This document shows, piece by piece, positions 1 to 47,070 of a stretch of 47,070 nt of DNA (positions within the stretch are counted from its first letter, which is position 1; each line of letters starts with the position of its first letter). Below the pieces are notes generated by a model, which was not told where the DNA came from, searched no databases, and saw only the letters and a list, made by a program, of their open reading frames with translations. Origin of the DNA: an uncultured Bacteroidales bacterium (GTDB lineage: Bacteria; Bacteroidota; Bacteroidia; Bacteroidales; Paludibacteraceae); NCBI GenBank assembly GCA_900317345.1, contig ONGK01000010.1:1-47070 (forward strand), given 5' to 3'. The position numbers and the translations under genes were made by a program.

Positions 1-70
1 GCCCCTCGACTTGCATGTGTTAGGCCTGTCGCTAGCGTTCATCCTGAGCCAGGATCAAACTCTTCGTTGT
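1..70 (-). rRNA. rrs: 16S ribosomal RNA, 5' end (partial)
   Basis: Read on the minus strand this is the start of a 16S rRNA, with the universal AGAGTTTGATCCTGGCTCAG site followed by GATGAACGCTAGCGACAGGC, a Bacteroidales-type start. The mature 5' end is placed near 70 by analogy with E. coli, which has eight bases before GAGTTTG. The gene runs off the left edge, so the rest of the rRNA operon lies outside the window. Its promoter is at 330-361, giving a leader of about 250 nt. Confidence 0.97.
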
Positions 71-329
71 AAAAGAAATTATAAGATAGCTCAGAATAAC
101 CGATTTATTTAAGTGTAATTGTCGGGAACCATTTGTTTGGATTTCGCAGCCTACTTACTTCCGCCGCTACATCCTTTTCAGTTCTTGTACTACACTAATT
201 GTATCAATCTTTCAATTTGTTTTCTTTCGGTTTGGCGCAAAAAAATTAGGTCCTCCAAAGAGAATCTGAATTTTAATGTCCGGAACTCCGGTAGAAAATC
301 GAAACACACTTGTTTCTCAAAAGCGAGTG

Positions 330-361
330 CAAAGGTACTGCTTTTTTTTGAACTGACCAAA
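330..361 (-). promoter_or_regulatory. rRNA operon promoter (TTTG-20-TAnnTTTG)
   Basis: On the minus strand TTTG (361-358) is followed after exactly 20 nt by TACCTTTG (337-330), the Bacteroidota primary sigma factor consensus. The spacer ends in CAAAAAAAAGCAG and the sequence after the -7 box is CACTCGCTTT. Both stretches recur at the tRNA promoters at 589 and 37095. Transcription would start near 323 and read into 16S. Confidence 0.85.
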
Positions 362-588
362 TATTTTTCAAAAAAAATGCAAGAAAAAATGCATTTTCTT
401 TGTAACTCGCTGATTTTCAGCACCAATTATTTTTGCCTTTTTTGAGGTATATGGGCAAAAATATGTTATATAACACAAAATCGACCTCCTTCACACGCGT
501 ATATAATATAATATTTAAGGAACGGGCGCGCACGCGCACAAAGAAAACACAACAAAATGCAAAAAAAATGCAAAAAAATGCAAAAAAA
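362..588. other. AT-rich divergent region between rRNA and tRNA promoters
   Basis: No credible gene is seen here. The stretch is AT-rich, with poly-A/T tracts next to the rRNA promoter that could act as UP-like sequence. A GC-rich patch of alternating CG/GC lies at about 525-541, and an AAAATGCAAAAAAATGC-type repeat at about 555-588 abuts the tRNA promoter. The short open frames here lack start context and coding character. Confidence 0.6.
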
Positions 589-620
589 TTTGTGTATGTC
601 AAAAAAAAGCAGTACCTTTG
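589..620 (+). promoter_or_regulatory. tRNA promoter (Gly/Leu)
   Basis: TTTG at 589-592, a 20-nt spacer, then TACCTTTG at 613-620. The spacer starts TGTATGTC and ends AAAAAAAAGCAG; after the -7 box comes CACCCGCTTT. It is nearly identical to the promoters before tRNA-Pro and tRNA-Met in this window. The expected start is near 627, about 50 nt before tRNA-Gly. Confidence 0.85.
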
Positions 621-675
621 CACCCGCTTTCAAAAAAAAGCAGAGTTCTTATACTTGATATAAAGAATAAAAATT

Positions 676-748
<73 letters not shown>

Positions 749-758
749 CTTTTTTTTT

Positions 759-844
759 GCCCAGATGGCGGGAAATTGGTATACACGCTACTTTGAGGGG
801 GTAGTGGTCGCAAGATCGTGTGAGTTCGAGTCTCATCCTGCGCA
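759..844 (+). tRNA. tRNA-Leu(GAG), atypical acceptor and D arms
   Basis: A class II tRNA of about 86 nt. The anticodon stem CTACT/GGTAG with loop TTGAGGG gives anticodon GAG, and there is a variable arm and a T-arm with TTCGAGT. The acceptor 5' strand GCCCAGA does not match the 3' strand CCTGCGC well: positions 3:70 are C:C and 7:66 are A:C. The D stem has C11:A24, and the D loop has 11 nt against 9 in E. coli tRNA-Leu(GAG). The 3' half fits a GCGCAGG acceptor. It may be chimeric or decaying, or it may still function. CCA is not encoded. Confidence 0.75.
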
Positions 845-845
845 C

Positions 846-883
846 AAAAATGACATAATCGTACGATTATGTCATTTTTTTTT
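846..883 (+). terminator. Rho-independent terminator after tRNA-Leu
   Basis: A perfect palindrome centred on GTAC (AAAATGACATAATC/GATTATGTCATTTT) is followed by a T run. It sits two bases after the tRNA-Leu gene and can fold on either strand. The next promoter begins inside its T tail. Confidence 0.85.
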
Positions 884-912
884 GTGTATGTCATTTTTTT
901 TTCGTACTTTTG
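881..912 (+). promoter_or_regulatory. Promoter of the DUF2147-rdgB unit
   Basis: TTTG at 881-884, 20-nt spacer, TACTTTTG at 905-912. The spacer begins TGTATGTC like many others here but lacks the GCAG end seen at stable-RNA promoters. Predicted transcription start is near 919, about 15 nt before the start codon at 935. Confidence 0.8.
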
Positions 913-934
913 CGCTCGCAAAAGTTATTAAGCT

Positions 935-1360
935 ATGAGAAAACTGATGTTTGGGCTGCTGATATTGGCAGCAATAAGCGCAAATGCGCAGATAAATGCC
1001 ATTCTTGGCGATTGGAAAACCGTTGACGACAAAACCGGCGAACAACGCTCTGTCGTCACAATCTACAAGGCTTCGGACGGCCTATATTACGGCAAAATCA
1101 GCAAGATGCTCATGTACGGGTCCGAACTGCGCTGCGAGGCTTGCAAAGACGAAGACCACAACGCGCCTATTGAAGGACTCGTCATCATCCGCGGCATGAA
1201 AGCCGAATACGGACAACTGGTCGGAGGAAAGGTCCTGGACCCCGAGTCCGGCAAGTTCTACTATGGTAAGATTTACCTCAAAGACGGCAAACTCGTGCTG
1301 CGAGGCTCGCTCGATAAACGCGGTTTCCTCGGACGTAACCAAACATGGATTCGCAAATGA
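935..1360 (+). CDS. DUF2147 family exported protein
   Basis: A 141-residue protein with a cleavable signal peptide (about residues 1-19, ending ANA-QI). The mature part matches the DUF2147 pattern known from secreted Bacteroidota proteins: GDWKTVDDKTGEQRSVV near the start, YYGKISKM, the pair C-x2-C (CEAC), then DPESGKFYYGKI and a closing RGFLGRNQTWIRK. The molecular function of DUF2147 is unknown; a small lipocalin-like beta fold in the periplasm is likely. Its end overlaps the start of rdgB by four bases (ATGA), so the two are translationally coupled. Confidence 0.85.
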   Translation: MRKLMFGLLILAAISANAQINAILGDWKTVDDKTGEQRSVVTIYKASDGLYYGKISKMLMYGSELRCEACKDEDHNAPIEGLVIIRGMKAEYGQLVGGKVLDPESGKFYYGKIYLKDGKLVLRGSLDKRGFLGRNQTWIRK

Positions 1361-1953
1361 AACTGGTCTTTGCTTCAAATAATGCGCATAAATTATGCGA
1401 AGTACGTGCCATGATGCCTGCCGGCATTGAGGTGCTGAGTCTGCACGAGATAGGCTTTGAGCACGAGATTGACGAAACGGGCACTACACTCGCTGAAAAC
1501 AGCAAAATCAAGGCGGATACGGTGGCCGAATGGCTCAAGGCACATGACAAATGGTCGTCTGTGGATGGCGTGTTCGCGGACGATACGGGCCTCGAGATTG
1601 ATGCACTCAACGGCCAGCCTGGCGTGTATTCCGCCAGATGGGCAGGAAGCGCGGAGTCCAACCGCGCAAAAGCCCTGCATGAACTGGAAGGCAAAGACAA
1701 CAGAAACTGCCATTTCAAAACGGTTATCACGCTGATAACCAACGATAAAACCACACAGGTAGAAGGTCTCGTGCGCGGAAAAATAACGACCGAAGAATAC
1801 GGTCACGGAGGCTTCGGATACGACCCTATCTTTATTCCGGAAGGCTATGACAAAACCTTCGGCGAACTACCGGCAGAGGTGAAGAACAGCGTCAGCCACC
1901 GAGCAAGAGCGATAGCCAATTTAGTCGAAGTGCTAAAAATGTACGATTATTAA
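1357..1953 (+). CDS. rdgB: dITP/XTP pyrophosphatase (RdgB/HAM1)
   Basis: Hydrolyses deaminated purine triphosphates (dITP, ITP, XTP) to the monophosphate and pyrophosphate, keeping them out of DNA and RNA. Family hallmarks are visible: SNN at 7-9, ADDTGLEIDALNG with DDTG at 75-78, PGVYSARWAG, GFGYDPIF at 151-159 and SHR at 180-182. The 198-residue length is normal. I chose the ATG at 1357 rather than the one at 1345 because homologues start MKLVFA(S/T)xN and this gives a four-base overlap with the preceding gene. The last codons and stop belong to a 16-bp direct repeat copied at 2038-2053. Confidence 0.95.
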   Translation: MKLVFASNNAHKLCEVRAMMPAGIEVLSLHEIGFEHEIDETGTTLAENSKIKADTVAEWLKAHDKWSSVDGVFADDTGLEIDALNGQPGVYSARWAGSAESNRAKALHELEGKDNRNCHFKTVITLITNDKTTQVEGLVRGKITTEEYGHGGFGYDPIFIPEGYDKTFGELPAEVKNSVSHRARAIANLVEVLKMYDY

Positions 1954-1975
1954 GATTTTGCCCATTTATACGTGC

Positions 1976-2030
1976 TCGGTATAATCTCGGACTCTTATCG
2001 GAGGCAAGTCGGAGTTATATCGGACTCAAA
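1976..2030 (+). repeat. Five-unit 11-nt array (TCGGA-N6) before porZ
   Basis: TCGG(A/T) starts at 1976, 1987, 1998, 2009 and 2020, an exact 11-nt period over five units. It lies between two copies of the 16-bp direct repeat ACGATTATTAAGATTT (1943-1958 and 2038-2053). The first three units resemble, unit by unit, the three units on the minus strand at 46500-46532. No TTTG/TAnnTTTG promoter is seen in this 100-nt gap, so porZ may be read from upstream or through this array. Confidence 0.8.
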
Positions 2031-2053
2031 AACATACACGATTATTAAGATTT

Positions 2054-5000
2054 ATGAGAAAGTCAAGAATCATATTCTTCTCCATTCTGACATTCGTATA
2101 CTGTGTTTCGGCGCAGGCGGAGCAGTGGACAACCTATTTCGCGTACAATAACGTCACGCAGATTGCGATGGCTTCGGACAGGGTCTTCGCCGTTTCTGAT
2201 GGTAGCTTGTTCAGCGTGGACAAGCAGACTGAGATGATTACCAAATACGACCGGCAATCCGGTCTGCACGGAACAGGAATCAACTGCATCCACTACGATT
2301 CGATTGGTAATCAGTTGATTATCGCCTATAGTGACGGAAAGATTGATATTCTTTCTCCGCGCGGGAATACCTATATCAGCGAACTGTATAACAAGGATAT
2401 GACGCAGCGGAAGGACATCTATAATGTCACCATTAAAGGCCGCACAGCATACCTATCCACGCATTACGGTGTACAGACGATGGATTTGCGTGAGAACAAA
2501 CTGGTGGATAGTTACTGGCTCCGCCCTGGCGGACAGGAGACGCCTATTCAAGACATATTGGTTATGTCTGATAGTATTTTCGCCTTCGCGTCGGATAGCC
2601 TCTATTGCGCCTCTCTTGCAGACAATCTCGTGGATTACACCTATTGGAAACGCGAGAAGCGCAGTGCCCGTATTTTACCGGACGCCACAAAGGGAAAGCG
2701 CTATGTTGACGGCAACAACACTTGGTCTGCCGGCGGTTCTCTCGGTATCACCCGCGTCACCCCCACCGAAACCATCAACTACAAACCCGATGGCCCCCTT
2801 GTAAATATACCCTATAGACTTCGTGTCGCAGGAACCAGAGTTGGTCTTGTACAAGGTGGTTATGCCGCTCCATTTTTTTATCGACCAGGAATGGTGATGC
2901 TTTGGGATGACGAACATTGGACTAATTTCGACCAACAATATATGACCGCACATTTAGGTGTCCAAAATAGTAAAGATTATTGTGACATAGCCTTTGATCC
3001 TGCTGACTCATCACACTTTTTTGTAGCAAGTTTTGGATATGGACTCATGGAATTTAGGCAAGATACCTTTTATCATCACTATAATTCTTCCAACAGCGCT
3101 ATTGAACCCGTTATTCCTAATGGCAAATATCCATATCTATGGGTAGATGGATTAAAGTTTGATAATGATGGTAATCTATGGATGTTAAACGTATGTACTA
3201 ATGGCATCAAGGTTCTAACACCGGATACTGCCTGGCTTTCCTTCTCCAATGTCGCCTGCTCCGAGCTCGACCGTGCCCAAGACCTGATTATTTCTAATCA
3301 CAATCCGAATATTAAGATTTTCTCTTCTTATAGACGGGGTATTGGCATCATGGATGACAATGGTACACTTGAGGATCAAACGGATGACCGATCAGTCTTT
3401 TGTTCCTCTTTTACAGATGAAAACGGAATCGGATTGCTCATAGCTCGTATTCGCTCCATATTCCAGCCATCAGATGGGTCCTTATTGATTGGTACAGAGG
3501 CTGGTTTATTCCGTATCATTAACCCCGAGAACTTGCTTACCAACACCGCTCCTTGTTTGCCACTCATTGTTGACGACCCCGAGGAGGGACGGGTTGACAT
3601 TTTTTCTTCTGAAGTGATACAGAATATGATTCAAGATGAGCAGTCACGTATCTGGGTAGGAACAAAAACAAGTGGTGTATATTGCTTAAGTGAAGATTTA
3701 TCCTCCGTTATTTACCATTTTTCAATAGACAATAGTCCTCTCCCTAGCAACGATGTACTTTCGTTGGGACTCATGACTGCTACAAAACAAGTCTTCATCG
3801 GCACCAGCAGCGGACTATGCGCATACAAACTTGACGACCCTGAAGGGCCTACGGGTACAGACCACACCAATAACGACATACACGATAATGGTTCTATGAA
3901 ACGTTGGGAAACGCATTTCTCGTATAACAATGCCACTGCTATAGAGGATGCCGGAGACATGGTCTATGCACTCTCATATGGAGCCGTATTAGCAATCAAT
4001 AAAGAAACGGAAGAGACTACTCCCCTCTCAAAACTAACCGGGTTAAATGGAGGTGGCATTGTTAACATATGCTACAATCCGGATACGCGTAAAACTCTCT
4101 TGCTATACCAAAACGGATTAATAGATATAATTTACCCGGATGGAGAGATCAAAAATATGCCTGACGTATTGCTTTCGACAGTTACCAATCCGGGAGAGTT
4201 TTATAGTCCCTATAGTTATGGAGAGAATATTTATATATGTTCCTCGATAGGTATACTACGCGCTAACATGAGACGAAATGAAATCGCGGAAACATACATC
4301 CTTTACGACGATAACAAAGAAGTCTTTCCGCAATATGTATGCATTGTTAGAGATAGTATCTATGCCGCATCGCAAAATAAGGTTTTTGCGGCTCCTCTAA
4401 CTGCAAATTTAATTGATGGAGCTTCTTGGGAGCCCGTAATTACGCTCACTGGGGACGAAACTATTGTTGCTATGAGTAGTTATAATAATATGTTATACCT
4501 TCATATTGACAACACTCTATATGTACACCACGATGGCTTATGGGAAAAGCTTCGGCCCTCCGAGAAATGGGATAAAGTATATATGCATACAACAGGGCTT
4601 ATCGGGCATACAGATATGGGAATATACCGAATTACAACTGATTCGTGCGAAAAATTGGCTCTATCATACACTCCGAATGATATCGTTAGAAGCGGATCCG
4701 ATTATTGGATGGCGATAAGCGAAGAAAATATTATTCGCTGGAATCCCAACGAAACACAAGTTTTCTCCACAAATAGTCCTTTTGAGAATTTTACTTATCG
4801 AATACGTATCTTTGGAGATAAAATAATTATACTTCCTGGTGGATATCTCGCAGCTAATTATGGGAGAAAAGGAAATGTAATGATTTGTGAAAATAAAATT
4901 TGGACTAACATAACCTATCGAGATATTTTCCAAGTTACAGGCGGTAATTTATATTATGATTTTTGCGATGCTGCTGTAGATCCTTTTGATGCTTCTCATA

Positions 5001-6124
5001 TGTATATTGCTTCATTCGGATTCGGTATACACGAATTTCGCGACAACAAATATACCCAATGGATAATGCCTTGGAGCGCCCCAAACGGATTAGAACCCGT
5101 CATAGATCAAGAAGTAGGATTTACATGGGTGGATGGCCTACAATACGATAAGGATGGTAATTTATGGATGCTAAACAATTCACATAGCGGAGTCAAAGTA
5201 ATGATGAGAAACGGCACATGGGTTCGTATTAGCAACCGCGCCACTCAAGACCTAAATAGGACGAAAGATTTATTGATATGGAATCGGAATGCAAATATTA
5301 AGATTGTAACTTCTGCCAGGGTGACAACTGGCATTGGGGTATTTGATGACAAAGGTACCATTGAGAATAGTGGAGATGACCAATCGGTCTTTTATTCCTC
5401 CTTCATAGACCAAAACGGTAAACAGGTACAACCACAATACATCTACTCCGTATGCCAAATGGCTAATGGTGAAATCTGGGTAGGGACAGAAAGTGGAATT
5501 ATCATCATTCCTAATGTTAGTAAATTATTACAGCATGATAATCACTGTAAGCGGATTATTATTCCTCGTAATGATGGAACGGGTCTTGGTGACTATCTGC
5601 TTGGCGACGAAACAATTTATGCCATTACTGAGGATGCTGCAGGACGAAAATGGATTGGCTCTGCCACCTCTGGATTATATTTGGTTTCCGACGATGGACT
5701 GGAAATATTTGAGCATTTCACAAAAAACAATTCCCCTTTGGTATCGAATGAAATTTATTCACTCGCCATTCATCCAACCTCTGGAAAGGTATATATTGGT
5801 ACTAGTTTGGGATTAATGTCATATCAAAGTGACGCGAATGCTCCACAAGCAAATCTGAACTCTATCTATGCATACCCAAACCCTGTTCCGCGCAATTATA
5901 CAGGATACATTTCGATAACGGGACTGATGGAAAATACTATCGTTAATATTACTGACGAAGGAGGAAATCTCGTATGTAAAACTCGAAGTAATGGAGGTTT
6001 AGCCGTTTGGGATGGTAAAGATGCATACGGAAGACCTGTAACTCCGGGCATATATACTGCTCTTTGTAATGCTCAAGGAGGTCATAATGTATGTAAAATT
6101 TTGATCCTACATGAAACGAGATAA
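2054..6124 (+). CDS. porZ: PorZ-like type IX secretion protein with doubled propeller unit
   Basis: An exported protein of 1356 residues (signal peptide about 1-22, ending VSAQA). The start of the mature part (WTTYFAYNNVTQIA, then VFAVSDGSLFSVD) matches PorZ, which sits on the cell surface in the type IX attachment complex and binds A-LPS. Known PorZ is about 780 residues: two beta-propellers plus a C-terminal domain. Here the propeller region occurs twice, about residues 24-610 and 615-1255, with matching landmarks (WVDGLKFDNDGNLWML and WVDGLQYDKDGNLWML; GIGIMDDNGT and GIGVFDDKGT). One C-terminal domain follows (about 1270-1356: YPNPV, then VWDGKDAYGRPVTPGIY). Composition turns AT-rich from about 2800. 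It overlaps the next gene by 14 nt. Confidence 0.8.
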   Translation: MRKSRIIFFSILTFVYCVSAQAEQWTTYFAYNNVTQIAMASDRVFAVSDGSLFSVDKQTEMITKYDRQSGLHGTGINCIHYDSIGNQLIIAYSDGKIDILSPRGNTYISELYNKDMTQRKDIYNVTIKGRTAYLSTHYGVQTMDLRENKLVDSYWLRPGGQETPIQDILVMSDSIFAFASDSLYCASLADNLVDYTYWKREKRSARILPDATKGKRYVDGNNTWSAGGSLGITRVTPTETINYKPDGPLVNIPYRLRVAGTRVGLVQGGYAAPFFYRPGMVMLWDDEHWTNFDQQYMTAHLGVQNSKDYCDIAFDPADSSHFFVASFGYGLMEFRQDTFYHHYNSSNSAIEPVIPNGKYPYLWVDGLKFDNDGNLWMLNVCTNGIKVLTPDTAWLSFSNVACSELDRAQDLIISNHNPNIKIFSSYRRGIGIMDDNGTLEDQTDDRSVFCSSFTDENGIGLLIARIRSIFQPSDGSLLIGTEAGLFRIINPENLLTNTAPCLPLIVDDPEEGRVDIFSSEVIQNMIQDEQSRIWVGTKTSGVYCLSEDLSSVIYHFSIDNSPLPSNDVLSLGLMTATKQVFIGTSSGLCAYKLDDPEGPTGTDHTNNDIHDNGSMKRWETHFSYNNATAIEDAGDMVYALSYGAVLAINKETEETTPLSKLTGLNGGGIVNICYNPDTRKTLLLYQNGLIDIIYPDGEIKNMPDVLLSTVTNPGEFYSPYSYGENIYICSSIGILRANMRRNEIAETYILYDDNKEVFPQYVCIVRDSIYAASQNKVFAAPLTANLIDGASWEPVITLTGDETIVAMSSYNNMLYLHIDNTLYVHHDGLWEKLRPSEKWDKVYMHTTGLIGHTDMGIYRITTDSCEKLALSYTPNDIVRSGSDYWMAISEENIIRWNPNETQVFSTNSPFENFTYRIRIFGDKIIILPGGYLAANYGRKGNVMICENKIWTNITYRDIFQVTGGNLYYDFCDAAVDPFDASHMYIASFGFGIHEFRDNKYTQWIMPWSAPNGLEPVIDQEVGFTWVDGLQYDKDGNLWMLNNSHSGVKVMMRNGTWVRISNRATQDLNRTKDLLIWNRNANIKIVTSARVTTGIGVFDDKGTIENSGDDQSVFYSSFIDQNGKQVQPQYIYSVCQMANGEIWVGTESGIIIIPNVSKLLQHDNHCKRIIIPRNDGTGLGDYLLGDETIYAITEDAAGRKWIGSATSGLYLVSDDGLEIFEHFTKNNSPLVSNEIYSLAIHPTSGKVYIGTSLGLMSYQSDANAPQANLNSIYAYPNPVPRNYTGYISITGLMENTIVNITDEGGNLVCKTRSNGGLAVWDGKDAYGRPVTPGIYTALCNAQGGHNVCKILILHETR

Positions 6125-7127
6125 TTGTTTTGATTTCCTACGTTTTATATTCGCTTTCAATGTTGTATTAGGGCATTTGACTGTTATTGCGCTTTTTCCG
6201 GAATTGCAACAATATAAGAATCTATTCAACACCTACTTATCTGTAACGGGCTTCTTCATTATATCAGGATTCTTAATAGCACAAAGTTATGAGAGGAGCA
6301 CACTGAAATCGTATTTTATTAAACGAGCGAGACGCCTTTTACCAGCATATTTCCTAGTTGTTATTGGTTGTGCAATAGGCCTTGTTGGACTTAGTACACT
6401 CCCTGCGACAGAATATTATACTTCCCTTGACTTATGGGAATATCTGGGAGCAAATTTAAGTTTTATGAATTTCTTGCATCCTTCTTTACCCGGAGTTTTT
6501 AATCATCCCCACATAAATGACACAGCTGTCAACGGCTCCTTATGGACTCTCAAGATAGAAGTTGGATTTTACTTACTAATACCTTTATTGATGCTGTGGT
6601 TACGAAAAGGTAAGCATCCTTGGCTGATTCTACTGATTATATATATACTTGCTATTATATATCGAAATAGTTTGTCTATAATCGCTGATATTCAACACGA
6701 AAACTTTTACGCTTTTCTCGCAAGACAATTACCAGGCTTTATGAGTTTCTTTGCAGTAGGTATAGCTGGTTATATCTATAAAGATTATTTGTTACGCCTT
6801 AAGAATTATTTAATTGTACCCGCCATCATATTCTTTGTAATAGAATTTTATTATAATCTCGAGGTTCTCACTCCTTTGGCGTGGGGGTTAATCGTCCTAT
6901 GGTGCGCATATTCACTACCTATATTCAATAATTTTGCCAAATATGGTGATATTTCCTATGGAATTTATATCTATCATGCACCTATCTTAAAGATATTATT
7001 GTCCGTAGGAGTCTTTTCTTATATGGGGATATGGTCTGCTTCACTCATATACATAAGTTTGGTAACTATTGTCAGTTACGCTTCATGGCATCTCTTAGAG
7101 AAACGTATTCTAAACAGAAAAAAATAA
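6111..7127 (+). CDS. Membrane acyltransferase 3 (OafA/OatA type)
   Basis: An integral membrane protein of 338 residues with about ten hydrophobic segments, of the acyltransferase-3 family that moves acetyl or other acyl groups onto sugars of LPS, capsule or peptidoglycan. It opens with the family signature FDFLRFIFAFNVVLGHL, containing the conserved His, and has SLWTLKIEVGFYLLIP with the conserved Glu. No SGNH domain is fused. The start codon lies 14 nt inside porZ, indicating coupled translation, and the composition is AT-rich like the second half of porZ. The acceptor molecule cannot be told from sequence; LPS is an inference from its neighbours. Confidence 0.85.
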   Translation: MKRDNCFDFLRFIFAFNVVLGHLTVIALFPELQQYKNLFNTYLSVTGFFIISGFLIAQSYERSTLKSYFIKRARRLLPAYFLVVIGCAIGLVGLSTLPATEYYTSLDLWEYLGANLSFMNFLHPSLPGVFNHPHINDTAVNGSLWTLKIEVGFYLLIPLLMLWLRKGKHPWLILLIIYILAIIYRNSLSIIADIQHENFYAFLARQLPGFMSFFAVGIAGYIYKDYLLRLKNYLIVPAIIFFVIEFYYNLEVLTPLAWGLIVLWCAYSLPIFNNFAKYGDISYGIYIYHAPILKILLSVGVFSYMGIWSASLIYISLVTIVSYASWHLLEKRILNRKK

Positions 7128-7137
7128 ATGATATAAT

Positions 7138-8811
7138 ATGACACAGAAAACACAAAATCTTATACATGTTACTATACTCTTTATATTATTGCTTTTGCCT
7201 ACCTTCTACGCAATGGCAACTGCTATAGATTTAGAGTATTCATGGATTAAACAAATTGCCTATTTAATAGTTGTTATCGTATTACTACTTTTTCCCGCAT
7301 TGTTTCTCAAAGCTAAACTATATTTCTTCTTAGAGGGAATATTCAACTTCTTATTTTTCCCGATAGATATCGCTAGTTTATACCTTAATCGCCAGCCGAC
7401 CTCAATGGCTTTTTTGGGAAATATTATAAACACAGACTTACACGAAGCCACTGAATTGCTCAGTTCATTATGGCCTCTGTGTATAGTTGTTATTTCTCTG
7501 TGGATTATATATTTTGTTTTAGCTGGACGTGTACAGAATACATATCTCATAAATCGCCGTGTACGAAACTGGTTGTTCATTTGTTTAGGGGTTGTTATCA
7601 TCTGCGGTACATTCCATCTATGGAAATATGAACGCCAGGTTCACTCTACCCGCCCTATTCGCACATCCATTAAGGATGTAAAAGATGATATACTCATAAA
7701 GTTTTACAAGATATATCCATATAACCTATACATTGAACTTGCTGATATTATTCAGTCTCATGCTAATCAAGAACATTGGCAACAACAAATCGCATCTTTT
7801 CACTTTGGTATTCGACCTACTAAACTACGGCAACCGGTGACGTATATTTTAGTTCTCGGGGAGACTGCCCGATACGATCATTTCAGCATCAATGGTTATA
7901 ATCGTCCCACCTCGCCGTTATTGGCATCAACCGCTAATTTGATTAGTTATGATAGTGCATACTCTCAAGCTAATTTAACGTCAGCCTCTGTGCCTCTCAT
8001 TCTTACTCGTGCTACTGCCCAAAATCCCGAATTAGCATACAAGGAAAAATCTCTCCCGGAAGCATTCCAAGAAGCGCATTTTCAAACAGGATGGATAACA
8101 AAACAAACACCTATACCACTTGCGAGCCGCATAATAGAAACTTGCGACACCTCGTATTCCTATGCTAAAGAAATAGATGTAGACGGAAATTATGATCTTG
8201 ACATAGTAGATAAATTACATGAATTCACTACTGACACTATGCAATTTTTCGTCTTACACTCATTAGGATGCCATTTCCGATATGAACAACGTTATCCTAA
8301 AGAATTTGCTGTTTTTCAGCCAACCTTTGGAAAAACATTTAGTTATTCTTTAATTACTGAGGAAAACAAGGACAAACTTGTCAATGCCTATGACAATGCT
8401 ATTCTGTATACAGATTATTTTCTAAGTGAACTCATTCATTATATGGATAGTCTCGATCGGCCTGCTGTGATGATGTATATGTCTGACCACGGAGAAAGTT
8501 TCTGGGATGATGAAAGAAAATTATCTATGCATGGTTCATACGTAATTTCAAAATACGAATACCATGTACCCTTATTTATTTGGTTTTCGGACGAATACGA
8601 AGAATTATACCCACAGAAAGTAGCAAACATGTGGAAAAATAAGTCTACACCTGTATCATCAGATGTGGTATTCTACTCCATGTTAGATATCGCAGGAATA
8701 GAGGATATTGCGGATCCTACACGTTCTATCTGTTCTCCTTCATTAGTCCCCATGGACACCATTTGGGTCTACACGGGTTCCGGTTCTGTGGAAGCAATGC
8801 CTATTCATTAA
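7138..8811 (+). CDS. Lipid A/LPS phosphoethanolamine transferase (EptA/CptA-like)
   Basis: A 557-residue inner-membrane enzyme with about five N-terminal transmembrane segments (1-165) and a periplasmic sulfatase-fold domain. Catalytic landmarks are [16 protein letters not shown], whose Thr is the expected phosphoenzyme nucleophile, [25 protein letters not shown] and [11 protein letters not shown] with metal ligands. Relatives transfer phosphoethanolamine from phosphatidylethanolamine to lipid A or core sugar, which can lower binding of cationic peptides. It follows the acyltransferase after 10 nt and ends tail-to-tail with folE, overlapping by 4 nt. The exact acceptor is unknown. Confidence 0.85.
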
Positions 8812-9377
8812 CCCTTAATGAGTTTCATGAATTCTTCGCGGGTTTTGGCCTGATTGAAGACGCCGGTGAAGTCGGAAGTAACCGTCATGGCATGCTGTTT
8901 CTGGACACCGCGCATTTGCATACAGAGGTGCTCTGCCTCGATGACCACCATCACTCCCAATGGGTTGAGGGTATTTTGAATGCAATCCTTTATCTGCGTC
9001 GTAAGACGCTCTTGTACCTGCAGGCGGCGGGCATAGACATCGACCACTCGGGCTATCTTACTTAGGCCTGTGATACGTCCGTTAGGAATATAAGCCACAT
9101 GCACTTTGCCAAAGAACGGCAACATATGGTGCTCGCAGAGCGAATAGAAATCAATATCTTTCACCACCACCATCTGGCGATAGTCCTCTTCAAAAAGCGC
9201 AGAGCGCAGAATAGCCTCCGGTTTTGTAAGGAACTGCAAGGATTTTCCTACTCTATGCGGTGTCTTTTTCAGTCCCTCGCGCTGCGGGTCTTCGCCTATC
9301 TGTATGAGTGTTTCTTCCACCGCTTTCTCTATCGCGGCAGTTACCTTAGGGTCACTATTAAACGCTTGCAAATCCAT
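8808..9377 (-). CDS. folE: GTP cyclohydrolase I
   Basis: Converts GTP to 7,8-dihydroneopterin triphosphate, the first step toward tetrahydrofolate and, via QueD, queuosine. The zinc ligands are present: Cys81 and His84 in [12 protein letters not shown] and Cys152 in [11 protein letters not shown]. The motif [23 protein letters not shown] is typical. The length of 189 residues is normal. Its ATG overlaps the stop codon of the SPOR gene by one base (TAATG), so it is the last gene of the gyrB-to-folE run. Composition is GC-richer than the plus-strand gene it meets. Confidence 0.97.
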
Positions 9378-9766
9378 TACTGTAGCACTTGTATTTTATC
9401 TCGCACAATATAGGTATCGCCCATCATTGCGGGGTATTGCTCAACGAATATTTTCTTGTACTCTCGTGCATCGTCGTACGAGCGAAAATCACCCAGACGC
9501 ACTTTCCAGAACGGCGGCAGGTATTGCACATAAATCGTTTGATTCACTTTGTCCTTTAACCTTGCTTCCAATTCCAGTGCCTCCGCTTTGGCTGTCTGCT
9601 GCTGGTTTGAAGAATAAATCTGCACCCGGTAGCCTTCAATCTCCACCAGTTCACGCTTTCCGTTCACAGCCTCCTCGAGCAATACCGCCACGGTTGAATC
9701 CTGAATCAACTGCAATCCGGGCAGTGAATCAAAGACGGACAATAATATCACTAAAATCAATCTCAT
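9377..9766 (-). CDS. Exported SPOR-domain protein
   Basis: A small protein of 129 residues with an N-terminal signal sequence ([17 protein letters not shown]) and a SPOR domain over about residues 40-125 ([19 protein letters not shown], then [18 protein letters not shown]). SPOR domains bind glycan strands lacking stem peptides, usually at division sites, so a periplasmic peptidoglycan-binding role is likely. I chose the ATG at 9766 rather than a TTG six bases upstream. It follows the nucleoside kinase by 27 nt and is coupled to folE. Confidence 0.85.
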
Positions 9767-9793
9767 ACACAAATTCTCACAATTCTTATGCCA

Positions 9794-11485
9794 TTAATAG
9801 CGGAAGGACGAGCCGCCGACGAACTCACGCAGGAAGGATGTAGGCGGAATATCTTTCTCGGGGATAGGAATGAAGTATTGGAGGAACTTCAGCAATCTAT
9901 GCGCCTCCGTGTATTCCTCGCAGAACTTCGGTACCTCTTGCAATATCGGTTCAGCGTGACGTTTGAGTACGGCGAATTCGAAGATAAGCGCTGAGTTGAA
10001 CATCTCATCTGCCTCTTCCTGGAACGGGTACACCCAGTTCATCTCTCCACGCACAACGGACGGGCAACGCGCAATAGTCTCTTTTGCAGAGAAACCACGG
10101 TATTTGTAATCACGCACAATGCGGCGTAAGAGACGGATATCGGTCGTCGGAATCCAGTTGTGGTTATCAATATTAATGGTTGTCAGTGCCGACACGAATA
10201 TCTTGAATGTCAGTTTCTTATCCACATCGGGCAGGACGCACGGATTCAGGGCATGCAAACCTTCGATAACCAATACTGAGTCCTTCGCCAGTTTCAGTTT
10301 GCGACCTTTGAAGACACGCTGGCCAATGGTGAAGTCGTAGGTCGGAAGTTCTATCTCTTTGCCGTCCAAGAGGTCGTGCATCTGCTGGCGGAAGAAAGGC
10401 AGGTCCACTGCGTTGACATTCTCAAAATCCCAATCTCCGTTCTCATCCTTGGGTGTATCCACGCGGTTGACGAAGTAGTCATCCATCGAGAGAACTTCCG
10501 GGCGGATACCGTCCACCAGCAATTGTATCTGCAGACGCTTTGAGAACGTGGTCTTGCCGCTGGAAGACGGACCGGAGATGAACACTATCTTTGGCTGCTT
10601 CTCCGCTATAGCATCGGCTATCTGTGCTATTTTCTTCTCATGCAGAGCCTCCGCCAGTTTGATGAGCGCAAAGGACAGCTTCTTCTTACAAACCGCATTG
10701 AAATCACTTACATTGTTTATTCTGAGCAGTTTATTCCACCGGTTGTATTCCTGGAAGATGGAGAACATCTTGTCTTGCGGGATAGCATCCTCAAGAACTG
10801 TCGGGTTCTGACGGTTCGGAATACGCATGAGCAGACCGTCTTTGTACGGAATGATATCAAAGAGCGTGAGATAGCCCGAACTGGGCAATAGCACGTTGGT
10901 ATAATAATCAATGTAATCGCCCATACTGAAATAGCGGCAGTAAGGATTGCCCAGTGTCTCGAAGATAGACGACTCATTGTTGTAGCGCTCGGCAAACATC
11001 TTCATCACCATCTTGGTCTGCTTCTCCTCTTCGGCAATAGGACGGTCTTCTGCAATGATTTGCAACATCCGCTCCTTAATGGCCGATATCATCTCACTGG
11101 TCATGACAGGCGGTTCTTTTTCTTCTGTCAGCTCGGTATTCTTATCCAGATGCCACTGCAGCGTGCAATAGTAGCCTTTGCTAATAGGATGCTCTACGCG
11201 CAAGTCCATCTCCGGGAATAACTCATTCACGGCGCATGCCAACACCATATTCAGCGTGCGCACATAGACACGCATACCCGAAGGCGAACTGGCATCCAAG
11301 AACTCCACATCTTTGGGCTTATAGAGGCGGAAATTGAGGTTCTCCACCTTGTAATTGACATGGGCAGCAATGATGGGATACGCCATCTGGATTCCCAGTA
11401 AATCTTTCAGCTCGATAAGCGAGATTCCGCACGGTACATCGTGATACGCGTGCGTATTCTTGCAATAGATGGTGATGGTGTCCAT
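9794..11485 (-). CDS. TGS-domain nucleoside kinase (uridine kinase-like)
   Basis: A 563-residue cytoplasmic protein. Residues 1-60 form a TGS domain (ITIYCKNTHAYHDVPCGISL); about 70-180 resemble the second N-terminal domain of ThrRS (HPISKGYYCTLQWH); from about 290 comes a phosphoribulokinase/uridine kinase P-loop domain with SGPSSSGKTTFSKRL, SMDDYFVNR and VLVIEGLHALNP. Such proteins are annotated as nucleoside kinases and phosphorylate nucleosides with ATP; the preferred substrate is not clear. Its kinase half has a close paralogue at 42055-43005 with the same ending (PPTSFLREFVGGSSF against PATSILREFIGGSLF). One base separates it from the kdsA stop. Confidence 0.88.
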   Translation of the reverse strand: MDTITIYCKNTHAYHDVPCGISLIELKDLLGIQMAYPIIAAHVNYKVENLNFRLYKPKDVEFLDASSPSGMRVYVRTLNMVLACAVNELFPEMDLRVEHPISKGYYCTLQWHLDKNTELTEEKEPPVMTSEMISAIKERMLQIIAEDRPIAEEEKQTKMVMKMFAERYNNESSIFETLGNPYCRYFSMGDYIDYYTNVLLPSSGYLTLFDIIPYKDGLLMRIPNRQNPTVLEDAIPQDKMFSIFQEYNRWNKLLRINNVSDFNAVCKKKLSFALIKLAEALHEKKIAQIADAIAEKQPKIVFISGPSSSGKTTFSKRLQIQLLVDGIRPEVLSMDDYFVNRVDTPKDENGDWDFENVNAVDLPFFRQQMHDLLDGKEIELPTYDFTIGQRVFKGRKLKLAKDSVLVIEGLHALNPCVLPDVDKKLTFKIFVSALTTINIDNHNWIPTTDIRLLRRIVRDYKYRGFSAKETIARCPSVVRGEMNWVYPFQEEADEMFNSALIFEFAVLKRHAEPILQEVPKFCEEYTEAHRLLKFLQYFIPIPEKDIPPTSFLREFVGGSSFRY

Positions 11486-11486
11486 A

Positions 11487-12200
11487 TTATTTGAGTTTGT
11501 CTATTTCAATAGCCTGCTTAAGCAGCGTTTCCATGTCTGCCAGACGCACTTGGTTTGCGGCATCCGAGATGGCATGGTCAGGGTCCGGGTGCGTCTCGAT
11601 GAAGAGTCCGTCCACACCGACCGCCAAAGCCGCCCGCATGAGATACGGCACCATCTCCCGATTACCACCGGTGACGCCGGCTTGTGTAGAAGGCTGCTGG
11701 ACCGAATGCGTGGCATCAAAGATAACCGGACATCCGAAGCGGCGCATCTCCACGAGTGAAGTCATATCCACTACCAACCGTCCGTAACCGAAAGACGAAC
11801 CCCGCTCTGTCAGCCAAATATGCCCTTCGTGCGCCGCATTGGGTTGCACCTGCTCTATCTTCGCTATCGCTCCGTTCATATCCCATGGCGCCATGAACTG
11901 CCCTTTCTTGACATTCACTATACGCCCTGTATTCGCCGCAGCCTGGAGCAAGTCCGTCTGGCGGCTAAGGAACGCCGGAATCTGCAGCACATCGGCTACT
12001 TCCGCCACCGGTTCGCACTGCCAACTCTCATGCACGTCCGTCAGGATAGGAAGACCTAATTGCGTCTTCACCTCCTGCAGGATTTGCAGCCCTTCATCCA
12101 TGCCTACGCCTCGCGCCGAAGCCGTTGTACGGTTGGCTTTGTCAAAGGAGGACTTGAAATAGAGCGTCAACCCCAGTTCATAGCAGAGGCGCGAGCCCAT
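11487..12200 (-). pseudogene. kdsA: 3-deoxy-8-phosphooctulonate synthase, N-terminally truncated
   Basis: KdsA joins arabinose-5-phosphate and PEP to make KDO-8-phosphate for LPS. From residue 16 on the match is clear: FKSSFDKANRTTASARG with the PEP-binding lysines, GLPILTDVH, FLSRQTDLLQAAANTG, VKKGQFMAPWDM, ERGSSFGYG and FDATHSVQQP. The first 30 or so residues of the family, including the first strand (AGPCVIES or its metal-independent form), are missing. The only in-frame ATG (12200) gives 237 residues against about 270, and its start lies inside the 3' end of the lectin-fold gene. I infer a deletion that joined two genes; an assembly error is possible. Activity is doubtful. Confidence 0.8.
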
Positions 12201-13483
12201 TGTATTTTGAGCTTGCCGGTGCCACCTTTCTCCGCCATCGGGAGCCAGCTCTGCGCCAGGAAGAACATCGCCTCTTTGGGCAAACGGTTCGGCAGACGCA
12301 ACAGTTCCATGTTGTTCACATACCAAACCAGTTCGTTCTTGGTCCAGCGGAAAGAATACACGTGATACATCGAACGGAGCACGCCCGTCAGGTCCACCAT
12401 CTGCGTCTTGGCGCCATTGACAAAGCCCACCTGGTGTCTATCGCCGTTATAGTGATACAATGCCACCATCGGGCTATTCAGTTTACCGGTCGTCAGACCG
12501 AAGAAATGGTGTCCTATACCCTGGCTACGCACTTTCGCCATAAACAGACCGCTCTCTTGCGCGAAAGCCTCTTTGGTATTCATCACATCGGATGTGTAGT
12601 CGAACACATGCTCGATGAAGCCTTTCTTCTCATCCCATGCGACGGCCTTCTTGCTTTCCTCGCGTGTCTCAAGGTCCATACGGCCTTCTACATAGAAGGT
12701 ATTTTTTCCTCCATTGTACGCCTGCCGCTCGTTGGTACGCGAATGACCATCTTTCATTGCGGGGCTGGCGTAGCCATAACCCGGTTTCCAGTTCTTAGAC
12801 GAAGACATATCATCGTCAAAGGAAGGACGGAACAGCTCAGCCCAGTCTATCTTCTCCTCGCGCGACTGGAAGTAGAACTTGATATCATCGGAGTTTGCCA
12901 ACTCGAGGAAACGCTGCTCGGTCTTGTATTCATCCGAATGCTGCCAGCGCTTGGTATCCGCCCACAAGGCATGACGCGTTTGGAAGTCCTCGGTCTTGAT
13001 TTCCTTCTCCAGCACAGCCACCTGTTTTAACTCCGGCGCATTGAGCATCTTCATATAGTTCTTGTAGTACGAGGAGTTGTACAGACTGTAGTATTTGCGA
13101 TACAGGCTGTTCAGCAGACGCTCCTTCAAGCTGTTGATTTTTGCGAACTCTTCCGTCTCGCGGAACTTGAGGAAATCCTGGAATACGGGATCCGTCAACG
13201 CCTCCTGGTAACGGCGGTATTCACGGGACTCAACGATATTCCGATAGGCAATCATCTTCTTGCCCTCGTCGGTATCCTGGTACTTGCGGTTGACGAGTTC
13301 GTTCTTACGCTCCTTGAAATCGCTGCTCTCAACGATTTCGCGGAGTTTCTGATATTCTGCCAACTCGGGCGATTTCTCGATTTGACGCCAGCGTTTAACA
13401 CGCTCTTGCATGTCATGAATGGTTTTCTCAAACTGCTCTGTTGAGAGCATCTTACCGGTTAGTCTGGCTGTGAATAGGTTCAT
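12167..13483 (-). CDS. Coiled-coil protein with GH16/ConA-like lectin domain
   Basis: A 438-residue protein without a signal peptide. Residues 1-215 are charged and helical with recurring short motifs (EYQKLREIVESSDF, EYRRYQEALTDPVFQDF), likely coiled coil. Residues 240-430 look like a concanavalin A-like/GH16 fold (FYVEGRMDLETRE, FHHFGL-like strand, YHVYSFRWTKNELVWYVNN, ending KLKIQWAR). The GH16 catalytic ExDxxE is absent, so binding rather than hydrolysis is likely. Family members usually end near IDWVRVY; here the last residues ASAMNWG are read out of frame over kdsA sequence, consistent with a deletion junction near 12195. Function unknown. Confidence 0.7.
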   Translation of the reverse strand: MNLFTARLTGKMLSTEQFEKTIHDMQERVKRWRQIEKSPELAEYQKLREIVESSDFKERKNELVNRKYQDTDEGKKMIAYRNIVESREYRRYQEALTDPVFQDFLKFRETEEFAKINSLKERLLNSLYRKYYSLYNSSYYKNYMKMLNAPELKQVAVLEKEIKTEDFQTRHALWADTKRWQHSDEYKTEQRFLELANSDDIKFYFQSREEKIDWAELFRPSFDDDMSSSKNWKPGYGYASPAMKDGHSRTNERQAYNGGKNTFYVEGRMDLETREESKKAVAWDEKKGFIEHVFDYTSDVMNTKEAFAQESGLFMAKVRSQGIGHHFFGLTTGKLNSPMVALYHYNGDRHQVGFVNGAKTQMVDLTGVLRSMYHVYSFRWTKNELVWYVNNMELLRLPNRLPKEAMFFLAQSWLPMAEKGGTGKLKIQWARASAMNWG

Positions 13484-13516
13484 AAAAATCTTTGATTTTT
13501 TGGGAGCTTCGGCGTC

Positions 13517-13547
13517 GTCGAGTTGCGTAAGCGAACTTACACTCGAC
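13517..13547. other. Nested inverted repeat between LOG gene and lectin-fold gene
   Basis: Outer arms GTCGAGT/ACTCGAC enclose inner arms GTAAG/CTTAC around CGAA. It lies in the 88-nt gap after the LOG-like gene. No T run follows on the minus strand, so it may be an RNA-processing or attenuation structure in the operon rather than a terminator. Confidence 0.5.
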
Positions 13548-13571
13548 TAGCACGAACCTTCATAATATTTA

Positions 13572-14111
13572 TTATTTATTATTTGTCAATTTTTCGTACA
13601 ACTCGTCAAGCGAATCGACAAACAGAGGTTTGTATGCCTCCTGCTCGGGTATGAAATGCAACGCCCGCATATGCTCAATTTGCGCTTTAAGCGGCTCATA
13701 GAAGCCTTTGTAGTTCAGCACATAAATCGGTTTATGCTGTTCTCCGACGATGCCGCTTGAGGTAGCATCCATCATCTCGTCGAGCGTACCATAACTGCCC
13801 GGCAGGCAAACGATGGCATCCACATTACTGCGGATAATCTGCTTACGCTCCGCCATATTCGCCACCTGGATCAAGTAATCGCAGTTATTTGCCAATCGTC
13901 CAGCAGCAATAATTCTCGGCGGTATCACGCCCACTACCGTTGCGCCGTTTGCCTTAGCAGCATCGCTCACTCGGCTCATCAAACCGCCCGTAGCGCCTCC
14001 ATAGAGAAGCGTGTGGCCGTTTTCTCCGAGCCATGCGCCCAACGCATCTCCGAGTTGCAGATACTCCTCCGGAATTGCGTCTTTTGCCGAACAATAAACC
14101 GCTATTCGCAT
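13572..14111 (-). CDS. LOG family protein (TIGR00730)
   Basis: A 179-residue Rossmann-fold protein of the lysine-decarboxylase-like/LOG family; characterised members release the base from nucleoside 5'-monophosphates. Visible motifs are GATGGLMSRVSDAA and the family signature in the form PGSYGTLDEMMDA. The usual signature is PGGxGTxxE, so the second Gly is Ser here, as in the shorter bacterial branch. The C-terminus is KLTNNK. It starts 9 nt after gyrB and is probably in its operon. The physiological substrate is unknown. Confidence 0.85.
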   Translation of the reverse strand: MRIAVYCSAKDAIPEEYLQLGDALGAWLGENGHTLLYGGATGGLMSRVSDAAKANGATVVGVIPPRIIAAGRLANNCDYLIQVANMAERKQIIRSNVDAIVCLPGSYGTLDEMMDATSSGIVGEQHKPIYVLNYKGFYEPLKAQIEHMRALHFIPEQEAYKPLFVDSLDELYEKLTNNK

Positions 14112-14120
14112 TGATGTTGG

Positions 14121-16121
<2,001 letters not shown>

Positions 16122-16188
16122 TTATATTATTCCTTTATATATGTGCGCGCATAGTAGGCGAATACGCGTGCGCGCATAAAATTCGGTG

Positions 16189-16220
16189 CAAAGGTACGAA
16201 AAAATTATGATATACGCAAG
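16189..16220 (-). promoter_or_regulatory. gyrB operon promoter
   Basis: On the minus strand CTTG (16220-16217), 20 nt, TACCTTTG (16196-16189). The spacer begins CGTATATC, the extended -33 sequence shared by many promoters here. The leader to the gyrB ATG is about 70 nt and contains a GC-alternating inverted stretch (16142-16176) between ATATGTGCGCGCATA and GCGTGCGCGCATA. Confidence 0.8.
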
Positions 16221-16235
16221 TTTTTGCTCGATTTT

Positions 16236-17060
16236 TTACTCAAAAAGTTGCTTTTCCATGCAAAGATGGGGTATTTCGGCTTCGATGAAAATATCTCCTA
16301 CGGGGTGAAATCCCATTTTTTCATAGAAAGGCACGGCTTTCATCTGGGCGTGCAGGCGCAGTTTGAGGGCTCCGTTATTGGCTGCTTCGGCGGTTATTTG
16401 GTCCATGAGATACTTGCCAAAACCTTTGTTTCGCTCGAGCGTCAACATACGTCCGACGCGCATGACACCTTTCTCCGCATCGGGGAAGAGGCGCGCGTAG
16501 GCGATAACCGCCCCTTTGCGGCGCAGGGAGAAATGCGTGGCGAGGTAGTCAATGTTGTCTTCGTCGAGGTAATGGATGTGCTGCTCGCAGACAAAGACGC
16601 TGAAGCGGGCTTTGAGGATTTCGTATATCTCAGCCGCCGAGAAGTCAGAGAAGGGCTTTATTTGGAGTTTGATGCCACGCGGGAGTTTGTTAGTAATATG
16701 CTTTCTACGGCGTTTGGCGGCCTCCTTCTGCTCCAATTGCGAGGCTATGACGAAATGAGCGAAACTGCGGGTCGTCTTATAAATCTTTTTGGTGACATCC
16801 TTTTGGATGCTGTTGTTGTAGTCCTTGCGGCGCTGCTCCCACTCGGCGGCCTGCACCGGATCAGCCATGATGGCATTGACGACGGACGTGATTTTTCCGA
16901 AGTATTTACGGTGAGCTTCCTGCGCGGGCGACGGCGGGTTGAGGTTTGCCTTCATCGTGTAAGATTGCTGCCTGCCGCGGCGGACGCGGTAAACGACTGG
17001 CGAGTCCTTGCTCAGTTTGCCACGTCGGATAGAATAGTCTTGATTGCTTATTTTTGCCAT
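16236..17060 (-). CDS. Unknown N-terminal domain fused to ElaA-like GNAT acetyltransferase
   Basis: A 274-residue cytoplasmic protein in two parts. Residues 1-125 are basic and helical (SIRRGKLSKDSPVVYRVRRG, then SPAQEAHRKYFGKITSVVNA); this resembles a stand-alone protein I associate with Bacteroidota, of unknown function. Residues 130-274 form a GNAT N-acetyltransferase of the ElaA type: FSVFVCEQHIHYLDEDNIDYLATHF, then VGRMLTLERNKGFGKYLM as acetyl-CoA binding region and MKAVPFYEKMGF. The lysine/arginine-rich linker (KRRRKHITNK) separates them. The 5' leader of about 180 nt holds copy A of the 107-nt repeat. Substrate unknown. Confidence 0.75.
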   Translation of the reverse strand: MAKISNQDYSIRRGKLSKDSPVVYRVRRGRQQSYTMKANLNPPSPAQEAHRKYFGKITSVVNAIMADPVQAAEWEQRRKDYNNSIQKDVTKKIYKTTRSFAHFVIASQLEQKEAAKRRRKHITNKLPRGIKLQIKPFSDFSAAEIYEILKARFSVFVCEQHIHYLDEDNIDYLATHFSLRRKGAVIAYARLFPDAEKGVMRVGRMLTLERNKGFGKYLMDQITAEAANNGALKLRLHAQMKAVPFYEKMGFHPVGDIFIEAEIPHLCMEKQLFE

Positions 17061-17069
17061 AATTCTATT

Positions 17070-17176
17070 AAAAAGTATATATATACTATGTATATATATA
17101 GTAAATGTGCTATTTTGTGCGTTTTCGGTGGTCTATCATATGGGTATCCTATGGGTATGGTATGGGTATCCTATGG
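17070..17176 (+). repeat. 107-nt dispersed repeat, copy A (hairpin + 11-nt array)
   Basis: It starts with an AT-rich inverted repeat (GTATATATATAC type, 17070-17101), then 29 unrelated bases, then four 11-nt units TATNNTATGGG starting at 17134, 17145, 17156 and 17167. Copy B lies on the minus strand at 43424-43530, with the same total length. Here the element lies within the 5' leader of the GNAT-fusion gene, between its promoter and start codon. Read in the direction of that gene it ends in an AT hairpin followed by CTTTTT. Confidence 0.85.
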
Positions 17177-17244
17177 TAAGGGAAGCATACGCACACGTAA
17201 ATGGGTGCTTTTTATGCCATGCGGGGTGTTACCGATTTTCGATG

Positions 17245-17276
17245 CAAAGGTACAACAAATTTTTGACATCTCCAAA
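17245..17276 (-). promoter_or_regulatory. Promoter of the GNAT-fusion gene
   Basis: On the minus strand TTTG (17276-17273), 20 nt, TACCTTTG (17252-17245). The spacer includes GATGTC and ends GTTG. The transcript would start near 17238 and carry the whole 107-nt repeat before the ATG at 17060. Confidence 0.8.
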
Positions 17277-17344
17277 TTTTGAGGCTTGGAAATGTCATTA
17301 AAATTAGAAAACCGGATGTTTTTCGGCTTGTCGAGACTACGAAG

Positions 17345-17419
17345 GTTAGAAACTCAAAGCGAGGCCGAGGCCGTTAACACCGGAGGTCAGTTTGAGTTCC
17401 GGCTGGAAGGCTTTTATCC
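17345..17419 (-). pseudogene. Relic of a third paralogue (C-terminal tail only)
   Basis: Right after the phosphoesterase stop codon, the minus strand encodes a short tail ending KAFQPELKLTSGVNGLGLAL then SF and a stop. The gene at 19795 ends QAFQPELKLTSGANGLGLAI then AF. Only about 24 codons of the paralogue remain, without start or body, so this is a fragment left by recombination or deletion at the end of the operon. Confidence 0.85.
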
Positions 17420-17423
17420 GTCT

Positions 17424-18296
17424 TTAGATGCCGTGGAAGGTGTTCTCAATTTTTTCGCCGACATGTACAATCATGTATGCGGGTTCGGGGTACGGGTCTT
17501 TCAGCGTGTCCACGATAATATACGTCACTCCGCCGATGGTGAACAGTTCCCGTCCATGGTCATGGCCTGCCCAATACTGCGCGACGCCACAACGAGAGAA
17601 CAAGTCCATGAGTTCCATGGTCTCTTCCAGAGGCAGCGTGGACATATCTGCATAGGTGTGGTCGCGGCTATACATATTCACATGGGTGAAAATGATAATA
17701 TGTCGATATGTATTGCGGGAAGACTCCAATAAATCTCTCAGCCATCTTAATTGCAGCGTGCCCAGCGTGCCTTGTGCGGTGTCCAAGCAGATATAGAGGT
17801 CTTTCGTCTTGACAGAATCTTGCACCTCTACAATAAAATAATAGGTGCTTGTGTGCCAGTGTTCTTTGAAACTCATCCATTGGTTGCGGAAAAGGTCATG
17901 ATTGCCCGGTGTGACAAACATCGTGTCTTGTTTTCCGGCCGGTGCAGGTGTCTCGTTGAGCGCCTGTGCATAGAAATCATAGGTCTCGCACGCTTCTACC
18001 AAGTCGCCCAGATTTACAGCCACCGGACAATCGGCATCATCGTGGTATAGACGAATGAAACGCTTGAAATTATCGGCCGTCCGATTCAGGTGTGTGTCGC
18101 TGCATACATATATGCGGTAATCGCCGTCAGGCACTTTCAGCACGGCGTATCCATGCGCTTTGTTATACTCCATGGACGAAGTGAACCGCTCGTTGATAGA
18201 GGGCACAATGGCGCTGTAGTCATTCGAGCGCTCTGAGCAACCTGTCCAAAAGGTCAGCACAAGCAATGCGATAAGGGTGTTATAGATGTTTCTCAT
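17424..18296 (-). CDS. Lipoprotein metallophosphoesterase
   Basis: A 290-residue protein with a lipoprotein signal (LTFWTGC lipobox, Cys20), so it is likely anchored in the envelope. It has the calcineurin-like metallophosphoesterase motifs in order: VCSDTHLN (DxH), VNLGDLVEA, VTPGNHDLFR, IFTHVNMYSR and WAGHDHGRE. These bind two metal ions to hydrolyse a phosphoester; the substrate is unknown. It lies 3 nt after the beta-barrel gene, and the relic of a third paralogue follows its stop directly. Probably read from the promoter at 20592. Confidence 0.85.
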   Translation of the reverse strand: MRNIYNTLIALLVLTFWTGCSERSNDYSAIVPSINERFTSSMEYNKAHGYAVLKVPDGDYRIYVCSDTHLNRTADNFKRFIRLYHDDADCPVAVNLGDLVEACETYDFYAQALNETPAPAGKQDTMFVTPGNHDLFRNQWMSFKEHWHTSTYYFIVEVQDSVKTKDLYICLDTAQGTLGTLQLRWLRDLLESSRNTYRHIIIFTHVNMYSRDHTYADMSTLPLEETMELMDLFSRCGVAQYWAGHDHGRELFTIGGVTYIIVDTLKDPYPEPAYMIVHVGEKIENTFHGI

Positions 18297-18299
18297 GGC

Positions 18300-19010
18300 T
18301 CAAAAGCGATAATACCCTCCTACTTCTATAGACGCGCCATAGAAAGAAGGCGCTGAGTTACCCAGCCCTGTCGGCACGCAAGTTGCTTGCATCTTTAGAC
18401 ACCAATGCGCATCAATGTGCACATAGGAATTGACGATAAAATGCGGCGTGAACATCCGGTCCATTTGGTAGTCCGTCAGGTTGGTGACACAAGCGGAAAT
18501 ATTCCAAAACGATGTATGCGGACGCGCGAAGACCTCCACATAATAGATGAATGTATGTGGTTCGAACAGGCTGTTTTCGGTAGAGTGCACGGTATAGTGC
18601 AGGAAATTTAACATGCGTAGACCGCACCCGAAATGAAAATGCAGATAATCCATGCGATAGCCGAAGGACAGCGCGCCGCTCACACCATGCATCCGATTTC
18701 GTATATTGAGGTTATACAGCACCTGCAGGTTGAAGAACAACTCACCGACTTTCAGCGGAAACTTAGGCTCCAGGCGGGCGTTGAAATCATAGGTATTGGC
18801 GGTCAACGCACGTACATTGACTTCTCCCTCGAAATACGGATGAATCGGCAAATTGGCATCCACGGTGAATGCTCCATAATGCTCGTAGGGGGTGTTATAG
18901 CCATAGCCGGCCGAGACGCCGAGCGTATAGCAACTATCGCGATAGAGAGAACTTGCAGATGCCGCGAGGGCAACTGTCATCCCTATTATGGCCAATATGG
19001 CTCTTCTCAT
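18300..19010 (-). CDS. Predicted outer-membrane beta-barrel protein
   Basis: I do not recognise a named family. The 236-residue product has a signal peptide (MRRAILAIIGMTVALAASASS) and alternating aromatic/polar strands such as YTLGVSAGYGYNTPY, FFNLQVLYNLNIRNR and YLHFHFGCGLRMLNF. It ends GASIEVGGYYRF with a terminal Phe, typical of outer-membrane barrels. It sits between the paired exported proteins and the phosphoesterase lipoprotein with tight spacing (25 and 3 nt), which suggests a shared envelope task. DUF3575-like barrels are the nearest comparison I can offer. Confidence 0.65.
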   Translation of the reverse strand: MRRAILAIIGMTVALAASASSLYRDSCYTLGVSAGYGYNTPYEHYGAFTVDANLPIHPYFEGEVNVRALTANTYDFNARLEPKFPLKVGELFFNLQVLYNLNIRNRMHGVSGALSFGYRMDYLHFHFGCGLRMLNFLHYTVHSTENSLFEPHTFIYYVEVFARPHTSFWNISACVTNLTDYQMDRMFTPHFIVNSYVHIDAHWCLKMQATCVPTGLGNSAPSFYGASIEVGGYYRF

Positions 19011-19035
19011 CTCTTTCTCTTATGAGAAGCAAATT

Positions 19036-19782
19036 TTAGAATGCTATCGCGAGACCGAGGCCGTTTTGATTAGAAATCACATTTAGGCGTACATCATCGG
19101 CGAGACTCTTGTTTCTACATTTTTCGTTATAGACATTTGTCACCGCCTTTTTGTTAATGTTTCCGCACGCAATCAGCGGAATGGAAGCAACAGTCATCGC
19201 ACCACCGGCTGCCATAAAGGCAATACCTGAATACATTTCTCTCCATCCTTCTTTTTTGGCGATACCATACATATAACAAGTAACACCTATTCCCGCTGCG
19301 AATGCTACACCGAAGCTTAATAAGCACCAACCGGCAACCTCACAATTATTCCATTTCCGATAATAATTATAGGCCTCAGGACAATTCTTCTCCAAGAAGA
19401 AAGTAAGTTCTTTGCCTTTAAGTCTCTGTCCGTTAATCAGATACTCGTTAGATCCGATTCGCTGTAACATATCGGCTTCAGCGGCGGTCATGCCGTAGCC
19501 ATAGCCATAGTTCTGCTGGGGTTGCGGGGCAGGCTGTGCCTTGTGCTCGATGGCTTGCACTTCACCGTTGGCATAGATAATGGAAGCCACGTCGTCCGTC
19601 TTGACGATAAACATCGGACCATTAGGGTTATTGGCTTTCTTGTACTTGATTTCCGAGTCGCTAACCTCTTGGATGAGAGCCTCGATTTTCTCCGAGTTGG
19701 TCTTGATGATAATGTCCACATTAGCCGCGAACACACTTACCATACATAGTAGGGCAAATGCAAGAGTAAGAATCTTTTTCAT
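19036..19782 (-). CDS. Exported membrane-associated protein, paralogue 2
   Basis: A 248-residue protein with signal peptide (MKKILTLAFALLCMVSVFAA). An N-terminal domain of about 60 residues has the pattern VDIIIKTNSEKIEALIQEVS, then YKKANNPNGPMFIVKTDDV and YANGEV, as seen in many Bacteroidota exported proteins of unknown role. A YGYGYG linker, a short YLINGQRLKG motif and two hydrophobic helices (GWCLLSFGVAFAAGIGV; YSGIAFMAAGGAMTVASIPL) follow, ending NGLGLAIAF. The gene at 19795 is a close paralogue 12 nt upstream. I chose the ATG at 19782 next to the signal sequence. Confidence 0.75.
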   Translation of the reverse strand: MKKILTLAFALLCMVSVFAANVDIIIKTNSEKIEALIQEVSDSEIKYKKANNPNGPMFIVKTDDVASIIYANGEVQAIEHKAQPAPQPQQNYGYGYGMTAAEADMLQRIGSNEYLINGQRLKGKELTFFLEKNCPEAYNYYRKWNNCEVAGWCLLSFGVAFAAGIGVTCYMYGIAKKEGWREMYSGIAFMAAGGAMTVASIPLIACGNINKKAVTNVYNEKCRNKSLADDVRLNVISNQNGLGLAIAF

Positions 19783-19794
19783 ATGCATTAATTT

Positions 19795-20535
19795 TTAGAA
19801 TGCGATGGCAAGGCCGAGGCCGTTGGCACCAGAGGTCAGTTTGAGTTCCGGTTGGAAAGCCTGTTGGCGACCGCAATATTGGTTAAACACTTCGTCCACG
19901 CGTTTCTTAAGCACATTTCCGCAAGCTATCATCGGGATAGAACCGAGAACCATCGCGCCACCGGCAGCCATGAAAGCAATACCTGTATAATACAAAGCGC
20001 TACCACCACCACGACCAAATTCATATTGGCCATAGCAGCCCAAACCGATACCGAGCGTAAATCCAATACCGATGCCGAAGAAGCACCAACCGGTTGTTTC
20101 ACATGCTTGCCATGATTTGCGGAAGTTATAGGCCCGCGGGCAGGTTTTTTGGAGGAAGAACATTAATTCTCTGCCTTCCAGTCTGCGACCATCTATCTGA
20201 TATGTGTTGTCCCCTATGCGCATCATCGGACTTTGTGCTCCGGCATAGCCGCCATAGTAGCCACCGTAGTTCTGCTGTGCGGGCTGTGCCTTGTGCTCGA
20301 TGGCCTGCACCTCACCGTTGGCATACAAAATAGAAGACACGTCGTCCGTCTTGAGGACAAACATCGGACCATTGGGATTGTTCGCTTTTTTGTAACGAAT
20401 CTCGGTGTCGCTGACTTCCTGAATGAACGCTTCAATCTTCTCGGAGTTCATTTTGATGATAATGTCCACATTGTTTGCTGCGAAGACATTTGCCATGCAC
20501 AGGAGGGCAAATGCGAGAGTGAAGAGTTTTTTCAT
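19795..20535 (-). CDS. Exported membrane-associated protein, paralogue 1
   Basis: A 246-residue protein of the same layout as its downstream neighbour: signal peptide (MKKLFTLAFALLCMANVFAA), domain VDIIIKMNSEKIEAFIQEVS, then PMFVLKTDDVSSILYANGEV, a Gly/Tyr linker YGGYYGGYAG, YQIDGRRLEGRELMFFL, two hydrophobic helices and the tail QPELKLTSGANGLGLAIAF. The start at 20535 (MKKLF) is preferred over an upstream start that would add 14 residues before the signal sequence. It is first in the operon, with its promoter at 20592. The relic at 17345 matches its tail best. Function unknown. Confidence 0.75.
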   Translation of the reverse strand: MKKLFTLAFALLCMANVFAANNVDIIIKMNSEKIEAFIQEVSDTEIRYKKANNPNGPMFVLKTDDVSSILYANGEVQAIEHKAQPAQQNYGGYYGGYAGAQSPMMRIGDNTYQIDGRRLEGRELMFFLQKTCPRAYNFRKSWQACETTGWCFFGIGIGFTLGIGLGCYGQYEFGRGGGSALYYTGIAFMAAGGAMVLGSIPMIACGNVLKKRVDEVFNQYCGRQQAFQPELKLTSGANGLGLAIAF

Positions 20536-20591
20536 AATAATAGAGTTTTGTTTGTTATTAATAATTACCGGGTGCAAACCGATATCGGTTG

Positions 20592-20623
20592 CAAAGATAC
20601 AACAAAAAATTTATATATGCAAA
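20592..20623 (-). promoter_or_regulatory. Promoter of the paralogue/barrel/phosphoesterase operon
   Basis: On the minus strand TTTG (20623-20620), 20 nt beginning CATATATA and ending GTTG, then TATCTTTG (20599-20592). Just downstream lies the palindrome GCAAACCGATATCGGTTGC (20573-20592), which could be an operator or a 5' hairpin. Confidence 0.8.
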
Positions 20624-20639
20624 TAAATGTGAGATTTTT

Positions 20640-20921
20640 TAGAAAAAGCATCGCAGATATCTACAAAAAGAAAGAAACTGCATGCCCGCATTGGATGCGG
20701 GCGTAATTGATAGAGCAAACCGCATTGGAAGCGGCACGGGCGGGGCGGCATCTTTGCGGCGTTGTGCAACAAGACGCAATATGACGGACGGGACGCGGGA
20801 ACATGTCCGCACGCAGAGTGCGGACAGCGAAGGACTAAACCGCCTATGTCCGAGCCCCAAAATAAAGGGCGAAAGGATGAGATGTCCGAATATAATTCGG
20901 ACGCAACAGACGAAGACTAAT
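20640..20921. other. Hairpin-rich non-coding stretch
   Basis: No gene is credible here, although short frames exist on both strands. It holds several small perfect inverted repeats: GCCCGCAT/ATGCGGGC (20684-20702), CCGC/GCGG (20720-20734) with the same ATTGGA loop core, TGTCCGCAC/GTGCGGACA (20804-20826) and GTCCGAAT/ATTCGGAC (20884-20902). It lies after the GH105 gene on the minus strand, where it may end or stabilise the long operon transcript. Confidence 0.55.
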
Positions 20922-22091
20922 TTATTTTGACAGTTCGAGGGCGGCGAGGATGAGAGGGGCAATGCCTTTGGGGTCATCGGGGCGGATACGCTCGTGGATG
21001 TAGTATTCGTAGGTGCCGTCACGGTAGGGATTACCGCCAAGTCCTGCCACGGCACAGCAGTCGATGAGCGAGAGCGTGCCATCCGCATTAGTGATGATTT
21101 TATGCGTTTTGAGTCCCTCGAGGACCTTTCTTGCCTCGTCCTTATAGTGCGCGGGCAAGACACCAAGGCGTGCTCCTTTCGCCATGGCAAAGCAGTACAT
21201 GGCCGAACAGGTGCTCTCCAGATAATTGCCCTCTTTTCCGGCTCTATCGGGCACTTGATACCAGAGGTGAGTGTCCTTATCCTGGACCATCAACAATGCA
21301 TCTATCACACGGCTCAGAATTCTCTGTAAATCATCGCGTTGAGGGTGGTCAGCCGGCATGAGTTCGAGCACATCGCACAGCGCCATTACATACCACCCTT
21401 CGGCCCGTCCCCATGTCTCGGGGCTGCATCCCGTCTCCGGGTCGCTCCATGCCATCTGGCAACTCTCATCCCATCCGTGGCAATTCAAGCCATTCGGTTT
21501 GAAGGTGTGCTTATCGACAATCAGGAACTGGTTGGCAATATCGCTCCATGCGTCGGGTTCGGGTTTCCACGCGGCATAGCGGGCATAGAACGTGGTGCCG
21601 GTAAAGAGTCCGTCAAGCCACATCTGGTGCTCGTAAATCAGCTTATGCCAGAAGCCGCCTTCTTTTGTTCTGGGCTGCTCGCGCAACTGGTCACGCAGCA
21701 TCTCGATGGCGATGGTGTATTGGGGTTTGGGGTCGATGGCATTGAGCATAATCAGGAAATTACCGCCTTGGACACGATCCATGTTATAGAGGCTTTTCTT
21801 GTAGGTGAGGATAGAACCGTCCTCTCCGATGAAGAGGTCAGCAAAGCGCTTCACATGGTTGAGATATGCCGTGTCGCCGGTAGCCTGATATAATTCTAAG
21901 AACGCGCGCGCCATGAGCGTAGGCGTGTATTCCCATTTGGGTTTCGGAGCGCCGTCGCAGGTCCACATTTCGGGGTTATGCGCCATTTCGGAACGCGCTA
22001 CGTTTTCAGCGAGGGCGAGTTCGTCACTCTGCGCACAGCCATAGAAAGCCGGCACAAGAAGGAGAAGACAAAGACGAAGAAGATTTTTCAT
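20922..22091 (-). CDS. GH105/GH88-type unsaturated glycuronyl hydrolase lipoprotein
   Basis: A 389-residue lipoprotein (lipobox FYGC, Cys19) with an (alpha/alpha)6 barrel of the GH105 (YteR) family, which removes unsaturated uronic acid from the end of pectin or related oligosaccharides. Landmarks are WEYTPTLMARAFLELY, the catalytic Asp in HQMWLDGLFTGTTFYARY, WGRAEGWYVMALCDVLE, and ESTCSAMYCFAMAKGARLG. The length is normal. It is the last gene of the long operon, 8 nt after sir2, and no SusC/SusD pair or other polysaccharide genes are nearby, so the substrate cannot be inferred from context. Confidence 0.88.
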   Translation of the reverse strand: MKNLLRLCLLLLVPAFYGCAQSDELALAENVARSEMAHNPEMWTCDGAPKPKWEYTPTLMARAFLELYQATGDTAYLNHVKRFADLFIGEDGSILTYKKSLYNMDRVQGGNFLIMLNAIDPKPQYTIAIEMLRDQLREQPRTKEGGFWHKLIYEHQMWLDGLFTGTTFYARYAAWKPEPDAWSDIANQFLIVDKHTFKPNGLNCHGWDESCQMAWSDPETGCSPETWGRAEGWYVMALCDVLELMPADHPQRDDLQRILSRVIDALLMVQDKDTHLWYQVPDRAGKEGNYLESTCSAMYCFAMAKGARLGVLPAHYKDEARKVLEGLKTHKIITNADGTLSLIDCCAVAGLGGNPYRDGTYEYYIHERIRPDDPKGIAPLILAALELSK

Positions 22092-22099
22092 ATGCGTAT

Positions 22100-22810
22100 T
22101 TATTTGGACAAGTCAGAGTAGTTCGCCAGAAGATGCTCTACGAGTTCGGGCACACCTTCGGTGGCTTTCTTGCGGATATGCGTAATCCGGTCCGCCCACA
22201 TACCGAACTCGGGTTGCCCCGGGTCCACGAAATAGATGGGACAATTGGCGGGCGCGTAATGGATAAGACTCGCCGCAGGATAGACATTGAGACTCGTGCC
22301 CACAACGACCATGATATCCGCCTGAGAGGCAATTCGGCAGGCCTCATCGAAATACGGCACACCTTCCCCGAAAAAGACGATATAGGGCCTTAGCAACGAA
22401 CCATCGGGATGACGGTCTCCGTAATGCTGCTCCCATCCCTTGAGCGGCACAGTCGCCGTCTCGTTATTCTCCGAGCGCAACTTGGTTATTTCTCCGTGCA
22501 GGTGGACGACATCCGTTGCTCCCGCCCGCTCGTGCAAGTCGTCGATATTCTGCGTGATAATCCGCGTGCCGGGAATAGCTGCCTGCAGTTTGGCGATGGC
22601 AATATGTGCGGCGTTCGGCTGCGCAGCGAGGGTGTCCTTACGGCGGGCATTGTAGAAATCGACGCAGAGCTGCGGATTGCGCAGCCATGCCTCGTGCGTA
22701 CACACATCTTCGATGCGGTAGTGCTCCCATAACCCGTCTGAGTCCCGAAACGTACCCAGACCACTCTCGGCGCTCACTCCTGCGCCCGTGAAGACAACAA
22801 TGTTTTTCAT
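22100..22810 (-). CDS. Sir2-family NAD-dependent deacylase lacking zinc cysteines
   Basis: A 236-residue CobB/SIRT5-like enzyme that removes acyl groups from lysine using NAD+. Seen are the NAD-binding GAGVSAESGLGTFRDSDGLW, TQNIDDLHERAG, the catalytic His in VHLHGEI, RPYIVFFGEGVP and VVGTSLNVYPAASL. The stretch between HGEI and RPYIV, where most sirtuins have four zinc-binding Cys, has none, a variant I associate with some bacterial sirtuins. Neighbouring genes include a NUDIX hydrolase that could act on ADP-ribose products. It starts 15 nt after the DUF486 gene. Confidence 0.88.
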   Translation of the reverse strand: MKNIVVFTGAGVSAESGLGTFRDSDGLWEHYRIEDVCTHEAWLRNPQLCVDFYNARRKDTLAAQPNAAHIAIAKLQAAIPGTRIITQNIDDLHERAGATDVVHLHGEITKLRSENNETATVPLKGWEQHYGDRHPDGSLLRPYIVFFGEGVPYFDEACRIASQADIMVVVGTSLNVYPAASLIHYAPANCPIYFVDPGQPEFGMWADRITHIRKKATEGVPELVEHLLANYSDLSK

Positions 22811-22825
22811 ATTGGTGATTGTTTG

Positions 22826-23197
22826 TTATTTGAAGCCGAAGACAAAATAGACCGCCGCGATGAGCAGCAGGCACGCCACGAAATGGTTCCAGCGCAACGG
22901 CATACCGAAGGCAATCGCCGAGAAGACAACAAAAACGACCAGCGTAATGACCTCTTGTATCACCTTGAGCTGCATCAGCGTGAAGGTACCTCCGTTGCCC
23001 TCAAACCCCATTCGGTTAGCGGGGACCTGCAGGCAGTACTCGAAAAAAGCGATGCCCCAGGAGAGAAGTATCACAAAAATAAGCGGCGTGGTATTGGTGA
23101 AGAACCCGGTCTGCTGCAGTTTGAGATGGCCGTACCAGGCAAGCGTCATGAAGACATTAGATGCTAAAAGCAATAAAATGGTGTATAAAGCGTTCAT
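22826..23197 (-). CDS. DUF486 family membrane protein
   Basis: A 123-residue protein with four transmembrane helices (YTILLLLASNVFMTLAWYGHL, TPLIFVILLSWGIAFFEYCL, VITLVVFVVFSAIAFGMPL and HFVACLLLIAAVYFVFGF). The LAWYGHLK, FFEYCLQVPANRMG and TLMQLKVIQEVITL segments match DUF486, a small family related in topology to EmrE-type transporters. No transported compound is known. Its ATG overlaps the ttcA stop (ATGA). Confidence 0.85.
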   Translation of the reverse strand: MNALYTILLLLASNVFMTLAWYGHLKLQQTGFFTNTTPLIFVILLSWGIAFFEYCLQVPANRMGFEGNGGTFTLMQLKVIQEVITLVVFVVFSAIAFGMPLRWNHFVACLLLIAAVYFVFGFK

Positions 23198-23925
23198 AAT
23201 TGTTTGGGCTTTGGTTTGATTAGATATTCCGTTTTGATATTGGTCATTGCGGCGAACATGGAATCCATGGCTTCCGGGTTGAGGGCCTTGATTTCCGCCA
23301 GCAACTGTTTCACTTTCTCACGCGCGCTGACATGCTCAAACGGGCATAGTTTGGGTGGTTTCTGATAGCCCCGCTCTTGCGCGTAGGCGATGAGGTCGGC
23401 TTCGTCAATGAGGCACAGCGGTCGGATGATTTGCAGCGGCATCTTCTCCATCTGGAGCAACGGCGGCATAGTGGCAAACGCGCCTTGGTAGATGAGGTTC
23501 ATCAGCATGGTCTCGATGAGGTCGTCGCGGTGGTGGCCGAAAGCAATCTTGTTACAACCGAGTTCCTGCGCCACATTGAACAGCGTCTTGCGGCGGTACC
23601 AGGCGCAGAGAAAACATTCGTTGGCATTGGCTTTGGCGTTGGGGGGCGCTTCGCCTATCTCTGTATCACGAACGATGAGCGGGACTTTGGCGTCCTGGCA
23701 GAATTGCTCGAGGTAGGACAGATCGGTTTGATAATCCCGCTCTTTGACGCGCACATGAAGCGCTGTGACGCGGAAACGCGGCTTGTAGATCTGCGCACGT
23801 TTGCCGAGCAGTTCAGTAAGCGCCAAACTGTCTTTCCCGCCGCTCAGGCCGATGAGCACATGGTCGCCGTCCTCCAGCAGGCCGTAGTCGGCGCAAGCCT
23901 TATGAAATCGTTTCGTGAGGTCCAT
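23194..23925 (-). CDS. ttcA: tRNA 2-thiocytidine synthetase TtcA
   Basis: An ATP-dependent sulfur transferase that thiolates cytidine 32 of certain tRNAs. It carries the PP-loop LSGGKDSLAL near residue 30, the CxxC iron-sulfur motif in ECFLCAWYRR, and AFGHHRDDLIETMLMNLIY; the later segment RPLCLIDEADLIAYA and the Cys in LCPFEH agree with the family. I chose the ATG at 23925 (MDLTKRFHKAC), which overlaps the 3' end of the NUDIX gene by 26 nt; the open frame upstream is NUDIX sequence in another frame. The product has 243 residues. Confidence 0.88.
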   Translation of the reverse strand: MDLTKRFHKACADYGLLEDGDHVLIGLSGGKDSLALTELLGKRAQIYKPRFRVTALHVRVKERDYQTDLSYLEQFCQDAKVPLIVRDTEIGEAPPNAKANANECFLCAWYRRKTLFNVAQELGCNKIAFGHHRDDLIETMLMNLIYQGAFATMPPLLQMEKMPLQIIRPLCLIDEADLIAYAQERGYQKPPKLCPFEHVSAREKVKQLLAEIKALNPEAMDSMFAAMTNIKTEYLIKPKPKQL

Positions 23926-24475
23926 TCTCCGCAAAATACTTCCACAGCGGTGCGGCGTGCAGGGCTTGTATGATTTCTCCATCACGCAACATTTCCAGCA
24001 CTTGTTCGGGTTCCATAACATCCACATGTATGTCCTCCGTCTTCTCCTGGTGCTGCTCGCGCACTTTCTCCACGCCGGTAGCCAAGAAGGTGAAACTGAG
24101 GTTGTTATGGTTCGTCGGGTTCGGAGAAAGCGTCATGAACAGCCGCCATTCGCCGCCTTCATATCCTGTTTCTTCGCTCAGTTCGCGTTTCGCTGCTTCG
24201 AGCGGTGTCTCCCCGGGGTCCACCACGCCAGCCACGAGCTCGTAGTGCGTCTGCCCGAGTGCATGCCGGTACTGGTCCTCCATGACCATTTTACCGTCCT
24301 TGGTGATGGCGATGACGTTTATCCAATTGGGGAACTCCAGCACGAACCAGGTAGGTATCTGCGTTCCGCTGGGCAGCTGAACACACTCCTGCCGCACGGA
24401 CAGCCATGGCCCGAGATGCAGGATATTCTCACTCTTGAGAACTTTCCAGGCTCTATTGGTCAGTTTGGGGTACAT
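23900..24475 (-). CDS. NUDIX hydrolase (ADP-ribose pyrophosphatase-like)
   Basis: A 191-residue protein with the Nudix box GVVDPGETPLEAAKRELSEE followed by TGYEGGEW, matching GX5EX7REUXEEXGU. The N-terminal sheet (VRQECVQLPSGTQIPTWFVLE) and the PNPTNHNNLSFTFLATG segment are typical of ADP-sugar hydrolases, so ADP-ribose is a likely but unproven substrate. The ATG at 24475 lies two bases after the prsW stop; a TTG two codons upstream is less likely. It shares an operon with a Sir2 deacylase, whose reaction yields O-acyl-ADP-ribose. Confidence 0.85.
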   Translation of the reverse strand: MYPKLTNRAWKVLKSENILHLGPWLSVRQECVQLPSGTQIPTWFVLEFPNWINVIAITKDGKMVMEDQYRHALGQTHYELVAGVVDPGETPLEAAKRELSEETGYEGGEWRLFMTLSPNPTNHNNLSFTFLATGVEKVREQHQEKTEDIHVDVMEPEQVLEMLRDGEIIQALHAAPLWKYFAENGPHETIS

Positions 24476-24477
24476 CG

Positions 24478-25179
24478 TCAAATGGTATTATTCTTGGCAA
24501 TGAGGTCATTGACCCTCTCCTGCGCGTTGCGTTGCAGTTTGATACAGAAATAGATGAGCACTATCGAGCTGATACCGCCCAAAAGGGGGCTCACGCTTCC
24601 ACTCATGGCGATAGCGTCGTACACGCCGTGCGCCAAGACAGGCATGAGGAGAATGGATGCCGCATTCTTTGCAGACCTATTCACAAAGATATACGTCGCA
24701 TAGTAATATCCCATTAAGATGGCGAACGCGTAGTGTCCCGGTACGGCCAAGAAAGAACGGGCAATAGCCGTGGACATCCATGCCTCTCCGCTCATGAAGA
24801 CATATCCCACATTCTCAATAGCGGCAAAGCCGAGGCTTACAAAAACCGCATAGACGATACCATCGAAATGCTCGTCGAAATGCTTGTTATTATGCACAAT
24901 CAGCCATAGGACAAAGAGCTTGGCGCTCTCCTCCGGCAACGCTGCCACACAGAAAGCGCGGATGGTAGAGCCAAATATCGACGTCGGTTCACCACCGGCA
25001 AACAAGAGCCCGTTGATGAAGTTCTCGATATACACCACCGGAATACTAACCAGCACACCGTACACAAACGCCCGGATGAGCCACGAGGTGGGCTCTTTAT
25101 GCGGGTCTCTGCGCCAGATGTAAATCGCCAGAATGATTGCGGGCAGCAACGCTGCAGCCAGTTTAATCCAGATTTCCAT
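24478..25179 (-). CDS. PrsW-family intramembrane protease
   Basis: A 233-residue protein with about seven transmembrane helices. The PrsW signature is seen: EESAKLFVLWLIV, then EHFDGIVYAVFVSLGFAAIENVGYV, GHYAFAILMGYYYA and LAHGVYDA, providing the Glu and His residues of these membrane proteases. PrsW of Bacillus cleaves an anti-sigma factor at the membrane. Here it lies in the same operon as a SpoIIE/anti-sigma kinase and STAS protein, though no membrane anti-sigma factor is visible. The stop codon is two bases from the NUDIX start. Confidence 0.88.
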   Translation of the reverse strand: MEIWIKLAAALLPAIILAIYIWRRDPHKEPTSWLIRAFVYGVLVSIPVVYIENFINGLLFAGGEPTSIFGSTIRAFCVAALPEESAKLFVLWLIVHNNKHFDEHFDGIVYAVFVSLGFAAIENVGYVFMSGEAWMSTAIARSFLAVPGHYAFAILMGYYYATYIFVNRSAKNAASILLMPVLAHGVYDAIAMSGSVSPLLGGISSIVLIYFCIKLQRNAQERVNDLIAKNNTI

Positions 25180-25181
25180 AC

Positions 25182-25991
25182 TTATTTATCATTCAAATAC
25201 CGTTTGCGTAAGAGCTGTATATCATCGTGGGTGAGGCAGAGAATCTCATGCAAGTACTCGGTCATGCCGCCAAATTCGCGGTCAATGAGGTCGAGCGTAG
25301 AGATGAAGTTGGGTGTAGAAACACCCATAAACGCCTGAATGACAGCCATCTCCGCTTCTCCTCCTCCGTGCTCTATGACTTCCTTGTTGAGTTTGTTCAC
25401 AATGGGTCGGTAAGCGATGTTGCTGCTCTCAAAATCGGCTATGACGGTCTCGCGCTCCACGCCGAGTGCGAACATAAGGAAAGCAGCCCCCCAGCCCGTT
25501 CTGTCTTTTCCTTGAGCACAATGCCAGAGGATACCGCCGTCTTCGGGCGCCTCGATGATAAGACGCAGGAACGCGGCGTACTGGAGTTGCGAGAACTCGC
25601 TTCGGATGAGCGAAGGGTACATGTTCGCCGCCATGATTTGTACCTCGGGGTAGAACGAATAGTTGACGATATGCCGGTCCAGTTCGAGGAAGGCCTCGTC
25701 GGGTATCGGTTTACCGGTCTGCTGCTCCGCCCGCATGTCGATGGTAGGAAGCAGATGGTGCTGCACGCCTTCTATCTCACGGTCAGGCACCGCTTGGAAC
25801 TCGCCCATCGAGCGGAAGTCAAAAATGCGGCAGAGATTATACTCGCTCTTCAGGCGCGCTAAATCCGCATCCGTAGCGTCATGCAGATGGGCAGTACGCA
25901 GCAAGCGATGCGGACGGATTTCGCGTCCTCCGGCACCCTCGATACCGCCTAAATCACGGGCGTTTACTATGCGATCAAAGATTATATCCAT
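25182..25991 (-). CDS. Tyrosine/serine protein phosphatase (DSP-like)
   Basis: A 269-residue cytoplasmic protein of the bacterial Y_phosphatase family. The P-loop HCAQGKDRTG (CX5R) gives the catalytic Cys and Arg. The N-terminus VNARDLGGIEG and the KSEYNLCRIFDFRSMGEF segment also fit the family. Characterised relatives dephosphorylate phosphotyrosine or phosphoinositides; the substrate here is unknown. It lies two bases from prsW and eight bases after the HD hydrolase gene within the long operon. Confidence 0.88.
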   Translation of the reverse strand: MDIIFDRIVNARDLGGIEGAGGREIRPHRLLRTAHLHDATDADLARLKSEYNLCRIFDFRSMGEFQAVPDREIEGVQHHLLPTIDMRAEQQTGKPIPDEAFLELDRHIVNYSFYPEVQIMAANMYPSLIRSEFSQLQYAAFLRLIIEAPEDGGILWHCAQGKDRTGWGAAFLMFALGVERETVIADFESSNIAYRPIVNKLNKEVIEHGGGEAEMAVIQAFMGVSTPNFISTLDLIDREFGGMTEYLHEILCLTHDDIQLLRKRYLNDK

Positions 25992-25999
25992 GGAGATTA

Positions 26000-26584
26000 T
26001 TAGTTATGAGGAGGGAAGACTTCGTCGAGGAGACGGACAAACTCCTTGTAGGCGAAGGTGTCACTCAGTTCACTGAGCGAAGCCGCCAGACCGCGGTAGT
26101 GCCACTCATGCTCGGCTTTGTTCTTGGCATGGAATATCTTCCACAGTTCATCGCCTTTCATAGCGTAATCGCGTGCGATAGCCCGCATGTTGCTCAACTT
26201 ATCGCCCATCGCCACTATTTTCGCGTCATGGGAAGCCGCCGCGAGCCGGTCGATAGCCGCTTGCTTACGGTCATGCCAACTGTCCTCTTCGCTCACGCCT
26301 TCGGGAAACTGGTCACTCTCGGCATGCACAAGGTCCGCTATCCGGTCTCCGAATTCCCGACGGATATCTTCGACGGTCACATCGGTATCTTCGATGGTAT
26401 CATGCAGCGCCGCAGCGGCCAGCAGTTCCTGGTCAGAGGTGATAGTAGCCACTATCTCCACGGCTTCCATGGGGTGCACGATATACGGAAAACCTTTGCC
26501 CCGTCGCTCGGTGTTATGATGCGCCTTGACGGCGAACACTATTGCCCGGTCAAGCAGCTCTGTATCCAGATATTGATTCGCCAT
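26000..26584 (-). CDS. HD-domain hydrolase (MESH1/SpoT hydrolase-like)
   Basis: A 194-residue HD phosphohydrolase resembling the hydrolase half of SpoT and the small hydrolase MESH1, which remove pyrophosphate from (p)ppGpp. Motifs: RAIVFAVKAHH, GFPYIVHPMEAVEIV, AALHDTIEDTDVTVEDIRREFG (HD and ED), then GDKLSNMRAIARDY with a later Asp. No synthetase, TGS or ACT domain is attached. A separate RelA/SpoT synthetase is encoded 839 nt upstream in the same operon. The ppGpp assignment is inference; other nucleotides are possible. Confidence 0.82.
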   Translation of the reverse strand: MANQYLDTELLDRAIVFAVKAHHNTERRGKGFPYIVHPMEAVEIVATITSDQELLAAAALHDTIEDTDVTVEDIRREFGDRIADLVHAESDQFPEGVSEEDSWHDRKQAAIDRLAAASHDAKIVAMGDKLSNMRAIARDYAMKGDELWKIFHAKNKAEHEWHYRGLAASLSELSDTFAYKEFVRLLDEVFPPHN

Positions 26585-26586
26585 AA

Positions 26587-27426
26587 TTAATAAATGGTTC
26601 CTTCAAGCATGGCGCGGAATTGCGGCATCGGGCAGCGCGTGTCGCGCTCCACCATCAGCGTTTTGAGTCCCGCGAAAATCTTCACTTGCTTCATCACTTC
26701 CTCCATGTCGGCGTCCGGTCCGAAGTACTCTTTCGCAAAGCCGTCCCAGAACCGTGCCGCTGTTGCGTTGGACATATGATTGACCTCCATCGTCCAACTC
26801 TCATCGTTGAGGCAAGCGCATAGATAGACCATACCGACATCGAACATTGGATTGCCATAGCAGAAATCGCCAAGGTCGATGAAATAAGGCGTGCGGACAC
26901 CGTCTTTCTCTGTGAAGATGCCGTTGCCGAACTGCAAGTCTCCGTGCAGCGCAGTGTCTGTATCGGGCACAGAAGCAATATAATCGTGAATTTTCTGTTT
27001 CTGCTCAGGCGTGAAATTCGGGTTGGCAGCCAGCATATTGTAATAGCGCTGTTTGCAGGACTCGAACTGGGATGTATCTACATGCACGGCGTGCAGTTTC
27101 TTCGATAGCTGCGCAAACTCCCGTCCGTATTCTTCTGCGCGCTCAGGGTTGTCTCCGCAGGCACGGGAATAGGATTTCTTGCCTTCGATGCGGCGGAAAA
27201 GGATACCCATCTGTTTGCCATCGGTCACAAGGTCACCGGGCTTGGGTGTAGGTATGCCCATATTATACACTTTCTGCGCCAACTCCAGCTCCAGTTGTGC
27301 CGCCTCGAAATTGCGGAAATACATCTTGAGCATGATATTTGGGTCGCTCTTATGGTTATAACTTGCGCCGTTAGCTCCTTCGCCGACGCGTACATAATCA
27401 TTCAGATCAATCAGTGTAGGTTTCAT
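26587..27426 (-). CDS. TIGR02172-type aminoglycoside phosphotransferase-like kinase
   Basis: A 279-residue protein with the APH/choline-kinase fold. The catalytic loop HGDLQFGNGIF and metal-binding FIDLGDFCYGNPMFDVG are intact, with an N-lobe strand NHKSDPNIMLKMY. I place it in the TIGR02172 group of uncharacterised Bacteroidota/Firmicutes kinases; a small-molecule or protein target is unknown, and antibiotic resistance should not be assumed. Its ATG overlaps the stop of the alarmone synthetase gene by four bases (ATGA), so their translation is coupled. Confidence 0.8.
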   Translation of the reverse strand: MKPTLIDLNDYVRVGEGANGASYNHKSDPNIMLKMYFRNFEAAQLELELAQKVYNMGIPTPKPGDLVTDGKQMGILFRRIEGKKSYSRACGDNPERAEEYGREFAQLSKKLHAVHVDTSQFESCKQRYYNMLAANPNFTPEQKQKIHDYIASVPDTDTALHGDLQFGNGIFTEKDGVRTPYFIDLGDFCYGNPMFDVGMVYLCACLNDESWTMEVNHMSNATAARFWDGFAKEYFGPDADMEEVMKQVKIFAGLKTLMVERDTRCPMPQFRAMLEGTIY

Positions 27427-28478
27427 TTTTGCATAAATTGTAAAGCGGAGGCCTGCTCGTAAGTCAGTTCCGCAAGTGCTTCATTCTGTGCATTTTGTCC
27501 ATTAAGGACATTGAAGAGACGTATAAGTCCCATTTTTCCACCGCCGGTGCTGAGGATGCAGACGATACAGATATTCTGGATGCCAACAGCGGAGGAAACG
27601 ATATCAAGGTCGGTGTTGCCCAACTGGTGCCGTGCGAGACGATAGGCATCATCGGAATACTTTCGGATAAGCCGGTCCACATCGCCGAGCGTCTTGCAGC
27701 CGAGCGCCTTGAAGACACGCAGATAGCGGATAAGCGGTGCTTCCTGTATCTCCGCCTGGTTGATAGCTGCGATACGTCTGTTGAGCGCATCGAGCGGCCG
27801 AGCCTGAAGATAACTACGAAAGGTATCGCCATCCAGCGAGACGTCGTCCAGTTTGCCGTTCTGCACGAGTTGCTGCACGCGACGGCGGTAGTCCGCCAGT
27901 TCCATACGGATACGGCTGAACTCATCATCCGCCATCTCGAGCAATCCGGCAAGGCGGCTCATCTGGCGCATATATTCGCGCGGTATCTCCACACCGGACT
28001 TATATCCGGTGTCATGATTGATAGCCGCCCATGCATGCTGGAGAGTGGTTCGCAGCTGTAACTCAAAGCGGAAGTCAAAGCCCGGCACGCGGCATATATA
28101 GTGCAGCGAGTTATAACCGAAACTATCCAACTGGTGCAGTTTGCGCTTGTCGACGGAGTTCTCCCAGTCGATGTCGAACATCTGCTCCGCCATCGCAGCG
28201 ATACGGTCCACATCATCGGTATAGAACGTAATGATACGAGCGCCGAGAAGGTCGGTCACATCATTAAGCAGGGCATATTTGCTACCCTTCAACGCCAGTT
28301 TTCCGGCGAGGCTATCTTTCGTTTTGATGCGCGTCTCGACAGCGGTGACATAGATGTTGTTGCGCTCCAGCGCCTCGTGCAGCATCCTGGTCACGGTCTC
28401 CTGCATCTTCTGGAGTGTCGGTATGGCCTCTTGGTACTCCTCAAGCAGCCATTGGCAATGTAGGTCTAACCCTTCCAT
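27423..28478 (-). CDS. RelA/SpoT-domain alarmone synthetase
   Basis: A 351-residue cytoplasmic protein with a nucleotidyltransferase-fold RelA/SpoT synthetase domain (about residues 40-210): RIKTKDSLAGKLALKGSKY, DLLGARIITFYTDDVDRIA, LDSFGYNSLHYICRVP and FELQLRTTLQHAWAAINHD. Such domains transfer pyrophosphate from ATP to GDP/GTP. There is no HD, TGS or ACT domain, so it is a stand-alone synthetase; about 140 further residues form a helical C-terminal region of unknown role. It lies between the STAS gene (one-base overlap) and the kinase gene. Product identity, (p)ppGpp or an adenosine analogue, is not settled by sequence. Confidence 0.85.
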   Translation of the reverse strand: MEGLDLHCQWLLEEYQEAIPTLQKMQETVTRMLHEALERNNIYVTAVETRIKTKDSLAGKLALKGSKYALLNDVTDLLGARIITFYTDDVDRIAAMAEQMFDIDWENSVDKRKLHQLDSFGYNSLHYICRVPGFDFRFELQLRTTLQHAWAAINHDTGYKSGVEIPREYMRQMSRLAGLLEMADDEFSRIRMELADYRRRVQQLVQNGKLDDVSLDGDTFRSYLQARPLDALNRRIAAINQAEIQEAPLIRYLRVFKALGCKTLGDVDRLIRKYSDDAYRLARHQLGNTDLDIVSSAVGIQNICIVCILSTGGGKMGLIRLFNVLNGQNAQNEALAELTYEQASALQFMQK

Positions 28479-28780
28479 TACTGTATCTCAAAGAGGCTGA
28501 TAAAACCGGTCATCATGAATACCTGACGGATGTCGGCATTGATGTTGCGCACGATGACTTTCGAGCCATGACCGGCGGCTTCCTTACGGATATTAAGGAA
28601 GATACGCAAGCCGGACGACGAGATATACTCCAGTTCGGTGCAATCCAAAATGATTTCCTTGTGCTCCAGTTCGAGCAAAGGCTTTACTTCTTCCGCAGTT
28701 TGTACGGCGGCAGCGGTGTCCAGGCGGCCTGCGAAAGAGGCAATACACTGGTTTCCGTTTTCTACGATGGTTGTTTTCAT
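28478..28780 (-). CDS. STAS-domain anti-sigma factor antagonist
   Basis: A 100-residue single-domain STAS protein like SpoIIAA/RsbV. The conserved phosphorylation loop is seen in DCTELEYISSSGLRIFLNI, where one of the serines before GLR would be modified by an anti-sigma kinase and released by a PP2C phosphatase. Both such activities appear fused in the preceding gene, whose stop overlaps this ATG (ATGA). In turn its stop overlaps the synthetase ATG (TAATG), giving a tightly coupled trio. Confidence 0.92.
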   Translation of the reverse strand: MKTTIVENGNQCIASFAGRLDTAAAVQTAEEVKPLLELEHKEIILDCTELEYISSSGLRIFLNIRKEAAGHGSKVIVRNINADIRQVFMMTGFISLFEIQ

Positions 28781-30822
28781 ATCTTTTTAATTAATGTTAA
28801 TACGTTTTTCTCATCCTCGCGGCGGTAAGTTATCCTGTCCATTAACTTGCGCACGAGGTGGATGCCGAGGCCTCCGATAGCGCGGTCTTCCGCCGAAAGA
28901 GAGATGTCCGCTTCCTCTTGCTGCGTCGGGTCGAACGGGATGCCGCTGTCGGAGATAGTGAAGAGAATATGCTCGCCGTCATCATCGGTGCTACGAGCGA
29001 ACTCGACGATGACGATACCGCTTTTGATGTTCGGATAAGCGTATAGCATCACGTTGCTCACCGCTTCCTCCAAAGCAAGGTTAATCGGCATATTCAGTTC
29101 CTGAGGGATACCCAGGCTGTCTATCCAGTCGGGCAGTGAAGGTATCTGCTGTATATCGTTTCGCATGATGAGCGCAGGCTTCTGATAGCGGATAAACAGC
29201 ATCGTCAGGTCATCGCTCTGCTGCGCTCCGTTGACAAATGTCTCTATGTGCTCGAGCATTGCCTCCACCACCTCACGCGGACGGCTATCGGTCAAGGCGG
29301 CGAGGGTCTGCAACATCCGCTCCTCGCCGTATTGCTCGTGCTGCTCGTTCTCTGCTTCGGTCAGGCCGTCGGTGTAGAGGAAGATGGTGTCGTTATACTC
29401 CATCTGGATGCTCTGCGCCTCGAACTCATAGCCGGACACGATGCCTAACGGCAAGTTCGGTTTGACATCCAGCAACCGGCGATGCAGAACCGGTGCGTTA
29501 TGACCCGCATTGCAGTATTCCATTTTACCCGTCTTGAAATCCAGCACACCGAGGAAGAACGTGACGAACATGTTCTGGTCATTCTGATCCGCGAGCGTAT
29601 TGTTAATCTCTGCCACAATTTTCGCAGCACGCTCCTCATGCGAGGTAACACTACGGAAGAGCGAGCGCATCGTAGCCATAACAAGAGCCGCCGGCACTCC
29701 TTTTCCGCTCACGTCGCCGATGCAGAAGAATAGTTTGTCATGCCGCACATAGAAGTCATACAAGTCACCACCCACTTCTTTCGCGGGCTTGACCATACCA
29801 TATGCATTCATATCGAGGCGGTCCATGAAAGGCGGGAAGACCTTCGGCAGCATTGCCATCTGTATCGCGCTGGCGATGTTCAGTTCGCTTTCCATTCGTT
29901 CGTTCTGCGTGGTGGTGTCCACAAGTTTGGCGGTGTCCTTGCCGGAGCGATAGACGATGAAGACCAACAACGCAAGGCCAATAAACATCATGAGAGATAC
30001 GATAAGACCGATGCGCCTGAGATCCGCATAAATGACGCTTTCCGGAATGATGATGGAGATATGCCATCCGGTAGCATCAATCTCTTCGTTAAAAATCTGA
30101 TACTTGCGTCCGGTGATGGTATCCGGTGCCGCTACGATTTCCAGACCGGTACCGGAAGTGATGGAATAGAAACTCTGGGGATATACTTGCAGAAATTCCG
30201 ACACATCCTGTAGATAGTCGAGCGACAAATCGACGCACACCACCGCCACCACTTTGCCGCTTTTGTCACGCACAGGATGCGAGCAGCTCACCACGTAGGT
30301 CTTGGACCCCGAATCGTCCAAATACGGCTCGCTCCACCAGCAGCTATCTATCTTCAGACCATTCTGAAACCACTCCATCTTTGTATAGTCATGTTCCTCG
30401 CTACCTATCTGGCGCGTATAGATGCTATCCTCGGATATGCGGCTGCTGCACACCTCGCAATACTTGCCCTGCTTCGGGAAATAGTTCGGGATATAGGCAA
30501 CAGCCACACTGCTTGTGTTGTCAATAGTCGCCACCACATCACGCGTGGCGGCAAAGGCCGTTTGGGGGGAGTTGACATTTTTCTCCGCCAGCATGGCAAG
30601 CGTTTTCGCCGCTGCCTCCATCTCCACGGTGTGTTTCTCTATCTCCAACTCCGCACGACGTAACTCACTTTTCGCGCGCTCTTCAGCCTCTGCACGAATG
30701 CCGGCGCGGCTGTAGAAATACTGGACGAGAGCCGTTGATTCCAATACTACGGCAGCCACCAGAATAAGCCAGAAGCCGCTGTATGAATGTTTGGATTTCC
30801 TGTTTGATTTTTGAGAACTCAT
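28777..30822 (-). CDS. Membrane sensor SpoIIE phosphatase fused to RsbW-like kinase
   Basis: A 681-residue protein starting MSSQKSNRKSKH. A transmembrane helix (about 16-38), an extracytoplasmic Cache-like sensor (about 40-270: YIPNYFPKQGKYCEVC, GSKTYVVSCSHPVRDKSGKVV), a second helix (about 275-298), a PP2C/SpoIIE domain (VGGDLYDFYV, GDVSGKGVPAALVM, CNAGHNAPVL, LYTDGLTEAEN) and a C-terminal GHKL kinase (NLALEEAVSNVMLYAYP, ISDSGIPFDP, GLGIHLVRKLMDRI). It should both phosphorylate and dephosphorylate the STAS protein encoded next, in response to an external signal. The 14-residue upstream extension is not needed. Confidence 0.88.
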   Translation of the reverse strand: MSSQKSNRKSKHSYSGFWLILVAAVVLESTALVQYFYSRAGIRAEAEERAKSELRRAELEIEKHTVEMEAAAKTLAMLAEKNVNSPQTAFAATRDVVATIDNTSSVAVAYIPNYFPKQGKYCEVCSSRISEDSIYTRQIGSEEHDYTKMEWFQNGLKIDSCWWSEPYLDDSGSKTYVVSCSHPVRDKSGKVVAVVCVDLSLDYLQDVSEFLQVYPQSFYSITSGTGLEIVAAPDTITGRKYQIFNEEIDATGWHISIIIPESVIYADLRRIGLIVSLMMFIGLALLVFIVYRSGKDTAKLVDTTTQNERMESELNIASAIQMAMLPKVFPPFMDRLDMNAYGMVKPAKEVGGDLYDFYVRHDKLFFCIGDVSGKGVPAALVMATMRSLFRSVTSHEERAAKIVAEINNTLADQNDQNMFVTFFLGVLDFKTGKMEYCNAGHNAPVLHRRLLDVKPNLPLGIVSGYEFEAQSIQMEYNDTIFLYTDGLTEAENEQHEQYGEERMLQTLAALTDSRPREVVEAMLEHIETFVNGAQQSDDLTMLFIRYQKPALIMRNDIQQIPSLPDWIDSLGIPQELNMPINLALEEAVSNVMLYAYPNIKSGIVIVEFARSTDDDGEHILFTISDSGIPFDPTQQEEADISLSAEDRAIGGLGIHLVRKLMDRITYRREDEKNVLTLIKKI

Positions 30823-30835
30823 AACCGAATTATTC

Positions 30836-32551
30836 TTAGTGATTGAGTTTGATATCTTGTGCATTCATCTGGAGCATCGTACGGCCGCGATAGCTGTTCT
30901 CCTCCAGATAGAAACATATATCTATTGAATTGCCATTTTGGATGTGCTCCGCTTTGTCGCCTTGCCCGAACGCCACTCCGTCCATCGCCACCATTCGGTC
31001 GGTAAGGTCCAGATGCAGATGCCGTCCATCGCTAACGGCCCGTGTGTTGCGGTTGTTAATTAGGTGACGGCAGAGGAAAAGCGGACGTTCGTTGCCCGGG
31101 CCAAAGGGTTCAAGGCATTGGAGAATCTTGTACATCTTCCAGTTCATGTCGCTCAGTTCGACCTCCGCCTCCACATCCAGCGTCGGCACTTGCTGCTCCG
31201 GCGTGATATGCGCCGCCACGTATTCCTCAAAGCGGCGTTTGAACTCCGGCAGGTCCGCTTTGTGCATACTCAGCCCGGCAGCGAATTTATGGCCACCAAA
31301 ATTGGTCAGCAGGTCACGGCACGAGTCAATAGCCGTGTATATATCGAAATCACTGACCGAACGGGCACTGCCGCTGATAATATCGTCATCTCCGGCGGTC
31401 AGCACTATTGTAGGACGATAATAACTCTCCGTCAGCCGGCTGGCCGCGATGCCCACCACGCCTTTGTGCCAATCGGGCGAGAAGACAACCGTTGTATGTC
31501 TGGATGCGTTGAGCGGGTCTGCCTCTAATTGCGCGAGCGCTTCATCGGTGGTCTTGCTGTCAAAATCCCGACGGTCCTGATTGTAGGAATCTATCTCTTT
31601 GGCAAACCGCAGCGCCGCCTCCGCATCGTCGGTGATGAGCAGACGAACCGCTTCGGCACCGCTCTTGATACGTCCGGCAGCATTGATGCGCGGACCAATT
31701 TTATAGACGAGGTCGCTGATGGTTATCGTCTTGCCTTCTATGCCCGCCACCTGCATGATGGCGCTCAGACCGACGGACGGGAATGCGTTTATCGCACGCA
31801 GACCATAGAATGCGAGGATGCGGTTCTCACCGGTTAACGGCACCACATCGCTGGCAATGGACATCGCCAGCAGCGGCAGCAGACGATATACTTCCTGCAT
31901 CTCCACGCCGCGACGCAAGGCATATGCCTGCGCCAGTTTGAAACCCACGCCGCAGCCGCTCAACTCCTTGAAAGGATAGAGACAATCCGCCCGCTTCATG
32001 TTCAGCACCGCAACGGCGGAAGGAATGACCTCGCCGGGCGTATGGTGGTCGCAGATGATGAAGTCCACGCCGAGGCTGTTGGCATATGCTATCCGGTCCA
32101 CCGCTTTGATACCGCAGTCGAGGGCGATAACAAGCGAGCAACATTCCTCTTTGGCGGTATCGACACCCTTGGCGGAGATACCGTAACCCTCCGTATAGCG
32201 GTCGGGGATATAATAGATGATATTATCGGTTTGGGTCTTGAGGAACGAATACATCAATGCCACAGCGGTAGTGCCGTCCACATCATAATCGCCGTAAATC
32301 ATGATACGCTCGTGGTTATCGATGGCTCGGCAGAGACGGTCCACAGCCGCCGTCATATCACGCATGAGGAACGGGTCATGCAGACTGTCCAGCGACGGAC
32401 GGATATACGCCCGTGCTTCCGCCGCTGTCCGGAGACCGCGACCCGCCAGTATACGGCCCGCCACAGGACTGATATCCAGGTCATGACTCAGCCGTTCTGC
32501 GGCCGCTTGCTCTTCTGCGGTCAATTGTTTAATATGCCAGTTTATATTCAT
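30836..32551 (-). CDS. recJ: Single-stranded-DNA exonuclease RecJ
   Basis: A 5'-3' single-strand DNA exonuclease used in recombination and mismatch repair. The DHH-family motifs are in order: IYGDYDVDGTTAVALMY (88-93 core), ALDCGIKAVD, CDHHTPGE, the DHHA1 region (VGIAASRLTESYYRPTIVL, NFGGHKFAAGLSM), then an OB domain to residue 571. Length is normal. The next gene (nitrilase) overlaps its start by 23 nt, and the sensor phosphatase follows after 13 nt. Confidence 0.95.
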   Translation of the reverse strand: MNINWHIKQLTAEEQAAAERLSHDLDISPVAGRILAGRGLRTAAEARAYIRPSLDSLHDPFLMRDMTAAVDRLCRAIDNHERIMIYGDYDVDGTTAVALMYSFLKTQTDNIIYYIPDRYTEGYGISAKGVDTAKEECCSLVIALDCGIKAVDRIAYANSLGVDFIICDHHTPGEVIPSAVAVLNMKRADCLYPFKELSGCGVGFKLAQAYALRRGVEMQEVYRLLPLLAMSIASDVVPLTGENRILAFYGLRAINAFPSVGLSAIMQVAGIEGKTITISDLVYKIGPRINAAGRIKSGAEAVRLLITDDAEAALRFAKEIDSYNQDRRDFDSKTTDEALAQLEADPLNASRHTTVVFSPDWHKGVVGIAASRLTESYYRPTIVLTAGDDDIISGSARSVSDFDIYTAIDSCRDLLTNFGGHKFAAGLSMHKADLPEFKRRFEEYVAAHITPEQQVPTLDVEAEVELSDMNWKMYKILQCLEPFGPGNERPLFLCRHLINNRNTRAVSDGRHLHLDLTDRMVAMDGVAFGQGDKAEHIQNGNSIDICFYLEENSYRGRTMLQMNAQDIKLNH

Positions 32552-33308
32552 CTGCTTCCTGCCATTGGGGCAGCACTTCTCTGAAATGTCTCAGTTTCTC
32601 TATCGACAGCTCCACTATGCGTGTGCCTTCCTCATAATCCTCAAACCCCGCCACATCCTTCAGCCATGTGTCATATGCCGCAGAGTGGCCGTTGTAGTCA
32701 AGTTGCATGCCGTCCGTGCCCACCATATTCACGCCGATAGCGTAGCAATGGTTCTCGGCGCCTCGTGCGGGCAGCAGAGCATCCCAGTACTGAATACGGA
32801 TGGACGGCCAGCACGCTACGCAAATGAGGATGTCATACATATCATGCTTGTCCTGCCGCAGCCACACCGGGAAACGAAGGTCATAGCACACCGCCAGACG
32901 TATCTTCACGCCCCTGAACTCCCATACGGCGCGCTGGTTGCCGGGTGTGAAGAAATCCGCTTCGCCGCCGCTTTTGTACAAGTGGTGCTTGTCGTAGTGC
33001 AGAGGCGTGTCGTTCGGACGAAACATGAACCCCCTGTTGTATAACTTGCCGTGCTCGGTGGCCATCATAGAGCCGACGATGGCGATGTTATAACTATCCG
33101 CCATGTGCTGCAACGCACGGGATGCCTCGCCGCTGCCCCACTCGTCCGCCAGCCCGGGACGGTCAGTACAGAACCCTGTGCTGAACATCTCCGGCACCAC
33201 GGCCATATCAGCCCGACCGGCTATCGCACGCAAGCGTTCGTCCAGCAGACCTATATTCGCCTGCGGATTTGCCCATTCAATAGGATATTGGAGAAGCGCT
33301 ATCTTCAC
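32529..33308 (-). CDS. Carbon-nitrogen hydrolase, omega-amidase type
   Basis: A 259-residue nitrilase-superfamily enzyme like YafV/Nit2, which deaminate alpha-ketoglutaramate and similar amides. The Glu-Lys-Cys triad is seen in VVPEMFSTGF, LHYDKHHLYKSGG and LAVCYDLRFPVWLR; the NMVGTDGMQLDYNGHSA stretch agrees with the family. The start is GTG at 33308, immediately after the floA stop codon. Its 3' end overlaps recJ by 23 nt. The role in this stress-type operon is unclear. Confidence 0.9.
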   Translation of the reverse strand: MKIALLQYPIEWANPQANIGLLDERLRAIAGRADMAVVPEMFSTGFCTDRPGLADEWGSGEASRALQHMADSYNIAIVGSMMATEHGKLYNRGFMFRPNDTPLHYDKHHLYKSGGEADFFTPGNQRAVWEFRGVKIRLAVCYDLRFPVWLRQDKHDMYDILICVACWPSIRIQYWDALLPARGAENHCYAIGVNMVGTDGMQLDYNGHSAAYDTWLKDVAGFEDYEEGTRIVELSIEKLRHFREVLPQWQEADEYKLAY

Positions 33309-34286
33309 TTATTTCTTTCCCTTTTTCTCTCCTCCCCCTGCTATCTGCTCGCGCATGGCGGTATCGGCCTGTATATTCTGCATGCGATAGTAGTCCATGA
33401 TGCCGAGGTTGCCGTTACGGAAGGCATCTGCCATAGCCTGCGGCACCAGTGCTTCGGCCTCAATCACCTTGGCACGCGCCTCTTGCGCTTTGGCTTTCAT
33501 CTCCTGCTCGCTGGCAATGGCCATGGCACGACGCTCCTCTGCCTTTGCCTGGGCGATGTTCTTGTCCGCCTCCGCTTGGTCCATCTGGAGCTGTGCACCG
33601 ATGTTTTTACCTACGTCGATGTCGGCGATATCGATAGAAAGTATCTCAAATGCCGTACCGTCATCCAGACCCTTGGACAGCACCAGTTTACTGATGGAAT
33701 CGGGGTTTTCGAGCACCAGTTTGTGGCTCTCGGCGCTACCGATAGAGCTGACAATACCTTCGCCTACACGGGCAAGAATAGTGTCCTCGCCTGCACCGCC
33801 GACGAGCTGGCGTATGTTCGCGCGAACCGTCACACGGGCTTTGGCTATCAGCTGAATACCATCCTTGGCCACGGCCGTCACGGGCGGCGTGTCAATCACC
33901 CTCGGGTTTACACTCATCTGCACGGCCTCGAATACGTCACGGCCCGCCAGGTCGATAGCCGTTGCCATCTGGAAGGAGAGGTCTATTCCCGCTTTGTTGG
34001 CAGATACAAGAGCATGCACCACGCGCTCGATATGTCCGCCGGCGAGGTAGTGCGCCTCCAGACCGTCACGCTTCACCTCCATCAGACCCGCCTTGTGCGC
34101 CTCAATCATACAATTGACAATCTTAGCGGGCGGCACCTTACGGATACGCATAAGGAACAGCTGCACCAGACTGATACGCACACCGCTCACTACGGCATTG
34201 ATCCATAGCATAAAGGGCACATAGTAGAAGAAAATACACAGCCCGATGGCTATCAGTGTAATCAGAATAATGTTTAACACTTCCAT
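33309..34286 (-). CDS. floA: Flotillin-like protein FloA
   Basis: A 325-residue membrane scaffold of the bacterial flotillin-like FloA family, which forms microdomains in the inner membrane. An N-terminal membrane segment ([20 protein letters not shown]) is followed by the SPFH-like domain ([30 protein letters not shown]-like stretch) and an Ala/Glu/Lys-rich coiled coil ([20 protein letters not shown]), ending in a Lys-rich tail. It is encoded two bases after nfeD, the conserved partner pair. Length is typical. Confidence 0.92.
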
Positions 34287-34288
34287 AT

Positions 34289-34612
34289 TTATCCTTTCTT
34301 TTTAGTTTCTTTCTTTTTCAACTTGTTATCCGCCAGCTCCACATGGCTGTCAATCTTCGAATCCAGCGCCATTTTCTCCAGCGCATGGCTGCGGAGGAAT
34401 CCCCAGATAGCCAAACCGGACAGCAACAGGCACGCAGCCAGCGTGATATAACCCGCCATCTCGCCTATCCACAACCAAGCCAGCACTACAGCCGCTATCA
34501 GGCAGCCGAAACCTCCGATACCCGCTATGCCGAAACCCGGCAGAAGGAACATCTCCATTAATAATAACGCGACGCCCGCGAGCACTAATAATACGACTAA
34601 AAAAACATTCAT
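34289..34612 (-). CDS. Short NfeD-family membrane protein
   Basis: A 107-residue protein with about three transmembrane helices ([60 protein letters not shown]) and the family motif [11 protein letters not shown]. Usual NfeD partners of FloA carry a soluble OB-fold after the last helix; here only [20 protein letters not shown] remains, so the OB domain is missing or this is a naturally short form. It is first in the sixteen-gene minus-strand run, with a promoter at 34661. Confidence 0.82.
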
Positions 34613-34660
34613 GCAAGTCTTTTTTCTAAAAATTCACAACTATTTTTTTCAAATCGGCTG

Positions 34661-34692
34661 CAAAGATACTAAATATCTTTGATATATGCAAG
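34661..34692 (-). promoter_or_regulatory. Promoter of the nfeD-floA long operon
   Basis: On the minus strand CTTG (34692-34689), 20 nt beginning CATATATC, TATCTTTG (34668-34661). It is divergent from the topA promoter, whose -33 box begins only 13 bases away, so the two could interact. Start near 34654, about 40 nt before the nfeD ATG. Confidence 0.8.
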
Positions 34693-34705
34693 CGAATAAA
34701 AAAAA

Positions 34706-34737
34706 TTTGCACAAATAAATTAATTATACTACTTTTG
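34706..34737 (+). promoter_or_regulatory. topA promoter
   Basis: TTTG at 34706-34709, 20-nt AT-rich spacer, TACTTTTG at 34730-34737. Predicted start is near 34744, about 35 nt before the topA ATG. Confidence 0.8.
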
Positions 34738-34778
34738 CGGCGATTTTTTTTGAGGTTACACCTTATTATATAGTGCAT

Positions 34779-37094
34779 ATGAGCAAAAATCTGGTTATAG
34801 TAGAGTCTCCGGCGAAAGCCAAGACCATAGAGAAATTCTTGGGCGACAGCTATCATGTGTTGAGCAGCCAAGGCCATATACGTGATATCGAACCGGTGGG
34901 AAGGAACTCAATGGGTATTGATTTCGAGCACGGATACCAACCTCATTATGCCATCGATGCGCATAAAGAGCATCTTATCGCGCAGTTGCAGCAGGAGGTC
35001 AAAAAGGCGGACACCGTTTGGCTGGCGTCCGATGAAGACCGCGAGGGAGAAGCGATAGCATGGCATCTGAAGGAGGTTCTCGGTCTGGATAAGAAAGACA
35101 CCAAGCGTATTGTGTTTCACGAAATCACCAAGACCGCCATTCAGGAAGCCATACTTCATCCGCGCGATATCGATTATAATCTGGTCAACGCCCAGCAGGC
35201 ACGCCGCGTGCTGGACCGTATTGTTGGCTTCGAGTTATCGCCCATCTTGTGGAAGAAAGTGACAACCGGCCTCTCCGCCGGACGCGTGCAATCTGTAGCG
35301 GTGCGTCTGATTGTTGAGAAAGAGCGAGAGATAGAATCTTTCCGTGCCTCGTCTTCCTATCGCATTTTCGCCGATTTCATCGGAACAAATCCGGGTGACG
35401 CCTCGGTGCTGAAATGCGAACTGGACCATCGTTTCTCGCATAAGAAAGACGCTATCGAATTCATGGAAAGCCTGAATACGGCAATGTTCATCGTGCGCAG
35501 CGTGGAGCGCAAACCCGTGGCGCATATGCCGGCTCCGCCTTTCACCACCTCCACCCTGCAGCAGGAGGCGGCGCGCAAGCTGAAATTCTCTGTTTCCAAG
35601 ACCATGCGTCTGGCGCAGGCACTGTACGAGAGCGGAAAAATAACCTACATGCGTACGGATAGCGTCAATCTGTCCACGCTGGCGCTGGCTACCAGCAAGG
35701 AGGTCATCGCCGAGCGCTACGGCAAGGAGTATGTACACACCCGCCAATATCGCACCAAGGCAAAAGGCGCACAGGAGGCGCACGAGGCCATCCGTCCTAC
35801 CTATATGAACGTGCTCAACGCGAGCGCCAACAAAGACGAGCAGCGCTTGTATGAGCTTATCTGGAAGCGGACAATCGCCAGCCAGATGGCGGAGGAGCAA
35901 TGCGAGAAAACAACCATCGAAGTGTCCGTACACGGCAGCAAATATTCTTTCGTGGCAAACGGCGAAGTGGTTCAGTTCGACGGTTTCACTCGCGTCTATG
36001 TGCAATCGACGGACGAAGCGGAGGAGGAGCGCCGCCTCTTGCCGGCGATGTCGCCACGCGAGCGTCTCAAACTGCAGGCTGCGGAAGCCATCCAGACCTA
36101 CGCCAAGCCGCCATACCGGTACAACGAGGCAACACTCGTCAAGCGCATGGAGGAGCTCGGCATCGGCCGTCCGTCCACCTACGCTACCATCATCGAAACC
36201 ATCCAGAAAGTGAAATATGTGGAGCGCGGCTCCGTGGCCGGACAGAAACGCGACGTGGCGCTGCTCACGCTCAAGAACGGTATGGTGATGGAGAAACAGA
36301 AAAGCGAGATGTACGGTGCCGAAACACAACGACTGCTGCCTACCGATCTCGGACGCGTGACGAATGATTTTCTGGTAGCCCATTTCCCATCCATCCTCAG
36401 CTATGATTTCACGGCGCACGAGGAGGAGCAGTTCGACCGCATCGCCATCGGCAAGGCGGACTGGACGCAGACGGTAGATACTTTCTACAAGACCTTCCAG
36501 CCGCTGCTGACCGCCATTCCGTCGGGCCATATCGCAGCGCGTGAACTGGGCAAGGACCCGGCTACGGGCATGACCGTTTATGCCAAGATCAGTAAGATTG
36601 GCCCCTGCGTACAGATCGGCGACGCCACGGATGCCAAACCGCGTTTCGCCAGCCTCAAGAAAGGGCAGTCTATCTTCTCTATCACGCTGAACGAAGCGCT
36701 GGAACTCTTCCGCACAGCCCTACCGCTCACGCTCGGCGAGCACGAAGGCAAAGAGGTAGTCATCGGCGAGGGCAAATACGGCCCGTATATCCTGTATAAC
36801 AAAGCTTATATCAGCATCCCGCGCGGCAAAGACCCGTTGACGCTGACCATGGATGAGGCGGTGGAACTGATTGCGCAGAAGCAGCAGAGCGACAAGCCTT
36901 TGCATGAATGGGGAGACATACAGGTGCTGCAAGGACGGTATGGAGCGTATATCCACACGTCGGAAGGCAATTATCAGCTGCCGAAAAATGCGGACCTAAC
37001 TGCTCTTACGGAGACGGAAGCGCGCTCGATTATCGCAAAATCGGCACCTCTAACGGCGAGAAAACGCACTTTTTACAAAAAAAGTAGCAAATAA
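34779..37094 (+). CDS. topA: DNA topoisomerase I
   Basis: A type IA topoisomerase that relaxes negative supercoils. The TOPRIM domain is at the N-terminus (VIVESPAKAKTIEKFLG; SDEDREGEAIAWHL with metal ligands); the catalytic Tyr lies in ITYMRTDSVNLS near residue 290. No zinc-finger cysteines follow; instead the C-terminus has topoisomerase C-terminal repeats (GPYILYNKAYISIPRG, GRYGAYIHTSEGNYQLP). The ATG at 34779 (MSKNLVIVES) is preferred to a GTG six bases upstream. The product has 771 residues. The promoter of tRNA-Pro starts at the base after its stop codon. Confidence 0.95.
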   Translation: MSKNLVIVESPAKAKTIEKFLGDSYHVLSSQGHIRDIEPVGRNSMGIDFEHGYQPHYAIDAHKEHLIAQLQQEVKKADTVWLASDEDREGEAIAWHLKEVLGLDKKDTKRIVFHEITKTAIQEAILHPRDIDYNLVNAQQARRVLDRIVGFELSPILWKKVTTGLSAGRVQSVAVRLIVEKEREIESFRASSSYRIFADFIGTNPGDASVLKCELDHRFSHKKDAIEFMESLNTAMFIVRSVERKPVAHMPAPPFTTSTLQQEAARKLKFSVSKTMRLAQALYESGKITYMRTDSVNLSTLALATSKEVIAERYGKEYVHTRQYRTKAKGAQEAHEAIRPTYMNVLNASANKDEQRLYELIWKRTIASQMAEEQCEKTTIEVSVHGSKYSFVANGEVVQFDGFTRVYVQSTDEAEEERRLLPAMSPRERLKLQAAEAIQTYAKPPYRYNEATLVKRMEELGIGRPSTYATIIETIQKVKYVERGSVAGQKRDVALLTLKNGMVMEKQKSEMYGAETQRLLPTDLGRVTNDFLVAHFPSILSYDFTAHEEEQFDRIAIGKADWTQTVDTFYKTFQPLLTAIPSGHIAARELGKDPATGMTVYAKISKIGPCVQIGDATDAKPRFASLKKGQSIFSITLNEALELFRTALPLTLGEHEGKEVVIGEGKYGPYILYNKAYISIPRGKDPLTLTMDEAVELIAQKQQSDKPLHEWGDIQVLQGRYGAYIHTSEGNYQLPKNADLTALTETEARSIIAKSAPLTARKRTFYKKSSK

Positions 37095-37126
37095 TTTGCA
37101 TATATCAAAAAAAAGCAGTACTTTTG
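37095..37126 (+). promoter_or_regulatory. tRNA-Pro promoter
   Basis: TTTG at 37095-37098 follows directly after the topA stop codon; the 20-nt spacer begins CATATATC and ends AAAAAAAAGCAG; TACTTTTG at 37119-37126; then CACCCGCTTT. It differs from the 589 promoter at only a few positions. Start near 37133, leaving a 120-nt leader before the tRNA. Confidence 0.85.
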
Positions 37127-37253
37127 CACCCGCTTTTGAAAATTAGAATGAGTAGGGCTCCCGAAAATTTTAATTTTTGGGAAGAGCGGGAGCACGACGA
37201 AAATTCATATGAGCGATGTTATCGCGAATCGTATTGAGTCGTCGCTCACGCGA

Positions 37254-37326
37254 CGAGAAGTAGCGCAGTTGGTAGCGCACTACGTTCGGGACGTAGGGGT
37301 CGGGCGTTCGAGTCGCCTCTTCTCGA
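37254..37326 (+). tRNA. tRNA-Pro(CGG)
   Basis: A 73-nt cloverleaf. The acceptor CGAGAAG/CTTCTCG pairs perfectly, the D-arm is TAGCGCAGTTGGTAGCGCA, the anticodon stem CTACG/CGTAG with loop TTCGGGA gives CGG, and the T-arm carries TTCGAGT. CCA is not encoded. Its leader contains short inverted repeats (GCGATGTTATCGC). Confidence 0.96.
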
Positions 37327-37327
37327 C

Positions 37328-37363
37328 AAAAAGGAGAATCATCTTTTGATGGCTCTCCTTTTT
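37328..37363 (+). terminator. Terminator after tRNA-Pro
   Basis: Arms AAAAAGGAGA and TCTCCTTTTT enclose CATC/GATG; the hairpin ends in a T run one base after the tRNA. It can work on both strands, but the chromate-transporter genes converge from further right. Confidence 0.82.
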
Positions 37364-37390
37364 GCGTTATGACGTCCGTCCCCTGCAGGA

Positions 37391-37440
37391 CCGAACGTAA
37401 TCGTTCGGGACGCGGAGCATCTCCCCGATGAAACGGGGAG
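37391..37440. other. Two GC-rich hairpins between tRNA-Pro and the chr genes
   Basis: CCGAACG/CGTTCGG with a TAAT loop (37391-37408) and CTCCCCG/CGGGGAG (37421-37440) lie in the 105-nt gap. On the minus strand they follow the stop codon of the chromate-transporter gene; no T run is present, so they may be a 3' protective structure. Confidence 0.5.
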
Positions 37441-37468
37441 AGCGGCCTCCGCCTAGAGGGGAGCCCGC

Positions 37469-38032
37469 CTACCCGTATATGCAATAACCGGCAATGCCGG
37501 CAAAAACGATAAGGAGAATGGGGTGGCTCAGGATATCGGTCACCCTGCTCTTATATACCTGCGGCAGGACTGTCAACCCCGCCACAGCGGCGAAGATAAT
37601 CCAACTGGCGGTGTCGATAAAGTTGGTCGGTTTGATAAGCATAAGCGCCGCAGCGGCTATCAGGCCGATAACTGTGAAACGCAACATCCGGAGCGTCTGC
37701 TCGAAATAGATATTCCCTTGAAAACGCCGGCTCAGCCAGAAATACGCCTTGCAAACCGAAAGCATGATTATGAGGCTCGGCAGCACGATAGCGAAAGTGG
37801 CGAGCACGCTTCCCCAGAAACCGGCGGTGGTATAGCCGACGTACGTCGCGCAGTTGATACCTATCGGGCCGGGCGTGACCTGGCTCACCGCCACGATATC
37901 GACAAACTCCTGCTGGCTCATCCATCCGTGCGTCTCCACCTCCATCTGGATAAGCGATAATATGGCCAGACCGCCGCCGAAACCGAACAGACCTATCTTG
38001 AAGAAACTCAGAAATAGTTGCAGATAGATCAT
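37469..38032 (-). CDS. Chromate transporter family protein, second half
   Basis: A 187-residue membrane protein of the CHR family with about five helices, starting MIYLQLFLSFFKIGLFGFGG. Family motifs: FGFGGGLAILSLIQMEV, SQVTPGPIGINCATYVGY and ATFAIVLPSLIIML. Full-length ChrA has two such halves in one chain; here they are two genes overlapping by 4 nt, as in the short-chain CHR pairs that work together. Export of chromate is known for some pairs but is not certain here. The longer open frame upstream is the partner gene in another frame. Confidence 0.88.
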   Translation of the reverse strand: MIYLQLFLSFFKIGLFGFGGGLAILSLIQMEVETHGWMSQQEFVDIVAVSQVTPGPIGINCATYVGYTTAGFWGSVLATFAIVLPSLIIMLSVCKAYFWLSRRFQGNIYFEQTLRMLRFTVIGLIAAAALMLIKPTNFIDTASWIIFAAVAGLTVLPQVYKSRVTDILSHPILLIVFAGIAGYCIYG

Positions 38033-38568
38033 CTCCGCCTCCTTTCTGCGATATCCACCGCCAGAAGCGTCAGCATAATCGTTGCCAAGATAACCCACAC
38101 AGGGTTGACATGCCCGAGCCAGATGAGCAAGGCGGCGGCAATAGGGATGAGGGCTGTGAGCCAACTAATCCGGGCAGACTTCGCCATCTTCACCAGCGGG
38201 GCAGCGATAAGCGCCACCACGGCGGGACGGATACCCTTGAACGCCGCTTCTACCGCCGGCTGTTCTTTCCATTCGGAGAAGACCGTCGCGATGGCCAGAA
38301 TGATGATAAATGACGGCAGCACAGCGCCTAACACCGCTCCGGCCACGCCCCGCCAACCGCCTATGCGCCAACCGATGAAGATGGCGGAATTGACGGCTAT
38401 CAGCCCCGGCGCTGCCTGCGCGAGGGCTATCATATTAAGAAACTCCTCCTCGTCAATCCAGCCCTTGCGGTCCACCACTTCGCGTTGGATAAGCGGCAAC
38501 ATGGCATAGCCTCCACCGAGGGTGAAGGTGCCGATTTTGAGATATGTCCAAAAGAGCTGAAAAAACAT
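38029..38568 (-). CDS. Chromate transporter family protein, first half
   Basis: A 179-residue membrane protein of the CHR family, starting MFFQLFWTYLKIGTFTLGGG. Motifs: TLGGGYAMLPLIQREVVD, AQAAPGLIAVNSAIFIGW and AVLGAVLPSFIIILAIATV. It pairs with the next gene, whose ATG overlaps this stop. No own promoter is visible in the 70-nt gap after udk; it may be read from the udk promoter through a weak hairpin. Confidence 0.88.
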   Translation of the reverse strand: MFFQLFWTYLKIGTFTLGGGYAMLPLIQREVVDRKGWIDEEEFLNMIALAQAAPGLIAVNSAIFIGWRIGGWRGVAGAVLGAVLPSFIIILAIATVFSEWKEQPAVEAAFKGIRPAVVALIAAPLVKMAKSARISWLTALIPIAAALLIWLGHVNPVWVILATIMLTLLAVDIAERRRR

Positions 38569-38580
38569 AGACCGCTGCGC

Positions 38581-38617
38581 TCAAAGAAAAAAGCGGCTTT
38601 GAGTAGCCAAAGGCTAC
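38581..38617 (-). terminator. Possible weak terminator after udk
   Basis: On the minus strand GTAGCC/GGCTAC with a TTT loop (38617-38603) is followed by TCAAAG/CTTTGA arms and a stretch AGCCGCTTTTTTC. This could end part of the udk transcript before the chr genes. The structure is modest. Confidence 0.45.
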
Positions 38618-38638
38618 GGTCTTTCGACTTTCGACTTT

Positions 38639-39253
38639 CTACTTATCATTCAACTGCTGCTTGACGAACTTGGCGAGCATGTTTATCGCCGCATTGTTGT
38701 GTCCTCCTTGCGGTACTATCACATCCGCGAAGCGTTTGCAGGGCTCGATGAACTGCTCGTGCATCGGTTTGAGCACACGCTGATAGCGGTCAAGAACGGC
38801 CTCTGCCGTACGTCCGCGTTCCACCACGTCACGCCGCATGACGCGTATCAGACGGTCGTCAGCGTCGGCGTCAACGAATATCTTCAGGTCCATCTGCTGC
38901 CGCATTTTCGGCTCACGCAGCGCCATAATACCTTCCACGATAATCACTTCGCGCGGCTCGATATGAATGGTCTCTTTCTGGCGCGTGCAGGTGATATACG
39001 AGTATATCGGCTGCTCTACGGGCTTGCCTTCCTTCAGCATCTCGATATGCTTGGTCAGCAGACCCCAGTCGAACGCATCGGGATGGTCGAAGTTGATGTT
39101 CTGGCGCTCCTCCACGGGCACATGACTACTGTCTTTGTAGTACGAATCCTGCGGAATGACCACCACTTCGCCTTTCGGAAGGCGCTCTATCAGTTTTCTC
39201 ACTACCGTTGTTTTACCCGAGCCGGTACCGCCCGCAATGCCGATGATAAACAT
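38639..39253 (-). CDS. udk: Uridine kinase
   Basis: A pyrimidine-salvage enzyme phosphorylating uridine and cytidine. The Walker A motif GIAGGTGSGKTTVVRKL is at the N-terminus, followed by IPQDSYYKD, NFDHPDAFDWGLL, VIIVEGIMALREPKM and RLIRVMRRDVVERGRT, all typical of Udk. The 204-residue length is normal. Two further uridine-kinase-like genes (9794 and 42055) are more distant relatives. Its promoter at 39285 is divergent from that of tdk, another salvage kinase. Confidence 0.95.
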   Translation of the reverse strand: MFIIGIAGGTGSGKTTVVRKLIERLPKGEVVVIPQDSYYKDSSHVPVEERQNINFDHPDAFDWGLLTKHIEMLKEGKPVEQPIYSYITCTRQKETIHIEPREVIIVEGIMALREPKMRQQMDLKIFVDADADDRLIRVMRRDVVERGRTAEAVLDRYQRVLKPMHEQFIEPCKRFADVIVPQGGHNNAAINMLAKFVKQQLNDK

Positions 39254-39284
39254 AAAGCGATGTACGATTGTTTAATACGGAGTG

Positions 39285-39316
39285 CAAAGGTACAACAAAA
39301 AAAGCACATACGCAAA
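39285..39316 (-). promoter_or_regulatory. udk promoter
   Basis: On the minus strand TTTG (39316-39313), 20 nt starting CGTATGTG and ending GTTG, TACCTTTG (39292-39285). Start near 39278, about 25 nt before the ATG. Confidence 0.82.
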
Positions 39317-39351
39317 TAATTGATTATTTTTTTACGAATTTATTGCAGGTG

Positions 39352-39383
39352 CTTGCACATATCAGTTTTTTTTACTACCTTTG
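39352..39383 (+). promoter_or_regulatory. tdk-priA promoter
   Basis: CTTG at 39352-39355, 20 nt starting CACATATC, TACCTTTG at 39376-39383. Start near 39390, about 40 nt before the tdk ATG. It is divergent from the udk promoter. Confidence 0.78.
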
Positions 39384-39430
39384 CACGCAAATTGAAAACC
39401 TATTATTGTAATCAATAAAGCAACTGTTAT

Positions 39431-40039
39431 ATGTTTTCAGAACGAGACACCAAAGGCCCGTCTTTGAGGCGAGGTTCGATTGAAGTGGTATGCGGCTCCA
39501 TGTTCAGCGGCAAGACCGAAGAGCTCATCCGCCGTATGAAGCGCGCCAAGTTCGCCAAACTGCGCGTGGAGATTTACAAGCCCGCCATCGATGTGCGCTA
39601 TAGCGATGAGGATGTCGTCAGCCACGACCGGAATGTCATCCAGTCCACGCCCGTGGATAGCAGCCAGAATATCCTGCTGATGGTGGATGATATAGACGTG
39701 GTGGGTATCGACGAGGCGCAATTCTTCGATATGGGTATTGTCGATGTATGCCAGCAGCTCGCCAACCGCGGCATACGCGTCATTGTGGCGGGTCTGGATA
39801 TGGACTACCGGGGTGTGCCTTTCGGTCCTATCCCTGCGCTCATGGCAATAGCGGATGATGTGTATAAGACCCACGCCATCTGCGTGCATTGCGGCGACCT
39901 CGCGTACGTCAGCCATCGTCTCGTTCAGAGCGATAAACGAGTGCTGCTCGGCGAAACGGACAGTTACGAACCCCTCTGCCGTGCTTGTTATAACAAAGCC
40001 ATCGCGGAGGAAGGCGAACGAAGTGAGCAGGCTAATTGA
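39431..40039 (+). CDS. tdk: Thymidine kinase
   Basis: A class II (TK1-like) thymidine kinase of 202 residues that makes dTMP from thymidine and ATP. The P-loop [18 protein letters not shown] is followed by the [11 protein letters not shown] segment, the thymidine-binding [19 protein letters not shown] and the zinc site ([13 protein letters not shown], later CRACYNKA). Its last 17 nt overlap the priA start, so the two are coupled. Confidence 0.96.
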
Positions 40040-42068
40040 TATCATATTACCCTTAGCCATCCGGGATTGTTATACCTATAGCGTCCCGGATGGTTTGTCT
40101 ACTCCCCTCCCGGGCACACGTGTCATCGTGCCGCTGATGAACAAAGAGGTGCGGGGAGTTGTTCTGCGGGAGCATACCGAACCCGTCGAACCCGCGTTGG
40201 CGGCGAAGATTCGTCCGATTCTTGCGGTCTCTGATGCCGCGCCCGTCGTCTCGCCCCAGCAGCTCGCCCTATGGCAATGGATGAGCAGCTATTACATGTG
40301 TTCGTTGGGCGAAGTGATGTCGGCTGCCTTGCCCGGAGGACTCGACAAACGGCTCATCAACCCGCCCAAGCGGAGAAAGACGCACCTCAACGCATATGAC
40401 GGACCGGTCGAACCAGCCCATCCCCTCTCGCCCGCACAGACGAAAAGTGCCGATGACATCGAGCGTTTATGGACCGCCGGCAAGCAGATTGTCCTCCTGC
40501 ATGGCGTCACATCCAGCGGCAAGACGGATATCTACATCCATCTCATCCGCCAGCAGCTTGAGGCAGGAAAAAATGTGCTCTATCTGGTGCCCGAGATTGC
40601 CCTGACTACGCAACTCACCACGCGGCTCGAGCGTATTTTCGGAGATAAACTCATCGTCTATCACAGCCGTTTCACCGATGCCGAGCGCGCAGACAGGTAT
40701 GAAAAAATCTCCAATCTCAAATCTCAAATCTCAAATCTCAAATCTCAAATCTCCAATACCTACGTGGTCCTTGGTGCCCGCAGCGCCGTCTTCCTTCCCA
40801 TCCCGGACGTGGGTCTCGTCATCGTGGATGAGGAGCACGACCCCAGTTACAAGCAGGCGGAGCCTGCCCCGCGATACCATGCACGCGCAGCGGCAATCAT
40901 GCTCGCCAAGGAGCACGGAGCGCACGTGCTGTTAGGCACCGCCACGCCGTCCATCGAGTCCTATTATCTCGCCCGGAGAGGCATCTACGGCCTGGTGACG
41001 CTCACCCAGCGCTTCGGAGGCGTCGAGCTGCCGGACATACGTCTGGTGGACCTCAAACGCCAGTACGAGCGAAAGGAGATGTACGGCCATTTCAGCGACC
41101 CACTGGTGGAGCGTATCCGCCAATGCCTCGCGGACCACAAGCAGGTTATCCTCTTCCAGAATAGACGCGGCTACGCGCCGCAGATACAATGCGTTCAGTG
41201 CGGACAGCCGCCGCGGTGCATCCAGTGCGATGTGCCGATGACGCTCCATATGCGCGCGAACGAGCTCCGATGCCATTACTGCGGTTACCACACGCCCGTG
41301 CCGACCGTCTGCCCGCATTGCGGAGGCGAATACAAGACCATCGGATTCGGCACGGAGCGCATCGAGGACGAGATACAGACCCTTTTCCCCGAAGCACGGG
41401 TGCTCCGGATGGACCTCGACACCACGCGAAACAAGTCCGCGTACCAGGATATCATCAACGCCTTTGCCAAACATGAGTGCGACATCCTCGTCGGCACCCA
41501 GATGATTACCAAAGGCCTGCATTTCGATGACGTCCGCCTCGTGGCGGTACTCAATGCCGACCCGCTCTTCAACCAGCCTGATTTCCGGGCATACGAACGC
41601 GCTTTCCAGATGCTGGAGCAGGTAGCGGGACGCGCCGGACGAAAAGGCACCAAAGGGGAGGTATGGATACAGACTTTCGATACCGGCAATGCGGTCTTGC
41701 GCATGGTTGGGGCGCATGACTACCGAGCCTTGTATGAGCAGCAGATTGCGGAGCGGGAATTGTTCAAATATCCGCCGTTCCACCGCCTCATCCGGTTGCA
41801 GCTACGCCATGCCAAACAGCAGCAGGTGCACGAAACCGCCACGCTGCTCCAAGCGCATCTCAGCCGCATCTTCGGCACGCGCGTCTCGGCCGTCATCATC
41901 CCCTCCGTGGAGCGAGTGCAGGCTTATTACATACGCGAACTCACCCTCCGCATCGAGCAAGGGGCAAATATCGCCGAAGCTAAGCGACGGCTCAACGAGG
42001 CAATAACGTATATCGCTTCGATTGCATCGAATAAAAACGTAAAGACCATCATAGATGTTGATTCCTGA
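40023..42068 (+). CDS. priA: Primosomal replication restart helicase PriA
   Basis: A 3'-5' DNA helicase that reloads the replisome at stalled forks. From the start come the N-terminal DNA-binding domain ([16 protein letters not shown]), Walker [11 protein letters not shown] near residue 160, VDEEHD near 270, [13 protein letters not shown], and the zinc region with repeated CxxC ([25 protein letters not shown]), then [15 protein letters not shown] and VAGRAGRKG. The GTG at 40023 is the best start; the longer open frame upstream is tdk out of frame. An in-frame repeat (SNLKSQI units, about residues 229-245) sits where relatives have a short loop. 681 residues. Confidence 0.93.
40706..40754 (+). 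repeat. Seven-copy heptanucleotide tract inside priA
   Basis: AATCTCC, five copies of AATCTCA, then AATCTCC, seven 7-nt units in a row. Three units make 21 nt, so the protein shows a seven-residue repeat SNLKSQI. Gain or loss of one unit would shift the frame of priA. Confidence 0.92.
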
Positions 42069-43005
42069 GGAAAAGCGCCGTGTGGCGTATATCAATGAGA
42101 TGATTGAGAGCGGCAGGGCCGCACAATTGGTCAAAGAGGGCGAGGATTACCATGCCCGCCAGTTAACCTCCATCGCGCAGGATATCTGCTCGCGGTCGGG
42201 CGTGCGCGTGGTGCTGATTGCCGGACCTTCATCCAGCGGAAAGACCACCACCAGCCATCGCCTGTGCCTTGAGCTGCTCGCGCAGGGACGCCAGCCCGTC
42301 GCCCTTTCTTTGGATAACTGGTATATGGGCGGCAACCGGTTACCACTGGACGCGAACGGAAAGAAGGATTACGAATCGGTCTATGCCATCGACCTGGAGC
42401 TGCTGGAGTCGGACCTCAAAGCGCTCATCGACGGCAAGGAAATAGCACTGCCTACCTTCAATTTCGCGGAGGAGAGGCGGGAATATATGGGTGATACGCT
42501 GCAACTCGAGCCGGAGGGCATCCTCGTCATCGAGGGCATCCATGCCCTGAACCCCATTCTCACCAAGCATATCGATGCCGCGTGCAAATATAAGATCTAC
42601 GCTTCGCCGATGAGTTCTATGTCGCTGGACGGCGAGCGATGGGTGCCTACATACGTCCATCGGCTGCTACGACGGATGAGCAGAGACCTGCGCACGCGTG
42701 GCAAATCGCCGCTCGAGACATTGGATTTATGGCCGTCCGTGATTGAAGGAGAAGCCAAATGGATTGAGCCCTTCCGCAACGAAGCGAACGCGTTCTTCGA
42801 TACCTCGATGAACTATGAACTGTCGGCGCTCCGAATGAAGGTAGAGCGCGCGCTGCAATCTATACCTGCGACGGCGCCGGAATACCAGATTGCCGAGTTG
42901 CTCCTTTCTTATCTCTCCTTCTTCAACTACCTCGAGCCGAAATACATCCCCGCCACCTCTATTTTGCGAGAGTTCATAGGAGGCAGCCTCTTCAATGTAG
43001 GCTAA
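42055..43005 (+). CDS. Nucleoside kinase (uridine kinase-like), short paralogue
   Basis: A 316-residue P-loop kinase: AGPSSSGKTTTSHRLCLELL near residue 60, LSLDNWYMGGNR, LPTFNFAEERREYMGDTL, ILVIEGIHALNP and the shared tail PATSILREFIGGSLFNVG. It corresponds to the kinase half of the 563-residue protein at 9794 but lacks its TGS and ThrRS-like domains. The ATG overlaps the priA end by 14 nt. The substrate is unknown; uridine or another nucleoside is likely. Confidence 0.85.
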   Translation: MLIPEEKRRVAYINEMIESGRAAQLVKEGEDYHARQLTSIAQDICSRSGVRVVLIAGPSSSGKTTTSHRLCLELLAQGRQPVALSLDNWYMGGNRLPLDANGKKDYESVYAIDLELLESDLKALIDGKEIALPTFNFAEERREYMGDTLQLEPEGILVIEGIHALNPILTKHIDAACKYKIYASPMSSMSLDGERWVPTYVHRLLRRMSRDLRTRGKSPLETLDLWPSVIEGEAKWIEPFRNEANAFFDTSMNYELSALRMKVERALQSIPATAPEYQIAELLLSYLSFFNYLEPKYIPATSILREFIGGSLFNVG

Positions 43006-43038
43006 TTTTGCACTTTTTTGCAAAAAAACGCACAAAAA

Positions 43039-43070
43039 TTTGCGTATATCAGAAAAAAGCAGTACCTTTG
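43039..43070 (+). promoter_or_regulatory. tRNA-Met promoter
   Basis: TTTG at 43039-43042, a 20-nt spacer starting CGTATATC and ending AGAAAAAAGCAG, TACCTTTG at 43063-43070. It shares the GCAG-ended spacer with the other rRNA/tRNA promoters, but the sequence after the -7 box (TCGTCGATTT) differs. Confidence 0.82.
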
Positions 43071-43288
43071 TCGTCGATTTCGTCGATTAACGACTTCGTT
43101 GCTCTGCAACTCGTGTAGTTACCGGGAAATCTCCTCTCCGATTAAAACATCGCTCCGCTAGCGTTTTAATCGGTTAATTATCTCGGGAGGAATGCTAGTG
43201 AAACGATATTCCGACCGAAGAGCGTAGCATAATACGTAGCACTATACAAGCGCAGAGCGCGCAGTCGTGCGAGTATTAATGCAAGCGA
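43071..43288 (+). other. Long structured leader before tRNA-Met
   Basis: About 210 nt lie between the predicted transcription start and the tRNA. They hold the strong inverted repeat CCGATTAAAAC/GTTTTAATCGG (43138-43173) and smaller repeats such as CGTCGATT. No open frame of note is seen. Other tRNA leaders here are 50 and 120 nt. Confidence 0.6.
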
Positions 43289-43362
43289 GGCGGGATAGCT
43301 CAGCTGGTTAGAGCGCATGATTCATAATCATGAGGTCCCCAGTTCAATCCTGGGTCCCGCTA
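43289..43362 (+). tRNA. tRNA-Met(CAT)
   Basis: A 74-nt cloverleaf with the acceptor GGCGGGA/TCCCGCT (first pair G:U), D-arm AGCTCAGCTGGTTAGAGC, anticodon stem CATGA/TCATG with loop TTCATAA giving CAT, and T-arm TTCAATC. CCA is encoded at 43363-43365, unlike the other tRNAs here. Elongator Met is most likely; an Ile2 tRNA with lysidine cannot be fully excluded. Confidence 0.93.
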
Positions 43363-43364
43363 CC

Positions 43365-43395
43365 AAGCAGCCTACCATACCACGGTAGGCTGCTT
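43365..43395 (+). terminator. Terminator after tRNA-Met
   Basis: A 12-bp perfect stem AAGCAGCCTACC/GGTAGGCTGCTT begins at the last base of CCA. The T content after it is low (CTATTATG), so termination may need help, but position and stability support the call. Confidence 0.75.
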
Positions 43396-43423
43396 CTATT
43401 ATGCTGGGGATATGCTATGCGCT

Positions 43424-43530
43424 CCATAGGATAACCATATGATACCCATAGGATACCCATATGATAGACGCCAAAATCTGTCATTTTTACGCCTCTTTCT
43501 ATATATATACGTAGTATATATATACTTTTT
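43424..43530 (-). repeat. 107-nt dispersed repeat, copy B (hairpin + 11-nt array)
   Basis: On the minus strand it matches copy A at 17070-17176 over the same 107 nt: a 32-nt AT-rich inverted repeat with one difference, a 29-nt unrelated spacer of identical length, then 46 nt with three differences holding four 11-nt units of TATNNTATGG type. It lies between tRNA-Met and the terminator of the beta-helix gene. Confidence 0.85.
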
Positions 43531-43577
43531 GTGCAAAGAGTCCCAACTATGAAAGAAAGGGACCAAACCATGCAATA

Positions 43578-43604
43578 AAGAAGGCGAGCCGAAACTCGCC
43601 TTCT
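43578..43604 (-). terminator. Terminator of the beta-helix gene
   Basis: On the minus strand GAAGGCGAG/CTCGCCTTC with a TTTCGG loop is followed by TTTATTG. It lies about 70 nt after the stop codon at 43671, past an array of small hairpins. Confidence 0.75.
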
Positions 43605-43605
43605 T

Positions 43606-43659
43606 CATCATTCAGTGGCATCGCCACATCATTCAGCAAACTCTGTTTGCATCATTTGG
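43606..43659 (-). repeat. Array of mini-hairpins separated by a 10-nt repeat
   Basis: CATCATTCAG occurs at 43606 and 43627 and as CATCATTTGG at 43650 (plus-strand reading). Between them are perfect short hairpins: GTGGC/GCCAC (43615-43627) and GCAAAC/GTTTGC (43636-43650). The array starts 12 nt after the stop codon of the beta-helix gene. Confidence 0.8.
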
Positions 43660-43670
43660 CAGCGTTGCGC

Positions 43671-45875
43671 TTATTTCACCACAGTGCCAAGGACGTTGTA
43701 GGTCTTGCCGTTCTTTTCAATGAACAACTGACCGTTGCGCAGAACCTTAACCGCCTTCTCACCTGCAACGGTGTTGTCAACTGCGGTCGGTTCATTCTTT
43801 GGTATGTAGATTACATGATAATGCCAATCATCACCACCTGTTCCGTCCGGTTTGAAGTATATTGTCTTCCCTTCGCCTGCGTAGTCGTGACCTACATTAT
43901 AGTTATTACCACTGCCATTCGGATAATAATACTGAATAGCATCGCCGTATACCTTAACTACTTTCAGTGCATCTGCTTCTGCTAATGTTGTAGTCAACTT
44001 ATATTGGCTACCCGAATCGAAAGCAAAGAGTTTGTTAGTATTCAAATCAGAGACATCCCATTGAGATACTCCGCTGAATGTGCCGACAAGATAGTAACCA
44101 TTCACATGGTCCACTGTCGGGAAAGTGATAGCTAACGAGTCATTCTCAAAGAACCATGTGAAGGTATAATCACCATCTTTATCTGCATGGAATTTCATGT
44201 TTCCTAAATTTTCATTAGGAACTATAGAACCATATACTCCCGGATTGTACGCATCTTCACGATAATATAAATATTTATTCGTACGGAAACTACCATCTAC
44301 TACGACACCAAACTCTCTATTATCTTGTGCTGTAACATTCTCGTAAGTATATGATGCCGACAATCCATCAGCGGACAATGTAGCTTCGTACTCTACCCAA
44401 TCATCAATAATGCCACCTTTAAATTTTACTGTAGGACGGTCAACTAGACTCAAAGTGATACCTCTCAATTTCGCAGAGGACCATGATTGAGTATTGCGTA
44501 GTTGAATAGTGTAGTCTCCAGCCTCCGGAATTAGAATATCACCCGTCATTACCTTGTCTCCGGCTTTCTCATAATAAGATTGGTTCATTGAACCGTCAAG
44601 GGTATCTCCATTGGCATTAATAATTCGAATTGCTAATATGGAACCACTAGCAGACCCTGTCTTATAATTAACCGTTGCTTTTAAGCGAGCACCGGATAAT
44701 GCGTGAATCTTCCAATAAGCAGTACCACTCTCGGACTTGTTTTCCCAATGTAACGAATCTGCTGCACTATAGAAAATGTTTCCCTCTAGTTTGGCTTTCT
44801 TTCCTTCCAAGAAATACGGAGCAGTCAAATCTGCATTAGGAATAGTTTCTGCTGTCTTCCAACGCGGGTCACCAAGGTCTGTACCATCAGTTGCAGCAGC
44901 ACGTGCCGGAGAAATCTCTCCTGTAGTCCAATTACCCTTCAATGCTAAATTGCCAGCAGGAGCATTTACAAAGAGAGGATTGGCAGTAGAGCAATCAGTA
45001 AATGTCGGGCAATGGTCATCCCAGTTATGATTGTTGAGATTGTATGATATACAATTCTTAACTGTTCCTCCATACAAATAGGTGGCATACTGACCTGTAA
45101 TTGTATCATTGGCAAAAATACAATTAGAAACCGCTACATTCGTTGATTTCTCCGAATATATAGCATGGTAATTAGATCCTTTTTTGCCGTAGTTATAGAA
45201 TGTACAATGATCTACTTCCAACCTCATATTTGATGTTTCAGAAGCTCCGTAGTTTCTATAATCAATTAAATACCTTCCATCCATCTTTTGGAAATTGGCG
45301 AAAGTGGAATTCTTTACAACCAACTTGTCGCAAGTTTGCTTATCCGAAGTAGAACTTGGATAAAAAACAATAGCGCTCTTTAAGCCGTTATGGAAATAGC
45401 AATTGGTGATGATAAGTGAATCTGTATGACACGTGTTAGCGCAATAAAAGATGTTGTTTTTAACGCTATCGAACTCGCAGTTATCTATTACGAGGCTTGT
45501 ATGGGAGTTGTCATAAAAGCGGATATAATAATCGTAACTTCCCTGTGCTGCGCCATCAAAATTGAGACCTTTAATCTTAACATTAGCTCCACTTTTAATT
45601 TGCAGATAGGTATACATTTGAATTAAAGGAACTGAAGATGCCGTATCCGATGCTAAAATTACCAGGTTGGTATCTATGACCAGATAATTATTTCTCTCAT
45701 CATATACACCACCACCAAGCATAATGGTATCAATCTTTTCTGTTTTGGCCGCATTTATCGCCAACTGCAAATTGGAATGGCTGTAATAAGGTGAAGTTGG
45801 AGTAATGTGCTTTACCTTTGCACTAACTGTCAATGCTACGAGCATTGCAGCGAAAAGAGTAAAAATTTTTTTCAT
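43671..45875 (-). CDS. Secreted right-handed beta-helix protein
   Basis: A 734-residue exported protein (signal peptide MKKIFTLFAAMLVALTVSA). Residues 30-330 form a pectate-lyase-like beta-helix with repeating NCEF/NCYF/NSTF/HCTF/NCIF turns; this resembles the DUF4957/DUF5123 surface proteins of gut Bacteroidota. Next comes a jelly-roll carbohydrate-binding-like domain (about 345-475), then further beta-rich domains. The C-terminal 25 residues (KVLRNGQLFIEKNGKTYNVL) resemble tails of many exported Bacteroidales proteins and are shared with the protein at 46666, possibly a secretion signal. No catalytic residues can be assigned; glycan binding is likely. Confidence 0.75.
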   Translation of the reverse strand: MKKIFTLFAAMLVALTVSAKVKHITPTSPYYSHSNLQLAINAAKTEKIDTIMLGGGVYDERNNYLVIDTNLVILASDTASSVPLIQMYTYLQIKSGANVKIKGLNFDGAAQGSYDYYIRFYDNSHTSLVIDNCEFDSVKNNIFYCANTCHTDSLIITNCYFHNGLKSAIVFYPSSTSDKQTCDKLVVKNSTFANFQKMDGRYLIDYRNYGASETSNMRLEVDHCTFYNYGKKGSNYHAIYSEKSTNVAVSNCIFANDTITGQYATYLYGGTVKNCISYNLNNHNWDDHCPTFTDCSTANPLFVNAPAGNLALKGNWTTGEISPARAAATDGTDLGDPRWKTAETIPNADLTAPYFLEGKKAKLEGNIFYSAADSLHWENKSESGTAYWKIHALSGARLKATVNYKTGSASGSILAIRIINANGDTLDGSMNQSYYEKAGDKVMTGDILIPEAGDYTIQLRNTQSWSSAKLRGITLSLVDRPTVKFKGGIIDDWVEYEATLSADGLSASYTYENVTAQDNREFGVVVDGSFRTNKYLYYREDAYNPGVYGSIVPNENLGNMKFHADKDGDYTFTWFFENDSLAITFPTVDHVNGYYLVGTFSGVSQWDVSDLNTNKLFAFDSGSQYKLTTTLAEADALKVVKVYGDAIQYYYPNGSGNNYNVGHDYAGEGKTIYFKPDGTGGDDWHYHVIYIPKNEPTAVDNTVAGEKAVKVLRNGQLFIEKNGKTYNVLGTVVK

Positions 45876-45937
45876 AATTGATTAGATTTTAAGTGTTAAT
45901 AATGTTTATTTAGTATTAGTTTTTGATGTTGCTTTTG

Positions 45938-46252
45938 TTAATCATGGAATGTGAGGCTATGGCGGGCATCTTCCACAGAAACTACAAGTTCACCCGAAGG
46001 TAATGAAACTACCCTAAAACCAAAGTGGAAATCCTCATAAATAAAATCCCGATACCCTCTACGTTTCCAATCTAACACATACCGAGCCTCATTGTGCAAG
46101 TAATAGGTATGACCTAAGGTCTGCAAGGCTCTATACATCCTGTCTTCTTTATTCAGCACAGTTTGCATATCAAGCGTTGGATGATTATTCATCGCTGCTT
46201 CGTAGAATTCATCTACTGCTTGATAGACCGTGTCACGAATAATAACTCTCAT
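45938..46252 (-). CDS. Small protein with RelE/ParE-like toxin features
   Basis: A 104-residue protein I do not firmly recognise. The N-terminal helices (VYQAVDEFYEAAMNNH, LNKEDRMYRALQTLGH) and the C-terminal strand pattern (FGFRVVSLPSGELVVSVEDA then RH) follow the RelE/ParE toxin layout, with conserved-looking Arg and His residues. It is preceded by a 45-codon gene overlapping it by 3 nt (sharing ATGA), an arrangement typical of type II toxin-antitoxin pairs. The toxin reading is inference. The beta-helix gene follows 62 nt later with no separate promoter seen. Confidence 0.55.
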   Translation of the reverse strand: MRVIIRDTVYQAVDEFYEAAMNNHPTLDMQTVLNKEDRMYRALQTLGHTYYLHNEARYVLDWKRRGYRDFIYEDFHFGFRVVSLPSGELVVSVEDARHSLTFHD

Positions 46253-46386
46253 CCTCGTTTACTATAGTGTTCACGAATCTTCGCAGTCAGGCGGTCATGC
46301 ATTTCGTCCAACGACATGTAATGAGGTAATTCCGAAGGAAGGATTACATCATAATTAACTTGTTTTTCTCTAACTTCTGCGTTCAT
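46249..46386 (-). CDS. Small protein, possible antitoxin
   Basis: An open frame of 45 codons with the promoter at 46415 just upstream. The product starts MNAEVREKQVNYDVILPSEL and ends LTAKIREHYSKRG, acidic at first and then helical and basic. Its stop TGA overlaps the ATG of the next gene (ATGA). The size and position fit an antitoxin; the ILPSELPHY segment followed by an amphipathic helix could be a DNA-binding or toxin-wrapping part, but no family is recognised. Confidence 0.6.
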   Translation of the reverse strand: MNAEVREKQVNYDVILPSELPHYMSLDEMHDRLTAKIREHYSKRG

Positions 46387-46414
46387 GGCGGGCTTATTCG
46401 TTCAATTTTGCTTG

Positions 46415-46446
46415 CAAAATTACAACAAAAAAATCATATATGCAAG
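46415..46446 (-). promoter_or_regulatory. Promoter of the two-gene toxin-antitoxin-like cassette
   Basis: On the minus strand CTTG (46446-46443), 20 nt starting CATATATG and ending GTTG, TAATTTTG (46422-46415). Start near 46408, about 22 nt before the ATG at 46386. The inverted repeat TTTTGCTTGCAAAA (46406-46419) overlaps the -7 box and start and could be an operator. Confidence 0.78.
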
Positions 46447-46499
46447 AAAAAAGTGAAAAATGTCGCATATTTGTGTATTTTTTATGCTTTTGACCTGTA

Positions 46500-46532
46500 T
46501 TTACCTCCGATACGACTCCGAGATTACTCCGA
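46500..46532 (-). repeat. Three-unit 11-nt array (TCGGA-N6)
   Basis: On the plus strand TCCGA starts at 46506, 46517 and 46528, so on the minus strand TCGGA repeats with an exact 11-nt period. It lies about 60-85 nt upstream of the cassette promoter and has the same orientation toward its downstream gene as the five-unit array before porZ. Confidence 0.78.
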
Positions 46533-46563
46533 TAACCCGCTTTTGGTGATGTTAGGTAATGAC

Positions 46564-46620
46564 CACGTAAAAACCACATAAAAACCAGTTACCAATACCC
46601 ATAAAGTCTCCCATAAAAAA
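46564..46620. other. A-rich short repeats between array and terminator
   Basis: CACGTAAAAAC (46564-46574) and CACATAAAAAC (46575-46585) form another pair with 11-nt spacing; CCCATAAA recurs at 46598 and 46610. No gene is seen. Confidence 0.5.
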
Positions 46621-46643
46621 ACAACCCCGCCGAAGCGAGGTTG
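46613..46643 (-). terminator. Terminator of the 46666 gene
   Basis: On the minus strand CAACCTCGC/GCGGGGTTG with a TTCG loop and one internal mismatch is followed by seven T. It sits about 23 nt after the stop codon. Confidence 0.85.
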
Positions 46644-46665
46644 CTTTCTATAACATCCTAACGGA

Positions 46666-47070
46666 TTACTTCATGTTCACAGGCTGACCGGTTACGGTGT
46701 AAACCTTGTTGTTCTTGAGGATCAAGATCTGTCCGTTGTAGAGAACCTTAACAGCCTTGGTCGAAGCATCGATATTCTCGAAGCCTTCAGCCTTCTTCTC
46801 ATAGAAGTAAATGTTAGCGACTGCAAACGGATTGCCTTCGAAGCTTGCGCCTGTCGGATCCTCATAATGCTCAAGAACGAGGCACTTCAGGTTAGAAAAG
46901 TCATACTCACCCGGCCAGGTTGCGATCTCGATATCCCAGCTGGTCCAACCTTTTGCAAGGTCAAGAACGACACCGTCTTTGTAGTTGCCACCGGCAACAG
47001 CCTCTGCCGTAAATTTGATCTTAGCAGCAGCCGGAGCCCAGAAGTCAACGTGGAGTTTCTTGTAACCACT
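46666..47070 (-). CDS. Secreted protein, C-terminal part (runs off the window)
   Basis: The minus strand is open from the right edge to the TAA at 46666 for 134 codons, with no start in the window. The visible part is a beta-rich domain (KLHVDFWAPAAAKIKFTAEA, then WTSWDIEIATWPGEYDFSNL) like a carbohydrate-binding module, followed by FENIDASTKAVKVLYNGQIL and a tail ending VTGQPVNMK. The tail parallels that of the beta-helix protein at 43671. Function beyond glycan binding and export is not visible. Confidence 0.75.
   Translation of the reverse strand, partial: SGYKKLHVDFWAPAAAKIKFTAEAVAGGNYKDGVVLDLAKGWTSWDIEIATWPGEYDFSNLKCLVLEHYEDPTGASFEGNPFAVANIYFYEKKAEGFENIDASTKAVKVLYNGQILILKNNKVYTVTGQPVNMK

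Follow-up and report, generated by a model that had tools for sequence, protein, structure and literature searches.

A phased 11-bp array upstream of porZ forms the core of an intergenic cassette dispersed in one genus of rumen Paludibacteraceae

The 11-nt-period array upstream of porZ in the window (the whole 47,070-nt stretch of DNA analysed here, from genome G000) makes up the core of an intergenic cassette, dispersed in the genome, with the layout end repeat, phased 11-bp units, end repeat, and is not a porZ-specific device. The cassette has near-fixed ends, end spacings that change in steps of ~11 nt and a strict core period of 11 nt, and is confined to one genus among the genomes searched. 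Unlinked loci of one genome have similar cores, whereas cores at the same junctions in different genomes mostly differ.

The cassette upstream of porZ

At window 1935-2053 the whole element forms an intergenic cassette of ~120 bp, in which AAATCTTAATAATCGTACATTT-like direct repeats of ~22 nt bracket the 11-nt-period array. Its parts and neighbours, together with a second array in the window, are:

1345..1953, + strand: upstream gene, Ham1 family (rdgB-type); Pfam Ham1p_like, 1.6e-60
1935..1958, - strand: end repeat, left in + coordinates; AAATCTTAATAATCGTACATTTTT on the minus strand
1976..2030, + strand: core array, five 11-nt units: TCGGTATAATC, TCGGACTCTTA, TCGGAGGCAAG, TCGGAGTTATA, TCGGACTCAAA
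2030..2053, - strand: end repeat, right in + coordinates; 95 nt from the left end
2054..6124, + strand: downstream gene porZ; Pfam PorZ_N_b_propeller, 2.2e-64
46500..46532, - strand: second TCGGA array, three units: TCGGAGTAATC, TCGGAGTCGTA, TCGGAGGTAAA

An earlier note on this DNA had described five TCGG(A/T)N6 units without drift and a three-unit array on the minus strand near 46.5 kb. Both are present; the five units start at 1976 (TCGGTATAATC), 1987, 1998, 2009 and 2020 (TCGGACTCAAA), with zero drift. The porZ array is framed by two direct AAATCTTAATAATCGTACATTTTT-like copies. The Ham1/rdgB-type gene has its stop codon (TAA, 1951-1953) within the left copy (1935-1958), and the right copy (2030-2053) adjoins the porZ start codon at 2054.

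Between G000 and its relative G002, the element (1937-2056) is identical at 118/120 positions and the fourfold sites of rdgB at 43/80. Coding DNA at 1250-1449 is also unusually alike (191/200). The conservation of the element would fit constraint, but because this coding DNA is similar too, local recombination is possible instead. At the rdgB-porZ junction, G002 has the same core as G000, whilst the core in G034 differs.

Two observations concern the surroundings. The contig starts within a 16S rRNA gene (window 1-70, minus strand), and rdgB lies on G002 contig C5 at coordinates 1345-1950, as in the window; both assemblies therefore probably break at one same place. The Ham1/rdgB proteins of relatives (L116, L117, L119, L121) carry short in-frame insertions at varying points, e.g. 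PHPTSPEGE-like.

End repeats and their spacing

The heart of the end repeat is the 14-mer AATCTTAATAATCG, and 10 of its 11 exact copies in G000 form five pairs around TCGGA arrays, spaced 95, 95, 95, 106 and 177 nt. The two ends of a cassette are direct repeats in the same orientation. Across the genus (rumen Paludibacteraceae MAGs), paired ends were found in at least 70 of 178 genomes, a lower bound from searches that, for genus and order alike, require exact end motifs; amongst the good-quality genomes the count was 29/68. As a control, the reversed paired-end pattern was found in 0/178 genus genomes. Outside the genus, paired ends were found in none of 390 Bacteroidales genomes (393 were drawn from the order; three matched, all within the genus). 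A viral origin was rejected, the paired-end pattern being unmatched in the viral contigs searched.

The distance between end starts is stepped. Amongst the 150 copies listed (at least 150 exist, and the search pattern allowed 80-110 nt), spacing was 93-96 nt in 35, 104-108 nt in 112, 85 nt in one and 101 nt in two. Amongst 71 non-redundant fetched copies it was 93-96 nt in 19 and 104-108 nt in 52. The fetched set, which over-represents copy-rich genomes, combined 30 loci (one per genome), 40 chosen places (eight genomes, mostly copy-rich) and eight earlier copies, minus five duplicates; removal of two near-identical copies, including the G002 porZ copy, took it from 73 to 71.

A second end type, AAATAGAACATT, accompanies the same kind of core at spacings of 72, 73 and 84 nt in three genomes, and in G026 it frames that genome's own core. 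Exact AAATAGAACATT pairs were found in only 3/178 genomes, so this end type is either minor or varies too much to be caught by exact matching. Imperfect AAATAGAACATT copies flank G000 and G002 arrays at 83-85 nt. The end spacings lie near 7, 8, 9 and 10 turns of B-DNA, in steps of ~11.

Ends frequently overlap a gene's stop codon or adjoin the following gene's start codon. Where enough flank was available (70 copies), the neighbouring genes are co-directional for 45 cassettes and convergent or divergent for 17; six cassettes fall within mechanical ORFs, and two were unclear. At the GTPase-TonB receptor junction (L377, L382, L386, L401, L350, L364), the downstream end reads as a protein start, M-G/S/R-K-I-L-K-I-V-N-F, and the end repeat therefore seems to be incorporated into a signal sequence.

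Period and species pattern of the core

Across the 71 non-redundant copies, interior self-match peaked at lags 11 (0.536) and 22 (0.452); every other lag between 4 and 25 gave 0.22-0.26, equal to background. The best agreement of four units was 0.81 at period 11 versus 0.56-0.60 at periods 9, 10, 12 and 13. Shuffled interiors gave 0.59, and 64/71 copies equalled or exceeded the best shuffled value; 7/71 are weakly periodic.

Core similarity was 32.0 within genomes (121 pairs) versus 10.0 between genomes (2364 pairs), with 8.1 when shuffled; 0/2000 label permutations reached the observed difference. End repeats, too, show greater similarity within genomes (37.4) than between them (32.1), and shared descent therefore accounts for part of the pattern. 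Examples of the units are ACGGTTTAACC in G034, GCCTTCGACTT in G100, CCCCGATATTC in G110, GACCCGCGGGA in G128, AATACCGATAA in G026 and TCCGATAAGAG in G000. Units from ten genomes keep a slight similarity (6.04/11 matching versus 5.63 shuffled, above all 300 shuffles).

Uniformity within a genome is incomplete: G131 and G080 have two or more core types, one G034 copy deviates and, among the matches listed, G102, G148 and G154 appear mixed. Some cores are common to several species (G065/G067/G016; G085/G104/G120/G123), and TCGGA-type cores occur in G000, G002, G033, G080 and G110. The core lies either way round between the ends.

Different genomes carry different cores at the same junctions. Ten genomes have the cassette at GTPase-TonB receptor; serC-serA, a CDP-alcohol transferase junction and a further junction, beside L385 and with no Pfam match, each have it in four. 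Neighbours at the sites examined were Ham1/PorZ, aminotransferase/2-hydroxyacid dehydrogenase, GTPase/TonB receptor and CDP-alcohol transferase; the names serC, engB (EngB-like GTPase) and pssA (pssA-like CDP-alcohol transferase) are presumptive, based on Pfam families. In other species serC-serA holds octamers (G002, G033, G036), heptamers (G005, G029), a two-base spacer (G003, G030) or other sequence (the G014 row fell within a gene and was left out).

TCGGA arrays and other phased arrays in the genomes

TCGG-N7-TCGG occurs eight times in the window versus 1.72 expected, a count reached in 0/100 shuffles. The comparison of genome-wide counts with controls that the earlier note had proposed came out in its favour: in the 1.96-Mb draft genome of G000, three phased TCGGA units gave 20 matches in 11 arrays, and the reversed pattern gave none. 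Its statement that the arrays lie upstream of genes and point the same way holds for part of the set. The TCGG strand was co-directional with the nearer downstream gene in nine of 13 TCGGA arrays, opposite in three and, in one between divergent genes, not clearly assignable, and the 46.5-kb array sits in a long spacer, the nearest ORF of at least 70 aa on that side being 255 nt off (mechanical ORF call). Seven of the 13 finish 31-73 nt from the downstream start codon, and one TCGGA array falls inside a glycosyltransferase gene. No AATCTTAATAATCG ends were found around the 46500-46532 array. G002 holds two strict TCGGA arrays in total, and only the porZ array, out of 11 strict arrays in G000, was recognised at the same place in this close relative.

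About 20 nt from the second TCGGA array lies an 11-nt array of ACCACATAAAA (window 46553-46595), such that two phased arrays with different units adjoin.

We also scanned the genomes for stretches that self-match at a given lag. The G000 sample (429,031 bp, ~22% of the genome) was non-random, consisting of the window and chosen long contigs, all with TCGGA arrays; one G002 stretch and the G033 stretch were also picked for TCGGA arrays. The G000 sample held 35 arrays at period 7, 25 at period 11, three at period 12 and none at periods 10 and 13, versus a mean of 0.1 at period 11 (0 to 0.2 across periods) in dinucleotide shuffles (n=10). The position of the arrays speaks for the earlier note as well: 19 of the 25 period-11 arrays lie outside called ORFs, though mechanically called ORFs make up 90.5% of the sample. 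These arrays have many unrelated units (e.g. TATCCTATGGG, TACGTGGTCAT, GACGAATTATT, TCGGTCGACCG). One of the 25 (L094 6613), in a beta-helix-like protein, appears by inspection to have matched by chance.

The G002 sample (472,692 bp) held 57 period-7, 24 period-11 and 19 period-8 arrays, with periods 10 and 13 absent. Six genus relatives (400 kb, partly picked for TCGGA matches) gave 12 period-11 and 27 period-7 arrays; other Bacteroidales (272 kb) gave none and three, respectively. Conservation of one face within the unit was rejected: variable columns cluster no more strongly at period 11 (mean z 0.62) than at period 7 (0.47) or period 8 (0.42) (the family grouping in this test was over-merged and was unused).

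Arrays without cassette ends

Many period-11 arrays have no cassette ends. Three G000 genes, encoding an M16 peptidase, an ABC-F-type ATPase and a glycosyltransferase of family 9, contain in-frame period-11 arrays, and the in-protein arrays have no cassette ends. Orthologues carry arrays at identical codons of the M16 site with other units or periods: amongst the 58 parsed of 80 named MAG loci, the best period of the linker was 11 in 22, 9 in seven, 16-18 in six, 7 in three and unclear in 20. The remaining 22/80 were unparsed by the pattern, five of these being plain, non-repetitive linkers. Turnover of arrays is thus general in the genus, and a period-11 array is not always a cassette.

At one position of the M16 peptidase linker (L193-L206, L243-L322), tandem arrays of many units and several periods occur across species, apparently in frame. 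So many different units at one codon position show how freely the genus rewrites a protein linker. Rickettsia palindromic elements are short repeats, palindromes of defined sequence, that lie in-frame within protein genes. The in-frame arrays in the M16, ABC-F and glycosyltransferase genes are alike in position, but differ in that the tandem arrays of the genus have a species-varying unit.

Discussion

Quite possibly, though short of probably, the cassette is a helically phased multi-site scaffold for a putative DNA-binding protein, with drifting recognition and with cores homogenised between loci. The core would be a multi-site platform that the protein occupies at repeated positions along roughly one side of the helix, comparable to ParR at parC or to replication proteins at iterons. 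The word it recognises would drift from species to species, and one core type would replace others genome-wide, probably by gene conversion or by exchange of cassettes via the ends they share. We suggest a bound protein because the ends step in spacing and the core has an 11-nt period, and exchange through the ends because cores are similar within genomes at sites common to several genomes. Candidate roles of the complex are chromosome organisation, segregation and insulation between genes.

The phased cooperative binding proposed in the earlier note survives in part. End spacing in ~11-nt steps fits a helically phased protein-DNA complex, whilst a dedicated porZ regulator or fixed regulon lacks support, given that only 1/11 strict arrays was recognised in place in G002, that neighbour genes are unrelated, that the unit is replaced between species and that the glycosyltransferase array lies in a gene. 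A phased array beside a gene need not be that gene's operator.

Several observations count against a scaffold. The core period is 11.0, not 10.5, and five units therefore drift ~2 bp relative to B-DNA. The spacing of 101 nt in two copies is off-step, and end pairs 177 and 165 nt apart occur in G000 and G014. The incomplete uniformity of cores, the cores common to several species, the core orientation, the period-11 arrays that lack cassette ends and the contribution of shared descent weigh on the same side.

Going further, it is possible, if on the unlikely side, that the cassette is the chromosomal, many-copy equivalent of a centromere or satellite system: helically phased, its ends and sites unchanging, with an 11-bp word that changes between species and is nearly uniform per genome, putative rapid co-evolution of protein and site, and cores exchanged via the ends. 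The usual dispersed bacterial repeats have one sequence per family, whereas here frame and sites persist and the inner word is rewritten genome-wide. This is reminiscent of eukaryotic satellites and the proteins that bind them, which turn over species by species, here in a 2-Mb genome.

We think it rather unlikely that the cassette is a non-autonomous mobile element (MITE-like) that copies into gene boundaries, its ends and phased core being recombinase or transposase sites. Such an element would account for dispersed copies with shared ends and for a junction that is cassette-free in some species (down to the two-base spacer at serC-serA in G003 and G030), and BrickBuilt of Porphyromonas is a MITE with a tandem core (PMC4596501). 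However, the cassette ends are direct and not terminal inverted repeats, no target duplication was evident outside the ends in loci read individually and non-systematically, and several junctions are common to many species with swapped cores, unlike fresh insertions. The copied repeat that the earlier note gave as its alternative explains dispersal, but alone leaves the change of core with constant ends and site unexplained.

That the arrays are neutral minisatellites, created and homogenised by slippage in unconstrained DNA with no bound protein, we regard as unlikely. The main support for slippage is that array turnover is general and that some period-11 arrays are not cassettes. Period-7 and period-8 arrays are abundant in the same genomes, M16 linker units and even periods vary between species at the same codons, and serC-serA has heptamers or octamers in other species. 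Local slippage gives no reason, however, to expect ends that are conserved and spaced in steps, cores that resemble one another between unlinked loci in a genome, or the missing periods 10 and 13. A neutral minisatellite would have no conserved framing ends, which describes other period-11 arrays, e.g. those in genes, but not the cassette.

An RNA-level element, in which the transcript fold of the array controls translation, termination or stability, is very unlikely. Some families fold strongly on one strand (the L093 array at z -6.5 and the L090 array at z -5.2) and the porZ core folds modestly (1970-2034, + strand; z -2.7), but the porZ element as a whole is ordinary (z -0.35 and -1.0), the orientation of the core relative to the ends flips, and no Rfam match was found at 1900-2100 up to E 1. 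With columns permuted, 9/49 period-11 arrays stay at p<=0.05 versus 4/92 period-7 arrays, whilst the majority of period-11 arrays fold no better than control (median p 0.33). After this control, RNA hairpins were dropped as a general explanation; they account for a few families only.

Lastly, an operator array of a dedicated porZ regulator is most improbable: although the array is directly upstream of porZ and the element is far more alike in G002 (118/120) than are the rdgB fourfold sites (43/80), neighbours at other copies are unrelated, porZ is the one strict array of 11 recognised in G002, G034 carries another core at porZ, and the 191/200 similarity of nearby coding DNA means that local recombination may explain the conservation.

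Related elements

No description of the cassette was found in the open-licence literature searched by keyword. It falls short of the full definition of its nearest described relatives: BrickBuilt, R1 parC and the TAACTGA heptamers.

The parC site of plasmid R1 has a five-repeat layout. ParR binds phased 11-bp direct repeats in parC, and repeat sequence and cognate protein vary between families whilst the layout keeps the same role (PMC9426499). This is the nearest phased array found, the cassette core likewise being made of phased direct repeats of about one helical turn. It differs in being a single plasmid site beside parM, whereas the cassette has many chromosomal copies with shared ends, and there were no ParR/ParM genes among the neighbours at the junctions examined.

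BrickBuilt, a MITE of Porphyromonas gingivalis, has a 23-nt unit and small inverted-repeat ends (PMC4596501). It is the nearest described Bacteroidales element found, sharing with the cassette its order, a dispersed intergenic location and a tandem-repeat core between leader and tail parts (PMC4596501); by comparison, the cassette has a species-variable 11-nt unit and direct-repeat ends at stepped spacing.

Intergenic TAACTGA heptamer repeats are described from Beggiatoaceae, some cyanobacteria and Bacteroidetes (PMC4679880). As short tandem repeats upstream of and near start codons they resemble the heptamer arrays of the genus (PMC4679880), and are the nearest start-codon-proximal repeats found. 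They consist of a single 7-nt word without framing ends, in contrast to the 11-nt period, many words and framing ends of the cassette.

Other repeats in the window and genus

Heptamer and octamer arrays are plentiful in the genus, with examples in the window at 38614-38650 and 40702-40763. A ~16-nt repeat class with AGCGGTCT-like words also recurs in the window and sampled loci. Sequences like GCAGTACCTTTGCACC recur at window 613-625, 37119-37131 and 43063-43075 and elsewhere, and resemble the Bacteroidetes promoter motif TAnnTTTG. A second repeat family, at window 17066-17189 and 43411-43530, comprises a palindrome-like AAAAAGTATATATATACTATGTATATATATAGTAA, then a linker, then an 11-nt array of TATCCTATGGG; in five aligned G000 copies the linker is poorly conserved in sequence and near-constant in length.
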